The notes below the pieces were generated by a model. The model saw only the letters and a program-made list of their open reading frames with translations. It was not told the DNA's origin and searched no databases. From positions 34,494 through 98,493 of the forward strand of contig CAIYPD010000052.1 of NCBI GenBank assembly GCA_903928075.1: a stretch of DNA of 64,000 nt. Direction: 5' to 3'. How positions within the stretch are numbered: the stretch's first letter is position 1; every line of letters begins with the position of its first letter. The position numbers were made by a program, and so were the translations under genes. The DNA comes from Candidatus Firestoneibacteriota bacterium (GTDB taxonomy: Bacteria > Oederibacteriota > D2-FULL-39-29). Positions 1-64,000 of the stretch are shown here, piece after piece.

Positions 1-24
1 GCATTATCCATTGTTATATCTTTT

Positions 25-68
25 GCTAAGCCTCTAAGCATCCAAACCTCTGCCCTTCCAACCCTCTA
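25..68. repeat. degenerate 8-bp-period array (minus-strand consensus roughly TRGANGSY), copy 1
   Basis: Minus strand reads TAGAGGGT|TGGAAGGG|CAGAGGTT|TGGATGCT|TAGAGGCT|TAGC. Similar to 37941..37976. Confidence 0.6.
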
Positions 69-2798
69 TTTCTTCTCCAGTTTCTGCTGTATTTCTCCGG
101 CAAGCAGGAAAAGATCTTCTGCTTGTTTTTGCCAGCCTGAGCCGAGGAAATACCTGTGGCCAGAAACTCCGGGAGACCAGCGCCAGCCGGCAGCGTTAGC
201 ATATCCGGGACCGTTAAGCTGCAGATTACTAAGAGTGCGCCACATATTAAGTAGGCGTTCATCCAGGGCGCTTTCACAACGCCCGGTCAGTTCAGCCCCA
301 AGTTTAGCTTTGCTTTCCAGAAGAGCCTTTTCTATATATATTCTTGCTTCACACGCCTCGACCCCTTCCATAAGCGCTATAAGGCGGTTCGTGGCTTCGG
401 GCCCGTCTTTTCCGGGCGCAAGCACAGGATTACAGAGGTTAAGAGCAATCGAGGTTCCGCCCCAACAACCTTCTTTGTACCGGTCATGAACATAGCTGGA
501 GCGGCGGTCGTTTTTATCTTTAACGGCCTTCCAGTAATCACCGCCAATTCGGCCTATGCCTCTAAGCTCACTGGTGACACCCGTTTCCGGAAAAAAGTAC
601 CACCGGCTGGCGGGATAGGTATCAAGTCCCACATTGCGCTCAAAAACAGCGTCCAGCCTTTTATTGTTCCAGCCGCGCAAACTCTCGACGATAGGAGTCC
701 CCTTTTGATTGGTCTGTTTACAGCCATCCGCAAAGCGAAAGCCGCCCCACACGGTTGCATTGTAACCCACCTCGGCTATGTCTTGAAGTTTTGTAAAAAG
801 TCCGTGCCCCTGCTGCACCCATGATAATTTAGGCGCTGCATCCAGAAAGAACTGCACATCCTCTTTGGGGGGTATTGCGTCACAAAACATTCCGAGCATC
901 AGGGCCTTATCCAACCCGCGTTTCTTAAGCCTTGCCTGCACCTGTTCAATAAGTTCCCGCCAGACAGCCTTGCTTCCGGGATCACTTAGCGGGGGTAGTT
1001 TGCCGAACTCCGTTCGTTTTGAGACAGGATCGACAAAGGTGACCTGCGGATAACCCAGGCTGACAAAATCCTCAAATCTCTTTTGCATCGTGGCGCGCAT
1101 ATAAACTTCCCAGACCTGAAGAACCACAATCTTGGGGTCACCCATATTTTTCTGCGCCAGGTCCAGGTATTTATCCATTATGGAAAAATCCCAATCGTAC
1201 TTGTTTTTGCCTTTTTTTATCCAGCGGATCATCGACTCTTCGTTACCAAGATTGGTGTGGGCCAGCGCCGGAATATAAACTATTCTCGCACCCGTTCCTC
1301 CCAGCAGACTGAAAGATTCCGCAATCATTGCCATATGTTTTTCCGACCAGAGCGGCAGCTTATATTCGAGCGCCAAAGTATCGGGAGACTGGATAAGGTC
1401 GACCCAGGTACTATAGTCTTGCCGGTCCGGCAGCGTATAGGGCAGCACTTTTAATTCCACCGCCGCAGCAATATCTTTCGCACCCGATGTTTTAATAGTA
1501 ACGACACCCGTGTATAGCCCGGCCGGCGCATCCTTGGGAATATTTACCGTAATCCAGACGGGCGCAACCGCTCCGGCCAAAGAAGATCCGTTTGCCTTGC
1601 CCAATGTATATTCTTTCGGCGGATTATTGCTTAAAGAAGCCATAAGTAAACTTCCAACGGAATAAATCGGTCTCTGTTTATAGTAGGTTGCATCATTTGT
1701 ACTTTCCATTCCCCACAGCACACCAAAGCGTATCTTTATTGCGGAAGCCGGAATCTCTGCCGGACCTTTAAGTCCACCTGCCTTTACCGAAAGCCCCGAA
1801 ATAACCTTCGTAGATCCAACAAGTACTTTGCCCGAGAAAATACCGTTACGGGGTCCGATGATCTGTACAGGCATAAGCGGCTCTGCCTGGCTTCCGACAT
1901 CAAGGTCATAATCTCCGGCAAGAATATCTCCATTCCACGCCTGGATTCCCTGCGGTCTGCCGGTATTGGGCACCAGCCCCGAAGATCCCGCGGCCGTCAA
2001 CTCCGCTCTCACAATCTGGCAGGTAGCCCACAGGAACTCATGAGGAAAACTATTTACGCGCTTTGGCATCTTTACTTTATTAAAAGCTTTATCGTAAGCC
2101 GTGCGTATAACTTCGATACCCAGTACATTTACGCCTTTTTTTAGAGCTTTTGCCGGAATTTTTATAATCGCACTTCTTTCCCAGCGTTCCATGCGCTTTT
2201 TGGAATCTTCCGTCGGTGGCACTCCATTGGGTTTTCCGTCCAGATATGATCCTTCGGGACCCAAATACATCCCCTTATCTGTAACAAAAGCTTCTTCAGG
2301 GTATTTTTCGGCAAGAATAACCGCCTTGGGATCACTTTTAATATCTTTTGCTATATGTGAACGGCCCGCTTCTTCCCCGTTTAAATACACAATTATTCCG
2401 CCGTGATAATTAACGGATAAATTCAGCGTACCCACGCTTGAAGGATTGGTCACTGTAAATTTACCCCGCAGATATAGCCGCTCCAGCATAGCCGTCTCGG
2501 GTGAAACCGTAAGCGGCCCGCGCAACCAGCCGGAGTCGTCAAGTTCCGGTTTATTCCAGTCCAGAGGTGCCGGGAGAGTATCGGAATCCAGCCATCTTAT
2601 TTTTGCTTTGACAATCTCAAGCGCCCCGGCCTCCTGAATTACGGGCGGTTTTATTACACTGTACATCCGCCAGTTACTATATGTATCAAGAACAACAGTA
2701 CCCGCAGCAAAGGAAACTACAGGCAGTAAAATTAGGACAGAGAAAGCGGTTATAAGCATGTTTAAGGTCTTTGAACTTTTGTTTTTAAATCCCGTCAT
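66..2798 (-). CDS. secreted GH123/DUF4091-like glycoside hydrolase family protein, paralog 1
   Basis: ORF 66..2894; likely start MTGFKNKSS at 2798 behind AGGAGG. Signal peptide, galactose-binding-like N-domain (YHGGIIVYLNGEE), then WITVNIPKDAPAGLYTGVVTIK beta-domain and TIM-barrel-like region; paralogous to the genes at 9859, 13544 and 16336. Confidence 0.7.
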   Translation of the reverse strand: MTGFKNKSSKTLNMLITAFSVLILLPVVSFAAGTVVLDTYSNWRMYSVIKPPVIQEAGALEIVKAKIRWLDSDTLPAPLDWNKPELDDSGWLRGPLTVSPETAMLERLYLRGKFTVTNPSSVGTLNLSVNYHGGIIVYLNGEEAGRSHIAKDIKSDPKAVILAEKYPEEAFVTDKGMYLGPEGSYLDGKPNGVPPTEDSKKRMERWERSAIIKIPAKALKKGVNVLGIEVIRTAYDKAFNKVKMPKRVNSFPHEFLWATCQIVRAELTAAGSSGLVPNTGRPQGIQAWNGDILAGDYDLDVGSQAEPLMPVQIIGPRNGIFSGKVLVGSTKVISGLSVKAGGLKGPAEIPASAIKIRFGVLWGMESTNDATYYKQRPIYSVGSLLMASLSNNPPKEYTLGKANGSSLAGAVAPVWITVNIPKDAPAGLYTGVVTIKTSGAKDIAAAVELKVLPYTLPDRQDYSTWVDLIQSPDTLALEYKLPLWSEKHMAMIAESFSLLGGTGARIVYIPALAHTNLGNEESMIRWIKKGKNKYDWDFSIMDKYLDLAQKNMGDPKIVVLQVWEVYMRATMQKRFEDFVSLGYPQVTFVDPVSKRTEFGKLPPLSDPGSKAVWRELIEQVQARLKKRGLDKALMLGMFCDAIPPKEDVQFFLDAAPKLSWVQQGHGLFTKLQDIAEVGYNATVWGGFRFADGCKQTNQKGTPIVESLRGWNNKRLDAVFERNVGLDTYPASRWYFFPETGVTSELRGIGRIGGDYWKAVKDKNDRRSSYVHDRYKEGCWGGTSIALNLCNPVLAPGKDGPEATNRLIALMEGVEACEARIYIEKALLESKAKLGAELTGRCESALDERLLNMWRTLSNLQLNGPGYANAAGWRWSPGVSGHRYFLGSGWQKQAEDLFLLAGEIQQKLEKK

Positions 2799-2969
2799 AA
2801 AGGTATTCCTCCTAAAAAAGTTAAAAAACCCTATGCCTTGCAAAGACAAGAAGGCATTGAGCTGTTGATTACCTGTGCAGGAATATGATTCCAACTTTTA
2901 CCTTATTATTTTAACACTTACATTATGGAATATGAACGCATTTTTTTCACTTAAACCTGCTCATATCCC

Positions 2970-4364
2970 CTAATCCTCGGCACCTAAAACCGGTATCCAC
3001 TTGATATCGTTGCCGACCTTCAAATAGCTTTCCGTATTTTTAATAAGTTGTTCCGTAACTTCGTTTGAGATAAACAGGGGCACATTGGAGATGGGGACTT
3101 TAATCTTATTATCCTTAACCGTATAGACTACGCCGCCAAACAATTCCCTGTTATACAGCGCGACATTTTTTTCTTTCAGACCGCCCAGTTCATATATAAA
3201 AGGTTTTCCGGAAGTCCACGCAATTATAACCTCGCTGTTATTCCTGCCTTTAAACTTATAACAGAAATACGGACTGTCTTTGTACGGCTCATAAGAACTT
3301 TTTACGGGTTCCGGGTTAGGGGTCTGCCCGTCGCTTATCACGCTAAGTAGCTCCGGTTCGGGTAATAGCTCAATCATTAACTTTATTGCTTTAGCGGCAA
3401 TCCGCATCTTCCCCTCCCGGCTGTAGATGCCGTAACCTTTGAACCTGCCGGAAACGGAATATTGATCTTCGGGATAAGTTAAAGTCACCGTTTGAACGCC
3501 GTGTCTTGCACATAAAGCTAAAAACCTTACAAAATTATCGGCGGCCTGGTCTTTCGTATAGACAAAAGGGTTGGCCATTCCGTAAGACAGGGGAAAGCCC
3601 ATCTCCGTGCACCAGATAGGTTTTTCTCCGCCGTTACTTTTTGTCTCTTCTTTTAGCCATTTGAATACTTCCTGCACTCCGCCTACATCCGGCGGCATAG
3701 GGTAGGTAAAAGGATGTACATCTATACAGTCGTAAAGTGAAGCGCCGCCGTATTTGTGCACCCCTTTGATAAAAGCGTAAGGCCCCATTACTTTCTGTTT
3801 TTTATTAATAGTGTCCCGTGAAAGCGCGCCGGCGTAGGTCCCGATAGGCGACATGGCTACAATTTTAAGTTCTTTATCGTAGGCCCGTATCTCCTCGCTT
3901 GCTGCTTTAAGCATTTGATAATAGGCTTCATCCGGCAGCATCTCACCCGGAGGATTTAGTTCCGTTCCCGGCTCTCCCCAAATAACATAATACCTTACCG
4001 GCCGGGCCGGCAGGTCTTTATTCTCACTCCAAAAACTGCCGTTTGGCCCGTATCGTCTTAAACTCTTATTAACCAGCGTACGCCACCCTTTCAGGTCCAT
4101 ATTCTTATTAACAAAACTGTTACAGGTTAAAATCCCTGCTACTTCTATGTCGTTTTTCGCGGCGCACCTAAAACCTTTTTCGGTATCATCCTCGTTTAAA
4201 GGCATGCTTATCAATTTAAAACCTGTTTCTTTTATTAATTTTATATTTTTTTCAAACTCGCCCCCGAAAGTATAAAGACCGTATAGCGGAGGAGCTTTTT
4301 TTATTTCGCCACCATAGAGAGATGAAACAAAGAAAACAAGTATAAGCAATTTTAGCGTCTTCAC
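2970..4364 (-). CDS. secreted glycoside-hydrolase-like (TIM-barrel) protein
   Basis: Signal peptide; LYGLYTFGGEFEKNIKLIKETGFKLISMPLN, VIWGEPGTE and PIWCTEMGFPLSYG resemble clan GH-A acid/base and nucleophile regions. Confidence 0.55.
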   Translation of the reverse strand: MKTLKLLILVFFVSSLYGGEIKKAPPLYGLYTFGGEFEKNIKLIKETGFKLISMPLNEDDTEKGFRCAAKNDIEVAGILTCNSFVNKNMDLKGWRTLVNKSLRRYGPNGSFWSENKDLPARPVRYYVIWGEPGTELNPPGEMLPDEAYYQMLKAASEEIRAYDKELKIVAMSPIGTYAGALSRDTINKKQKVMGPYAFIKGVHKYGGASLYDCIDVHPFTYPMPPDVGGVQEVFKWLKEETKSNGGEKPIWCTEMGFPLSYGMANPFVYTKDQAADNFVRFLALCARHGVQTVTLTYPEDQYSVSGRFKGYGIYSREGKMRIAAKAIKLMIELLPEPELLSVISDGQTPNPEPVKSSYEPYKDSPYFCYKFKGRNNSEVIIAWTSGKPFIYELGGLKEKNVALYNRELFGGVVYTVKDNKIKVPISNVPLFISNEVTEQLIKNTESYLKVGNDIKWIPVLGAED

Positions 4365-4377
4365 TGTTCCTCCCCGG

Positions 4378-5043
4378 TTACTTTGCCGCGTCCTTAAGGT
4401 CTATCTCAAGATCATCATAATAAAACTTTTCATTCTTCGCGCCAAGATCATCCCCGCCGCCGAAACAAACGCCATTGGCGCCTTTTTTGAAAAATTCTTT
4501 TTTAACATCAACTTCGCCAGCTTCCTTATCATCATCCGCAACGATACTTAAGCTCTTGTCATCCAAAAATGTGAAGGTAAATTTTCTCCAGCCGGCTTCA
4601 GGCCGCTTTATTGCCGAGTGCCATTTGTCAAACCACTGGTTTTCCGCGGTAAAACACACAGCATAGTCATTGGGCTTTATATTTTTACTCCAGACGGGAA
4701 AAAGAACAACTTTATCGTCATCGCTGTTTATCAGTCCGAAATACGGACCTTTCCAGGCCTTATTCGGGGTTGAAGCCTTATTATTTACACAACTATCATA
4801 GACCCAGAGAGTTACAGAACCGTATTTATTTTCGGCGCCGAAACGGAGTGCGGCCGTCGCTTTAGGCGGCAGATAAAGTGAATTTTCTCCGCTATGTTTT
4901 TGATCCGTAGAGAGCGCCGCATCGCCTTCAACTTCCATTTTCTTCAAAATCGCTTTATCCTCAAAGCCCTGCGTTATTTTTTCCGCAAAGACCATAGAAG
5001 ATATACCCGCAACTACCACCAACAGCAATATCTTTTTACACAT
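4378..5043 (-). CDS. secreted protein, probable carbohydrate-binding-like beta-sandwich
   Basis: Signal peptide MCKKILLLVVVAGISSMVFA; beta-rich; same strand and adjacent to the GH-like genes. Confidence 0.4.
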   Translation of the reverse strand: MCKKILLLVVVAGISSMVFAEKITQGFEDKAILKKMEVEGDAALSTDQKHSGENSLYLPPKATAALRFGAENKYGSVTLWVYDSCVNNKASTPNKAWKGPYFGLINSDDDKVVLFPVWSKNIKPNDYAVCFTAENQWFDKWHSAIKRPEAGWRKFTFTFLDDKSLSIVADDDKEAGEVDVKKEFFKKGANGVCFGGGDDLGAKNEKFYYDDLEIDLKDAAK

Positions 5044-5115
5044 ATTTTCCTCCCGGAATAATATCCATCAAAGATTTTAGACCTTATAAACTATTTTGAC
5101 ATTTTTTTCAACAAT

Positions 5116-5150
5116 TCTCCGCCCTTGGCGAGATCTCTCCGCAGGTGGAC
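5116..5150. repeat. REP-like palindromic repeat, copy A (GAGATCTC core)
   Basis: TCTCCGCCCTTGGCGAGATCTCTCCGCAGGTGGAC; matches copies at 21974 and 49534. Confidence 0.75.
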
Positions 5151-5210
5151 GCTTTCGCCGCAAAAAGTTGGCGGACTGCCCCGCTTAAAACCAGGCTCGC
5201 AGGTTATTTT

Positions 5211-6407
5211 TTACTTTTCTATTACATATATATGTGTGGCATGTTCCGAAAATTTATCCGAGAACTCCCGGTTGCCGGCCGTAATACTTCTGTTTTCCTC
5301 GTCGACGGCTATTTTTACGTTTGATTTCAAGTCCGGAACTTTAAATTTCACCGTGCAACTGCTTCTTTTCATATTGACCGCAAAAATATAAATCTTTCCC
5401 TCATTTTCCTTTACCATTATTTCCACATCTCCCCCGGCGGCCTCTTTAGTTACTTTACCCAAAATATCAGGAGAGCAAATAGCCGGTGTCAACCGGGTAA
5501 TCTGGTTGTTGATTTTTGTGAGTTCTTTTTTGTTCTCTTCCGGCACGCCGAACTGGGTGTAGAACTTATTTGTCTTATCTTCAGCCATTCTTTTTTTCAT
5601 ATTAGGATTTCCGATATTTTCCTGTGAAACCCAGGCATGGGTAAAATAGGCTATGCCCTTGACCCCTCTTACGATAGCCATCCAAACCTCGCATCTTATT
5701 TCATAAGGAAAAGGATGCCGCATACGGGAAGGGCTTATCCACTTGCTCCCCGCGTTTGTTTCAATAAAAGCATAGGCGGGTTTCCCCTTGTAGAGCCTTT
5801 GGAGTTCTGTAACACCCGAGGCGACCCACCAAAGCTTCTCCACGCTCATACTACCAAAAATAGGATAAATATCATAGCCAATTATATCCGTTGCTTTATT
5901 GTAGTCCTTGTAAAAAGAAATATCATAATTTACTTTTTCAATATTGGGGTCAAACTTGGGAGTTAAGGTTAAAAACATGGGATGCTCCCGGTCCATCGCC
6001 CGGGCTTTTTCATATATAGCTATAGATTCGGCTGTGGGAATCCTCGGGGCTTTTTTGTCTTTTCCCGGCATATCAGGTTCATCCTTATACAACCAGCCCA
6101 GCAGTGCGGGGCTTTGTCTGACCGCCTCCACTTGTTCCTCTTTAAAAGCGGTTACCACAAATAGGCCAAGTCTTGCTGCTTCCGCTGCGTACTCGACCGC
6201 CGTAGATTCATCACCCTGGCCAAAAAAAGTATTAATCCCATATTTCTTTTGTTCTTCCATTTTAGTTTTGCTCTGCGCCCACTGCATAATCGGGAAAAAT
6301 GGCTTGCCGTCAACTATTATTTCCAGATCTTTTCCTATCTCCACTTTTGTCGCATAGAGCGGCAAACTGAGTGCCAGTATGCAGAAAAAAAAGAATATCT
6401 TTTTCAT
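5211..6407 (-). CDS. secreted TIM-barrel glycosidase-like protein (paralog of 20739..21944)
   Basis: Signal peptide; VDGKPFFPIMQW, ALLGWLYKDEPD, IRCEVWMAIVRGVKGIAYFTHAWV shared with the 20739 gene. Confidence 0.6.
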   Translation of the reverse strand: MKKIFFFFCILALSLPLYATKVEIGKDLEIIVDGKPFFPIMQWAQSKTKMEEQKKYGINTFFGQGDESTAVEYAAEAARLGLFVVTAFKEEQVEAVRQSPALLGWLYKDEPDMPGKDKKAPRIPTAESIAIYEKARAMDREHPMFLTLTPKFDPNIEKVNYDISFYKDYNKATDIIGYDIYPIFGSMSVEKLWWVASGVTELQRLYKGKPAYAFIETNAGSKWISPSRMRHPFPYEIRCEVWMAIVRGVKGIAYFTHAWVSQENIGNPNMKKRMAEDKTNKFYTQFGVPEENKKELTKINNQITRLTPAICSPDILGKVTKEAAGGDVEIMVKENEGKIYIFAVNMKRSSCTVKFKVPDLKSNVKIAVDEENRSITAGNREFSDKFSEHATHIYVIEK

Positions 6408-6449
6408 TTTACTTCTCCCTGCCGGAGGCAGTCCGGCTTCAATGATTTC

Positions 6450-7580
6450 CTAACCTTTATGGTTTAAGCAGACATAATTATGCGGCCCGCTTACGCCAAA
6501 TTTATTTTTTGTAGTAGCTGTTATTTTATTTATACCGGGCTTTAATTTCCATTTAAACCCGGAAGCTGTTTTTTTCCAGGCACCGTTATTTAGTTTAACA
6601 AGAAAATGGGAAAAATTAGGAGTTTGCGTCGTGAGCTTTATGGCGACATTTCTGCCGTTTTTGGGAAGAAGTTCGATATGTGCCTCGCCCAGCGACCAAT
6701 AAATATCCCGGATATTTTTAGCTGCTACCACACATTTTTTGTGCCATTTTACTTTTTTGTTGTATTTATCAATTATCATAAAAGAACCGTCTTTATCATT
6801 GTTTAAGGAAGAAATACCGCCTTTGAAAAGCATATACGGATGGGCATTTATCGAATCATCCAACCAGCGGGCACTCCCGGCAAATATCATATTAGCGTGC
6901 TTGGCCAGGCTTATTGCGGAAAAACTTATAGTTGTGTTGCTGGGAGGATGATAAAACGGCAGGTCTTTAAGTGTGTATTTCTTTTTCTGCTTCCCTGAGA
7001 TAAAGATCAGGTCTTTTCCTCCGTTTCTAAAGAGTTCTTTCCTGATTTCAAAAGCGCTCAAAGGAATGCCGGGAGTGCTTTCTGTCACAAAATAGACCAT
7101 ATGCGTGGGGTCCAGCTCTATCCATTTTCTGAACTGGTTGGACCAGATTTCACAGATGGTATGTTCAACTCCGGTAACCGAAGGCAACGCTTTTAACTGC
7201 AAGCCCCGGGCGACCCAGCCTAAACTATAAGCCGCCGAAAGAAATACCGCGGCAAAATGAGCACAGTAAAAAGAACCACCCCGGTCTATTTCCTCAAGGA
7301 TAGAAAGCGCATTATGGACAGGCAAAGTGGGCTGGCCGAATTTTTTAAAACGGTGCATAACCCAGTCATTTAACAGCTGCATCTTTTCCAGTTCGGTCTT
7401 CCCGCTCTTAATAACTCTTCTTAAAGCGTATTTCTTTTCTAATTTTATAAGTTTAGGATTATTGCGGCGGTCGTATTTAAACCGCTTAGAATATTTACTT
7501 ATAACTATTTTCGGATTAAGAGACCCGGTTTCCTTGAGCGTAATGTTTTTAAGGAGCAGTCCTTTTCTTAAAATGCTCAC
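6450..7580 (-). CDS. transglutaminase-like domain protein, no obvious signal peptide
   Basis: GGSFYCAHFAAVF (Cys), GVEHTICEIW (His), WIELDPTH (Asp); GTG start overlapping the upstream stop (GTGA). Confidence 0.7.
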   Translation of the reverse strand: MSILRKGLLLKNITLKETGSLNPKIVISKYSKRFKYDRRNNPKLIKLEKKYALRRVIKSGKTELEKMQLLNDWVMHRFKKFGQPTLPVHNALSILEEIDRGGSFYCAHFAAVFLSAAYSLGWVARGLQLKALPSVTGVEHTICEIWSNQFRKWIELDPTHMVYFVTESTPGIPLSAFEIRKELFRNGGKDLIFISGKQKKKYTLKDLPFYHPPSNTTISFSAISLAKHANMIFAGSARWLDDSINAHPYMLFKGGISSLNNDKDGSFMIIDKYNKKVKWHKKCVVAAKNIRDIYWSLGEAHIELLPKNGRNVAIKLTTQTPNFSHFLVKLNNGAWKKTASGFKWKLKPGINKITATTKNKFGVSGPHNYVCLNHKG

Positions 7581-8731
7581 TTGAACTCCAGTTCAATAAA
7601 ATTATCCGGCCCGTAAACCCCGAACTTGTTCCTTACGGTTGCGGTCAGTTTATTTCTGCCTTTATGAAGCAGCCAGGTGAATTTCTCGCTGCTCTTCTGC
7701 CATTCCTTGCCATCGTCCATTTTAATAACAAAGGTGTCGAAGTTAGGGGTCTCGGTGGTAAAACTGACTTCAAGTTTATCTTTGTCCCCTGCGGCCACTT
7801 GCATTTTTGCTTCACCCAGAGTCCAGTATATATCCTGTATATCCCCGGGAATTTCTCTTTTGTGCCACTTAAAACCTTTTGTTCGCTCATCGTTTATCAT
7901 GAAATTGTCGCTGCCATAATCAACCTTATTATCCAGCAGCCGCATATCAGAGGTAAACAGAAGAAGCGCAAACTGCTCTGTTCTCTTTTCGTCAAAACCA
8001 AAATACCCCGCCGCGCCCGGTCTCTTTGCGGGCAAATCGGAATAATTGTATTTTTTATTTTCCTTCCCGGCATAAATAACTATATCTTTCCCCTTATTTC
8101 TGAAATATTCTTCCCTTGCTTCGTTGGCACTGAGATAAACCCCTGGATTGCCGGCTTTTGCCAGCCTGTAATTATGCGTGGGGTCCATAACTATCCATTT
8201 CCTATATTGATTGGACCACATCTCGACATTCGTGTGCTCTGTGAGGCCCGGCTCTATGGCTTTCATCCCGAAGACCCTAGCCACCCAGCCCAGACTGTAG
8301 GCGCAGGAATTAAAAACAGCGCCATATTGAATACAAAAAGCGCTTCCGCCGTCTTCGACCATTTTTAATATTTCCAAAGCATTTGAGGTAGCCTTTGTGG
8401 GCTGATCAAATTTTTTAAAATAATGAAACACCCAGTCTTCCAGCAGGCACATCCGTTCGTATTCCGTTTTCCCGCTTTTAATTACTTCCTCTAGTTTATA
8501 TTTAGTCCTGAGCTCTTTTAATTTCGGGTTATCAAAACTTTCATATTTGAAACGCTTTGAGAATTTACTTTTGATAAGATCCGGATTTTGTATGCTCAAA
8601 ATTTCAATAGTACCTCCGGTTATGGCTGCTTTCTCCCCTTTCTTGAGTCCGGCAATATCCTTGCTTTCCGCAAATCCTGGTGCGCAAGCCAATAGTAAAA
8701 AGCATCCCGGCATTAAAAGTTTTCTTAACAT
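7577..8731 (-). CDS. secreted transglutaminase-like domain protein
   Basis: Signal peptide; GGSAFCIQYGAVF, LTEHTNVEMW, WIVMDPTH triad; paralog of 6450..7580. Confidence 0.75.
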   Translation of the reverse strand: MLRKLLMPGCFLLLACAPGFAESKDIAGLKKGEKAAITGGTIEILSIQNPDLIKSKFSKRFKYESFDNPKLKELRTKYKLEEVIKSGKTEYERMCLLEDWVFHYFKKFDQPTKATSNALEILKMVEDGGSAFCIQYGAVFNSCAYSLGWVARVFGMKAIEPGLTEHTNVEMWSNQYRKWIVMDPTHNYRLAKAGNPGVYLSANEAREEYFRNKGKDIVIYAGKENKKYNYSDLPAKRPGAAGYFGFDEKRTEQFALLLFTSDMRLLDNKVDYGSDNFMINDERTKGFKWHKREIPGDIQDIYWTLGEAKMQVAAGDKDKLEVSFTTETPNFDTFVIKMDDGKEWQKSSEKFTWLLHKGRNKLTATVRNKFGVYGPDNFIELEFK

Positions 8732-8821
8732 ACTCCTGCCTCACTGCATAAAAAACGGATTTTTCGATTATTGTAGCTTATACTGCCGGTTATTTCAGTA
8801 AAAAACTCAAGTGAGAGCCTT

Positions 8822-9817
8822 TTACTTAAAAACCCCGAATTCCTGCGCGGCTTTTACCATCGCAAGATAGTTTTCAGGTGGAACAGAATCTATTATTGAG
8901 TGACTTGAACAAACCACATAGCTTCCGTCTTTGGCCAAACGCTCAATATGATCCCTAACGCTTTCACGAACCTCGGCCGGCGTGCCGAAAGACAAGACCC
9001 CCGCCACATCAATGTTTCCGACCAGCGTAAGTTTATTTCCGTATTTAACTCTTATCGCGTAGATATCATTTGCTACGGGCTGTATGGGATGCACGGCATT
9101 GACTCCCCATTCAAGCATATAAGGCAAAATAGGCGCCTGTACTCCGCAGCAATGAAATATTATAGGCCGGCCGGTCGCCTGCGCCGTATTGATAAGCAGC
9201 TTTGTTTTCGGAACCCAGAACTCGTTCATACTCTCGGGGCTTATAAGCGGTCCGGCGGTTGAGCCTATATCATCGCCGATATAGTAAAAATGGTAGGGCA
9301 GGTCTTTTATCGCTTCAATAAGCCTCATATGATAATCGAGGAAAAGATCCATGAGCCGTTTTACCAAAGCGGGATCATCATATAAAAGATACATAAAGGA
9401 TTGAATCGGCACGGGACCTAAGGCCATATAGGTCAAAGTCATTATTCCGCTTAATCTCGCGCATACCCCCATCTCCGTCCCTTTGACGGCTTTCAGGTAG
9501 GCCTCAAGTTTTTCCCGGGCCACCGCCGGGTCCGGAGGAATAACTTTATCCAGATCTTTCCCGCTTAAAATACTCCCTTCTTCCAGGCTCCAGGTAAGAC
9601 TACAAACAATCGAATCTTGTCCGACCGCCCGGGCTACTTTGACTGCGTCCGCCGGAGGCACGGACCAGGTTGTTTCGCGGGGCCCGCCTTGAGGGCGCTT
9701 AAGTATATACTTCAAAGACCGGTCGTCAACCAGAACATCCCAGTTGGGAACACGGTCGCCCTTTTTGTGATTTAAAGCCGCCAGCAGCCGGCTTATTTTC
9801 GGTTCCGTATATCCCAT
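8822..9817 (-). CDS. uroporphyrinogen decarboxylase (URO-D)/MtaA-like family protein
   Basis: FHCCGVQAPILPYMLEWGVNAVHPIQP, LTLVGNIDVAGVLSFGTPAEV, VVCSSHSIIDSVPPEN. Confidence 0.85.
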   Translation of the reverse strand: MGYTEPKISRLLAALNHKKGDRVPNWDVLVDDRSLKYILKRPQGGPRETTWSVPPADAVKVARAVGQDSIVCSLTWSLEEGSILSGKDLDKVIPPDPAVAREKLEAYLKAVKGTEMGVCARLSGIMTLTYMALGPVPIQSFMYLLYDDPALVKRLMDLFLDYHMRLIEAIKDLPYHFYYIGDDIGSTAGPLISPESMNEFWVPKTKLLINTAQATGRPIIFHCCGVQAPILPYMLEWGVNAVHPIQPVANDIYAIRVKYGNKLTLVGNIDVAGVLSFGTPAEVRESVRDHIERLAKDGSYVVCSSHSIIDSVPPENYLAMVKAAQEFGVFK

Positions 9818-9858
9818 GTTTTATCTCCATTTTTTTTCAATTATTTTTAATATCCGGA

Positions 9859-12615
9859 CTATTTCCCTTCTAACTTCTTCTGCACTTCACCTGCCAGAAG
9901 ATAAAGAGACCTGCTGCGCTCTTCCCAGCCGGAACTCTGGAACCAGGCATGACCGGCCACACCTGTCTGCCACATCCAGTTCCACGGAGTATTATAACCG
10001 TAACAATTTACCTCAAGATTTGCCACTCCCCGCTGCACGCAAAGAGTGCGCTCATCCAGTATTTTCTCGCAACGCCCGGCCAGTTCACTGCCAAGTTTTA
10101 TGCGTAGGCCTCTATCGGTAAGAGCCTGTTCTATAAAGATACGCGCCTCACACTCCTGAACTCCTTCCCGGAGCTGTTCAAAGCGGGCCGTAACCAGCGC
10201 ACCCTCCTGTCCAGGCGCCAAAAGAGAATTACGCAGTCCCAGATTAAACCAGGAACTCTGGGGATACCGTTCATAAACTTTGCCAATCCTGTTTCCGCTC
10301 TTATCCTTTAGCGCTTCCCAGTAATCGCCTCCCAGCCGGCCAAAACCCCGCTGACCGCCAGAAATATTTATCTCCCCCATACTTCGCATCAGAGATCCGG
10401 GAACCTTACCCAGTTCTGGCGAGCGGATGTTTTGCGCGTGGATGACAGGATTTTTCCAGCCATAACTCCGTCCTTTTTCCGGTCCCTGGGAAAAAGCAAC
10501 ATCGTAGACCGAGGTCATGTAACCTATTTTAAAAGTGTTTAACACACTTGCAAAATAGCTTGTATTGAAAGCCGCCTGGTGTGCATGCGTGACCCAGGGA
10601 AGATCTCCGGTTACCTCTTTCCAAAAGAAAACCGCTTCCTTGGGAGGCTTGCTATCACACATCCAGCCCATTGTCATGGCTTTTTCCAGCCCGCGCTTTT
10701 TCATTCTGGCGCGAATTTCCGTAAAGAGAGCCTGCCAGACAGGCTTCATAGCAGGATTGTTATAATTTGGAACAAATACATTCTCTACTTTTTTAGTGAC
10801 GGGATTAAGAATAGAGACCGCCGGTTGGGCCACCCTGTTTGGATTTTTTTTGTTAATATCATTCATCAACCTGTCATCGCTTCCCTTGGGCTGAAGGTAA
10901 ACCTCCCAGGCAATAAAACAGACCAGCTTGGGTTTTCCAAGGTTTTTTTCTGCAACATCCAGGTATTTATCCATAACAGAAAAATCAAAATCATATTTAT
11001 TTTCGCCCTTTTTGATCCAGCGGACCATGGACTCTGAGTTGCCATAGTTGGTCTCGGCAATAAGAGGGATATAGAGCACCCCGCTGCCCGCTTCTCTTAT
11101 CAGGCTCATAGAACGCGCAATAAGGTTAAAATGCTTATCCGACCAGGCTTCCACGCCGTATTCCAACTGGAGGGTATCCGGAGACTGTATAAGTTCTATC
11201 CAGGTCTTAAAATCATCGGGGTTGGGCAGTTTCCAGTCCAACACCTCAAGTTTCACGGGGACCAAGACCGGTTTTTCCGAATCGGTCTTTATGGTAAGCG
11301 TACCCTCGTAAGAACCGGCCGAAGCATCTGCAGGTACATTTACCGTGATCCAGATAGGGACCACCGAACCTTCTTTGCTCCCGCTCTGCAGCTCCGTCTC
11401 CCGGGGGGGTATATCGTTGAGTACATTTAGTCCGGGCTTTATATTTTTTGATTTCTGTAATTCAAATGTTTCCTGGGTTATCCCGTATTCACCGGTTCCT
11501 TCTTTCCCGTACCGGATTCGCAGGGCAGTAACGGGAATAGTTCCGGCAGCACTTTTTAATTCCGTGACTGAGGCTTTAAGTCCTTTTATAATTTTAGTTG
11601 AACCCGCCACAACTTTGCCGGAAAAAATACCGTTTTTCACCCCCGTAAGAATTATGGGTCGTAGTATTTCACAGGGATCACAGAAGTCAGTAGTGTAATC
11701 CCCGCGTAAAACGCTGCCATTCCAGACCCGGAAACCCTGCGGGCGGGAAACACCGGATTCTATTTTTTCCTGGAGCGCGGTCGCAAGACGGATCTCGCGC
11801 AATTCACAGGTATTCCATTGCAGGTCATATACAAAATCCTCGCCCCCCGGACCGCCTCCGCTCTTCGTTTTTTTCTCGTCAACCGCCTTATTATAGGGAG
11901 CCCGGATGATCTCTACCGCCAGAACATTCAGCCCTTTTTTTAAAAGTTTACCCGGCAGTTCAAGATTAGTAAGAGCGCGGTTTTGCGATTGCAGCCGGGG
12001 AATATCCCCTCCTCCCGGTTTGGCGGCCCGGATCATTTTTCCGCCTGACATAACAAAACTGCCTTCCTCGGCAACCAGGTTACCTTTTGTATCGACAAAA
12101 GCCTCCGCTGGATAGGCTTCGGCTATTACCGGACTGGCGCCTGCCGGCAGCTGCGCGCGTTTTATCTCTTCGCCGTTAAGATAGACGATAATGCCTCCGT
12201 GATAGGATATATTCAGAACAAGATTTTTTACCCTGGAAGGCTCGCTAATATTAAATTTGCCGCGGAAAAAGGAGCGGGAAACAAAGGGAGTTTTGCAGCT
12301 CATAGAAACCGGGCCCTTTAGCCAGGATGCGTCATCAAAATCAGGACTTACCCAGTCTTTTGAAGGCGCGGCGCTTTCTTTATTCAACCAGTATTTATCA
12401 TAGGCTATGGGTTTTACGCCTGAAGAAAAACCTATCTCGGGAGGCTTAAGCACTGAGAACATTCTCCAGGAACTGTAAGTATCCAGGACAGCGGTTCCAA
12501 AGGCCTTTTCTTCGGCAAAAAGTCCGGAAAATGCTGAGCAGGAAAGGCAAAAGTAAAGGACTGCACAGAAATAGACTTTTAGCACCGGTTTACAGAATAC
12601 TTTTATTAACTTCAT
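9859..12615 (-). CDS. secreted GH123/DUF4091-like family protein, paralog 2
   Basis: Signal peptide; VLDTYSSWRMFSVLKPPEI, SYHGGIIVYLNGEE, VPADASAGSYEGTLTIKTD, TWIELIQSPDTLQLEYGVEAWSDKHF. Confidence 0.7.
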   Translation of the reverse strand: MKLIKVFCKPVLKVYFCAVLYFCLSCSAFSGLFAEEKAFGTAVLDTYSSWRMFSVLKPPEIGFSSGVKPIAYDKYWLNKESAAPSKDWVSPDFDDASWLKGPVSMSCKTPFVSRSFFRGKFNISEPSRVKNLVLNISYHGGIIVYLNGEEIKRAQLPAGASPVIAEAYPAEAFVDTKGNLVAEEGSFVMSGGKMIRAAKPGGGDIPRLQSQNRALTNLELPGKLLKKGLNVLAVEIIRAPYNKAVDEKKTKSGGGPGGEDFVYDLQWNTCELREIRLATALQEKIESGVSRPQGFRVWNGSVLRGDYTTDFCDPCEILRPIILTGVKNGIFSGKVVAGSTKIIKGLKASVTELKSAAGTIPVTALRIRYGKEGTGEYGITQETFELQKSKNIKPGLNVLNDIPPRETELQSGSKEGSVVPIWITVNVPADASAGSYEGTLTIKTDSEKPVLVPVKLEVLDWKLPNPDDFKTWIELIQSPDTLQLEYGVEAWSDKHFNLIARSMSLIREAGSGVLYIPLIAETNYGNSESMVRWIKKGENKYDFDFSVMDKYLDVAEKNLGKPKLVCFIAWEVYLQPKGSDDRLMNDINKKNPNRVAQPAVSILNPVTKKVENVFVPNYNNPAMKPVWQALFTEIRARMKKRGLEKAMTMGWMCDSKPPKEAVFFWKEVTGDLPWVTHAHQAAFNTSYFASVLNTFKIGYMTSVYDVAFSQGPEKGRSYGWKNPVIHAQNIRSPELGKVPGSLMRSMGEINISGGQRGFGRLGGDYWEALKDKSGNRIGKVYERYPQSSWFNLGLRNSLLAPGQEGALVTARFEQLREGVQECEARIFIEQALTDRGLRIKLGSELAGRCEKILDERTLCVQRGVANLEVNCYGYNTPWNWMWQTGVAGHAWFQSSGWEERSRSLYLLAGEVQKKLEGK

Positions 12616-12641
12616 TTTTCTTGCCTCCCGTAGATAATGTT

Positions 12642-13421
12642 TTAGTCTTTGACTTTTGCTTCCGGAATAATTGGTTTCAAGATAGAGTCGCCCCGCTGGA
12701 TCCTGTCATAAAGGGTCGGCATATTTCCTGTGGCTTTATGATAGTATTCCCGGTCGCGGCCTTCGGCGAGCATCCGCAGGGCTTCCTTTTCCATTTTTGC
12801 GGGTTCCTCATTTATCTTTTTAAGACGCTCCGGCATCCCGCAGCAGTCATATTCCCCCCTTTTGAGGATTGCTGCCAGTTCCGTTTCGTTTTTTGGGGTC
12901 GAATGGAGATAACTGTAAAACATCCCCACATTTAATACTCTGTGCCCGTCTGAGTTGCTTATCGGATGAGCATTTGCCAGCCGTAAAAGCTCTTTGATCT
13001 TGTCCTGATTGCTCACTGAAAAAGAGACTTCAATCGCATCCGGCGGATAGGTTTTCACATCTATACCTATTTCCTTCCTGTACCGGAAAGGATGGGCCAG
13101 TGCCAAAAAGCCGCCCCGTTCTTTTACCAGAGCGTAAAGTTCCGCATAATGCAGACCGGTTTTCTCCAAAGCAGGCTCATAAAAACCGATGACAAGGAAC
13201 TCTTCCTTCTCGACAGTATTCACCTCAATACCCTGAAAAACGCGAAACGGGGCAAATTTACTATTTAATTCCCGCACCCGCTCACCCGGAATATATTTAT
13301 CGTGATCGGTAAAAACAAGTCCGTTCAGGCCGTAGCCAATGGCAGCGCGAATCATAGCCTCTTCGCCGTCCACCGCGCAGGCAGAGCGTTCTTTTGAATG
13401 AACATGACAATCAATCTTCAT
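12642..13421 (-). CDS. PHP domain metal-dependent phosphoesterase
   Basis: MKIDCHVHSKERSACAVDGEEAMIRAAIGYGLNGLVFTDHD; GIEVNTVEKEE; LALAHPFRY; NSDGHR. Confidence 0.85.
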   Translation of the reverse strand: MKIDCHVHSKERSACAVDGEEAMIRAAIGYGLNGLVFTDHDKYIPGERVRELNSKFAPFRVFQGIEVNTVEKEEFLVIGFYEPALEKTGLHYAELYALVKERGGFLALAHPFRYRKEIGIDVKTYPPDAIEVSFSVSNQDKIKELLRLANAHPISNSDGHRVLNVGMFYSYLHSTPKNETELAAILKRGEYDCCGMPERLKKINEEPAKMEKEALRMLAEGRDREYYHKATGNMPTLYDRIQRGDSILKPIIPEAKVKD

Positions 13422-13543
13422 AAGAATAACCCCTTTAAATCAATATTTTCGCAGCAAGAAAATAGAGAACACAACGACAAGACCTGAGAAATAACATTAC
13501 ACCAATGTATTTTTTACTAACCTTGTACTTTGTACCTGTTTTT

Positions 13544-16306
13544 CTATTTATTTTTGGCTGTTACGTTTATTACTTCGCCGGCCAGTTTAAATAGTGTTTC
13601 GGTTCGTGTTTCCCAGCCGGAGCTGATAAACCAGTTGTGTGAAGCAATAGATGCCTGTCTCGAATAAGACGGTTCAAAACCCATATGATTGGTCAACTGA
13701 CTGTAGGCAATGTCAATATCCTGCATCCTTTCAGCAAGCGCCTTTTCACACCGTTCTTTCAGGTCCTTCCCCAGAATGGCAGCTTTTGCCTTGTCAGAGA
13801 GGACGCGTTCAATTGCTATACGGGCCTCACACTCCTGTACCCCTTCCAGAAAATTCAGATAGTGGTGATTTGCAGAAGGACCCGTTGGTCCCGGGGCGAG
13901 CAGGGAGCAATAGATATCCAGATTTCGCCAGTTACTTTGAGGATAGCGGTTATATATTCTTCCCTTGCGTTCACCTTTGGCGTCTCTTAAAACATTCCAG
14001 AACTCTCCGCCCAAACGGCCGACACCTCTTTGATTGCCGGTTATGGCCAGCTCTGCGTAGGAACGCCAGGCGCTTGTAGTATATTTGTCAAATTCTCCCA
14101 GACGGGTAAAGCGGGCCATAATATTTGGATTTTCTGATTTCCAACCCATCAGGCTTATTTCTTGATTATCTCTTGCCAGACTTAGCGCCCAGACTTTGGT
14201 CTGATAGGCAATGTTTGTTAAATTATAGGCCATCGGCCCGCCGCCAAAATGCGCGTGCACCACCCACGGGACACCCGGGAGAATTCCGGCCCAAAAAGCC
14301 ACTTCAGGCTTTGTCGGCCAGGCGTCATTCATCATCCCCAGCGCCATGGCCTTTTCAAGACCCCGTTTTTTCATACGCAAGCTTAGCTGCTCCGCAAGAG
14401 GCTGCCAAAGAGCGTTACTTAAAGGCTCGGTATATTTGGGGAGCTCGCTACTTACGCTTTTACCCGCTTGCAGCATTGTTACTACCGGACCTTTTCCTAA
14501 AACAACATTATTTTTTTTCATTGTTTCCAGCATAACATCCTGCTCGCTTTTAACGGTCGCCGCAGACTGATGCCCTTCCTGTATCATGTAAATATCCCAA
14601 ACGAAAAATATTACCATCTTGGGTTTGCCCATATTTGCTTCGGCTAAATCCAGGTATTTATCCATGACCGAGAAATCATACTCGAACTTGTTCTCACCAT
14701 TTTTTATCCATCTTACCATAGTCTCGCCGTGGCCGTAATTGGTCTCGGCAATGAGCGGAACATAGAGTATCCGGCTGCCGGATTCCCCTATAAGCTTCAG
14801 AGCTTTCGCCACGAGTTCCCAGTGCTTTTCGGACCAGAGCGGTACATTATATTCCAGTGCAAGAGTATCCGGCGATTGTATAATTTCCACAAAGGTCCTG
14901 AAATTATCAGAATCCGGCAGAATCCAATCGGCAACCTTTAGTTCCAAAGGCACAGTAACCGGGCCTTCCCCTTTCAGCTGAATATTTATTGCTCCCGAAT
15001 AAGAACCTGCGGCGGCGTCTTTTGGCACTTTAATTGTTATAAAAATAGGAAGAACCGCGCCCGGAACCGGCGGGACAGGAATTACCGGTGTAAATCTTAG
15101 CGCCTTATTATTACTTACCGGCACCTTCTCCAAAATATCTTCGGAGATACAGCCCAAAAGATTGGCTTCCGCGGGATACGGCGATAAAAACGGAGAAGCG
15201 CTATAAGGTACAATAAGAAAATCCTGGCCCCAGGGATAGCCAAAGCGGATTCTAACCTGTGCTGACGGAATAACTCCGGCCGGGCCCTTAAGGTCGGAAA
15301 CCCTAACTTTAATTCCGGAAAGAGGCCCGGTGGATCCGAGCACAACTTTTCCGGAAAAACTGCCGTTTCTTGTCCCCGTTATTTCAACAGGATAGAGTTT
15401 TTCATTTTTGTCCCCAAAATCCATATCATAGTCATTGGCTAACAGGTTATTATTCCAGACCTGTAGTCCTTCGGGCCGGGTGACATTTGGAATCAAACCT
15501 TCAGTGCTTCCGGCAACTACCTCCAGCCGTTCAAGATAGCAGGTATTCCAGCTTAAATTCCAAAAATTCTTTTTCGGATCTTTTTTTTCATCAACAACCT
15601 TATCGTAAGGCGCACGGATAAGTTCACACTCAATAAGATTTACTCCTTTTACCAGAAATTTAGCCGGGACCACAACCCCGTCCAGAACACGCCTGCGCAA
15701 AAGTTTTTTGGGATCCTGCGGTTTCAAAGAACCCTCTTTTTCGGCCAAAAGGAGGGCACCGTTACCGGCTAAAAAAGCTTCGGCCGGATAGGCCTCGGCC
15801 AGGTCTTCACCTTTTATTATATTTGCCCGCGCCACTTCCTGTCCGTTTATATATATTATTGCCCCGCCCTGAAAACTTGCGTTTATTTTTAAAGTTTTTA
15901 TTTTGGCAGGCTCGGTGACGGTAAACTTCCCCCGAAAACAGGCCCGCGCAAGATACGAGGTATAACTCGCCATATATATAGAACCCCTGAGCCATTTATG
16001 ATCATCAAAGCCCGGTTTGGTCCAGTCTGAAGCAGGCGCCGGAGTTTCCCGATCCAGCCAGCTTTGATTTAAAAGCAGAGGTTTTATCTCTTTTCCGTCT
16101 TGAATTACAGGCGCCTTAAAAACATTATAGATTCTCCAGGAACTGTAACTGTCGAGGACCTTGACCTCTTCGGCTGAAACAGCAGAACAGAATATTGCCA
16201 TTGAAAATAACGGAAGCAAGACAAAAAGGAAGAAAACCCTTAACAATTTATTTGTTCTTACACCTTCTCTTTGGCCGACGAATCCTTCTTTTCTTTTCAT
16301 TCCCAC
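13544..16306 (-). CDS. secreted GH123/DUF4091-like family protein, paralog 3
   Basis: Signal peptide; VLDSYSSWRIYNVFKAPVIQ; very similar throughout to 16336..19017. Confidence 0.7.
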   Translation of the reverse strand: MGMKRKEGFVGQREGVRTNKLLRVFFLFVLLPLFSMAIFCSAVSAEEVKVLDSYSSWRIYNVFKAPVIQDGKEIKPLLLNQSWLDRETPAPASDWTKPGFDDHKWLRGSIYMASYTSYLARACFRGKFTVTEPAKIKTLKINASFQGGAIIYINGQEVARANIIKGEDLAEAYPAEAFLAGNGALLLAEKEGSLKPQDPKKLLRRRVLDGVVVPAKFLVKGVNLIECELIRAPYDKVVDEKKDPKKNFWNLSWNTCYLERLEVVAGSTEGLIPNVTRPEGLQVWNNNLLANDYDMDFGDKNEKLYPVEITGTRNGSFSGKVVLGSTGPLSGIKVRVSDLKGPAGVIPSAQVRIRFGYPWGQDFLIVPYSASPFLSPYPAEANLLGCISEDILEKVPVSNNKALRFTPVIPVPPVPGAVLPIFITIKVPKDAAAGSYSGAINIQLKGEGPVTVPLELKVADWILPDSDNFRTFVEIIQSPDTLALEYNVPLWSEKHWELVAKALKLIGESGSRILYVPLIAETNYGHGETMVRWIKNGENKFEYDFSVMDKYLDLAEANMGKPKMVIFFVWDIYMIQEGHQSAATVKSEQDVMLETMKKNNVVLGKGPVVTMLQAGKSVSSELPKYTEPLSNALWQPLAEQLSLRMKKRGLEKAMALGMMNDAWPTKPEVAFWAGILPGVPWVVHAHFGGGPMAYNLTNIAYQTKVWALSLARDNQEISLMGWKSENPNIMARFTRLGEFDKYTTSAWRSYAELAITGNQRGVGRLGGEFWNVLRDAKGERKGRIYNRYPQSNWRNLDIYCSLLAPGPTGPSANHHYLNFLEGVQECEARIAIERVLSDKAKAAILGKDLKERCEKALAERMQDIDIAYSQLTNHMGFEPSYSRQASIASHNWFISSGWETRTETLFKLAGEVINVTAKNK

Positions 16307-16335
16307 TCCTTTGATAAATATTCGAAAACATTTTT

Positions 16336-19017
16336 TTACTGTTTCTTTCCGAGTTTTTTCTCTACTTCAGCAGCCAGGGAAAACAGTGTTTCGGAACGGG
16401 CCTGCCAGCCTGAACCAATAAACCAGCTGTTTGCAGCTATGCCCGGCGGTGTGGTCGGGGCCTGGCCAAAGCGGTTAAACATTGAACTGTTGTTTAAACT
16501 AACAGCTTGCAGTCTTTCTGAGAGTACTTTTTCACATCTTTCTTTAAGCTCTTTTCCAAGTAAATATTTTTTTGATTCATCAGAAAGAGCATGTTCAAGA
16601 ACTATCCTTGCTTCACAATCAAAAACGCCCTCTACCAAAAGGAGGTAATGATTGCAAATACCGGGGCCCCCGGGGCCGGGGGTAAGCATCGAATTATAAA
16701 TATCCAGGTTACGCCAGTTGCTTTGCGGATACCGGGAATAGACCCTGCCGCTGCGTTCCCCTTTTTTATCCTTGAGAACCTTCCAAAAATCACCGCCAAT
16801 CCTGCCCACTCCTCTTTGATCTCCGGTTATTGCGCGTTCCGCGTAGGAACGCCAGGTGCTGTTGGGATAGTTATCAAATTCCGAATCCCGGTTGTACCGG
16901 CCCAAAAGGTTTACCGCCCCGGACTTCCAGCCCATAAGGCTTTCTGCTGCGGCGTCTTTTATTGACCAAACCCGGGTCTGGTAAGTTATCGGAGCCAGGC
17001 CGTAGGCGTTCGTTCCCGCCCCAAAATGAGCGTGCACAATCCAGGGCACCCCGGGAAGAAGTCCGGCCCAAAAAGCCACTTCGGGTTTTGTCGGCCAGGC
17101 ATCATTCATCATGCCCAAAGTCATGACATTCTCGAGCCCTCGTTTCTTCATATTTTTTTTGAGTTCTTCAGTCAGACCCTGCCAGAGGGCTTTGCTTGAA
17201 CTATCTGTATACATCGGCAGTATTAGCTTTTCTGTTTTTCCTGCATTAAGAACTGTTACCACAGGCCCGTTTGCTGCAACATTTTCTTTTTTGCGTTTTT
17301 CAAGAATACGCTCTTCCTCATGCCCGGCCGTAGCCCCGGATTCATGATTGCTCTGCATCATATAGACATCCCAGACAAAAAATACGACCATCTTTGGCTT
17401 GCCCATATTTTTTTCGGCAAGATCCAGGTATTTATCCATGATCGAAAAATCATAGTCATACTTTTTATCGCCTTTGTTTATCCAGCGCACCATGGTTTCC
17501 CCATGGCCGTAATTGGTCTCGGCAATGAGAGGCACATAGAGCACCCTGCTCCCGGATTCCCCGATGAGTTTCAAGGATTTCCCGATGAGCTCAAAGTGCT
17601 TTTCAGACCAAAGAGGCACATTATACTCCAGTGCCAGGGTGTCGGGTGATTGAATAATCTCCACCCAGGTCTTAAAATTACCGGTATCAGGAAGGGTCCA
17701 CTCAGAAACTTTAAGTTCCAGAGGCACCGTGACCGGTTTTTCTCCGGCAACTTTGATATTAATCATACCGGAATAATTGCCGGTTGCCGCGTCTTTTGGG
17801 ATTTGAACCGTAAAGTATACCGGCAGGACTGCTCCCGGAATCCGGGGTACCGGCGTTACAGGTGTAAATCTTAGAGCTTTATTTTTACTCACCGGAACAG
17901 TTACGGGAGAATCTTCCGAGATAGAACCCAACATTACGGTTTCCGCCGGATAGGTAGAAAGAAAGGGTGTGGTATTGGAAACTATCTGCATATCCCCGCC
18001 CCAGGGGTAGCCATAGCGTATCATTATTTGGGCTGAGGGAATTACTCCCGCCGAGCCTTTTAGGTCTGAGGCGATAACGCTTATTCCTGAAAGGGGTTTT
18101 GTAGAGCCAAGAACAACCTTCCCGGAAAAACTGCCGTTTTTTGCTCCAGATATCTCAATAGGATAGAGTTTTTCATTGCGGTCGCCAAAATCCATATCAT
18201 AGTCATTCGCTAATAGATTATTATTCCATACCTGAAAGCCCTCGGGCCGGGCGACACACGGCACCAACGCTTCCCCGCCAAAAGAACTAAGTTCCAAACT
18301 TTCCAGATAACAGGTATTCCAGGCAAAATTCCAGATTTTATTTTTCTGATTTTTTTTCTCGTCTACAACCGGGGCGTAGGGAGCCCGTATTATTTCACAC
18401 TCAATAATATTTACCCCTTTAACCAAAAGACTTGACGGCACAGGCACTGCGGACAAGACGCGCCTACGCATAAGTTTTTTTGGATCTTCCGGCTTTAAGG
18501 AATTTTCTTTTTCAGCAAGCAGGAGCGAACCATCGCCGGCTAAAAAAGCTTCCGGGGGATAAGGCTCCGCTAATTCTGCACCTTTTTTTATTTTGACCCG
18601 CGCCGCCTCCTGTCCGTTAACATATATAACTGCTCCTCCGTGAAACGCGGCATTTATTTTAAGTTCTTTGACCGCGGTAGGGTCCTTGACCAAAAATTTA
18701 CCTCGCAGGCAGAGTTTTGAAAGCCAAGGAGTATAACCTGCAGAATAAATAGAACCTCTGGTCCAAAGATGATCATCGAAATCACTGCTCAGCCAGTTTG
18801 CAGGCGGCGGCTGAGTATCCCGGTCGAGCCAGACCATGTTATGGTTGAGTGATTTTATGCTGCTGCCCGACAGGATAACCGGCGCTTTAAAAACATTATA
18901 AATTCTCCAGGAACTGTAACTGTCGAGGATCACAGTTTTTTCTGCTGCAGTGAGAAGACAGAAGGCCTCTATCAAAAACAAAAAAATATAAAATACCGAC
19001 CGGGCAAATCTTTTCAT
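16336..19017 (-). CDS. secreted GH123/DUF4091-like family protein, paralog 4
   Basis: Signal peptide; ILDSYSSWRIYNVFKAPVILSG; adjacent tandem paralog of 13544..16306. Confidence 0.7.
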   Translation of the reverse strand: MKRFARSVFYIFLFLIEAFCLLTAAEKTVILDSYSSWRIYNVFKAPVILSGSSIKSLNHNMVWLDRDTQPPPANWLSSDFDDHLWTRGSIYSAGYTPWLSKLCLRGKFLVKDPTAVKELKINAAFHGGAVIYVNGQEAARVKIKKGAELAEPYPPEAFLAGDGSLLLAEKENSLKPEDPKKLMRRRVLSAVPVPSSLLVKGVNIIECEIIRAPYAPVVDEKKNQKNKIWNFAWNTCYLESLELSSFGGEALVPCVARPEGFQVWNNNLLANDYDMDFGDRNEKLYPIEISGAKNGSFSGKVVLGSTKPLSGISVIASDLKGSAGVIPSAQIMIRYGYPWGGDMQIVSNTTPFLSTYPAETVMLGSISEDSPVTVPVSKNKALRFTPVTPVPRIPGAVLPVYFTVQIPKDAATGNYSGMINIKVAGEKPVTVPLELKVSEWTLPDTGNFKTWVEIIQSPDTLALEYNVPLWSEKHFELIGKSLKLIGESGSRVLYVPLIAETNYGHGETMVRWINKGDKKYDYDFSIMDKYLDLAEKNMGKPKMVVFFVWDVYMMQSNHESGATAGHEEERILEKRKKENVAANGPVVTVLNAGKTEKLILPMYTDSSSKALWQGLTEELKKNMKKRGLENVMTLGMMNDAWPTKPEVAFWAGLLPGVPWIVHAHFGAGTNAYGLAPITYQTRVWSIKDAAAESLMGWKSGAVNLLGRYNRDSEFDNYPNSTWRSYAERAITGDQRGVGRIGGDFWKVLKDKKGERSGRVYSRYPQSNWRNLDIYNSMLTPGPGGPGICNHYLLLVEGVFDCEARIVLEHALSDESKKYLLGKELKERCEKVLSERLQAVSLNNSSMFNRFGQAPTTPPGIAANSWFIGSGWQARSETLFSLAAEVEKKLGKKQ

Positions 19018-19069
19018 AACCAGACTCTCCTGAAAAATAACAACTACGCGCCGGATACTGTTTGCCTAA

Positions 19070-20383
19070 TTATCTGGGAATAGTATATTCAAAAGCCCCG
19101 ATATCATAGCCTTTTCCCTGTGGCCGTTTATTTCCCTCGATATCGATGGGGACCAGGTCCTTTAGGTCCGCCCCGTTATCTATTCCCGGTGAGCCGGCCT
19201 TTAAATGGAAATCATTATTATCGGGATCAACAAATATTGGCTCTGCAGTGATGTCAGTAGGGTTGTAATTCCTGTTTTTGCAATTCCACATCAGGTTATT
19301 GCTGATTTCCGGTATTTTGTTGCCTGTTTTATCCAGCCAAACGGCTATCCCGGATTCGGCAGGGGGGTTCTTACCAATCGGCTTATGCTTATAGTAGGAA
19401 ATAAGATTATTTTTGACTACAGCGTTTTCACATGCCCGGGCTGTTTGAAACCAGATAGGATAAGCCCCGCAATTTATAAAAGTATTGTTTACTATCGTGA
19501 CATCGGTCCAGTCTTTTGGTAAAAGCCCGACATAAACTGTATTTACAAAAAGATTATTTCTATAAGTGATGTGATGTGATTTTTGTCTTGAGCCTTCAGG
19601 TTCTGAGGCATGCGTCGAATTAAAACAACGGTTATTCTCTATAAGAATATTGCTACTGGGTCCTTCGGACTGATCCCAGGTGCCAAAAAAACAAACACCT
19701 TGACTCGCCATTGTTTCCATAGCTGAGCCATGGAAATAATTTCCCCGGAAAGTAATATTCTCTCCGACAAAGAAGGTATATTTACCTTTTATTTTATCCC
19801 CTGCCCTGCCGGTGTATATCAAAGTATCTATCTCATTATTTTCAACAAGAGAAAAACTATTGACATATATACCGGCCCGGACGCGTTGCAGTTTATTATC
19901 CCTGACCTTCGCGTCGGTTCCGGCTACAATGCCATAATCTTCGATATCATGGATATAATTATCAAGAATTTCACACCCTTTTTTTGCGGTTTTTTGTCTG
20001 TGGGCAATTCCGGCGAAAACGCCTATATCCGTTTCATTCGTTTTTCCATAGGTAATTTCGAAGCCCTTGACCCGGATATAATCTCCCTTAAGATCAAACC
20101 CCTGCATCTTTGCTTTTCTGCTCTCTGCGGACTGAAAGGTTATAAGTTTGTCTTTTTCCCCGGAAACAGTAACTGTCACCTGTTCGTCATAGACTCCGGG
20201 GAAAACATTGACAACATCCCCGGCTTTTACTGTTTTATTGGCATTTGAAATAGTTTTCCACGGCGAACTTTTTGTGCCCGAAGCTGAATCAGAGCCATTC
20301 GTTGCCACAAAATATTCGGCAGAAAATGCGGCTGTAGCATTTACACTAACAAGTGCGATTATTAAAACTATGACCTTCTTCAT
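19070..20383 (-). CDS. secreted right-handed parallel beta-helix protein (DUF1565-like)
   Basis: ORF 19070..20449; likely start MKKVIVLIIALVS at 20383. EYFVATNGSDSASGTKSSPWKTISNANKTVKAGDVVNVFPGVYDEQV; repeated N-N motifs; PQGKGYDIGAFEY end. Confidence 0.85.
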   Translation of the reverse strand: MKKVIVLIIALVSVNATAAFSAEYFVATNGSDSASGTKSSPWKTISNANKTVKAGDVVNVFPGVYDEQVTVTVSGEKDKLITFQSAESRKAKMQGFDLKGDYIRVKGFEITYGKTNETDIGVFAGIAHRQKTAKKGCEILDNYIHDIEDYGIVAGTDAKVRDNKLQRVRAGIYVNSFSLVENNEIDTLIYTGRAGDKIKGKYTFFVGENITFRGNYFHGSAMETMASQGVCFFGTWDQSEGPSSNILIENNRCFNSTHASEPEGSRQKSHHITYRNNLFVNTVYVGLLPKDWTDVTIVNNTFINCGAYPIWFQTARACENAVVKNNLISYYKHKPIGKNPPAESGIAVWLDKTGNKIPEISNNLMWNCKNRNYNPTDITAEPIFVDPDNNDFHLKAGSPGIDNGADLKDLVPIDIEGNKRPQGKGYDIGAFEYTIPR

Positions 20384-20423
20384 ATTCTCTCTCCTGACTT
20401 TCAAATGTTTGATTGTAGAACCT

Positions 20424-20717
20424 TCAGCCCAGACAAATCCACTTAACATTGCTATTTGTCCTTAGTCCGTGTTCCACCCAGGGCTTTATTATTATCAAAG
20501 CGCCTTCTTTTACAATAGTTTCTTTGCCGTCCTCAAAATAAGAGGCTTCGCCTTTTATAATATACCATAACTCCTGTTGTTCATGCTTGTGCGGCTTGAA
20601 GGGATTCTCCGGCGTGGTATCCCGTGTAACAAAGTGTTTCACCATTACCGAAGTCCCTGCAATATCATATTCCTTCCTACCTGCTTGTTTTACATCGTTC
20701 ACACCCTCAACTATCAC
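20424..20717 (-). CDS. small cupin domain protein
   Basis: FKPHKHEQQELWYIIKGEASYFEDGKETIVKEGALIIIKPWVEHGLRT. Confidence 0.85.
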   Translation of the reverse strand: MIVEGVNDVKQAGRKEYDIAGTSVMVKHFVTRDTTPENPFKPHKHEQQELWYIIKGEASYFEDGKETIVKEGALIIIKPWVEHGLRTNSNVKWICLG

Positions 20718-20738
20718 AAAAAACCTCCTTTCCTTACG

Positions 20739-21944
20739 CTATTTCTCCATCACATATATATGAACATCGTGTTCTTTAAAATCATCGTCAAACTCCCCGG
20801 GTTTTGCCGCCAGCTCCCGGTTTTCCTCGTCCACAGAAATTTTAGTCTTCTCTTTCAAACCTTTTACCTTAAAAGAAGCTTTTTCGCTCTGTCTCTTCAT
20901 ATTTACGGCAAACACATACAGTTGCTTCCCGTACTCTTTTACCAGAAATTGAATATTCTTATTATCAGTTTGTACTCTGTCTTTTATATCAGTTGAACAG
21001 AGAGGATTTGTTAATTTTGTTATCTGCTTATTAATTTTTCCGATTTCCTGTTTGTTGTTCTCCGGCACTCCGAACTGACTGTAGTATTTGCTTTCCCCTC
21101 TTTTAACCGTAGACGCCGGATTGCCTATCTGATCCATTGCCACCCAGGTATGGGTAAAGTACCCTATAGCTTTGCAACCGTTTACTATGGCCATCCAAAC
21201 CTCGCATCTTATTTCAAAAGGAAGAGGATGTCTCTGTTTTGAGGGGGTAATCCATTTACTGCCGCCGTTCGCTTCTATCCATGCATATACAGGTTTTTTG
21301 CCTTCCATTAATTTATCAAGTTCAGAGGCAGCATTTGCGACCCAAAAAAGAGATTCAGGCCTGTTATTGCCATAAATGGGATAAGTATCATAGCCGATAA
21401 TATCTGTTGCCTTGGCATACTGTTTATAGAAAGAAAGGTCTTTTCCCTTGTTCCCGGCAGCGTTTGCATCTTCACTCTTCGAATAGCCTGTAGTCAAAGT
21501 TAAGAACATAGGATGGTCGCTGTCGGCGGCCTTACATTCTTCATAAACAGATATAGACTCGCTCAAGGGCACCCGGGGAGCAATCTTGTCCTTACCAGCC
21601 ATATCCGGTTCATCTTTATAAAACCAGCCCAGCAGAGCAGGATGGACTTTTACTCCGGCAACTTCTTCTTTCTTGTAGCCTAACACAGTAAACAAGCCGT
21701 TTTTCTTTGCTTCATCACAATATTCCTTAGCCGTTGACTTATCCCCTTGCGCCACATAGGTATTAAAACCCAGTTCCTTCTGCTGCGGCATATTGGTCTT
21801 CTTTTGCAGCCATTGCATAATGGGAAAGAACGGCTTGCCATCTACAAGAAATTCTTTATTTTTTCCTATCTCAACCTTTGCGGCACTAAGTTCCATAGGC
21901 ATAAGCAGGCAGAACAAAAGCATTGCGGCTAAGACTTTTTTCAT
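20739..21944 (-). CDS. secreted TIM-barrel glycosidase-like protein (paralog of 5211..6407)
   Basis: Signal peptide; VDGKPFFPIMQW, ALLGWFYKDEPD, IRCEVWMAIVNGCKAIGYFTHTWV. Confidence 0.6.
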   Translation of the reverse strand: MKKVLAAMLLFCLLMPMELSAAKVEIGKNKEFLVDGKPFFPIMQWLQKKTNMPQQKELGFNTYVAQGDKSTAKEYCDEAKKNGLFTVLGYKKEEVAGVKVHPALLGWFYKDEPDMAGKDKIAPRVPLSESISVYEECKAADSDHPMFLTLTTGYSKSEDANAAGNKGKDLSFYKQYAKATDIIGYDTYPIYGNNRPESLFWVANAASELDKLMEGKKPVYAWIEANGGSKWITPSKQRHPLPFEIRCEVWMAIVNGCKAIGYFTHTWVAMDQIGNPASTVKRGESKYYSQFGVPENNKQEIGKINKQITKLTNPLCSTDIKDRVQTDNKNIQFLVKEYGKQLYVFAVNMKRQSEKASFKVKGLKEKTKISVDEENRELAAKPGEFDDDFKEHDVHIYVMEK

Positions 21945-21973
21945 AAATTCCCCCTGTTACTTAATTACTGATT

Positions 21974-22008
21974 GTCCGCCTTAAGGCGAGATCTCACCGC
22001 AGGTGGAC
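21974..22008. repeat. REP-like palindromic repeat, copy B (GAGATCTC core)
   Basis: GTCCGCCTTAAGGCGAGATCTCACCGCAGGTGGAC; outer GTCCGCC/GGTGGAC stem, inner CACC-GCA-GGTG hairpin. Confidence 0.75.
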
Positions 22009-22135
22009 TAATTAAACAAATAAAAGCAGAAAATAATTCCCTGCAAAAATTTCTTCATTTTTCATGTCCTGTTTGACACTACCATAGCTTCTTTGATTTA
22101 CAAAATATTCCTGGCAATGTAGTTACACCGGAAAG

Positions 22136-23263
22136 CTATTTCTTAGGAGTAAGTATTATTTTTCCGCGGTCCGGTACCGCTTTCACCAGCGCGAAATTAT
22201 TTTTTTCATTTTCAATAAGCTTTACCCCGATCGGCTTGCCGTTCTGCTCCGCTTCGGCCGCTTTCCAGTTTTCCGGCAGGCGCACCTTTAAGGTCAACGG
22301 ATAATCATATAACTTATCGTCCATACCGTCGGTTAAATTCAGGACGATTCTGTCCGCGCTACTCTCTTCCGTCTTTAAAGACGCGGTGTCCCGCTCGGCG
22401 CAATAGAGCGAAATATTCCCGTAAAGGCCGCCCCAGAGCTCTTTCTCATTTTTCTTATAAAATTCAAGGGCTATCTTGGCGGCTTCCTTCCCTTCGGGCT
22501 TGCCGACATAATGAAAAAGCACTATAGCCCAGCCGCGGTAGTTGTTTTTGCTTTTGGGGTCAAGCATGGTCTCGGGATCGACCCAGGGTGTCTTAGGATT
22601 ACCGAAATTAGCTTTGGACATATACTTTATCATGGTATAGTCTATCTGATTTGCGGCGTTAATGCCCGTGCCTCCCCGGGCAGAAAGAAAATATTTTCCT
22701 GCTATTTTAGGGTCATTATATTTCTGCCCCGGTCCGCCCGGGTAGGCCAGGAACCGGATCTTATGCCCGGGAAGCCCGGCTTCAAGCATTTTTATGGACT
22801 CGGTGCATTCCCAATCAAAGCCCTTCCAGCCGGGAGGAGGCGTACCGTCTTTACTAAAATTATGCCAGTGCGAAACCGAATGTGATTCCGCCTCATGGCC
22901 TTCCGCCAGCACTTTTTTCCAGATCTCCCAGGTACCGCCCAGAGCTGCTTTTGGATCATTAACAGTTTCGGCAATAAGGAACCAGGTTACTTTAAAATTG
23001 AAGAGTTTGGTCTGCTCCAGCCAGAACGGCACATCCCCGGAACAGTTATCATCAATATTAATGCTGTAAGCCGCAAGTTTATCGTCTTCCCAGAGGCAAA
23101 GAGAAGCTTCTCCGGGCTTCGCAGGCCAGACTTTTTCCGTAACAGCAAACCTGGGTTTTACCGGGTCCCCGGCCAGATTAAACCTGCCTTTTTTGGCTTC
23201 CTCACCGGATAAGAAACCGGCACCCAGAAGAATACAGCTCAACAAAAATATTTTAAACTTCAT
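22136..23263 (-). CDS. secreted polysaccharide deacetylase-family protein
   Basis: Signal peptide; AYSINIDDNCSGD, FKVTWFLIAETV, EAESHSVSHWHNF, RFLAYPGGPGQKY. Confidence 0.8.
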   Translation of the reverse strand: MKFKIFLLSCILLGAGFLSGEEAKKGRFNLAGDPVKPRFAVTEKVWPAKPGEASLCLWEDDKLAAYSINIDDNCSGDVPFWLEQTKLFNFKVTWFLIAETVNDPKAALGGTWEIWKKVLAEGHEAESHSVSHWHNFSKDGTPPPGWKGFDWECTESIKMLEAGLPGHKIRFLAYPGGPGQKYNDPKIAGKYFLSARGGTGINAANQIDYTMIKYMSKANFGNPKTPWVDPETMLDPKSKNNYRGWAIVLFHYVGKPEGKEAAKIALEFYKKNEKELWGGLYGNISLYCAERDTASLKTEESSADRIVLNLTDGMDDKLYDYPLTLKVRLPENWKAAEAEQNGKPIGVKLIENEKNNFALVKAVPDRGKIILTPKK

Positions 23264-23275
23264 TGCCCCCCCTGT

Positions 23276-25879
23276 TTAATTATCCCCGTATTTTTTCAGA
23301 AATCTTCTATGCAAAACAAACACCAGTCCCATATAGGAAATTACCATTGCGGCAAGTATCAAGAAGAAACTCAAAGGCGGAGTTACAAAACCCAATTTTG
23401 ATGCCCAGGGAGAGAGAATTAGGAATACTCCCGTACCCACCACCGAAAGGGTCGTAAACACAAGAAATTTACTCGGCCGGCTGTCAACAAAAGGAATCTT
23501 TCCCGTCCTTATAACATAGACAATAAAAGTCTGTGTCGCCAGGGATTCAATGAACCAGCCTGTATGAAAAAGATTTTGATTTTCTGCGGTCTTGCAGTTA
23601 AAGACGAACCACATAACACCGAATGTCATAAAATCAAATATGGAGGAGATGGGCCCGATATTTATCATAAACTTCTGAATAGCTTTTACATCCCATCTTC
23701 TTGGTTTTACCAGATACTCTTCATCAACAGTGTCAGTCGCTATCGCGGTCTGCGAAAGATCATAAAGAAAATTATTTAAGATCACCTGTATAGGCGACAT
23801 GGGTAAAAAAGGAAGAAAGAGGCTGGCGCCCGTCATAGAGAACATATTTCCGAAATTAGAACTTGATCCCATTTTTATATATTTAATAATATTCCCGAAA
23901 GTACGCCGGCCTTCTATAACCCCGTCTTCCAGAACTAAGAGGTTCTTTTTTAATAGAATAATATCCGCGGATTCTTTTGCGATATCCGCAGCATTGTTTA
24001 CGGAAATTCCGACATCGGCAGCTTTTAACGCCAGCGCGTCATTAATACCGTCCCCCAGAAAGCCTACTATTTTACCGTTGGCGTGTAAGGCTCTTATTAT
24101 TCTTTCTTTTTGCGCCGGGGAAAGCCGGGCAAAAACATTGGTAACCTTTACCACTTCCTGTAATTCCTTTTCGGTCAGGCTTTCAATCTGGTCTCCGGTG
24201 GCCATACCAAAAATATTCAGGCCGACTTCCAGACAGATTTTTCTGGTTACAAGTTCATTGTCCCCGGTCAGCACCTTATGTTCAATCCCGAGTTTTCTTA
24301 TGGCCAATATGGCTTCTCTGGTAGATTCTTTTGGCGGATCCAGAAATGCCACATAGCCCTTTAGAATCAGACCGTTCTCGTCATCTTTTGAAAATACTTT
24401 ATTGTTGTATTCAATGTCTTTATAAGCAATCGCAATAACCCGGAATCCGTCTTTTGACAGATGGTCGTATTCTTCCTTCAGGTCTGCCGTAATAAGCGGT
24501 TCAAAATCCAGAATCTCTCCTTCCAGTTCATATTTTGCACAACGCTTAAAGATTTCTTCCGGCGCGCCTTTTGAAATGATGGTGTATTTATTTTGCCCTT
24601 CCACCACCACCGACATGATCTTTCTTTGAAAATCAAAAGGAATCTCATCAACTTTTTTGTACTGCTTTTCTATTAATTCTTTCAGGTTTGCGGCCTTGTT
24701 TAAAATTGCTTTGTCCAGGAGGTTTTTGAGGCCGGTCTGGAATCGGCTGTTAATGAAGGCGTATTTCAGAACTTCTTCGTTTTCTTCTTTTACTACATTA
24801 CAATACTTTTCCAGAATGATTTTGTCCATAGTAAGCGTGCCGGTTTTATCCGTACAGAGCACATCCATCGCGCCGAAATTCTGGATGGAATTCAAACGCT
24901 TGACAATGACCTGTTTTTTAGACATTGCCAACGCGCCTTTTGAAAGATTTATAGTGACTATCAGAGGCAGCATTTCAGGCGCCAGCCCCACGGCCACCGC
25001 AATAGAAAAGAGGAAAGCTTCAAGTACATCACCCTTAAAAAAAGCATTTATAGTAAAAATACAGATTACCAGCAGGATCATAATGCGGATCATAATTATT
25101 ACAAACTTGTTAACGCCTTTTTCAAAACTGGTTTCGACCATTATTGAAGCAAGCCGGGAGGCGAGTGCGCCAAATTGCGTGAACTGACCTGTTTTAACAA
25201 CAACGCCTATAGAGGTACCGCTCACCACGGAAGAACCCATAAACACGATATTCTCCATATCCGTCTGGCTTCTGCTTTTTGCGGTCGGGGTGGGGGTTTT
25301 TTCAATAGGCATCGATTCGCCGGTAAGCGTCGCCTGATTTACAAAAAGGTCTTTGGCGGATATTATTCTTAAGTCAGCGGGCACCATATCACCGGCGAAA
25401 AGATCAATTATATCTCCCGGCACTATTTCTTTTATGGGTATTTCTTTTGCTTTCCCGTCACGGAAAACCGTAACATTAGTACGGACTAATTCAGATAGTT
25501 TTTCAGCGGCTTTATTTGACCGGTACTCCTGGAAATAAGTAAGCCCGACACTTAAAAAAATCATAACAAAAACAATTTCCGCGCTTATCTTCTCTCCGAA
25601 AAAATATGAAAATAGTCCTATAACCAGCAGGACAAGTACCAGAGGGTTGAAAAACTTCGAAAGTATATCCAGAACCATCGCGCGCTTTTTTTTCTTCGAA
25701 GGCTCGTTGTATCCGTAAACCTCAAGGCGGGCCCTGGCCTCTTTGCCTGTAAGGCCTTTTTCGGAAGTTTTAAGTTTTTCAAAGAGCTCGGAAAAAGGAC
25801 AGGCAATATAATCAAAATCCAATACTTGTGACTTCAATTTAGCTTGTATGGAAAGTGCTTTTTTATTTTTCATTTGCAT
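23276..25879 (-). CDS. mgtA: P-type Mg2+-transporting ATPase (MgtA/MgtB type)
   Basis: DVLCTDKTGTLTMDKI, VGFLGDGINDALALKAADVGISV, LPMSPIQVILNNFLYDLSQTAIATDTVDEEYL. Confidence 0.9.
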   Translation of the reverse strand: MQMKNKKALSIQAKLKSQVLDFDYIACPFSELFEKLKTSEKGLTGKEARARLEVYGYNEPSKKKKRAMVLDILSKFFNPLVLVLLVIGLFSYFFGEKISAEIVFVMIFLSVGLTYFQEYRSNKAAEKLSELVRTNVTVFRDGKAKEIPIKEIVPGDIIDLFAGDMVPADLRIISAKDLFVNQATLTGESMPIEKTPTPTAKSRSQTDMENIVFMGSSVVSGTSIGVVVKTGQFTQFGALASRLASIMVETSFEKGVNKFVIIMIRIMILLVICIFTINAFFKGDVLEAFLFSIAVAVGLAPEMLPLIVTINLSKGALAMSKKQVIVKRLNSIQNFGAMDVLCTDKTGTLTMDKIILEKYCNVVKEENEEVLKYAFINSRFQTGLKNLLDKAILNKAANLKELIEKQYKKVDEIPFDFQRKIMSVVVEGQNKYTIISKGAPEEIFKRCAKYELEGEILDFEPLITADLKEEYDHLSKDGFRVIAIAYKDIEYNNKVFSKDDENGLILKGYVAFLDPPKESTREAILAIRKLGIEHKVLTGDNELVTRKICLEVGLNIFGMATGDQIESLTEKELQEVVKVTNVFARLSPAQKERIIRALHANGKIVGFLGDGINDALALKAADVGISVNNAADIAKESADIILLKKNLLVLEDGVIEGRRTFGNIIKYIKMGSSSNFGNMFSMTGASLFLPFLPMSPIQVILNNFLYDLSQTAIATDTVDEEYLVKPRRWDVKAIQKFMINIGPISSIFDFMTFGVMWFVFNCKTAENQNLFHTGWFIESLATQTFIVYVIRTGKIPFVDSRPSKFLVFTTLSVVGTGVFLILSPWASKLGFVTPPLSFFLILAAMVISYMGLVFVLHRRFLKKYGDN

Positions 25880-25960
25880 GAATCAGCGTTTCCTGTTTTT
25901 TGGATTTATTATTAAAATTTCTTCTGTTGAGTTATTTTATATCAAAGGGATAGATATATT

Positions 25961-26842
25961 TTATTCCCGGAAAAAAGGCTGTGTCCAGGAAATCTTGCCG
26001 GCGCTGCCCAGGCATTCGACACGGATGTATTGAAACCTTGGATCCTTTCTGCTAAAAGTTAATTTTGCAGACCTGGCATAAACTTTTTTTATTGTAGTTC
26101 CGTAAAAGCCTATGAACCTTATGAGACCGGCATTCCTTGTTTTTACTGAAATTGTATCTTCAGTGCGCTTTATTTCCGTAATATAGACGCCGTTAAAGGA
26201 GTAGAAATTGCCTTCTTCTATTGAGCGAAGAATACCTTTTGCTGTCTTTTGTTTCACATTCACTACAATAGCGGTTTCTGAAAGGTCGCACTCAAAGTGA
26301 AAATCCTGCGAAGCAAAACCTAAGCAACGGTGACCTGAAGAAAGAAGCCTGTCCCATTTTGCAGTGGAAAGGGGAGAACCTGCAAGATGCTCAATAACCG
26401 CATTAAAAATCTCAATGCCCGTAAAATTTCTATATTTTTTGAGTTCATCTATTGTGTAATGCTCCCGTTCCTGCCAGTCCGGATGATTGAGAGTTACAAC
26501 TGCGCCTCTTTTTATGTTTTTATCTATCAGAACTTGATGGGAAAGGGACTTTTTATAAACAATATTTTCTTTGGACGTGTTTATGATACATTTATGTTTT
26601 TTTCCTTTTATATCTACTTCTATTCCCGGGAGAATAATGAGATCCTTGTGTAGAGTGGCTTGGTCAAAAATAAGCCAGTGGTCGGATATGGCAAGAAAGT
26701 CAAAACCTTTTTTGGCAAACAGTTCAAACACCCTGTTTATCTCTACTCTGCCGCAGGGACTCTTATTGGTATGAGTGTGAAGATTCCCTTTTAGCCAAAA
26801 ACTGCCCTTATTTTTATAAGGATTAGTCCAATTAACTTTCAT
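25961..26842 (-). CDS. PHP domain protein
   Basis: KGNLHTHTNKSPCGRVEINRVFELFAKKGFDFLAISDHWLIF; LNHPDW; LGFASQDFHF. Confidence 0.8.
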   Translation of the reverse strand: MKVNWTNPYKNKGSFWLKGNLHTHTNKSPCGRVEINRVFELFAKKGFDFLAISDHWLIFDQATLHKDLIILPGIEVDIKGKKHKCIINTSKENIVYKKSLSHQVLIDKNIKRGAVVTLNHPDWQEREHYTIDELKKYRNFTGIEIFNAVIEHLAGSPLSTAKWDRLLSSGHRCLGFASQDFHFECDLSETAIVVNVKQKTAKGILRSIEEGNFYSFNGVYITEIKRTEDTISVKTRNAGLIRFIGFYGTTIKKVYARSAKLTFSRKDPRFQYIRVECLGSAGKISWTQPFFRE

Positions 26843-26907
26843 ATTTTGCCAGCCTTGCGGAGCAGAAAATATATTCTCTTTTCCTTACGGATCACAAAAA
26901 ATAATAT

Positions 26908-29595
26908 CTAGTCTTCATTAATCCCGCAGCATTTTTTGTACTTCTTCCCGCTGCCGCAGGGACAAGGATCATTTCTCCCGACTTTTGGTGCTTCGCGTTT
27001 TATAGGCGTGGTTCGGGGTGTCTGGTTCATCTCGGGTCTTTCGCCAAGACGGCCGCCCATAGGGTCCATCGGGCCTTGTTGAGCCTGCATTTCCCGCTGT
27101 TTCTTCCGGGCTGCGTCTTCCGCTGCGCCAAACTGGTTAACTTCACGGTGCGAATAATTTATCCTTGCTGCGGTCGGCCTTGCTGTTTTTACCGCGCTTT
27201 CAAGTTCTTTCTTTTCTTCCTCTTCACTTTTTCTTAGCTGGACTTTAAAGACCATCCGCAGAGTATCTTCCTTTATGCGCTCTATCATCTCAGAAAACAT
27301 CAAAAAGCCCTCTTTTTTGTACTCCAAAAGAGGGTCTTTGCCGCCGTAGGCGCGCAGTCCGATGCCGTCCCGAAGCTGATCCATCGCATAGAGATGGTCC
27401 TTCCATTTGCCGTCTATCGTCTGCAGCATGATCATGCGTTCAACAAATTTGAAAAGCTTGCCATAGTGCTCCGCTTTTTTATTGTAAAAATCAGCCACTT
27501 TTTCTGAAAGTTCAGCCCTTAAAGCCTCTCTCCTCATTAATTGCAGAGCTTCTTTTTCTATTTTTATTTCCACGCCGAAAATATCCAGCATTCTTAGATT
27601 CAGATTTTCAAGATCCCACTCATAAGAGGACAACGCTTCGGCGGCATAGGTATCCATGATCCAGTCCAAAATGTCATTTATCCAGAGCTCAATATTATCT
27701 TTAAGATCCTCACCTTCAAGAATCTTTCTTCTTTGCCCGTAGACTACTTCGCGTTGTTTGTTCATTACATCATCATACTCGAGAAGATGTTTTCTCGCTT
27801 CGAAATTAAAACCCTCGACTTTCTTTTGCGCCCCTTCTATGGCTTTCGAAATCCAGGGATGCACAATAGGCTGGTCTTCTTCCATTCCCATCCTGTCCAT
27901 AAGGTTAAATATTTTTTCCCCGCCGAAGATCCGCATAAGATCGTCTTCAAGCGAAATATAGAACTTGGTAGAACCTTTATCGCCCTGCCGGCCGCAACGC
28001 CCGCGGAGCTGATTATCGATACGCCTCGCTTCGTGCCTTTCGGTGCCGATAACATGCAGGCCTCCGAGAGTGGCCACGCCTTCCCCGAGTACAATGTCGG
28101 TTCCCCGCCCGGCCATATTGGTAGCAACGGTCACCCCTGCATACGCTCCGGCCGCCGCTATTATATCTGCTTCTTTTTCATGGAATTTTGCGTTCAGCAA
28201 CTGGTGTTTTATGCCCCGTTTACTCAGCTGGTTGGAAAGCTCTTCATTTTTTTCAATGGAGATGGTACCCACGAGAACCGGCCGGCCAAGTTTATTTAGT
28301 TCGGCTATCTCGTTAACGACCGCTTTTATTTTTTCCTTCCTGGTTTTGTATATTTCATCAGGGAAGTCCTCTCTGACCATAGGTTTATTTGTGGGAATAA
28401 CCAGAACATCAATATTGTAGGTATGTGCAAACTCTTCGGCCTCGGTATCGGCGGTTCCCGTCATACCGGCCAGTTTGCTGTACATTTTAAAATAGTTTTG
28501 AAGAGTTATTGTGGCCAGGGTCTGATTCTCCCGTTTTATCTTAACGCCTTCTTTGGCTTCCACAGCCTGGTGCAAACCGTCACTCCAGCGCCTCCCCGGC
28601 ATCAAACGGCCGGTAAATTCATCTACAATCAGAACTTCATCGCCTTTTACAATATAATGATCTTCGCGTTTAAAAAGCACATGTGCTTTAAGGGCGTTAT
28701 TCACATAATGCGCCCAGTCCATATTGACCCCTTCGTACATATTCTCAACGCCTAAAAGTTTCTCGGCTTTGGAAACACCGGGTTCGGTAAGCACTACCGT
28801 GCGGCTCTTTTCATCCACCTTATAGTCAGTTTCTTTTATAAATTCCGGGACAATCTTGTTGGCCCGGTAATACTTGTCCGTAGATTCTTCGGCCGGACCG
28901 GAGATAATAAGGGGGGTTCTGGCTTCATCGATAAGAATGCTGTCCACTTCGTCAACGATGGCAAAATTTTTCGGGCGCTGCTGGACCAGATCTTCAAGCG
29001 CCGTAGCCATATTATCCCTGAGATAATCAAAACCAAATTCGTTATTCGTCCCGTAAGTTATATCGGCATCATAAGCGGCTCTTCGGTCCTCATTAGAGGA
29101 ATCATTTTTAATACAGCCAAAAGTCAGGCCTAAAAAAGAATAGATATTTCCCATACCTTTAAAATTGCCTTTGCCAAAACTGTCTCTTTCCGCCAGATAG
29201 TCGTTTACGGTAACAACATGAACGCCTTTTCCTGAAAGCGCGTTCAAGTAGATCGGAAGCGAAGCCACCAGAGTTTTACCTTCACCGGTCTTCATTTCCG
29301 CAATTTTTCCTTCATGCAGAACAATACCGCCGATAAGCTGGGTGTCGTAGTGTCTCTGGCCTATCGTCCTTATTGCTGTTTCCCGGACCACGGCAAATGC
29401 TTCTGGAAGAAGCGCATCGAGGGTTTCGCCTTTGCTGATACGGTCCCTGAACTCGACCGTCTTCATCTTCAATTGCGCATCCCAGAGTTTCTTAACCGCA
29501 GCCTCTTCGGCATTTATTTTTTCCACTATCAGGGTGAGCCGCTTTATCTCTCTCTCGTTTTTGGTTCCGAATATTTTTTTTAACATTTTCAACAT
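26908..29595 (-). CDS. secA: preprotein translocase ATPase SecA
   Basis: [65 protein letters not shown]-terminal [13 protein letters not shown] zinc motif. Confidence 0.98.
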
Positions 29596-29608
29596 ATAAA
29601 ACTCCTAT

Positions 29609-30565
29609 TTAAAATATAAACCTGAGATGTGCCAGATAGGTCATATTGCCGTAGGCGTTTACCAGTGTGACAGGGAAGGACGCTCCCGCGCCAAACGAAA
29701 CTCTATCCCCCAGATATATCTTTGCACCGGCTATTATTTTCACTCTTACGCTTCTTTGAACGGTAAAGTCCGGTGAACCCTGCGCGATTAGATCCGCAAG
29801 CGCGTTTGCCCCGCTATTCATATACTCCGCTCTATTCTCATAGTAAACTTCGCCGTTTAACTCGCCGATAAGCGATAAAAATTTTGCGAGCGAAAATTCC
29901 GCCCCCACATCATATTTAAGAAGAGTGCCGGGCATAAACTTGACCACCGTCTCTCCGGGACTAATCGAAGAAATATCCCGGCCGTTGAACCTATTCGCAT
30001 TAAAACCAAATCTGTACCAAAAGGAGAGTTCGGTATAAAGCAGAAAACCGCTGTTGCTTTCCTGCATGCTCGTGATAGCGCCGACATCCCAGGTACCGGT
30101 ACCGGTAGCCAGCGTTCCCGGGTCAAGCCGGAAGATACTTTTTCCTGTAGGAACTTTCAAACCGAGGCCGAGAACCAGAGCTCCCTGTTGTTTTTTATTC
30201 TCATTTGTTTTTGAGCGGCCGGCAATTATCATATCGCCTACACCTTCTGCAGCGAGCGTGGAACCATTTGCGGCGGTATATAATAGTTTGTGATATGGCA
30301 GAATTATCTCGATATCGCTGTCCCTGCCTGTCCCATATTTCAAATCTATAAGAAAAGAAGTGTCAAGACGCGTGACACCTGCCGCAAAACTGCTGTAAAT
30401 CCCATTGTCATCGGCAGACCCGGTGTACTGATTGTAAAACATGTTAACCGTTAGATCGTTTTTTCCCTGGGGAGCAATCGCACCGCCGGTCGTGAGAAAC
30501 GGTGAAGCCAGGGTAACGCCTGCCGCCAGAGCAAGAAATAAAAATACTTTTAACCTTATCCGCAT
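29609..30565 (-). CDS. probable outer-membrane beta-barrel/transporter-like protein
   Basis: Signal peptide; alternating amphipathic strands; DIEIILPYHKLLY, GALVLGLGLKVPTGKS; C-terminal aromatic residue (LRFIF). Confidence 0.6.
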   Translation of the reverse strand: MRIRLKVFLFLALAAGVTLASPFLTTGGAIAPQGKNDLTVNMFYNQYTGSADDNGIYSSFAAGVTRLDTSFLIDLKYGTGRDSDIEIILPYHKLLYTAANGSTLAAEGVGDMIIAGRSKTNENKKQQGALVLGLGLKVPTGKSIFRLDPGTLATGTGTWDVGAITSMQESNSGFLLYTELSFWYRFGFNANRFNGRDISSISPGETVVKFMPGTLLKYDVGAEFSLAKFLSLIGELNGEVYYENRAEYMNSGANALADLIAQGSPDFTVQRSVRVKIIAGAKIYLGDRVSFGAGASFPVTLVNAYGNMTYLAHLRFIF

Positions 30566-30634
30566 ACCTGCTCCTTTTTAAATTTGAAAATATCTTTCCC
30601 TACCGGATTCCATAATAAAACTGTTTGCCCTGAA

Positions 30635-31504
30635 CTAAATGGATTTCAGCATCCGGGTAATATTATGCATGCAATAATCGCTTGACTCTTTTGCGCCAAA
30701 AGACCAGCCGGCGCCGCCGGGTTTTTCTATCGCCATTTTCTTAATCTCGGCTTTATTTATGCGCCAGTGGGTTTCGAGAGAGCAATAACCGTTATAACCG
30801 TCTTCTTTGAGCGCCTTAAACTGTCCCCAGTAGTTGACCTCGCCTTCCCCCATGGGGACACACTCTGCCTTTCCTTCATAACCTATATAGAGAGAGTCCT
30901 TAAGATGCACATGGCAGATATGATCCTTAACCAGGCGGTAGCCGTTGGGAAAGGGTGCAATACCGTCGATATCGTGAACTTCATTTCCCGGATCCCAGAT
31001 GGCCTTAACCACCGGTGAATTTGCCTTATCAAGAAATACTTTTAGAGTCCGGGCGCAGCCGACAAAAGTCGCCGGTTCATTCTCTATAGCAAGGGTCATT
31101 TTTGCTTTTTTCATAAGCCTTACCGGTTCCGGAAAATACTGCAGAGCATGGTCGAGATTCTCTTCCGCTATAGCGGTTCTCCAGAAGGTAAAGCCTCTTA
31201 TAATTTTGCAGCCGTTCTCTCCGGCCAGGTCTATGCAGTTTTTAAGGATATCCAGGTGCTGTTGATACTCTTTTTTATTGTCAATATTGCATTTAAAGAA
31301 AGGGCTCGCAATAGAACAGACATTAAGCCCGTTATCCTTAAGGACACTTTTTATCTGCTTTCTCTCTTCCTTTGAGAAGTTATGCGGCCCCTTATTCAGG
31401 AGTGTTCTTATTTCCACCGCGCCTATTTTCCATTTTTTACAGAAAGCCGCCAGTTCTTTAGGATACTGGGATACCTCATCCGAGAATATTGCAAGTTTAA
31501 ACAT
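30635..31504 (-). CDS. sugar phosphate isomerase/epimerase (xylose isomerase-like TIM barrel)
   Basis: AIENEPATFVGCARTLKVFLDKANSPVVKAIWDPGNEVHD, HVHLKDSLYIG, GYCSLETHWR. Confidence 0.85.
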   Translation of the reverse strand: MFKLAIFSDEVSQYPKELAAFCKKWKIGAVEIRTLLNKGPHNFSKEERKQIKSVLKDNGLNVCSIASPFFKCNIDNKKEYQQHLDILKNCIDLAGENGCKIIRGFTFWRTAIAEENLDHALQYFPEPVRLMKKAKMTLAIENEPATFVGCARTLKVFLDKANSPVVKAIWDPGNEVHDIDGIAPFPNGYRLVKDHICHVHLKDSLYIGYEGKAECVPMGEGEVNYWGQFKALKEDGYNGYCSLETHWRINKAEIKKMAIEKPGGAGWSFGAKESSDYCMHNITRMLKSI

Positions 31505-31541
31505 TAACTCCTCCTGGTAAAAATTATTTGCGGCCGTTACT

Positions 31542-32360
31542 TCAAACCGTTCTAGCCATTCTTTGAACCTGTTTGCAATGATAACAGGTTTTTATATGTT
31601 CCTCGTCGGTGGTCAGGAGCGCATACGGACTCTGTTTTAGTTTCTCCGTCACCACCCGGACCAGCCCTTTTGCATCTATAAGAAAAGAAAGTTCTTTGTT
31701 TAACGACAGTTCCTTGAAAAATCCTGCCTCTTTGAGCCAGGGAATTGCATTAACAAAACCGGCCGAGCAGCCGGGAACAGTTTTGTAGCTGTAGGGTTTA
31801 ATCTTGCCGTCTTCTTCATCAATATATTCTGCCTCATATCCCCAGGTCGGGTCATAGTGCTCTTTCAGATAAGGCACCTCGGCCAGCCACTCGGCAACAT
31901 GCATAATAGTGGCAGATTGTATAGAGCAGCCCATCAACAAAATAGTGCTTTCCATCTGACTGAATTTTTCAAGCGGCGAACCGGCACCTTCAGCGTCAAC
32001 TTTTTCGTGGCCTTTAACCAGTTCCCTGGCCCCGGTTCCCCAGGCGGCAACACTATGGGACGGGTGTAAAGACCTGGCCACTCTGGGCATTTTTCTGAAC
32101 GACTCGGTTATGGCTCCGGTTGTGGAAGGCGACCTTCCCGGATTATACGGACCTTTTGCTTTAGGGTGATTCTTGAAATTCATGCTATGCGCAGGCATTA
32201 CGAGCAGCCCTTCGTCTCCGACAGCCTCCATAAATGACTGGCAAACCTCTTCCGGCGCGCCCTCAAAGTCAATGGACTTATAGGAACTGTGAAGCAATAA
32301 TTTAGTGCCTCTAATTATCCCGTTATTGTGTAAAGCACTTACCAAATCTGACTTTTTCAT
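31542..32360 (-). CDS. AAC(3)-family N-acetyltransferase
   Basis: LLLHSSYKSIDFEGAPEEVCQSFMEAVGDEGLLVMPAHSMNF, RSLHPSHSVAAWG, ILLMGCSIQSATIMHVAEW. Confidence 0.85.
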   Translation of the reverse strand: MKKSDLVSALHNNGIIRGTKLLLHSSYKSIDFEGAPEEVCQSFMEAVGDEGLLVMPAHSMNFKNHPKAKGPYNPGRSPSTTGAITESFRKMPRVARSLHPSHSVAAWGTGARELVKGHEKVDAEGAGSPLEKFSQMESTILLMGCSIQSATIMHVAEWLAEVPYLKEHYDPTWGYEAEYIDEEDGKIKPYSYKTVPGCSAGFVNAIPWLKEAGFFKELSLNKELSFLIDAKGLVRVVTEKLKQSPYALLTTDEEHIKTCYHCKQVQRMARTV

Positions 32361-32523
32361 TAAACCTCCAATAAAAAACAGACCAAAAAGAAGAATAGAT
32401 TTATATTGTATAATATAGTAGGTTAGAAATCAATTAGATAATGAATACCATTAAGGGAATAGATAAAAGACAGAACAATCTGCCTGACTCAGAAAAACAG
32501 AGGCTCCTTCTACATATACTAAA

Positions 32524-33264
32524 TTATTTATTCGGAGGGATGCGTAACCAGCTAAAATCATATTTAGGCTTCCAGTTCAAACGCTCGCAGGTATAACGCA
32601 AATCCCAGGGAATCATCGCCTCCGGCGTACTCATTACGGTAAATCTCTCAAAGGTAAGATCTTCCCTGTCGAGAAACAATCTGGCTACTTCGCCTATATC
32701 CCGGCGGTCGGTATCAAGAGGCGCGCGTTCTTCGATTTTACGGCCGTACTTATCTACATTTTTATCCCCATCCACAATGTAACCTACCCGCAGGCAAGCG
32801 ACCCTGATTTTGTGTTCCAGGGCAAAAGATTCGGCTATCATTTCCTGGCAAACCTTGCTTAGCCCGTAAAAGCCCCTGGACATCGGCGGCAAATCATGAG
32901 GCAAATTCTCGCTTTTACAATAATCCATCACCGAAGTACTCGAAATGACAACAACTTTTTTTATTCCGTTTTTGACTGCAGCATGGAAAAGATTGGCGGT
33001 CCCTTTGACATTTATATCAAACGGCAGGGTAGGAAAATCATACGAGTTATTAGTGCGCGGCGCCATATGAGCTATTACAATGGCTTCCATCCCGGCGGCG
33101 GCCTTCATCACGGTCTCAAGGTCGGCTACATCTCCGATTACAGTTTCATGACGGCTCGAAAAAGAAACTACATCCATAAGCCGGAGACTGTCGCCTCTTT
33201 CCTCAAATGGCACAACCAAACCCCTTCCAAGAAAACCTCCCGCTCCGGTTATCAGCACTTTCAT
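32524..33264 (-). CDS. NAD(P)-dependent epimerase/dehydratase (extended SDR)
   Basis: MKVLITGAGGFLGRGLV; VVISSTSVMDY; GFYGLSKVCQE (YxxxK). Confidence 0.9.
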   Translation of the reverse strand: MKVLITGAGGFLGRGLVVPFEERGDSLRLMDVVSFSSRHETVIGDVADLETVMKAAAGMEAIVIAHMAPRTNNSYDFPTLPFDINVKGTANLFHAAVKNGIKKVVVISSTSVMDYCKSENLPHDLPPMSRGFYGLSKVCQEMIAESFALEHKIRVACLRVGYIVDGDKNVDKYGRKIEERAPLDTDRRDIGEVARLFLDREDLTFERFTVMSTPEAMIPWDLRYTCERLNWKPKYDFSWLRIPPNK

Positions 33265-33292
33265 ATTTTTCTCCTATATACTCCGGCCCGGG

Positions 33293-33820
33293 TCATTTAA
33301 AACCGTACGGGCGTCCGTTCAGCAATAATTGTTTTATTACCGCGTTGCCGGCTTTACCTACGGCAACCTCCACGGTTATTTTATCTTTATTTCCGCGTCT
33401 TATGATTTCCTCTATCTTTTTTCCTTTACCTTCGGGTACAAAGTAACTTTCAATGCCATACTCCACCCTGTTGTCAAAACGGCCGCCGCCCTTTATTATG
33501 CCCTGCATAAATATTCCTGTATCCGCCGGGAGTCGGGGATAGGCTTTTTTAACTTCCCAGTACCTGCCTCTTTTTTCAAGTTTTACAAATACTTCTTTGC
33601 CGGGAGAAACTGTTCCAAAGTCCTTATCAAAGTTTACACCATTAATTTGATAATTTAAAACTACATAATCACCTCGCAGCAGGTCTCGCGGATCCACTGG
33701 CCGTGTTTCAAGCTCTATCAAAGTCCCTTCATTCAGCACCTTTTCTTTGGAATAAATCATCATTAGTGCTATGGCTACGAATAAAAAGGATGTGATAATA
33801 AGGACAATTCTATTTCTCAT
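33293..33820 (-). CDS. GDYXXLXY domain membrane-anchored protein
   Basis: Single N-terminal TM; DPRDLLRGDYVVLNYQI contains GDYVVLNY. Confidence 0.85.
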   Translation of the reverse strand: MRNRIVLIITSFLFVAIALMMIYSKEKVLNEGTLIELETRPVDPRDLLRGDYVVLNYQINGVNFDKDFGTVSPGKEVFVKLEKRGRYWEVKKAYPRLPADTGIFMQGIIKGGGRFDNRVEYGIESYFVPEGKGKKIEEIIRRGNKDKITVEVAVGKAGNAVIKQLLLNGRPYGFK

Positions 33821-35510
33821 CTTTCATCCTCCTTACAATTTCTCTTCTTTTTTTCTCCAGGTAACTGCCCCCGGCAATAAACAATATACCGCTTATTATG
33901 AAAAATAAAGATTTTTCTTTGAGCTTCCAGAATACATCCAGGTACCTTACAATAATAAATAGTATCAAAGCCGCAATGCCGGAATTAAATATTTTTGGCG
34001 ACTGGCCCTCCAGGCCGAAAAACAACATTGTTACGGAAATAACGACTATCATCGCATTAATAACATAAGAATTGGCTTCCGGATAGCCCGTATTCAACAA
34101 TATAAAAAGAGTACCAACCATAACCGCCAGAATCGCGGTTAATTCGAGTTTAGCCTGCTTTGTCTTCAAGTGGTTCTTTGCGAGTAAATAAGAAAGAATA
34201 AGCATGCCGGCCGCCGGCAGACAAAAGAGGATATATGTTACAGGATTTAATTTTAGCATATCCTTAGTTTCTATTTTATATGAAGAAAGAAAATAGAAGG
34301 CACCCAAAACAAATATAAAACCGAAGACTTTATACAAAATACCGTATTCTTTGTCCTCTTTTTTGTTTTCATGGAGCATGCCGGTCAGATAGAGCAGTAT
34401 CCCGTAAAATATTTGAAAACTTGAATTAACAAGTACTCCCGCCGGATACTTGTGTACATTAATTAGTGCCGCGATAATAAAATTAAACCAGACCAGTACA
34501 TTCAAAATATTTATTCCGAGGCTGGCTTTTGCGTTCTTTTTATACACCAAAAAGAAGACCAGAACCAGCGGGAGCAGCATGTAAATATTCGGGTCTTTGA
34601 AATCCGAAAAAAAATTATACCCGATATTCCAGGCCAGCAAAGCAACGCTTGCGCAAAAAAGAAATAATTCCTCGCCTACCGGCGGTTTTAGTATATTTAC
34701 AAGATAGTAAAATATGAATCCTACGAAAATACCGAGAGGAATATAAAGATATTTCAAAGCCATAGCGTAAAAAGCACCGATAAGGAGGCCGGCAATATTA
34801 AGGACCATCCCCCGGGCAAATTTCTTAGCCAGGGGGAAGAGAAAGATGAAAACTATAGCGGGATAATAATAGTTGGGCAGGCTTTTTCCTACACTGAAGG
34901 AAATATTCCAGATGCCGAGTACGACTGAGGCAAGGATAAAAACAAATTCATTCTCAAGAAAATAAGCCAGCGGAAGTAGCGGCAGGGTCCACAAAATAAG
35001 GATTATCCAACTGCCATCTGAACTCAGATTATAGATTTGTGCAATAAGCGCCAGGGTAGCGCCCCAAAGTATAGCCGCCAAAACTATCAAACTCTTGCCG
35101 AGAACAGGATATTTCCCTTTTTCAAAAGAAAGAAAGTACCCAACCCAGAGTGTTCCTATAGTAAGCAGTAGAAGCGCCGCCGTCCTCAGGTACTTTGGTA
35201 TCTCCTGCCAGTTACTGGCAATAAGAAATATGAACCCTATCCCTATAAATACTGCTCCAAACAGGGTTATTATTTTTATCATGTCTATCTTCTTTTTCGG
35301 CGCCGCTCTGTTGATTTTACTCATCTCAGCCATTAGTCCGGCCTGTTCGGGAGAGATAAGTTTATTTTCCTCCCAGAGCAGAAGTTGTTTTTGAAGCCAG
35401 GAGGCCCGTGATTTCGTCATGATAATTCTGGTTATAACATATACAATAACGGCCGGCAGGACTAAAGAAAATAATACCGCAAAAATATAAATCCAGATAT
35501 AGTCGCTCAC
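33810..35510 (-). CDS. DUF2157 multi-pass membrane protein
   Basis: Soluble N-terminal QLLLWEENKLISPEQAGLM then ~15 hydrophobic segments; overlaps the GDYXXLXY gene. Confidence 0.75.
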   Translation of the reverse strand: MSDYIWIYIFAVLFSLVLPAVIVYVITRIIMTKSRASWLQKQLLLWEENKLISPEQAGLMAEMSKINRAAPKKKIDMIKIITLFGAVFIGIGFIFLIASNWQEIPKYLRTAALLLLTIGTLWVGYFLSFEKGKYPVLGKSLIVLAAILWGATLALIAQIYNLSSDGSWIILILWTLPLLPLAYFLENEFVFILASVVLGIWNISFSVGKSLPNYYYPAIVFIFLFPLAKKFARGMVLNIAGLLIGAFYAMALKYLYIPLGIFVGFIFYYLVNILKPPVGEELFLFCASVALLAWNIGYNFFSDFKDPNIYMLLPLVLVFFLVYKKNAKASLGINILNVLVWFNFIIAALINVHKYPAGVLVNSSFQIFYGILLYLTGMLHENKKEDKEYGILYKVFGFIFVLGAFYFLSSYKIETKDMLKLNPVTYILFCLPAAGMLILSYLLAKNHLKTKQAKLELTAILAVMVGTLFILLNTGYPEANSYVINAMIVVISVTMLFFGLEGQSPKIFNSGIAALILFIIVRYLDVFWKLKEKSLFFIISGILFIAGGSYLEKKRREIVRRMKDEK

Positions 35511-35573
35511 AAAACCTCCTGGTTCTAATTACTAATTGCTGATTGAAAAAAGTGGCCAGAGCCTATTTAATTC

Positions 35574-36758
35574 CTATTCTACTTTGACTTGTATTTCTCT
35601 TGAATTCTTTTTGGCATCTTCAATTTGTATGAAATAATTCCCGGTCTCGACAGGATTGCCTGAAGAATCAGTTAAATCCCACAAAACCAATGGAGCTTTT
35701 ATGTCCAAGTTCCTGACCGGTTTGTTTTGTGAATTCATAATTTTAATAGTAAGCTTACCGCCCGGAAGATTCAAAAAGCCAACCTTACCTTTGCCTTTCA
35801 GATACGGACCGCCGTAGATCTTTATTTTTTCAAGCGGAGCCGTCCCGCCGGTCCCGGCAAAAGCTGCTTCTGCAGCCGTCGATTCTATTATAGCTTCAAA
35901 GTCACCCATCTGCAAGGATTCCAGCGTAGCAAGATCCCCGTCATTCCATCTTTCGTCAAGAGTGCCGTATATATATGGAAGGCGTCCTCTATCTGCAATG
36001 ATAAAGCCGTATTTTTTTAAACCGACCGCAATAATCTGTGCTTGCGGCCCGAGCTTTGAGATATCTACGGAGTCCTTGAGACGGAACCTCTGACCCATTG
36101 CCGGGAGCTTAGGGTCCTTATTTAGGGCCGGTGAATTTCTGGCCGGATAAACATATCTGTCATCAATGCGGTTGACGACTGCCCTAACAGCGTGATCCAG
36201 GCTGCCTTTTGTTATATCTTGATACCGGACAAGTCCCGGAAGAATAGCCATCCCGGCAGGGTCGGCGGAATAGGCTTTTTCCTTGCGTAAATCATTTGAA
36301 TCTAAATTAAAGATAGCGGCAGAAAAAACAAACCAGGTGTTCGGCCGGCCGGTAAGCCCTGTTTGTCCGTTTAGAAACTCATAGAGTAAATGACTTTTTG
36401 TATCTACAACTATAACCCGGGGATTCTCACCCGCTTCCTTTTGCGCGTCAAAAGGAATCTTATAGGGCCCTTTATCACTGTCTTCCGGTTTGCCGTTATC
36501 ATTAATTTCCACAGGATATTCTTTGCCGTTACTTACCAGCGAATAGGGAATGCCCCGGGCCGAACCAAACCAGGGTTTTAAGGAGTTCTTCCGACCTATA
36601 GACTCTATATAATCGTTGGAGTTTTTATTAACCTCTACCTTGGAAATATTTTGATTCCACGGATTATTTTTAGGAAATATCTGAATAGGAATATCGGGGC
36701 ATTGATACGCAGATAAAACTGCTCCGGTTATCAAAAACACTGCTATTGTTTTTAACAT
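35574..36758 (-). CDS. secreted protein with FlgD-like C-terminal Ig domain
   Basis: ORF 35574..36812; likely start MLKTIAVFLITGAVLSA at 36758. End APLVLWDLTDSSGNPVETGNYFIQIEDAKKNSREIQVKVE resembles FlgD-Ig. Confidence 0.6.
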   Translation of the reverse strand: MLKTIAVFLITGAVLSAYQCPDIPIQIFPKNNPWNQNISKVEVNKNSNDYIESIGRKNSLKPWFGSARGIPYSLVSNGKEYPVEINDNGKPEDSDKGPYKIPFDAQKEAGENPRVIVVDTKSHLLYEFLNGQTGLTGRPNTWFVFSAAIFNLDSNDLRKEKAYSADPAGMAILPGLVRYQDITKGSLDHAVRAVVNRIDDRYVYPARNSPALNKDPKLPAMGQRFRLKDSVDISKLGPQAQIIAVGLKKYGFIIADRGRLPYIYGTLDERWNDGDLATLESLQMGDFEAIIESTAAEAAFAGTGGTAPLEKIKIYGGPYLKGKGKVGFLNLPGGKLTIKIMNSQNKPVRNLDIKAPLVLWDLTDSSGNPVETGNYFIQIEDAKKNSREIQVKVE

Positions 36759-36781
36759 ATTCACCCAGAAATGCGTTAGTT

Positions 36782-36840
36782 TGTAAAGTTCATAAAGTTT
36801 GTAAAGTCTCATAATCGTTGAAATATATTATATAAAAACT
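36782..36840. repeat. left arm of 9-bp-repeat element E1 (array of RTAAAGTYY plus conserved inner segment)
   Basis: GTAAAGTTC ATAAAGTTT GTAAAGTCT CATAATCGTTGAAATATATTATATAAAAA; inverse complement of right arm 37321..37383; inner segment shared with 63546..63655. Confidence 0.75.
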
Positions 36841-37285
36841 ACTTTGCCTTTAATCCTGATGGAGTTGTAGGTTTTTGTTTAAACGAATGCTTTATTGTAT
36901 CAATTGGCGGCTCTATATCATCATCTGAATTTTCTTTGCCGTCCGGGCCATTGCTTCCAAGTAAATAATTAATTGCTTTTCCTTTACTATCTTTTTCAAA
37001 TATTGGTTGATACTTAAGTTTATTTCCCCAATTATCAAAGTGCCATTTTTTGTCAAGATATTCTTCTTTTATCAATACTTCTAAATTTACAGGATAGTTT
37101 TTATAATGACTAAAATACAAATCCAATGACGACTGCACCCCTCGCAGACTTGCATTGCAAGCCGCAATTTCAGCCTCTTTAAGACGACTAGGATTATACT
37201 CTGGCATAATCAGCCATATAATTACTGCCATAGATACAATGGACAAGGCAATTACTTGGATTGTTTGGACTATTTTTGCTCTCAT
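36839..37285 (-). CDS. orphan GspG-like pseudopilin without canonical prepilin leader
   Basis: ORF 36839..37315 begins at TTG; likely start MRAKIVQTIQVIALSIVSMAV at 37285. NSRLKEAEIAACNASLRGVQSSLDLYFSHYKNYP-type region and LLGSNGPDGKENSDDDIEP GspG-type C-terminus. No G|FTLIE motif. Confidence 0.7.
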   Translation of the reverse strand: MRAKIVQTIQVIALSIVSMAVIIWLIMPEYNPSRLKEAEIAACNASLRGVQSSLDLYFSHYKNYPVNLEVLIKEEYLDKKWHFDNWGNKLKYQPIFEKDSKGKAINYLLGSNGPDGKENSDDDIEPPIDTIKHSFKQKPTTPSGLKAK

Positions 37286-37320
37286 TCTTTCAATTCCTTG
37301 AACTATACCAATCAAATAAA

Positions 37321-37383
37321 ATTAAATACCACCTTAGCGTAAGACTTTACAAACCTTACGAACTTTATAGACCTTATAGACCG
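37321..37383. repeat. right arm of 9-bp-repeat element E1 (inverted array RRACYTTAY)
   Basis: ACCACCTTAGCGTAA GACTTTACA AACCTTACG AACTTTATA GACCTTATA GACC. Confidence 0.75.
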
Positions 37384-37386
37384 AAC

Positions 37387-37902
37387 TTAGAACTTTTCGT
37401 AATGCACCATTTCTTTTAACTCTTTTCTTATCCGGACTGCCGGTTCTCCGGCAGGAAAACCCAGAGGGGTTAAAGCAACTACTTTGATATTCGACGGTAC
37501 CCGGAGAATTTTCTCCGCGACAGCAGGATTGAAAGCGCAGACCCAGCAGGTTCCAAGACCCTCATTGGCGGCAGCAAGTATCAGGTGATCAAAAGCTATA
37601 GTCAGATCTACAAAAGCAGCATTAAAATTATCATAGGACCGTTTCCAGGCAGCCTCAATATCAACACAGCCCGCGATAATAACCGGAGCAGTAAAAAACC
37701 ATTCCCGGCTATAAGCTTCTTTCAATTCTTCTTTTACTTTTTTATCTCTAATAACAATAAGATGCACCGGCTGAATATTGCAGGCAGAAGGCGCAAGCCT
37801 TGCCGCCTCCAGAACTTTGCTCAGGACTTTCTCAGATACCGGCTTAGAAAGATCATACTTTCTTATACTTCTTCTTTTATTTATCAATTCAGTATATTCC
37901 AT
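37387..37902 (-). CDS. nitroreductase family protein
   Basis: MEYTELINKRRSIRKYDLSKPVSEKVLSKVLEAARLAPSACNIQPVHLIVI; EGLGTCWVCAFNP. Confidence 0.9.
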   Translation of the reverse strand: MEYTELINKRRSIRKYDLSKPVSEKVLSKVLEAARLAPSACNIQPVHLIVIRDKKVKEELKEAYSREWFFTAPVIIAGCVDIEAAWKRSYDNFNAAFVDLTIAFDHLILAAANEGLGTCWVCAFNPAVAEKILRVPSNIKVVALTPLGFPAGEPAVRIRKELKEMVHYEKF

Positions 37903-37940
37903 ATATTTTTCCCCCGCGTTCAACCTCGTTTTTTGTACTT

Positions 37941-37976
37941 GCTAACCCTCCGACCATCCAAGCCTCTAAGCATCTG
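37941..37976. repeat. degenerate 8-bp-period array, copy 2
   Basis: GCTAACCCTCCGACCATCCAAGCCTCTAAGCATCTG; aligns with 25..68. Confidence 0.6.
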
Positions 37977-38667
37977 TAATAATGCCGGAGACCATCCTAC
38001 CCGCCCTCTTTCCTTCCCTTCTATATGAGTAGTACTTTTCCGGTTGACAGCAGGTACAGCTTTTAGTGTCTTTAATATTTTTAGCAGGTATTTTTGCTAT
38101 TTTCAATTGCTCTTTTAAAATATCCGGGAGAGAAAAATATATTAGCCCCCTCCATGTGTAAATACCGGTTTTTCCGTATCGTCTCTCAAAACGCCTGACA
38201 AATGAAGGACTAACCTCATAACAGCATTCTCGGATTCCCGGCCCTAAAATGAATCTTAAATCCGCCGTTTTTGAACCTTTTTTAATTAATTTTCTAATAG
38301 CATTTTTGACAATTTCTTTGTGTACGCCCTTCCACCCGCAATGAGCAAGAGCAATATATCTTTTTTTCGTATCATAGATAAATACGGGAAGACAGTCAGC
38401 CGTAAATATCAAGAGCATACAGCCGGGAGTATAAGAAACAAAACCATCCGCGGCCTGCGGAATTTTTTCTCCGCAATTCTTTGCCTCCCTTATTCTTCTT
38501 CCGTGAATCTGTTTTCCAAAAACCGTCTTCAGCGGCGTTACCCGCAGGAATTTTAATAAAGACCTGTAATTCGTTTCAAATTTCCGCTCTTTAAAGTTTA
38601 AAGGCCTTAGCGAGGTAAAGCACAAAAGGCCGTTTTTTTGTTTTTTCCAGATCATACCCTTTTTCAT
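37966..38667 (-). CDS. pgeF: peptidoglycan editing factor PgeF / YfiH-YlmD family (multicopper polyphenol oxidase-like)
   Basis: KQIHGRRIREA, ADCLPVFIYDTKKRYIALAHCGWKGV, GPGIRECCYEVSPSF. Confidence 0.88.
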   Translation of the reverse strand: MKKGMIWKKQKNGLLCFTSLRPLNFKERKFETNYRSLLKFLRVTPLKTVFGKQIHGRRIREAKNCGEKIPQAADGFVSYTPGCMLLIFTADCLPVFIYDTKKRYIALAHCGWKGVHKEIVKNAIRKLIKKGSKTADLRFILGPGIRECCYEVSPSFVRRFERRYGKTGIYTWRGLIYFSLPDILKEQLKIAKIPAKNIKDTKSCTCCQPEKYYSYRREGKRAGRMVSGIITDA

Positions 38668-39950
38668 TGTTCCTTGGAACCTTCCTTTGACTCTTCTGCC
38701 GGTAATTTCACCGAGACGGTAGGCGCAATTTCTGTTTCGGGGGCACTTGTCGCGCTTATAAAATCTGCCAGGCCAAAAGTTACCGCCTTGGCTATGCTAT
38801 TTTTAAATTCGCTCTCCCTGAGTTTTTTCTCCTCCGCAGGATTCGTAATAAAAGCTACTTCTAAAAGAACTGCCGGCATATTTGCGTGAGCGATAACATA
38901 AAAAGGTGCCCTGAGGATCATATTTTTATTCCGGCTCTCCACATCCGCATAACCGGTGACATTATCAAGTATATTCCCCGCCAGCAAGATACTCAGGTAA
39001 TCATTGGATTTTGAACTCAACTCGCTTAAAATGGAGCTGACCCCGCCGGTCTTCGCATATTCCATATTTTCCCTTAACGCCAGACCCCCGGATTTTTTAT
39101 CCGTCGGTTCCGTATTATATATATAAACTTCCGTTCCCGTGGCTTCCCGGTCCGTGCTTGCATTTATATGGATGGACACAAATATGTCGCCTTTACCGCT
39201 ATTGGCAATGGCAGAGCGCTCCTGCAAACTAATATACTCGTCTTTGGTCCGGGTTAGCACTACTTCTTTTTTTAAACTTTCTTTTATCATTTTTGCCGTC
39301 AGCAGTGCCAGCTCCAGTGTTATCTGTTTTTCCTGGAGGCCGCTTTTACTCACTGCGCCCGGGTCTTTCCCCCCGTGACCGGCGTCTATAACAATCCGGT
39401 CTACTTTAAACTTTTCCCCTTTTAAAACAGGCACGCTTCGGATATTTAATCCTGGAGGTTCGGGTTTTTCCGTCTTGGGCCGGGTTTTTTTGGCCGTTTC
39501 CGCCGGTTTATTTGGCGTTTCATAAGAAACGATAAGAAGTTTATTTTTTTTATCGGCTTTTACCGAACCTTTAAGCAGGCTTGCGAAAATATAATTCAAA
39601 CCCTCCGGCGAAAGAAAATATTTATTTTCCGAAAAAATATAGAAATCCTTTAATTTGCTCTCGGCACCGACAGTTAACCTGAGAGAATTGACACCCCGGC
39701 TTAATAGAACCCGTTTCTTGGCGGGCACATAGGAGAAGGAAATATCATAAGCGGCACAAATACCTTTAAGATGATAATAAGTGTCAAAACCCCGCGCGGC
39801 CGTAAATATTTTGATTTTCCTGGCCTGACCGTTTTCGCTGATTTTGACTTCAGAAAAGACAATTCTCTCCCTCAAGCTCTGCGCACCAAGGCAAAACAGG
39901 GCAAGCACAAGCAGAAAAAATATTTTAATCCGCATATTCTCGGGGGTCAT
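38664..39950 (-). CDS. N-acetylmuramoyl-L-alanine amidase (Amidase_3)
   Basis: IVIDAGHGGKDPGAVSKSGLQEKQITLELALLTAKMI, SIHINASTDREATGTEVY, VLLEVAFITNPAEEKKL. Confidence 0.93.
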   Translation of the reverse strand: MTPENMRIKIFFLLVLALFCLGAQSLRERIVFSEVKISENGQARKIKIFTAARGFDTYYHLKGICAAYDISFSYVPAKKRVLLSRGVNSLRLTVGAESKLKDFYIFSENKYFLSPEGLNYIFASLLKGSVKADKKNKLLIVSYETPNKPAETAKKTRPKTEKPEPPGLNIRSVPVLKGEKFKVDRIVIDAGHGGKDPGAVSKSGLQEKQITLELALLTAKMIKESLKKEVVLTRTKDEYISLQERSAIANSGKGDIFVSIHINASTDREATGTEVYIYNTEPTDKKSGGLALRENMEYAKTGGVSSILSELSSKSNDYLSILLAGNILDNVTGYADVESRNKNMILRAPFYVIAHANMPAVLLEVAFITNPAEEKKLRESEFKNSIAKAVTFGLADFISATSAPETEIAPTVSVKLPAEESKEGSKEQ

Positions 39951-40950
39951 CTTTTACCTTAACGGTAAAAATCTCCTCAAACTTCTTTAGAGTATGGTCA
40001 TTAAAAACACCTCTGCGCCTCAAGGCATAAGGATTGGTAAAAACCGTATTTTTATCCCATTGGACCGTTACCGAGGCCTTATAACCGCTTTCTTTTAAAA
40101 GCCCGATAACCGTAGCATTATAGCCGCCGTAAGGATACGCAAAATACAAAACTTTTTTATTTAGTTTTTCCTCAATTATGTTTTTTGAGTCCACAAGTTC
40201 TTTGCGAATCCTGGCTTCGTAGGCCTCCTGGGTCTCGTTTTTAAGCATCCTGTTCAGATGCGGGTGAGAAATAGAATGTGATTCTATTTCCATAAGCCCT
40301 TCGTCGTGCAATAATTTGATAGTGTCCCACTTCATGGCCGTCTTATCCAACTTCAAAGCATTGATATGTAAAAACAAGGTTGCCGGCAGATTATATTTTT
40401 TCAGCACGGGGTAGGCAATCTTGTAAATTGTCTCGTCTGCTCCGTCAAAGGTTATGATTACTGCGTTTTCTCCGTAGGGCTGTTTTTTTTCGATTCTCTC
40501 CGCAAAATCCGAAAAAGACACCACTTTATAGTTTTTGGAGAGAAAGTCCATTTGTTTTTCGAAATTTTCCGCACTTACTATAAGCTTGCGGTCTGAGGGT
40601 TTGGTAAATCTGTTGAGTTTGGGATCTTCACTTTTTAAATAAGCCTCGGGAAAAATTGCATGATAGTTGAGAATTTTAACCCAGACAGAAGAGTCCTTCT
40701 CCTGCGGCCGGCTCTTCGTATTTGCTTTACCATTAATTCGAGTCTTTCCGCCGGACTTTTTACCGCTGTCCTGTTTTTCCTGCTCCGCCGGCAAAGGCGC
40801 CAAAAGAGCGGCAGCTTTACCCTCTTCTGCCGTGCCCGCCCGTGGCAAAGGAGTCTTAACCGTTTTATTTTGCTGCTTAGTGTAAAAAAATAAGCCCAGA
40901 CAGAGAAATAGCAGTATCAACAATAGCCCGATCTTACCTGTATTCTTCAT
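39925..40950 (-). CDS. polysaccharide deacetylase-like protein with altered NodB motif 1
   Basis: AVIITFDGADETIYKIAYPVLKKYNLPATLFLH, IESHSISHPHL, YFAYPYGGYN. Confidence 0.8.
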   Translation of the reverse strand: MKNTGKIGLLLILLFLCLGLFFYTKQQNKTVKTPLPRAGTAEEGKAAALLAPLPAEQEKQDSGKKSGGKTRINGKANTKSRPQEKDSSVWVKILNYHAIFPEAYLKSEDPKLNRFTKPSDRKLIVSAENFEKQMDFLSKNYKVVSFSDFAERIEKKQPYGENAVIITFDGADETIYKIAYPVLKKYNLPATLFLHINALKLDKTAMKWDTIKLLHDEGLMEIESHSISHPHLNRMLKNETQEAYEARIRKELVDSKNIIEEKLNKKVLYFAYPYGGYNATVIGLLKESGYKASVTVQWDKNTVFTNPYALRRRGVFNDHTLKKFEEIFTVKVKDDPREYAD

Positions 40951-41707
40951 GCTCTATCTCCAAAGATTTATCTATATCGGTATTCTTAAACATATCCACA
41001 AAATCCGTAAACTTGTATTTTTCAGGAATGAGCCTTCTTTTTAATCTAAAAAGGTCGGTACTTGAAACAAAATTCCGGTCCCAGGCTGTACCCACGGCAG
41101 CGGTATAGCCCGCACTGGCCGCTTCTTTTTCCACAGTTTCATTTTGCCTGCCATAGGGATAGTTCAAATAAAGCACCGGCTGGCCTATTTTTTCTTCAAT
41201 TACTTTTTTTGATTCTATCAGTTCACATCTTATCCGCTCCAGATATTTTTCCCGGGTTTCTCCGGTTTTTTGCTCCGTAAGATTGATATGGTGTACGGTA
41301 TGCGACCCGATGCTGATGCCGTTTTTTGACATCTCTATTACTTCTGCCCAGCTGACCCCGCCTTTACCCGGAAAATCCGTGTAAAGAAAGAGGGTTGCGG
41401 GAATACCAAGTTTTTTCAAGATTGGAAAGGCTTTTTCGTAAGTACTCCTGTCGCCGTCATCCAGGGTAACAACAACGGAGTTGGCTTCAAAAGCTTTTTT
41501 TTCGACAACGCATTTGACCAGATGTTCTAAAGTAATTATGCTGTAGTTATCTTTGATAAACTGCATTTGTTCTTCGAAGGCCTTGACTGTGATGTCAGGG
41601 CGTTTTACGGGATTCTCTATTACCCGGTGATAGCCGAGAATAATTGCCCAGGGTTCTTTAGCAAAGCCTCCCAGAGAAAGAATAAAAAGTAAAACAATGA
41701 ATTTCAA
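40934..41707 (-). CDS. polysaccharide deacetylase
   Basis: VVVTLDDGDRSTYEKAFPILKKLGIPATLFLY, ISIGSHTVHHINL, YLNYPYGRQN. Confidence 0.85.
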   Translation of the reverse strand: MKFIVLLFILSLGGFAKEPWAIILGYHRVIENPVKRPDITVKAFEEQMQFIKDNYSIITLEHLVKCVVEKKAFEANSVVVTLDDGDRSTYEKAFPILKKLGIPATLFLYTDFPGKGGVSWAEVIEMSKNGISIGSHTVHHINLTEQKTGETREKYLERIRCELIESKKVIEEKIGQPVLYLNYPYGRQNETVEKEAASAGYTAAVGTAWDRNFVSSTDLFRLKRRLIPEKYKFTDFVDMFKNTDIDKSLEIEHEEYR

Positions 41708-41748
41708 AAACTCTCCTTTTCTACCCTAACCGGCATGGTTAGTTAAGA

Positions 41749-41782
41749 AAAACTCCTTCCCTCTAACGAGGGAAGGAGTTTT
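41749..41782 (-). terminator. Rho-independent terminator downstream of ftsZ
   Basis: AAAACTCCTTCCCTC-TAAC-GAGGGAAGGAGTTTT perfect stem; T-rich tail on the minus strand (TTTTTCTTAAC). Confidence 0.92.
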
Positions 41783-41791
41783 ATATTAAGT

Positions 41792-43012
41792 TTACTCCAT
41801 TTTCTTCCTTAGGAAGGTCGGCACATCCCAGTTTTCGCCTTCCATGTAGCCTTTTACTTTTATCTCCAGGTTGGACAGCCCAATCTCGCTTTTTATCATA
41901 TCGATAGTAAGCTTATTCTGCTGTGACACTTCGGCCACAGGTGCGGGAATTGGTATTTCCTGTAAAGAAATCGAATTTACAACAGGCTCAGGTTCCGCTT
42001 CGGAAGTTTCTACAATCTCCTTCTTTTCCTCCCTTTTTTGCTCTACTTCGGTGGCTTTAGGAGTAAAACCGGTGGCTATAACTGTGATTCTTATTTCGTT
42101 CTTCATATTTTCATCTATTACCGCACCAAAAATAATATTAGCCTCTTTATGCGCCTTATCGTAAATAACAGAGGTGGCTTCGTTTACCTCAAACAGGCTT
42201 AAGTCCGGGCCGCCGGTAATATTTATCAGCACACCCCGGGCTCCTTCTATATTTACATTCTCCAGGAGGGGGCTGGTCACCGCCATCTCGGCCGCCTTTG
42301 TCGCTTTGTTTTCACCCGAAGCAATACCCGTGCCCATTAAAGCGCCGCCCATCTCCGCCATGATAGTCCGGACATCGGCAAAATCCACATTCACCAGTCC
42401 CGGAATAGTTATTACATCCGAGATACCCTGAATGGCCTGTCTTAAGACATCATCAGCCATGTTGAACGCTTCCACCATCGGTGTGGTTTTTTCCACTATA
42501 GAAAGGAGCTTTTCATTGGGAATAATAAGAAGTGTGTCTACGATTTCCGAAAGCTCCTTAATACCCGCTTCGGAGTGAATCCTTCTTCTGTAGCCTTCAA
42601 ACCGGAAGGGCTTGGTAACAACACCCACCGTCAAAGCGCCGTTCTCTTTGGCTATATTAGCAACCACGGGCGCACCTCCGGTCCCGGTTCCGCCGCCCAT
42701 ACCGCAGGTGATAAAAACCATATCCGCGCCTGCCAGAGCTTCTCTAATCTTTTCCCTGTCTTCTTCTGCAGCCTTGCGGCCCACTTCCGGATTTGCGCCC
42801 GCACCGAGGCCTTTTGTCAGTTTGGTCCCGACCTGAATCTTCACCGAAGCATTATTTCTCTTTAACTGCTGAGCATCGGTATTAAGCGCAATAAATTCGA
42901 CACCGGAGATTGATGCTGCAATCATTCTGTTTAAAGCATTATTACCCGCCCCGCCGACTCCGACCACCTTTATGTTGGCCGTGAAACTTTGGTTGTCCAC
43001 GAATTCTATCAT
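41792..43012 (-). CDS. ftsZ: cell division protein FtsZ
   Basis: [34 protein letters not shown]-terminal [10 protein letters not shown]. Confidence 0.98.
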
Positions 43013-43117
43013 TTTACTTCCTCCGTTTTTTGTCCGCCGTGACGGACGCTTTGGTAATTTTTATTATTTCTAATTGTTTCCGGGCTCTTTGCCCCGCTGA
43101 GTTTTCAAAAACGCTTG

Positions 43118-44365
43118 TTAAAAGAACTCCACAAACCACCTTTTAACTTTTGAAAAGAAATTGTCCAAACCTCCCTGGGTTGATAATCTAAGCCCGCTCT
43201 TGCCGCTGGATTTGGCTTTGGCCCCGTAAAGCGCCAAGCCGACTGCGGTGGAATAGATAGGAGAATTTGCCGTTTCTACAAGCCCGCCAATCCCCTGGGG
43301 ATAACCTACCCTGACCGGTAGTTTTAGCACTTTCTCCACAACCTCCTCAATGCCGGGAATAAGCGCCGCGCCGCCCGTCACCACGACTCCGGACGCTATC
43401 TTTCCTTCGGTGCCAGACATTTTAAGTTCCTGACTTACCAACTCAAATATCTCTTCCATCCTGGGCTGAATTATCTCGGCAATTATCCGCTTAGGTACTA
43501 TTCTGTCGGGCCGGTCACCTATCAATTTTACTCTTACTTCCTCCATCTCGTTTACCGTAGAGGCAAAAGCGCTGCCGAAGGTTTTCTTTATATCTTCAGC
43601 TGTCTCAATCGGAGCCTTAAGAGCGATGGCAAGATCATTTGTTACCTGCATGCCTCCGATAGAGATTACGGCTGTATGCCTTACTCCCCCATCAGTAAAA
43701 ACAATAACATCGGTGGTGCCGCCGCCAATATCAATCAGGCAGACTCCGAGTTCTTTCTCATCGTAAGTCAGCACGGACTCACTGGAAGCATACGGCTGCA
43801 ATACTATTTCGTCCACAGAGTAGCCGGCCTTCTCTATGGATGTTTCAATATCTCTGGTCCTTGCTTTAGAAGCTGTCACCACATGTACTTTAGCGCGCAG
43901 GCGCTGGCCGCGCATCCCTACCGGAGCCCTTATCTCATCCTGTTCATCCAGAACAAACTCCTGAGAAATTATATGAATGAGTTCCCTCTCCGGCACCGAC
44001 TGGTTTTTGACGGCTTCGATTACACGCTCCACATCACCGGTGGTAACTTCCCTGCTTTTTCCGGTAATAGCTACCAATGCTTCGGTGTTAATGCCTTTTA
44101 CATGGCTTCCCGCAATTCCCGCAAAAACCGGGCCTATTTCTTCAACGCCGGCCATGCGTGCGGCCTCTTCGACAGCTTTCTTTATGGCCTCAGCTGTAGG
44201 TTCGATGTCCACCACAATTCCTCTTTTGAGTCCGCGCGAGACCGAGTTACCGATACCGATAATGTTAATCCCGCCGGAATCGTTCACTTCCCCGATAACA
44301 CAACAGATTTTAGTAGTGCCTATATCCAGACCGACTACTATTTTTTCGTTTTCGTCTTTAGCCAT
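43118..44365 (-). CDS. ftsA: cell division protein FtsA
   Basis: VVGLDIGTTKICCVIGEV, GVCLIDIGGGTTDVIVFTDG, VVTGGAALIPGIEEV. Confidence 0.97.
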   Translation of the reverse strand: MAKDENEKIVVGLDIGTTKICCVIGEVNDSGGINIIGIGNSVSRGLKRGIVVDIEPTAEAIKKAVEEAARMAGVEEIGPVFAGIAGSHVKGINTEALVAITGKSREVTTGDVERVIEAVKNQSVPERELIHIISQEFVLDEQDEIRAPVGMRGQRLRAKVHVVTASKARTRDIETSIEKAGYSVDEIVLQPYASSESVLTYDEKELGVCLIDIGGGTTDVIVFTDGGVRHTAVISIGGMQVTNDLAIALKAPIETAEDIKKTFGSAFASTVNEMEEVRVKLIGDRPDRIVPKRIIAEIIQPRMEEIFELVSQELKMSGTEGKIASGVVVTGGAALIPGIEEVVEKVLKLPVRVGYPQGIGGLVETANSPIYSTAVGLALYGAKAKSSGKSGLRLSTQGGLDNFFSKVKRWFVEFF

Positions 44366-44389
44366 CTTTACACCGCCTCTTTAAGTTAT

Positions 44390-45274
44390 TCAGTTTTTTT
44401 TATTGTTTCCAAACTGGACAATTGCTTCGTCACGAAACCTTAAATCAACATATACTATATCTTTTTTTCTTTCGTTTAAGTTTTTAAGCAAACAAATAAG
44501 TTTGTCAAACTTTTCGTCCCAGTTTCCGTCGCCAAACCTGTAAATCTGCTTTGTATTGGGGACTATCAATGCCAGTTCCTCAAGACACGAAATATCCAAT
44601 ATCATCACATCGTTAAGATATGGTGTGCCACGTTGTTCCAGTTTTTCCACCATAGCCAGAGCCTGTCTTAATACCGGAGAGGCCGTTTTTCTGCCCAGCT
44701 CATTTACGCTTACGGAAGCCCCGGTAAAGGTATACAGCCGTTTACCGTGAAAGAAGGATTTAATAGCAGGAAAAGTAACTCCTTCCGTGTCTATCTGGTA
44801 CGCTTTATTCTCTCCTATATACGCTACCGGCTCCCGTTCCGTAATGCATATTTCTACAATACCCGGGAAGACTCTTTTAATAGAGACTGCCTTGAACTGG
44901 GAATTTGCCTTAAGTTTCGCTGTTGCCTCACTTAGAGAGACGGTAAACATATTTTTCCTTAACTCTATTTTAGCTGTTGCTAAAATTTCATTTTTGCTAA
45001 CATACCGGCTGCCGCTTATTTTAACTTCCTTTACCTCAAAATCAGGAGAGGTTTGCAGTTTGTTAACACCCGCATAGAGCGCGTAAATTATTCCCGCAGC
45101 CGTTAAAATCAGGCCTGTATACTTGAGCAACTTCAAAAAACTAAACTTAGCGTCTTTTCCCGCCGGTTTAAGAACCGCTCTTTCTACCTCTGCGGCCGTG
45201 CTGACCCTGTAGATTTTAACACCACTGGCATTTTCTTTTTTCCTGTGCTTGGAAAAAAGTATTTTATTGTGCAT
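44390..45274 (-). CDS. ftsQ: cell division protein FtsQ/DivIB (POTRA)
   Basis: Single TM then FEVKEVKISGSRYVSKNEILATAKI; VFPGIVEICITEREPVAYI; position in dcw cluster. Confidence 0.9.
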   Translation of the reverse strand: MHNKILFSKHRKKENASGVKIYRVSTAAEVERAVLKPAGKDAKFSFLKLLKYTGLILTAAGIIYALYAGVNKLQTSPDFEVKEVKISGSRYVSKNEILATAKIELRKNMFTVSLSEATAKLKANSQFKAVSIKRVFPGIVEICITEREPVAYIGENKAYQIDTEGVTFPAIKSFFHGKRLYTFTGASVSVNELGRKTASPVLRQALAMVEKLEQRGTPYLNDVMILDISCLEELALIVPNTKQIYRFGDGNWDEKFDKLICLLKNLNERKKDIVYVDLRFRDEAIVQFGNNKKN

Positions 45275-46208
45275 TTCTAAGGCCGCCCGCGAGCATTTTC
45301 AGAATCAACTCCTCAAAACTTAAACCGGCGCACTTTGCGGCTTCGGGTAAAAGAGAAGTCCCGGTCAAGCCCGGCAAAGAATTTGCCTCCAAAATGTACG
45401 GTTTACCGCTCTTTTCCTCTATCATAAAATCTATCCGGGAATAATCCTTCATAAGAAGCAGCTTGTGAGTCAAAACAGCCAATTCAGAAATCCCCGCATA
45501 TAAACTTTTTTTCAGTTTGGCCGGCAATATATGATCGGACATGCCCTTGGTGTACTTAGCCGTATAATCATAGAACGCCGTCTTCGGTATTATTTCTATT
45601 ACCGGAAGAGCTCTGTCAAACAAAACCGGGACGGTCACCTCTCTGCCTTGAATATATTTTTCCACCATTACTTTTGCGCAGTATTTCTTAGCCAAACGCA
45701 CGGCTTTTTGAAAATCCTTTCTGCTTTTTACAATAGTTACGCCTATGGTGGAACCACCGTCAACCGGTTTCACCACAACCGGAAGAGTCATTTTTAGTTC
45801 TTTGCCCGTATATTCATAGTAGTCCGGAGTAGGCAGGCCGGCTTCAAGCAAAAGCTTCTTACTGATAAGTTTATCCATACCTATAGAACTGGCAAGAACA
45901 CCGGAACCGGTATACTTTATTCCCATAATATCCAGCGCGCCCTGGATACGCCCGTCCTCGCCGTAACTCCCGTGAAGCCCGAGAAACACAATATCAAGTC
46001 TTGCTTTCCTTATAACGCTGAAAATATCTTTTCTATTTTTCGGGTTAAAATCTATATAGATATAATTAAGCCCCAGAGACTTTAAAGCTTTTTCGACCGC
46101 GGCACTGCTCTTTAAAGCAATAGCTCTTTCCGAAGAAATCCCGCCGGCAATAAGCCCTATTTTTTTATTTTTAAGCAGTGCAAGATCCTTTAGAAAGCCC
46201 TTCTTCAC
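45264..46208 (-). CDS. ddl: D-alanine--D-alanine ligase
   Basis: IGLIAGGISSERAIALKSS, LGLHGSYGEDGRIQGALDIMGIKYTGSGVLAS, VVKPVDGGSTIGVTIV. Confidence 0.96.
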   Translation of the reverse strand: MKKGFLKDLALLKNKKIGLIAGGISSERAIALKSSAAVEKALKSLGLNYIYIDFNPKNRKDIFSVIRKARLDIVFLGLHGSYGEDGRIQGALDIMGIKYTGSGVLASSIGMDKLISKKLLLEAGLPTPDYYEYTGKELKMTLPVVVKPVDGGSTIGVTIVKSRKDFQKAVRLAKKYCAKVMVEKYIQGREVTVPVLFDRALPVIEIIPKTAFYDYTAKYTKGMSDHILPAKLKKSLYAGISELAVLTHKLLLMKDYSRIDFMIEEKSGKPYILEANSLPGLTGTSLLPEAAKCAGLSFEELILKMLAGGLRNAQ

Positions 46209-47065
46209 CTGTCTTCTCCAAGAACCATAATTTCTTCTTCCAGCCTGACGCCCTTTTTTGCAAAAACCGTCTTTTTGACTAATTCCATTAGTTTAAGAAA
46301 ATCACGCGCTGAACTTCCGCGATTCATCAGATAATTCGCATGCTGCCGGGAAACAAAAGCCTTGCCTACTTTTTTTCCCTTTAAATCACAAGAGTCTATC
46401 AATTGTCCGGCCGCCAAACCCCGGGGATTTTTAAAAATACAACCCGCCGTACCAAAGGAACAGGGCTGCCCCATTTTCCTTTTTCTTAGCAGAGCAAGAA
46501 TCTTTGCCTTAACCCGTTCTTTTGTGCTTTTCTCTAACTTAAAAACAGCCTCGATAACAACCATCCTGCCGCCCTTCAGTTTTGAACTTCTATATGTAAA
46601 GCCGCATTCTGCCGGTGTTAATTTCTTAATCTTGCCGTTTTTATCTATTACCGTTACCGCACTTACCACATCTTTCAGCTCTTTGCCGTTAGCGCCGGCA
46701 TTCATTATTGCTGCGCCGCCTACGGTCCCCGGTATTCCTGCCGCAAACTCCAGACCGGTCAGGCCTTTTGCCGCCGCAGCTATTAGTACCCCGGACAAAG
46801 GCGCGCCTGCCCCGCATCTGATTTTTGTTCCGTTTATTTTAACACCCGAAAAATCTTCCTTTAACCTTACCACCAGGCCCCTTATTCCGCCGTCCTTTAC
46901 TAAAACATTGCTGCCTCCGCCCAGCAGCGTGAGCGGTAATTTTTGCTTCTTCGAAAACTCAAGCACTTTTTTAAGGCCGTTAATATCTTCAACATCTATA
47001 AGATAATCCGCAGGCCCGCCCAGTCCCAGGGTAGTATATTTTGCTAAAGTTTCCCGTATCTTCAT
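46205..47065 (-). CDS. murB: UDP-N-acetylenolpyruvoylglucosamine reductase
   Basis: ORF to 47155; likely start MKIRETLAKYTTLGLGG at 47065. LLGGGSNVLVKDGGIRGLVV, GIPGTVGGAAIMNAGANG, GCIFKNP. Confidence 0.96.
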   Translation of the reverse strand: MKIRETLAKYTTLGLGGPADYLIDVEDINGLKKVLEFSKKQKLPLTLLGGGSNVLVKDGGIRGLVVRLKEDFSGVKINGTKIRCGAGAPLSGVLIAAAAKGLTGLEFAAGIPGTVGGAAIMNAGANGKELKDVVSAVTVIDKNGKIKKLTPAECGFTYRSSKLKGGRMVVIEAVFKLEKSTKERVKAKILALLRKRKMGQPCSFGTAGCIFKNPRGLAAGQLIDSCDLKGKKVGKAFVSRQHANYLMNRGSSARDFLKLMELVKKTVFAKKGVRLEEEIMVLGEDR

Positions 47066-48462
47066 TTTTTGTTTAAAAGCCTCCTGGCAAACTCTTCTCC
47101 GGTCTTTCTTATGTCTCCGGCACCGAGTATTATAACCAGATCGCCCTTTTTGCATATTTCCTGAAGATATCCCGGGATATCCTCTTTTATTTTCTTCAAG
47201 ATAACTTTTTTCCCGTTGTTTCTTATGCTGTTGGCAACCAGTTCAACCGTGACATTCGGGATAGGTTTTTCCGAAGCCGCATAGATATCCGTAAGTATAA
47301 CCAAAGAGGCATCTTTAAAAGCCCGGCCGAATTTTTCAAATAAAATTTTAGTCCTCGAATACCTGTGAGGCTGGAAAACCGCTATTAGCCTTTTTGGCTT
47401 CAAGGTTCTTGCCGCTTTGAGAGTTGCCATAATTTCCGTCGGGTGATGGCCATAATCATCAACAACAAGTATCCCGTTCTTTTCTCCGAGTTTCTCAAAC
47501 CTTCTCATAACCCCGTTGAATTTCGCAAGCCCCCGCTTCACGGCCGCCGGGCTTATCCCGGTCTCTATGGCTGCGCCGATAACAGCCAGGGCGTTAAGAA
47601 CATTATGTACGCCGGGAATATTCACCGTAAACCTGCCCAGCTTTCTGCCCCGGTAGATTACTTCAAACTCGCTGCCGAATTTATTTTCTTTGACCTTTTG
47701 GGCATTGATATCCGCTTTGTGCTTTATTCCGTAGGTAATATATTTTTTTTCTATGCTGCCGAGTATGCTTCTGATATTTTCGTCATCGGCACAAAGGACC
47801 GCCACTCCGTAAAAAGGAACTTTATTTATAAAACTGATAAACAGGTGTTTTAAGTTCTCCATATTGCGGTGAAAGTCCAGGTGATCATCATCAATATTGG
47901 TAACAATCGTAATAACCGGACTCAGATGCATAAACGAACCGTCGGACTCATCTGCTTCCGCCACCAGGTACTCACCTTTGCCTAATTTTGCATTACTGCC
48001 GATGACATTCAGCCTGCCGCCGATAACTATAGTCGGATCCAAACCGGCCTCGTTGAAAACCACCGCTGCCATGGAAGTGGTAGTGGTCTTGCCATGGGTT
48101 CCGGCTATCGCCACGCCGGTTTTTAAAAGCATAAGCTCCGCAAGTATCTCCGCCCGCGGAATAACCGGAATATTTTGCTTTTTTGCCGCAAGCACTTCCG
48201 GATTATCCGCAAGCACCGCGCTTGATATGACCACCACATCAGGTTTGGCCTTGATAATATTCTCCGCAAAGTGCCCCAGACTGATAACCGCGCCTTTAGA
48301 TTTTAAATTCTCAACTATTTCGGAATCCTTTGAATCCGAGCCCGAAACATCGTAGTCCAGATTAAGCAGGACCTCGGCTATCCCGCTCATCCCTATGCCT
48401 CCGATTCCGACAAAATGTACTTTATAGGTTTTTCTAAGCACCGGCCGTCCTTCTAAGCTCAA
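47062..48462 (-). CDS. murC: UDP-N-acetylmuramate--L-alanine ligase
   Basis: VHFVGIGGIGMSGIAEVLL, AGTHGKTTTTSMAA, VVDDYGHHPTEI. Confidence 0.97.
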   Translation of the reverse strand: MSLEGRPVLRKTYKVHFVGIGGIGMSGIAEVLLNLDYDVSGSDSKDSEIVENLKSKGAVISLGHFAENIIKAKPDVVVISSAVLADNPEVLAAKKQNIPVIPRAEILAELMLLKTGVAIAGTHGKTTTTSMAAVVFNEAGLDPTIVIGGRLNVIGSNAKLGKGEYLVAEADESDGSFMHLSPVITIVTNIDDDHLDFHRNMENLKHLFISFINKVPFYGVAVLCADDENIRSILGSIEKKYITYGIKHKADINAQKVKENKFGSEFEVIYRGRKLGRFTVNIPGVHNVLNALAVIGAAIETGISPAAVKRGLAKFNGVMRRFEKLGEKNGILVVDDYGHHPTEIMATLKAARTLKPKRLIAVFQPHRYSRTKILFEKFGRAFKDASLVILTDIYAASEKPIPNVTVELVANSIRNNGKKVILKKIKEDIPGYLQEICKKGDLVIILGAGDIRKTGEEFARRLLNKK

Positions 48463-49504
48463 AAAGCATTAGCTTTGCGCTGTCCAGAGTTCTTATTTTT
48501 ATAATATTCTCTCTTAGAGTTTTTGAATTCGCAAGAAGCCGTTCAATTTCTTTAGCAAGCTTTTCTCCGCTCAACTCCGCTTCCTCAAACATAAGCGCCG
48601 CGCCTTTCACGGCCAGAGCCCGGGCATTATAAACCTGATGGTTATTAGCCGCCGCCGGAAAAGGGATAAAGATTGCAGGCAAGCCGCACTTTACCGCTTC
48701 CGAGACGGTCGTAGCACCCGCGCGGGCAATTAAGAGATCTGTTGCCGCATAAACTTCATTAATATTATTAAAGAACCGCTTAAGTTCTGGTTTAACTCCG
48801 GGAAGCTCTTTCAATCGGTCCTCATATAACGCATAATCTTTTTCACCGGTCATCCACAATACGGTAAGCTTTTCGCCTTTAAGATGTTTCAGTGCTTCAA
48901 AAATAAATGTATTCATTGTATGCGCGCCCTGGCTCCCACCTATTATGCTAACTACCTTTTTCCCCGCTTCTATGTGCAGGCGCGTCCGGGCTTCTTCTTT
49001 GGTCATTACCCCTATCTCTTCCCGGACAGGATTTCCGGTGAAAACACCTTTAGTTCCGAATCTTCTTTCAGTGCCGGCAAAACTTACAAAGACCCTGTCC
49101 GCCAATTTTGAAAGAAACCTGTTTGTGAGTCCGGGAATCGCATTTTGCTCATGCAGCGCCACCGGTATTTTTTTAAATCTTCCCGCAATTATTACCGGTG
49201 CCGAGACATACCCGCCGAACCCTATGATAATGTCGGGCTTCTCGCTTTTAAGAACCCGCAGGGCCGCCAAAACACCCCTGAAAAAATTAAACATATTAAA
49301 AAGATTCTTAAGGGTAAATCTCCTTAGTATCTTTCCTACCGGTATAGAAATAAATTTGAAGCCTTCGGTCTTCAATATTGTTTCTTCCATGCCGCCCAAC
49401 CCGCCAATAAACACCGTTTCATGTTCCTTTGAAGCCAGTTTTCCAAATGCAAGTCCCGGGAAAATATGACCGCCGGTTCCGCCGCACACAATGAGTATTT
49501 TCAC
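48434..49504 (-). CDS. murG: UDP-GlcNAc:undecaprenyl-PP-MurNAc-pentapeptide transferase
   Basis: ILIVCGGTGGHIFPGLA, VALHEQNAIPGLTNRFL, LLIARAGATTVSEAVKCGLPAIFIPFP. Confidence 0.97.
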   Translation of the reverse strand: MKILIVCGGTGGHIFPGLAFGKLASKEHETVFIGGLGGMEETILKTEGFKFISIPVGKILRRFTLKNLFNMFNFFRGVLAALRVLKSEKPDIIIGFGGYVSAPVIIAGRFKKIPVALHEQNAIPGLTNRFLSKLADRVFVSFAGTERRFGTKGVFTGNPVREEIGVMTKEEARTRLHIEAGKKVVSIIGGSQGAHTMNTFIFEALKHLKGEKLTVLWMTGEKDYALYEDRLKELPGVKPELKRFFNNINEVYAATDLLIARAGATTVSEAVKCGLPAIFIPFPAAANNHQVYNARALAVKGAALMFEEAELSGEKLAKEIERLLANSKTLRENIIKIRTLDSAKLMLFELRRTAGA

Positions 49505-49533
49505 AATAATTCCTTGCCCCTAGTTTCGAGTTT

Positions 49534-49565
49534 TCCGCCTTTGGCGAGATCTCGCTTCAGCGGAC
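49534..49565. repeat. REP-like palindromic repeat, copy C (GAGATCTC core)
   Basis: TCCGCCTTTGGCGAGATCTCGCTTCAGCGGAC; outer TCCGC/GCGGA stem; between ftsW and murG. Confidence 0.75.
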
Positions 49566-49580
49566 GAATTTGCATTTCTG

Positions 49581-50696
49581 TCATCTTTTCACCTGTTTTG
49601 CAAGGTTAAGAAGCAAGCCGATAGCCATCATATTTACCAGCAGCGAAGAACCACCGTAACTTATAAAAGGCAGAGTAAGCCCCTTTGTCGGCAGAAGCCC
49701 GGTTACCACAGCCATATTTACGAAAGCCTGAAGACCTACCCAACTTGTAATTCCCACTGCCAGTACTTTGCCAAAAACATCGTCCAGCTTTGTCGCTATT
49801 TCTATTCCTTTCCATATAATAAAGCCGAAGAACAAAAGGACGCCGGTCGCACCGGCCAGTCCCATTTCCTCGCCTACGATGGCAAAAATAAAGTCCGTAT
49901 GCGATTCCGGCAGATAAAAGAGTTTTTGAGTGCCGTTCCCCAGGCCCTTACCGAAAATACCGCCGGAACCAAAAGCGATAAAGGACTGTACCATCTGAAA
50001 ACCTATGCCCTGTGGATCTGCCCAGGGAGACTCTAAAAACGATTTTATTCTTTTACTTCTGTAAGAAGCCTTCATAACAACTATATACGCCAGCGGGACC
50101 AACGGCAGTGCCACGGCTAATACATGGGAAATCCTGATACCGGCGACAAAAAGCATTATTGCCAGAATAATAACCAGCATTATTATGGAGCCGACATCTG
50201 GCTGTAAAAGAAGCACACAGGCCACGCCGCCCAGGATAAAAAGAAACGGTAAAAAACCTTGCACAAATAATTTTATCTTCTCTTGTTTTCTTTCTATAGC
50301 ATCCGCAATATAGATTATGAAAGCAAGTTTGAGAAGCTCACTCGGTTCAAAGGTAAAACCCGCCACTGAAATCCATCTTTTAGCCCCGCCGGCCGACTTA
50401 CCGATATGCGGGACAAAAACAAGGAAGAGCGAAAGCACGGCAAGGATAAAGAGCGGCTTCGCAATTTGCCGCAACTTATCGTATCTTATGTTTTTAAAGA
50501 AGATAAGACCTATACTGCCGATACCTATCCAGAAAACCTGTTTCATAAGGAAGTAATGAATGCTTTTATATTTGTCGCTGGCATAAATACCCGAAGAAGA
50601 AAAAACCATGACGGTGCCAAAGGCCAAAAGAATAATCAGCGCGGTAAGTATTACTCCGCCGTCATATCTTTTTCTTTGAGGCAGTATATTATTCAA
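49581..50696 (-). CDS. ftsW: lipid II polymerase/SEDS protein FtsW
   Basis: LLALL-type multi-TM; PESHTDFIFAIVGEEMGLAGA; TKGLTLPFISYGGSSLLVNM. Confidence 0.96.
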   Translation of the reverse strand: MNNILPQRKRYDGGVILTALIILLAFGTVMVFSSSGIYASDKYKSIHYFLMKQVFWIGIGSIGLIFFKNIRYDKLRQIAKPLFILAVLSLFLVFVPHIGKSAGGAKRWISVAGFTFEPSELLKLAFIIYIADAIERKQEKIKLFVQGFLPFLFILGGVACVLLLQPDVGSIIMLVIILAIMLFVAGIRISHVLAVALPLVPLAYIVVMKASYRSKRIKSFLESPWADPQGIGFQMVQSFIAFGSGGIFGKGLGNGTQKLFYLPESHTDFIFAIVGEEMGLAGATGVLLFFGFIIWKGIEIATKLDDVFGKVLAVGITSWVGLQAFVNMAVVTGLLPTKGLTLPFISYGGSSLLVNMMAIGLLLNLAKQVKR

Positions 50697-50717
50697 GCAA
50701 TTCTCCTTTACGCGGTG

Positions 50718-52115
50718 TTAAACTTTCTGTGTTTCTTTTTCTGCTTCTTTTAAATGTAGAACAGCCGTCTTAAACACCCGGCCCCTTTCCTCGTAGTCTT
50801 TAAACATATCAAAACTAGTACAGCCCGGAGACATCAGAACAATATCCCCTGATGCCGCAAACTCATAAGCCTTTTTAACAGCTTCGTCCATGGTACCGGC
50901 TTCTTCGACCGGGGCGCTGTTATTGAGTGCTTTTTTTATTTCTGCCCTCGCTTCACCGATGGCCACGATACGCTTTACCTTTTTTGCCACAGAGGTTTCC
51001 AGCAGTTTAAAGTCACTGTTTTTATTCCTTCCGCCGGCAATAAGTATTATCGGCGCATCATAGCTTTGTATTGATTTCTCCACCGCCAGCATATTGGTGC
51101 CCTGTGAATTATTGATAAATTTTACCCCGTTGATTTCCCCGGCAAACTCCTGCCGGTGCTCAACCCCTTTAAACTCACGGAGTACCGGAACAATATCGGA
51201 AGCCGCCGCTCCGGCCAGCTTTGCTGCAAGCGCGGCGACCATGGCGTTTTCCGCATTATGCATACCTTTTATCGAAAGCTCTTTATAATTCATCAGCCTT
51301 GTTGTTTCACCTTTTATACAAAGAACAATAATTTCCCCTTCCAGATACGCGCCTTCTTTCCCGCCGGTAAGGCTGCTGATAGAATCAAAGTAATAAATTT
51401 TGCTTTTCGCCAAAGTTTCGTAAAGCGGGGTATACTTGTCATTTTCATTAAGGATCAAAATCTCCGCGGCCGATTGGTTCTTAAAAATATTGCCTTTGGC
51501 TTCTATATACTGCTGCAGGTTTTGATACCTGTCCATATGGTCGCTGCCGATATTGAGTATCGCGGCAATTGCCGGCCTGAAAGTATTTATTGTCTCGAGT
51601 TGAAAACTGCTGACCTCTGCGACACAAAACGCTTTTTCGTCAAGGAGTTCCCCCGACAGAAGGAAATTTGTCAGCGGTTTTCCTATATTGCCCCCGACTA
51701 CAGTTTTTTTCCCCGCTCTTTTAAGTATTTCACCTATGAGGGTCGTAGTCGTAGTCTTTCCCTTGGTGCCCGTAACAGCAACAACAGGGGCACACATAAA
51801 AAGAGCAGCCAGTTCAAGCTCTCCTATTATTTCCACGCCCTTTTTTTCAGCCAGGGAAAAAACCGGCGCTTTAGTATTCACTCCCGGAGAAACAACCAGC
51901 AACTCGGCGCCAAAAAGCGCTTTTTCGGAGTGGCCGGAAAACTCTATTTCTATTCCGCCGATTTCAAGCAGCGCTGTTTTTTGTTTAAGCAGTTCATCCT
52001 CGGGCTTCGAGTCGGTAACGGTTACCAGTGCGCCTTTCGCTTTTAAGAAAGCCGCGCAAGCAATTCCGCTCCTGGCCATACCGACCACCGTCACTTTTTT
52101 ACCTTTAAGATTCAA
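50718..52115 (-). CDS. murD: UDP-N-acetylmuramoylalanine--D-glutamate ligase
   Basis: KKVTVVGMARSGIACA, VTGTKGKTTTTTLIGEIL, LMSPGCTSFDMFKDYEERG. Confidence 0.97.
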   Translation of the reverse strand: MNLKGKKVTVVGMARSGIACAAFLKAKGALVTVTDSKPEDELLKQKTALLEIGGIEIEFSGHSEKALFGAELLVVSPGVNTKAPVFSLAEKKGVEIIGELELAALFMCAPVVAVTGTKGKTTTTTLIGEILKRAGKKTVVGGNIGKPLTNFLLSGELLDEKAFCVAEVSSFQLETINTFRPAIAAILNIGSDHMDRYQNLQQYIEAKGNIFKNQSAAEILILNENDKYTPLYETLAKSKIYYFDSISSLTGGKEGAYLEGEIIVLCIKGETTRLMNYKELSIKGMHNAENAMVAALAAKLAGAAASDIVPVLREFKGVEHRQEFAGEINGVKFINNSQGTNMLAVEKSIQSYDAPIILIAGGRNKNSDFKLLETSVAKKVKRIVAIGEARAEIKKALNNSAPVEEAGTMDEAVKKAYEFAASGDIVLMSPGCTSFDMFKDYEERGRVFKTAVLHLKEAEKETQKV

Positions 52116-52123
52116 ACTTTCTC

Positions 52124-53206
52124 CTATCTCAACTTAAGCAGTGATAAACTGGCTACCGCTATTAAAATAGCAATTATCCAGAACCGTATAACTATTTTGG
52201 ACTCAGGCATGCCCTTAAGTTCAAAATGGTGATGCAGGGGTGCCATGAGAAAGACTCTTTTTTTAAACAACCGGAAGGAGATTATCTGGGTCAACACCGA
52301 TAGAGCTTCGACCACAAATATCCCGCCGATTAAAACCAGAAGAAGTTCAAGTTTAACAAGTACGGAAATAAGTCCAAGCACCGCTCCAAGCGGCAGGGAG
52401 CCTGTGTCTCCCATAAAAACCTGCGCCGGATGACTGTTATACCAGAGGAAGCCCAGACACGAACCGACTATAGCGGCGCAAAAAATCACCAGTTCCGAGG
52501 CTTCGGGAACATAGATTATTCTAAGATACTCGGAAAATTTTATATTCCCGACCACATAAGCAACGACCGTGAGCGCCAAAGTTGTAAAAAGAAGTGACCC
52601 GGTGGCCAGCCCGTCGAGTCCGTCCGTAAAATTGACGGCATTAGACCAGCCTATAATAACCAGGGCTACAAAACCAAAATATAAAAGACCCAGATTTACC
52701 GGAAATTTGACCAGCGGAACTTTTATATGCGAGGCAAACTCCGGGCTGACCGGATTGAAATAGAGAAAAACCACCACGGTGCCGGCGCCGATCAACTGGC
52801 CTAAAAGCTTCATTTTTATCGAGACGCCTTTGGAATTCCGGTACACCAGTTTTAAATAATCGTCGATACCCCCGAGGAACGAAAAAAAGATAAAAGTAAA
52901 GAGCGTGAGCCTGATAAAGCTGTTGTTAAGATTAGCCCACATCAAAACCGAAAATAAAACCGAGATAATTATTATTATCCCGCCCATCGTCGGGGTCCCG
53001 GACTTTATATGATGCGTCTTGGGGCCGTCCTCGCGTATAGGCTGCGCGGCTTTTAGTTGATTAAGTTTTTTTATTACAAAATGCCCTATCAAAAATGTTA
53101 CCAGCGCGGCTGTCATCGCCGCATAGATAGCCCTGAAAGTAGAATACTTGAAAACATAAAAGGCACTCCAGTATTTATATAAAGGAAACAGCAAATGATA
53201 AAGCAC
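52124..53206 (-). CDS. mraY: phospho-MurNAc-pentapeptide transferase
   Basis: KSGTPTMGGIIII, NAVNFTDGLDGLATG, MGDTGSLPLGA, PLHHHFELKGMPE. Confidence 0.98.
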   Translation of the reverse strand: MLYHLLFPLYKYWSAFYVFKYSTFRAIYAAMTAALVTFLIGHFVIKKLNQLKAAQPIREDGPKTHHIKSGTPTMGGIIIIISVLFSVLMWANLNNSFIRLTLFTFIFFSFLGGIDDYLKLVYRNSKGVSIKMKLLGQLIGAGTVVVFLYFNPVSPEFASHIKVPLVKFPVNLGLLYFGFVALVIIGWSNAVNFTDGLDGLATGSLLFTTLALTVVAYVVGNIKFSEYLRIIYVPEASELVIFCAAIVGSCLGFLWYNSHPAQVFMGDTGSLPLGAVLGLISVLVKLELLLVLIGGIFVVEALSVLTQIISFRLFKKRVFLMAPLHHHFELKGMPESKIVIRFWIIAILIAVASLSLLKLR

Positions 53207-53209
53207 TCT

Positions 53210-54595
53210 TTACTCTCCTGTCAGTTTTTCTACCAGTTTTTCCATACCGGCTCTTCTCGAGCCTTTTATTAAAACTACATCGCCTCTTTTGAGGCAGCCT
53301 TTTAAGAATACTTTTGCGGCTTCATTGTCGGAAAAAAGACGCACCTTGTCTTCCGGCAGGCCTGCCCTCTTTGCGCCGGACTTATACCAGGCACCGGTAC
53401 TGCCCACCGCAAAAAAACCGTCCGGTTCTGCCGCCGCCGCCTCGGCACCGACAGCTTCATGAAGTTCCCGGGCATACTCTCCCAGTTCCGCCATTTCGCC
53501 CAGTACTATGAATTTTCTTTTCGCCTCTAAGGAATTAAGGGTTTTAATCGCCCCTTTAACCGAATCAGGGTTCGCATTATACGCATCATCAATTATTCTT
53601 ATGCCCTCAAACTCTTTAACCGCCAGCCTGTGAAGCGAGACCGGTTTAAAACCCGAAAGCCCGGCGGCTATCTTTTTTATATCAAGTCCAAAGCCCGCAG
53701 CCAGCGCCGCTGCGCAAAGCGCGTTGCTGATATTATGCAGACCCAGCAGCTTAAATTTTACTTCTTCCTTTGCGCCGTTATAAACAAGAGTAAAAACTGT
53801 TCCGCCTTCGGGAAGCTCAAAAATCTTTTCCGCTCTAACGTCCGCTCTGTCGTTTTTGCCGAAGGTAAGACAGTTTTTGTTTTTCAATCCGGCTTTTTTC
53901 CCGGCCAGAAGTTCATCATCTATATTCAGCGCAACCAAACCGCCGGTTTTTACGCTTTCCAGAAGCCCCCACTTTTCTTTAAGTATGTTTTCGCGGGTAT
54001 TAAAATTGCCTATATGGGCCATGCCTATATTGGTTATTCCAGCTACATCCGGCCTTGCCACTTTTAGAAGCGAGGCAATCTCTCCGGGATGATTGGTCCC
54101 GTATTCCAGAATAAGTGCCCCGAAGGAAGAATCCGTCTCCAGTATAGTCAAAGGCAGACCTATCTGATTGTTAAAACTTCCTTTAGGCTTATGCGTCTTT
54201 AAAGAACCTGAAAGAATACTGCCAAGCAAATCTTTGCTCGTCGTCTTGCCGTTACTTCCGCTTATCCCCGCCACTTTCAGCCTGTCAAGTTTCCTAAGGT
54301 AGCCTGCCGCTATATTTTTAAGCGCTTCCGTGGTATCTGAAACAAGCAGTGCAATTTTAAGTTTTTTTACCTCCAATGACTCCCGGCTTACAACAGCGCC
54401 CAGAGCGCCGGCAGAACTGAGCTTTTCCACAAAATCGTGGCCGTCAAATCTCTCGCCTTTTATGGCTACAAAAAAGTCACCCGCTTTTAGCGCTCTGCTA
54501 TCCGTTGAAAGAGAAACTACGGCAGCATTATTTTCACCTTTAAGAAGTTTTCCGCCCGTCCAGGCGGCAAGTTCCCCGGCTAAGATTTTTTCCAT
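53210..54595 (-). CDS. murF: UDP-MurNAc-tripeptide--D-Ala-D-Ala ligase
   Basis: SGSNGKTTSKDLLGSIL, EYGTNHPGEIASL, IIDDAYNANPDSV. Confidence 0.97.
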   Translation of the reverse strand: MEKILAGELAAWTGGKLLKGENNAAVVSLSTDSRALKAGDFFVAIKGERFDGHDFVEKLSSAGALGAVVSRESLEVKKLKIALLVSDTTEALKNIAAGYLRKLDRLKVAGISGSNGKTTSKDLLGSILSGSLKTHKPKGSFNNQIGLPLTILETDSSFGALILEYGTNHPGEIASLLKVARPDVAGITNIGMAHIGNFNTRENILKEKWGLLESVKTGGLVALNIDDELLAGKKAGLKNKNCLTFGKNDRADVRAEKIFELPEGGTVFTLVYNGAKEEVKFKLLGLHNISNALCAAALAAGFGLDIKKIAAGLSGFKPVSLHRLAVKEFEGIRIIDDAYNANPDSVKGAIKTLNSLEAKRKFIVLGEMAELGEYARELHEAVGAEAAAAEPDGFFAVGSTGAWYKSGAKRAGLPEDKVRLFSDNEAAKVFLKGCLKRGDVVLIKGSRRAGMEKLVEKLTGE

Positions 54596-56076
54596 AAGCC
54601 CTGCGCCGAAAGAATAGCCCCGGCAACTTCTTTATCGGAAAAATGTATTTTTTCCATTCCGATTATCTGATAATCTTCATGCCCTTTACCGGCTATGACC
54701 ACAATATCGCCCTTTTTAGCCATATTGAGAGCCGCTCTTATCGCTTCTTTTCTATCGGCAATAACAGTGTAAAGCCCGGATTTCATTCCTGCTTCAATCC
54801 CGGTTATAATAGCCGCAGGATCTTCGGTTCTTGGATTATCCGAAGTCACCACCGTATAATCAGATAACTCTGTCGCAATTTTCCCCATAAGCGGCCGTTT
54901 ACTTTTATCCCTGTCGCCGCCGCAGCCAAAAACCGTAATAATACGGACCGGTTTTAGATCCTTAACTGAAATGAGCAGTTTTTCCAGAGAGTCCGGTGAG
55001 TGGGCATAGTCTATAAGTACCGATATCCCGTTCAAAGTGTTATAAACCTCAAACCTGCCGGGTACACCCGGAAGATTTTCAAGCCCCGCTTTAATATTCT
55101 CCTGATGTATGTTGAGCGCAAAGCCCACAGCCGCTGCCGAGAGCGCGTTGCTCACATTATGGCGTCCCCTCATTTGTAAATTAACGCGAAAAACTTTTCC
55201 TTGATAGGTTATGTCGAAAGAAAGCTCTTCGGCACTGGCTTTTATATTTTCTGCTTTAACATCGGCCTTTGTGCCGCTGCGAAGTCCGTAGGAAATAACC
55301 CTCACCCCGGAAGCCGTAATGAAGGTTTCTGCTTTTGGATCATCTAAATTCACCACCGCCGCCTTCGGAAAGGACTTCACATTACTCTTCCCCAGGGAGG
55401 TAAAGAGTAAAAGCTTTGAAGCCAGATATGCGTCAAAAGTCTTATGAAAGTCGAGATGATCCTGCGTAAAATTCGTAAAAACCGCAACATCAAATTCTAT
55501 TCCCGCAACCCTTTTGAGTTCAAGAGCATGCGAAGAAACTTCCATCACGCAGGTCTCTATTTTTTTCATAACCATTTTAAGAAAGAGCTCCTGCAGGTCA
55601 TAGGATTCCGGTGTTGTATTTTTAGATTCTAAAGTTTCTCCTGCAAACTCATAACTTATGGTGCCGAGTAAGCCCGTCTTTTCGCCGTTTTTTTCAAAAA
55701 TAGATCTCAGCATATAAGAGGTAGTCGTCTTACCCTTGGTGCCGGTTACCCCTATCATCTTTAGTTTGCTTGAAGGATTATCAAAATACTCCGCCGCTAC
55801 CGCAGCCAGAGCTTCTCTTGCATCCTTCACATAGATAACGGTCACGGCTTTGTCCTTTGGAATATTTACCTCTTTTTCTACTATCAGCGCCACCGCACCC
55901 CGGCTTACCACTTCTGAGGCATAGGCATGACCGTCAACCTTAAAGCCGGGAACACAAACAAAAAGTCCGTTTTGCCGTATTTTCCTTGAATCAAAACAAA
56001 TACCATCTATGGTTATTTCTGTTGAGCCGCTGACTTTTTCTATTTTCAGATTTTTAATCAGCTTTGACAAAATCAT
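54580..56076 (-). CDS. murE: UDP-MurNAc-L-Ala-D-Glu--meso-diaminopimelate (or related) ligase
   Basis: VTGTKGKTTTSYML, CVMEVSSHAL, FGCGGDRDKSKRPLMG, TSDNPRTEDPAAI. Confidence 0.97.
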   Translation of the reverse strand: MILSKLIKNLKIEKVSGSTEITIDGICFDSRKIRQNGLFVCVPGFKVDGHAYASEVVSRGAVALIVEKEVNIPKDKAVTVIYVKDAREALAAVAAEYFDNPSSKLKMIGVTGTKGKTTTSYMLRSIFEKNGEKTGLLGTISYEFAGETLESKNTTPESYDLQELFLKMVMKKIETCVMEVSSHALELKRVAGIEFDVAVFTNFTQDHLDFHKTFDAYLASKLLLFTSLGKSNVKSFPKAAVVNLDDPKAETFITASGVRVISYGLRSGTKADVKAENIKASAEELSFDITYQGKVFRVNLQMRGRHNVSNALSAAAVGFALNIHQENIKAGLENLPGVPGRFEVYNTLNGISVLIDYAHSPDSLEKLLISVKDLKPVRIITVFGCGGDRDKSKRPLMGKIATELSDYTVVTSDNPRTEDPAAIITGIEAGMKSGLYTVIADRKEAIRAALNMAKKGDIVVIAGKGHEDYQIIGMEKIHFSDKEVAGAILSAQGLWKKS

Positions 56077-57754
56077 AATTATCCTTTTTCTCCAGATATC
56101 GTAAAGCTCTTTTTGCTATTTTGCCCACTGCCGGAGCCGCAACACTGCCGCCGTAATAAACCTTATCCGGTTCATCCACCACAACAAGTATGGCAAGCTT
56201 TGGATTCTCCGCCGGAGCAAAACCGGCAAAGGAAGCCACATATTTGCTTGCCGAGTATTTTCTTGTCAGCGGATCTATTTTCTGCGAAGTACCCGTTTTT
56301 CCGGCTATCGAGAGTCCGGGGAAGGCGGCCTCTTTTCCCGTGCCGTTTTCCACCACACTTTTAAGGACTTTAACCATTCTGGCGGCGACCTCCGGCGATA
56401 TAACCTGCCTGACCTCTTTTGGCAAAAATTCTTTTACCACCTTGCCGTCTTTGCTTTTTATAGCTTTGACAATCATGGGCTGCATCAATTTACCCTTGTT
56501 GGCAATCGTCGCATAGAGGGAGGCAATCTGAAGCGGTGTTGCGGAAACCTCCTGCCCGAAAGAAATCGTATAGATTGAAAGGCCCGACCATTTATCCGGA
56601 GTGCGCAGCATCCCCTTAAGTTCCCCCCCAAGAGTTATTCCGGTTTTATCTCCAAACCCAAAGTTACGCGCGTATTTAAAAAGTCTTTCTTTACCGAGCA
56701 TAACACCCACCTTCGCGGTACCTATATTACTGGAATTGGCTATTACATCCCTGAAATTTAACACACCATATTTTATATGATCCTTTATTGTGTGATTGTA
56801 AACTTCCCACCGGCCGTTTTCGCAGTCAACAAAGTCGTTCTCATTTATAACTCTTTCCGATAAGGCTGCAGCCATGGTTACCGATTTGAAGGTGGAACCC
56901 GGCTCATACTGCACTGAAACAGCTCTGTTTTTAAGAGCGGCCTGGGGATAATCATTAAAATTATTCGGATCAAAATTCGGCCTGTTTGCAAGCGCCAGTA
57001 TTTCGCCGGTTGCCGTGTTCATCACTATCGCCGTCGCTTCTTTGGCGTGATATTGCTCATAAATTAAATTCAATTCTTCTTCGGCAATAGACTGAACGCC
57101 TTCGTCAATGGTTAAAACCAGATTGTCTCCGTTTACCGGCGCCTCATATTCCACTTCCCCGGAAACTACTCCCCGGCCTTTTGCGTCTTTTACCGAAACC
57201 AGCCGGCCGTTCTTACCCGCCAGATATTCATTAAAAACAAGTTCCAAACCCTCGCAACCTTTATCATCCATATTCACAAAACCCAAAGCATGCGAACCCA
57301 GCGTGCCCTTAGGGTAAAATCTTTTTGTTTCCAACACCACGCCTATTCCGGGAAGTTTCATTGTCTTAATTCTTTTACCTCTGTTGTATTCCGCCTTGCG
57401 TTCTATCCAGACAAAGTTTCTTCCGGAATTCAATTTCTTCAGGATTTCACCGGCATTGATATTTAAAACTTCGGAAAGTTTCTGCGCGGTGCTTTGAGGC
57501 TCTTTTACCTGGTAAGTTATTGCATAAATCGAGGGTACTTCGACACTCACCGCAAGTTCACGGCCTTTGCTGTCATAGATAAAGCCTCTTTCAGCATTAA
57601 TCTCCTGAACATTGGCAGATTGCCTTTCCGAAAGATTCCCCATTTTGCCGCCGGTATAAACCTGAAGATATAAAAACCTGCCGAACAAACAGGTGCCAAA
57701 TAGGATAAAGAACCATGACACAAGCAATATTCTTACCTTCATCCCGTCAGCCAC
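56054..57754 (-). CDS. ftsI: peptidoglycan transpeptidase FtsI/PBP3
   Basis: YEPGSTFKSVTMAAAL, IANSSNIGTAKV, IAGKTGTSQ. Confidence 0.95.
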   Translation of the reverse strand: MADGMKVRILLVSWFFILFGTCLFGRFLYLQVYTGGKMGNLSERQSANVQEINAERGFIYDSKGRELAVSVEVPSIYAITYQVKEPQSTAQKLSEVLNINAGEILKKLNSGRNFVWIERKAEYNRGKRIKTMKLPGIGVVLETKRFYPKGTLGSHALGFVNMDDKGCEGLELVFNEYLAGKNGRLVSVKDAKGRGVVSGEVEYEAPVNGDNLVLTIDEGVQSIAEEELNLIYEQYHAKEATAIVMNTATGEILALANRPNFDPNNFNDYPQAALKNRAVSVQYEPGSTFKSVTMAAALSERVINENDFVDCENGRWEVYNHTIKDHIKYGVLNFRDVIANSSNIGTAKVGVMLGKERLFKYARNFGFGDKTGITLGGELKGMLRTPDKWSGLSIYTISFGQEVSATPLQIASLYATIANKGKLMQPMIVKAIKSKDGKVVKEFLPKEVRQVISPEVAARMVKVLKSVVENGTGKEAAFPGLSIAGKTGTSQKIDPLTRKYSASKYVASFAGFAPAENPKLAILVVVDEPDKVYYGGSVAAPAVGKIAKRALRYLEKKDNYDFVKAD

Positions 57755-57768
57755 TTCCTGCTCCCCCG

Positions 57769-58074
57769 CTAGAAAATACTCAAGATAAACGAAAAGGCTT
57801 TACTTAAAAAGCCCGTTGATACCTCTTCCCTTGGCGCTATAATAAGTGTTTCAAATTTATCCGGAACTGTCAGATTTAGCTCTTTTTTTGCGACACTTTC
57901 TATTCTTTCAAGAGATTTAAGTTTCGAAATCTCAATATTAAGTATCCTGTTGTAATTAGTCAGTTCTGCTTTCTTCTTTTCGAGTTTATTTATTTCATAG
58001 CCGATGCGCACATTCTCCAGGCTTAAGAAAACCAGAAAGAGCACGGAAATCAGGAGGAGGACTATCGTCTTCAT
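57769..58074 (-). CDS. ftsL: cell division protein FtsL-like
   Basis: 101 aa, single TM plus coiled coil; position between ftsI and rsmH. Confidence 0.8.
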   Translation of the reverse strand: MKTIVLLLISVLFLVFLSLENVRIGYEINKLEKKKAELTNYNRILNIEISKLKSLERIESVAKKELNLTVPDKFETLIIAPREEVSTGFLSKAFSFILSIF

Positions 58075-58949
58075 AACTTCTCGGCCACCCTTAATTTTGC
58101 GCTGCGGCTTCTTCTGTTTTCCAGAGTCTCAGCGGCGCCCGGAACTACCGGCTTTTTGGTAATAACCTGCAGGGCCTTTTCGCCCCTGAAATAGTCTTTA
58201 ACTATTCTGTCTTCCATTGAATGGAAAGATATAACCGCCATTCTTCCGCCTTGCCCCAGATAATTTAACGCTTTTATAAGGCCTTCCTTTAAAGCGCCCA
58301 ATTCATCGTTGACCGCTATCCGCAGAGCCTGAAAGGTCCTGGTTGCCGGATGAATCTTCCCATGCCGGTAGAAAGACGGCACCGCTTTGCTTATTGCTTC
58401 CGCCAATTCCAGCGTGGTGGAAATCCTCCTGACCTGTCTGCTTTCGACTATCACTCTGGCTATCCGCCCGGCAAAATTCTCTTCACCAAAAGTCCGGATC
58501 AGCCGTTCCAGTTCTTCCTGCGGCAGTTCATTTACCAATGCTGCGGCATCATATTTCGCATCATCACCCATCCGCATATCCAGCGGAGCCTCGGTTCTAA
58601 AAGAAAAACCGCGGGACGCAATATCCAGCTGGAATGAAGAAACCCCCAGGTCAAAAATGATTCCATCGACGCTGCCCGGCGGGACCTGCAAACCGGCCAG
58701 AACTTTATCCAAATCTCTGAAGTTCGCCTTCACAAAGGTAATCCGGTCAGCAAAGCCTTTCAGGTTTTCTTTCGTAATCTCAAGAATTTTTTCATCACGG
58801 TCCAAGGCGATTACTTTGCTTCGGGGGATGCTTTCAAGGATTTTTACGGTGTGCCCGCCTCCTCCGAGTGTTGCATCGACATAGAGTCCGTCAGGTTTAA
58901 CATTTAAGAAAGAAACCGCCTCAGCAAGGAGCACTGAAACATGGCTCAT
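58071..58949 (-). CDS. rsmH: 16S rRNA (cytosine1402-N4)-methyltransferase
   Basis: YVDATLGGGGHTVKILE, GIIFDLGVSSFQLD, DMRMGDDAKYDA, AVISFHSMEDRIVKDYFR. Confidence 0.97.
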   Translation of the reverse strand: MSHVSVLLAEAVSFLNVKPDGLYVDATLGGGGHTVKILESIPRSKVIALDRDEKILEITKENLKGFADRITFVKANFRDLDKVLAGLQVPPGSVDGIIFDLGVSSFQLDIASRGFSFRTEAPLDMRMGDDAKYDAAALVNELPQEELERLIRTFGEENFAGRIARVIVESRQVRRISTTLELAEAISKAVPSFYRHGKIHPATRTFQALRIAVNDELGALKEGLIKALNYLGQGGRMAVISFHSMEDRIVKDYFRGEKALQVITKKPVVPGAAETLENRRSRSAKLRVAEKL

Positions 58950-59401
58950 TATTTCATAATCCCCAGGTCAAAGAGCTTCTGGGCAATATTTTCAAATGGT
59001 TTATCTTTTGCTTTAAGCAGGTACTCAGTCCACTTTTCTCTGGACCAGATTTCCATAATGTTTCTGGTGCCGATTATGGAAACATCTTTTACTATTGCAG
59101 CTTTTGCCCTGAGTTCTCCGGGAATAAACATGCGGCCTTGCTTGTCTAAAATGGTTTCTGTGGCGTTGGAATACAGGTCGCGAAGCAAAAATCTTGTATC
59201 TGCGTTGTTGTAGGAGAGCTCATTTAATTTTTTTTCGTATTCTTTCCATTCGTTAAACGGATAGACGCTAAGACAATCATCAAACCCCTTAGTGATTACA
59301 AATTTTTCAATATATTTCTCAGCCAGGTCGGCCCGAAATTTTGCAGGCAAAATTATTCTGCCTTTTTTATCAATAGAATGTTTATATTCGCCCATGAACA
59401 T
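58949..59401 (-). CDS. mraZ: transcriptional regulator MraZ
   Basis: ORF to 59458; likely start MFMGEYKHSIDKKGRIILPAKFR at 59401 behind GGAGG. Second SpoVT/AbrB repeat TILDKQGRMFIPGELRAKA. Confidence 0.96.
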   Translation of the reverse strand: MFMGEYKHSIDKKGRIILPAKFRADLAEKYIEKFVITKGFDDCLSVYPFNEWKEYEKKLNELSYNNADTRFLLRDLYSNATETILDKQGRMFIPGELRAKAAIVKDVSIIGTRNIMEIWSREKWTEYLLKAKDKPFENIAQKLFDLGIMK

Positions 59402-59410
59402 GTTATTTTT

Positions 59411-59440
59411 CCTCCACTTTACTCCACTTACAACCACAGT
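59411..59440 (-). promoter_or_regulatory. candidate MraZ operator: three 10-bp direct repeats
   Basis: Minus strand ACTGTGGTTG TAAGTGGAGT AAAGTGGAGG: three GTGG units at exact 10-bp spacing just upstream of mraZ. Confidence 0.75.
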
Positions 59441-59441
59441 A

Positions 59442-59471
59442 AGTATATAGCATACCACTATATGTTGTCAA
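59442..59471 (-). promoter_or_regulatory. sigma70-type promoter of the dcw cluster
   Basis: Minus strand TTGACA - 16 nt - TATATA (or 18 nt to TATACT). Confidence 0.75.
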
Positions 59472-59515
59472 GTATTTAGTTGATTTTATATGGTTTTTCT
59501 GGTAAAATTCTTTTC

Positions 59516-59992
59516 ATGAAGAAACTAAGGTTTTCTGGGCGACTGATAAAAGTTTATACCTGGCAAAATATGGACTTTGTCCAGCATCCGGGAGCCGCTG
59601 TTGTTGTCCCTTTCCTTGATAAAAACAGGGTTATTATGGTAAATCAGCCAAGATTCGCAATAAGACAAAATACCTGGGAAATTCCCGCCGGAATCCTAAA
59701 TAAAGGTGAAAATCCCTTACTTTGCGCAAAAAGGGAACTGGAGGAGGAAACCGGATTTAAAGCAGGCAAAATGAAGAAAATAATCGCATTTTACTCTTCT
59801 CCCGGCTTTTTACACGAAAAAATGCACCTTTACAAAGCAACTAATCTGAAACCCGGCAAAATGAACCTTGACGAGGATGAAGACATAAAAATTAAGATTT
59901 TTTCCAAAAAACAACTCTTGAAAATGATAAAAACCGGAAAAATTGTGGATGCCAAAACAATAGCGGCACTTTTATTTACACTTACCATTTAA
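59516..59992 (+). CDS. NUDIX hydrolase (ADP-ribose pyrophosphatase-like)
   Basis: Likely start MKKLRFSGRLIKV at 59516. WEIPAGILNKGENPLLCAKRELEEETGFKAG Nudix box. Confidence 0.92.
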   Translation: MKKLRFSGRLIKVYTWQNMDFVQHPGAAVVVPFLDKNRVIMVNQPRFAIRQNTWEIPAGILNKGENPLLCAKRELEEETGFKAGKMKKIIAFYSSPGFLHEKMHLYKATNLKPGKMNLDEDEDIKIKIFSKKQLLKMIKTGKIVDAKTIAALLFTLTI

Positions 59993-60141
59993 GCCAATTT
60001 CCCCTGCAAACAGATTTAAATTTAGTCCTTGAGTTTCCCCTATATTTGCCTTAAACTTATACCTGTAATTATGGTGATTATCTGTGCCATCTCGTTTAAA
60101 ATCTGTGAAATCAGCCCTCAAATGGGCTGGAGGAGTTGATA

Positions 60142-61620
60142 ATGCAAAATGTACCAGAGGTAAAACTTGGTATCATCGCAGTTTCCCGCGGTTGTTTTCC
60201 CCTTGAGTTATCCAGAAAAAGAAGGAACGAAGTCTTTAGTGAGTGCAAAAAGAAAAAAATACAAGCGGTCAATATTCAATCCATTGTCGAAGGCGAAAAA
60301 GATATAGCCGGGGCCCTGGAAGAAATCAAAGCAAAGAACTGTAATGCTCTTTGCGTTTATCTCGGCAACTTCGGGCCGGAGACACCGGAAACAATGCTTA
60401 TTCAAAATTTTAACGGGCCGGTAATGGTTGCAGGCGCGGCGGAAGAAACAGGCAGGAATTTAATAGACGGCAGAGGCGATGCCTATTGCGGCATGCTTAA
60501 CCTCTCCTATAATTTAAATTTACGGCACCTGAGAACTTACATCCCGGAGTCCCCCGTCGGCATTCCCTCTGAGATTGCGAATATGATGGCGGACTTTCAT
60601 AACATCGCCCGGGTAATCCTCGGCTTAAAAAAATTAAAGATATTTTCTTTCGGCCCCAGACCGCAGGATTTTCTTGCCTGCAATGCCCCGCTAAAACAGC
60701 TCTATGATATCGGCGTAGAGGTCATGGAGAATTCCGAACTTGACCTTTACGATATATTTCTGAAAGCAAAAAATAATCCCGAGGTGAAAGAAGTCGCCAA
60801 GGATATAATTAAAGAGCTCGGAAAGAAAAATATTTACCCGGACCTGGTAAACAAGCAGGCGCAATTTGAAGTCGCGCTTAAAAAATTTATGCGGGAAAAT
60901 CTCGGCGCGTCTTCGTTTGCGGTCTTTGCTAATAAATGCTGGCCGACTTTCGAAGAATACTTCGGTTTTGTTCCCTGTTACAATAACTCCCGCATGGCCA
61001 CCCAGGGCATCCCGGTCTCCTGTGAGGTGGACATCTACGGTGCGCTTTCTGAATATATGGCGAATGCCGCAACCGAATATCCCGTCACACTTCTGGATAT
61101 CAACAACACAGTGCCTTATGACATGTATAAAGCTGCGGGCAAGAAAACTGCCGGCTATGCCCCAAAAGATCTCTTTATGGGCTTTCACTGCGGCAATACC
61201 GCCTCCTGTTTGCTCGACGGCTGGGCACTAAAATATCAACTTATTATGAAACGGCTGCTCGAACCCGACAAAGAACCGGATATTACAAGAAGCACGATGG
61301 AAGGAAAACTCAAAAGCGGACCGGTTACAATATTCAGACTACAAGGCGCAATTGAAGGGGACCTTAGGAGCTATATTGCTGAAGGAGAATCATTGGATAT
61401 AGATCCCAAATCTTTCGGTGGCATAGGTGTTCTGGCCGTCAAAGAAATGGACAGATTTTACCGCCACATTCTTATCGGCCGGCAGTACCCGCATCACACA
61501 GCTCTCGCATTTAAACATTGCGGGAAAACGCTATTTGAAGCAGCAAAGCTGCTTGGAGTTACCGAGATTTCGCACCCTCTTCCGAAAGATATACTTTATA
61601 AAGGAGAAAATCCTTTCTAA
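60142..61620 (+). CDS. L-fucose/L-arabinose isomerase-like protein
   Basis: ATG at 60142 behind GGAGGAG. VSCEVDIYGALSEYMA, LLDINNT, FMGFHCGNTASCLL. Confidence 0.8.
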   Translation: MQNVPEVKLGIIAVSRGCFPLELSRKRRNEVFSECKKKKIQAVNIQSIVEGEKDIAGALEEIKAKNCNALCVYLGNFGPETPETMLIQNFNGPVMVAGAAEETGRNLIDGRGDAYCGMLNLSYNLNLRHLRTYIPESPVGIPSEIANMMADFHNIARVILGLKKLKIFSFGPRPQDFLACNAPLKQLYDIGVEVMENSELDLYDIFLKAKNNPEVKEVAKDIIKELGKKNIYPDLVNKQAQFEVALKKFMRENLGASSFAVFANKCWPTFEEYFGFVPCYNNSRMATQGIPVSCEVDIYGALSEYMANAATEYPVTLLDINNTVPYDMYKAAGKKTAGYAPKDLFMGFHCGNTASCLLDGWALKYQLIMKRLLEPDKEPDITRSTMEGKLKSGPVTIFRLQGAIEGDLRSYIAEGESLDIDPKSFGGIGVLAVKEMDRFYRHILIGRQYPHHTALAFKHCGKTLFEAAKLLGVTEISHPLPKDILYKGENPF

Positions 61621-61650
61621 AATACAGGGAATAAAAAGCAGACAAATGGA

Positions 61651-61690
61651 ATGGCCCTGCAAAGGTTTTCCCTTGCAGGGCCATATTTTT
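61651..61690 (+). terminator. Rho-independent terminator of the isomerase-like gene, adjacent to rnpB 3' end
   Basis: ATGGCCCTGCAAAGG-TTTT-CCCTTGCAGGGCCAT followed by ATTTTT; 14 of 15 positions pair. Confidence 0.9.
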
Positions 61691-62066
61691 GGGTCCGGGC
61701 CGTAAGCCGAATTCTGTTCTGATAGCCATTTCTCTAAGGATGCATGTTGCCAGGCACCTCTTGCGACCTACCCGGGGAACCAGGCGGCACCACCTTATTG
61801 ACTTCCCCCTATTTGGTCTTGCTCCGGATGGGGTTTGCCCTGCGCTCGCCGGTTACCCGGCGGCCGGTGGTCTCTTACACCACCTTTTCACCATTTCCCT
61901 GAACCTGAAACAGTAAATAGTTCGGGGCTGTATATTTTCTGTGGCACTTTCCTTCACTTGAAGCTTTAACCTCAAGCGACCGCGCGTTACGCGGCATCCC
62001 GGCCTTCTGGAGTTCGGACTTTCCTCTTCCGCCAACGGCGAAAGCGGCTATTCGCGCCGTCCCAAA
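61688..62066 (-). ncRNA. rnpB: RNase P RNA (bacterial class A)
   Basis: Minus strand contains GAGGAAAGTCCGAACTCC, ACAGAAAATATAC, GAAATGGTGAAAAGGTGGTGTAAGAGACCACC and AGAACAGAATTCGGCTTACGGCCC; P1 UUUGGG/CCCAAA sets approximate ends. Confidence 0.95.
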
Positions 62067-62084
62067 TTTCAAAAGTGAACTTTA

Positions 62085-62786
62085 TCAGTAAAGTATTCTT
62101 CCGCAGGTTTCGCAAAAAATAACTTTTTCGTACTTCATTACTTCAATTGTTTCCTGCGGGCGGAGATTCATAAAGCAGCCCTGACAACTGTTATTCTCCA
62201 TTTTCGCAATACCCTGCCCGCCGACATTGGCTCTTACTTCTTCATACTTTCTCACAAGACCGGTATTCTCGACTTTAGCTATTTCCTCATTTCGCTTTTT
62301 TGTAATAATCTCTATTTCTGCGTCAAGTTTTTTTTCATCTTCAACACATTTTTCTTCAAGCCGCTTTAATTTTTCCTCTTCAGTTTTAACCCTGTTTTGA
62401 CCATCAAGCAATTTCTTTTTAGCGGTATCTTCCTCTACCATGGCGGTAATTATTATTTCCTCCAACTTGGCGGCTTCCTCTGCCCTGGTTTTGATTTCAT
62501 GTTTTATTGCGGCAAAAGAATTATTATCCTTTACGGCGTACTGCTGCTCTTGAAGTTTTTTAATATCGGCGGTTTTAGCCGCCAATTCGAGTTCCTGTAG
62601 CTTCTTTCCTTTGAGAAGATTGTCGCTTCCTTTTTTTATGGCAGCAAGGGCTTCCTGTGCCGCTGTCAAGGCTGCCTTCTGCCCGCTTAGTTGTTTAGGA
62701 ATCTCAGATTTACTTTCATTTATTGCATCTATCTTACTGTCAAAATCCTGAACCTTCAGTAGTATTTCCAGATTTGTCTTAAGCAT
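62085..62786 (-). CDS. C4-type zinc-ribbon coiled-coil protein
   Basis: Likely start MLKTNLEILLKVQDFDSKI at 62786; long coiled coil; NSCQGCFMNLRPQ...VIFCETCGRILY. Confidence 0.88.
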   Translation of the reverse strand: MLKTNLEILLKVQDFDSKIDAINESKSEIPKQLSGQKAALTAAQEALAAIKKGSDNLLKGKKLQELELAAKTADIKKLQEQQYAVKDNNSFAAIKHEIKTRAEEAAKLEEIIITAMVEEDTAKKKLLDGQNRVKTEEEKLKRLEEKCVEDEKKLDAEIEIITKKRNEEIAKVENTGLVRKYEEVRANVGGQGIAKMENNSCQGCFMNLRPQETIEVMKYEKVIFCETCGRILY

Positions 62787-62799
62787 TAAGCCCCCAGTC

Positions 62800-63447
62800 C
62801 TACTTTTGCGCCTTTTTATTCCAATCTTCCAGAAATTTTTTAATACCGGCATCGGTAAACGGATGCTTTATCATCCCGTCTATAACAGTTTTTGGTACGC
62901 TTACAATATCAACCCCGGCCAGCGCAAGTTCAATCACATGTATCGGTGTTCTAATACTTGCTGCCAGAATTTTTGTCGTAATATCATAATTCCTGTAAAT
63001 TTGCGCTATCTGCCCGACCATCTCGGTGCCATAGGCGCCGCCGTCATCCACCCTGCCTACAAAAGGTATAACAAAATCCGCGCCCGCCTTAGCGGCTATA
63101 AGCGCCTGGGAAGGAGAAAATACCAGAGTGAGACTTGTTTTTATTTTTTTCTTTTTCAGGACAGAGACCGCTTTAAGACCTTCTTTTATCATCGGAAGTT
63201 TTATGACAATGTTTTTTCCGAGTCCGGCATATTCTTCGGCTTCTTTAATTATTCCGTTAAAGTCAGTTGCAAGCGGCTCCACATTTACAGGCCCGGAAAC
63301 AATCTTTACAATTGCGCTGATGGCAGAGCAAATATCTTTGCCTTCCTTCGCAAGTATGGAGGGGTTTGTAGTAACTCCGTCACAAAGCCCTAGTTCGACA
63401 TACTCCTTTATTTCGCTAATATTTGCTGTATCAAGGTAAATTTGCAT
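62800..63447 (-). CDS. tal: transaldolase (TalC/fructose-6-phosphate aldolase-like)
   Basis: Likely start MQIYLDTANISEIKEY at 63447; GVTTNPSILAKEG, VIKLPMIKEGLKAV, ILAASIRTPIHVIELALAGVDIVSVP. Confidence 0.93.
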   Translation of the reverse strand: MQIYLDTANISEIKEYVELGLCDGVTTNPSILAKEGKDICSAISAIVKIVSGPVNVEPLATDFNGIIKEAEEYAGLGKNIVIKLPMIKEGLKAVSVLKKKKIKTSLTLVFSPSQALIAAKAGADFVIPFVGRVDDGGAYGTEMVGQIAQIYRNYDITTKILAASIRTPIHVIELALAGVDIVSVPKTVIDGMIKHPFTDAGIKKFLEDWNKKAQK

Positions 63448-63545
63448 AAAAACCTCCCGAAAACCGCATAGGTATTGTACCAGAAATACCCGCAAAATAA
63501 CAGACTGAATTTTGAAATGGGAAGGGGATAGTCAAATAAAACTTC

Positions 63546-63655
63546 TAAAGCCTATAAGGTCCGTAAAGTCTAAAAATCGCTGAAGAATATTAATATTTAA
63601 ACTACAAAATAACTATTACTACCTTAGTTCAAGACTTTATGGACATAATAGACAT
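63546..63655. repeat. compact 9-bp-repeat element E2 (no gene between arms)
   Basis: CTAAAGCCTATAAGGTCCGTAAAGTCTAAAAATCGCTGAAGAATATTAATATTTAAACTAC...ACTACCTTAGTTCAAGACTTTATGGACATAATAGACA; shares both inner segments with E1. Confidence 0.7.
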
Positions 63656-63658
63656 TTG

Positions 63659-64000
63659 TTATTTTGTCTGCTTTTCCAGCCAATCAAAAGCTCTTTTTGT
63701 GTCGGCGGCATGCTGGTTATCATGCAAATACAAAACGGCTTTTTTGCTCCCCGCCGCTATCAATTTATTGTAGGCGTCTTCACTGTGGTGATACGGGACC
63801 AGCTCATCGTTCCTGCCGTGATTAAAGGAAATATTGACCTCTTTCGCATTTTCGATAAAATTTATCGGCGATCTTTCAAAATATTCTTTATCAACTTTTT
63901 CATTCTTCCCCGGGACTCCCCCGCAAATCGCCTTTAAATTTTCGAAGACAGTTTCGGAGAATTTTTTATCGGTGCAAAGCGATTTGCCCCTGCGATGCTC
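63659..64000 (-). CDS. alpha/beta hydrolase, prolyl-oligopeptidase-like C-terminal part (truncated by window edge)
   Basis: Minus-strand translation ends NISFNHGRNDELVPYHHSEDAYNKLIAAGSKKAVLYLHDNQHAADTKRAFDWLEKQTK*. Confidence 0.75.
   Translation of the reverse strand, partial: EHRRGKSLCTDKKFSETVFENLKAICGGVPGKNEKVDKEYFERSPINFIENAKEVNISFNHGRNDELVPYHHSEDAYNKLIAAGSKKAVLYLHDNQHAADTKRAFDWLEKQTK

Follow-up and report, generated by a model that had tools for sequence, protein, structure and literature searches.

The window analysed here, a 64,000-nucleotide stretch of contig CAIYPD010000052.1 from a Candidatus Firestoneibacteriota bacterium, contains a gene for a pseudopilin-like protein with a GspG domain, which lies between two arrays of a 9-bp unit (Table 1). 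Units and coordinates are exactly those given by an earlier sequence-only reading of this DNA, and the open reading frame has both a start codon and an AAGGA sequence. Pfam assigns the protein to T2SSG with 25.2 bits (cut-off 21), the C-terminal domain that it shares with GspG, the major pseudopilin of type II secretion, and a profile search with the protein retrieves GspG structures. The score against the GspG equivalog is far below its cut-off (24 vs. 88.85). As the same reading had noted, the prepilin leader G|FTLIE is absent, and so is the N-methylation motif; both are present in a paralogue of the same genome at C88 (N_methyl 40 bits). Nuclease or DNA-binding domains were not found in the protein. 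Its AlphaFold model consists of long N-terminal helices followed by strands and is of low confidence (pLDDT 63, pTM 0.27). The context also differs from that of a secretion operon: no type II secretion or type IV pilus gene was found among the neighbours examined, and the adjoining genes encode a nitroreductase and a FlgD-Ig-like protein.

Table 1 Features at the pilin-like locus (window coordinates)
Feature	Position	Strand	Remarks
Secreted protein, FlgD-Ig-like C-terminus	35574..36758	-	neighbour outside the element; no tblastn match in G001
Left terminal array	36783..36809	+	3 units of RTAARGTYY: GTAAAGTTC/ATAAAGTTT/GTAAAGTCT; partial unit GTTT ahead at 36779-36782
LE subterminal motif	36810..36830	+	CATAATCGTTGAAATATATTA, variant of the family LE GTCT-aaaATCGTTGAAGGATATT
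Leaderless GspG-domain (pseudopilin-like) gene	36839..37285	-	148 aa; ATG at 37285, AAGGA upstream; stop codon ~9 nt from LE
RE subterminal motif	37312..37341	-	TTACGCTAAGGTGGTATTTAATTTTATTTG, immediately upstream of the pilin-like gene; also present at the orthologous site of the sister species
Right terminal array	37342..37382	-	4 inverted units; whole units at 37343-37378
Nitroreductase-family gene	37387..37923	-	neighbour outside the element; served to locate the orthologous site in relatives

A repeat search returned the two arms as an inverted pair (36779-36809 / 37342-37372) of 31 nt with 87% complementarity, which agrees with their earlier description as inverse complements. The two-unit pattern matched 12 times in the window, compared to 1.75 matches expected, and none of 100 shuffled sequences reached this number. 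The unit, RTAARGTYY, is non-palindromic and carries neither a GTAG nor a CGTC tag. The RE motif upstream of the pilin-like gene could include its promoter. An Rfam search yielded no RNA family at the element locus.

The arms are members of a repeat family and not a generic simple repeat. With up to two mismatches allowed, a three-unit RTAARGTYY pattern matched 288 times in the 2.72-Mb genome, while the control, the same pattern read backwards, gave no match. Arrays were present in all nine genomes examined of this Firestonebacteria order but absent from the other 36 genomes of the phylum that were searched. Within the order, the number of matches per genome ranges from 133 to 303 in eight genomes and is 5 in the remaining one (G003). 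A perfect four-unit match was also found in two IMG/VR contigs, one of them with phage genes; these matches are plain perfect tandem repeats that have neither LE nor RE, and a viral origin was rejected.

For the anatomy of the family we read 60 array regions of the window genome, 1.11 Mb of G001 (a relative of the same genus, hereafter the sister species) and 0.40 Mb of G002 and G004; element counts for the window genome derive from the retrieved array loci and not from its whole sequence. The general layout is an array with a subterminal motif (LE or RE), a core and an inverted array. LE (GTCT-aaaATCGTTGAAGGATATT) stands inward of the innermost unit in 60 of the 99 arrays examined, and RE (GTCT-TACAYTAAKGTRGTATTTAAT) occupies this position in a smaller set. 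Arrays less than 1 kb apart pair predominantly head to head (15 +/-, 1 -/+ and 5 same-strand pairs in the 1.11 Mb of the sister species), and 48 of 50 array groups in that genome are intergenic. Paired elements mostly measure 100–250 bp and enclose ORF-free cores of 16–120 bp. Many arrays are single-sided or part of mosaics with other repeats. In the window genome, arrays often have a second repeat module (GCAAAGCTTTTCTCGagaGGAAGGatatatagatgtcaactaccgttgacatagCGAGATAA) nested between them, which results in mosaics (L053:1890-1960, L067:2005-2070, L108:1260-1326 and others).

A second locus of the window genome, C30, features the same arms and subterminal motifs and the same RE-gene-LE layout around a leaderless GspG-domain ORF. 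The sequence-only reading had named the same arms at several loci, with a pilin-domain ORF or with none, as support for its inference, and this is what was observed: C30 holds such an ORF and many loci are ORF-free. Among 20 paired elements of the window genome with a core below 700 bp, an ORF of more than 100 aa lies directly between RE and LE in two, the window element and C30, and both encode leaderless GspG paralogues. A further pair, which encloses a malate-dehydrogenase-like gene (L069), was disregarded because two separate elements flank that gene in the sister species. The alignment of the window and C30 loci starts in the 5' array, covers RE, the gene with its stop codon, and LE, and continues into the 3' array. 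On the stop side, both have an identical 13-nt junction, AAGTAGTTTTTAT, despite near-saturated synonymous sites. The dN/dS ratio between the two genes is ~0.26 with dS near saturation, hence both look maintained as genes. Their dS of 1.9 falls inside the range of orthologs between the two species (1.0–2.2); all these values are near saturation, and dating of the duplication by dS was therefore abandoned. In a weak pilin tree, the C30 gene tends to fall with G002 and G004 paralogues sited outside any element; the tree neither backs nor refutes a sister relationship of the window and C30 genes (AU p = 0.076 with both held together).

The canonical GspG paralogue of the window genome (MKKQKGFTLLELMIVIAIIG...) is the one at C88, beside gspF and more pilin-like genes, and part of a near-identical second canonical copy is found at the edge of C119. 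Elsewhere in the order, leaderless GspG paralogues were found that have no flanking arms. Across the order, GspG-domain proteins that lack a leader or are fused are met repeatedly (L116, L118, L129, L130); the variants include two tandem genes behind a peptidase gene, a fusion protein of 471 aa and a form whose N-terminus is signal-like.

Comparison with the sister species separates the element from its gene. Downstream of both the orthologous nitroreductase gene and the orthologous LarA gene, the sister genome has an array, RE, LE and an inverted array and no pilin; a hairpin (TTTTGTAGTTGCTCGATT...) takes the pilin's place. At the nitroreductase site, RE differs between the two species at only about 1 of 18 positions, so the element at the LarA and nitroreductase sites most simply predates the species split, and what varies between the species is the gene inside an older resident element. 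No relative was found to have the pilin at the window site. The sequence-only reading had inferred an element with a pilin-domain cargo. The pilin does not define the family and is not the element's own gene, because most copies and both orthologous sites of the sister species carry a pilin-free element. For some array sites of the window genome, the orthologous position in the sister species is free of arrays. A clean target-site duplication was not found, the alignments of the candidate empty sites being too diverged for base-by-base reading.

A transposase is neither encoded in the window element nor adjoining it, as the sequence-only reading had stated, and screening of the cores of the retrieved array loci revealed no transposase between arms. 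No recombinase or transposase tied to the element ends was found in this screen, and Y1_Tnp was the candidate enzyme searched for. Y1_Tnp/RAYT matches occur in the eight array-rich genomes, and the array-poor G003 alone among the nine has none. Y1_Tnp is also present in array-free genomes, and of the ten Y1_Tnp loci scanned, none lies within an inverted pair of arrays. Arrays of at least three units occur at only two of these loci (L350, L351), on one side and ~0.8–0.9 kb from the gene. Due to its presence in array-free genomes and the lack of flanking arrays at the sampled loci, RAYT was rejected as the mobiliser and is kept as a weak lead. GTAG-tagged REP-like hairpins (TTTTGTAGTTGCTCRATTYATYGAGC) occur in the sister genome, several of them directly behind RE (L309:17260-17320, L311:6700-6760, L346:11597); none was seen in the array loci examined from the window genome.

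Based on these results we favour, as the probable though by no means certain explanation, that the locus belongs to a family of small intergenic elements, specific to this order, non-autonomous and MITE/foldback-like, with a replaceable core, and that a pilin gene sits inside this copy. The termini are formed by the inverted RTAARGTYY arrays followed inwards by two different motifs, LE and RE. Most likely, the repeated units of the arrays are bound by a protein that is provided in trans and mobilises or copies the element. Between RE and LE, the core is not conserved family-wide, and in the window copy and C30 it is taken up by a divergent, GspG-derived leaderless membrane protein gene, apparently under purifying selection and read from RE toward LE. 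The element was presumably already at both sites in the common ancestor with the sister species; the pilin would then have been gained in the window genome or lost in the sister species, inside the resident element and probably via recombination between element copies. Of the earlier proposal of a cassette or non-autonomous element, the non-autonomous element with a gene inside is retained, whereas 'self-contained cassette' is too strong a term because neither a recombinase nor a target duplication was found.

Other accessory genes at array sites bear on an alternative of lower probability, which nevertheless keeps some weight. According to it, intergenic array sites are tolerant hot spots, the arrays act as landing or homology sites rather than as carriers, and the pilin is one passenger gained by ordinary recombination. 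In the sister genome, HicBA adjoins an LE array (L314:8621-9063) that stands bare in the window genome. A Gp49/HTH toxin-antitoxin-like pair (L346:11770-12472) and a gene for a 23S rRNA intervening-sequence (23S-IVP) protein (L301:14712-15077) lie between array pairs of the sister genome, as does a 67-aa two-helix ORF in G004 (L364:17772-18151). At the window locus itself, three further genes (FlgD-Ig, DUF2157 and GDYXXLXY) stand between the element and an epimerase gene, which follows directly after the element in the sister species. Such genes between or beside arrays suggest that array sites are spots of gene exchange in relatives, and they may be general sites of small-gene turnover. However, the genes in the two ORF-bearing RE-LE cores of the window genome belong to one family, are oriented alike and have a common stop-side junction, a pattern that random landing would not give.

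A more far-reaching version of the favoured explanation is a bacterial foldback-type cassette system, in which the ends (array, LE and RE) stay fixed at their sites and small genes (leaderless pilin, possibly toxin-antitoxin pairs, others) enter and leave the exchangeable core or spread together with the element as one unit. We consider this rather unlikely. No case of a gene and its arms moved together as one unit was found.

It is improbable that the arrays are immobile, cis-acting minisatellites or structured transcribed 3' sequences, similar to terminators or mRNA-stability elements, that formed in place and flank the pilin by chance. Such an origin would be in line with the strong folding of short elements as RNA or single strand (z -4 to -8), with a mild bias of arrays toward gene 3' ends (40 vs. 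22) and with the variable number of units, which ranges from 2 to 10 or more. It does not account for the maintenance of LE and RE at many unrelated sites, for the order-specific copy number in the hundreds or for the duplication of a whole short element, two copies of which with a 93% identical core are located at two sites with different flanks. In addition, the arms are no more similar to each other within an element than between elements (permutation p = 0.455), and the notion of a conserved hairpin stem was dropped. The absence of covariation of the arms within elements suggests that the unit sequence is what is conserved, as would be expected for protein-binding sites.

That the pilin-bearing copy is the parental element, with the ORF-free ones as internal-deletion derivatives and the GspG-like protein aiding mobility as RAYTs do for REPs, is very hard to sustain: the layout is identical in both pilin copies and LE and RE are common to ORF-free elements, but no ORF-free core contains pilin remnants, no match to the window protein was found between arms in array-rich relatives such as G001 and G005–G008, and the protein has a pilin-type domain with no nuclease or DNA-binding domain found in it.

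Compared with known systems, the family is of a MITE/foldback-like kind, with termini made of tandem arrays and with a gene inside the window copy; its nearest precedents are foldback transposons and BrickBuilt. Presumably, the tandem 9-bp units bear no resemblance to integron attC sites. The array family is dispersed, short, multicopy and transposase-free, as is typical for MITEs, and has terminal inverted repeats, seen both in the arms of the window locus and in the +/- pairing in the sister genome. With foldback transposons (FB, Galileo and Tetris of Drosophila, TU of sea urchin) it shares inverted termini of tandem sub-repeats around a variable middle domain. In Galileo, additional binding sites for the transposase are located in the sub-repeats (PMC4079207). 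The present family differs from foldback transposons in its 9-bp units, its length of mostly 100–250 bp and its bacterial host, and in that no mobilising enzyme was found; our literature search on foldback elements returned eukaryotic families only. The BrickBuilt MITE of Porphyromonas gingivalis is intergenic, species-limited and multi-copy, and joins a minisatellite whose unit number varies to distinct end segments (PMC4596501), as does the present family. In BrickBuilt, a single internal array of 23-bp repeats lies between leader and tail, whereas here two inverted terminal arrays surround a core that a gene can occupy.

REP/REPIN sequences are likewise high-copy intergenic inverted repeats, and REPtrons and TIRtrons (RAYT, TIRYT) have one gene between repeats (PMC3733652). 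In contrast to REP/REPIN, the present family has no palindromic GTAG/CGTC-tagged unit, and the enclosed gene encodes a pilin-domain protein instead of a tyrosine transposase; unlike in REPtrons, the sampled RAYT genes have no flanking arrays. The window element also resembles mobile insertion cassettes and passenger-gene MITEs, which are reported to have a non-transposase gene between non-autonomous ends (PMC3913671, PMC5444012). It differs from them in that its ends are repeat arrays, for which no cognate transposon is known.

If the favoured explanation is correct, the family would be a bacterial counterpart of foldback elements, with variable tandem arrays as termini and a core able to hold a host gene. 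It would also provide a route by which gspG, a secretion-system gene, can be duplicated, lose its leader and move to another place. With its eight array-rich genomes next to the array-poor G003, the order also offers a natural test set.

Two minor observations concern annotation of the window. The FlgD-Ig-like neighbour has an ORF that extends across the left array (36759-36812; MRLYKLYELYKL...), and the ATG at 36758 is its likelier start; gene callers may therefore mis-annotate N-termini at array sites. Further downstream, at 61687-62063, Rfam identified a full-length RNase P RNA gene (class A).
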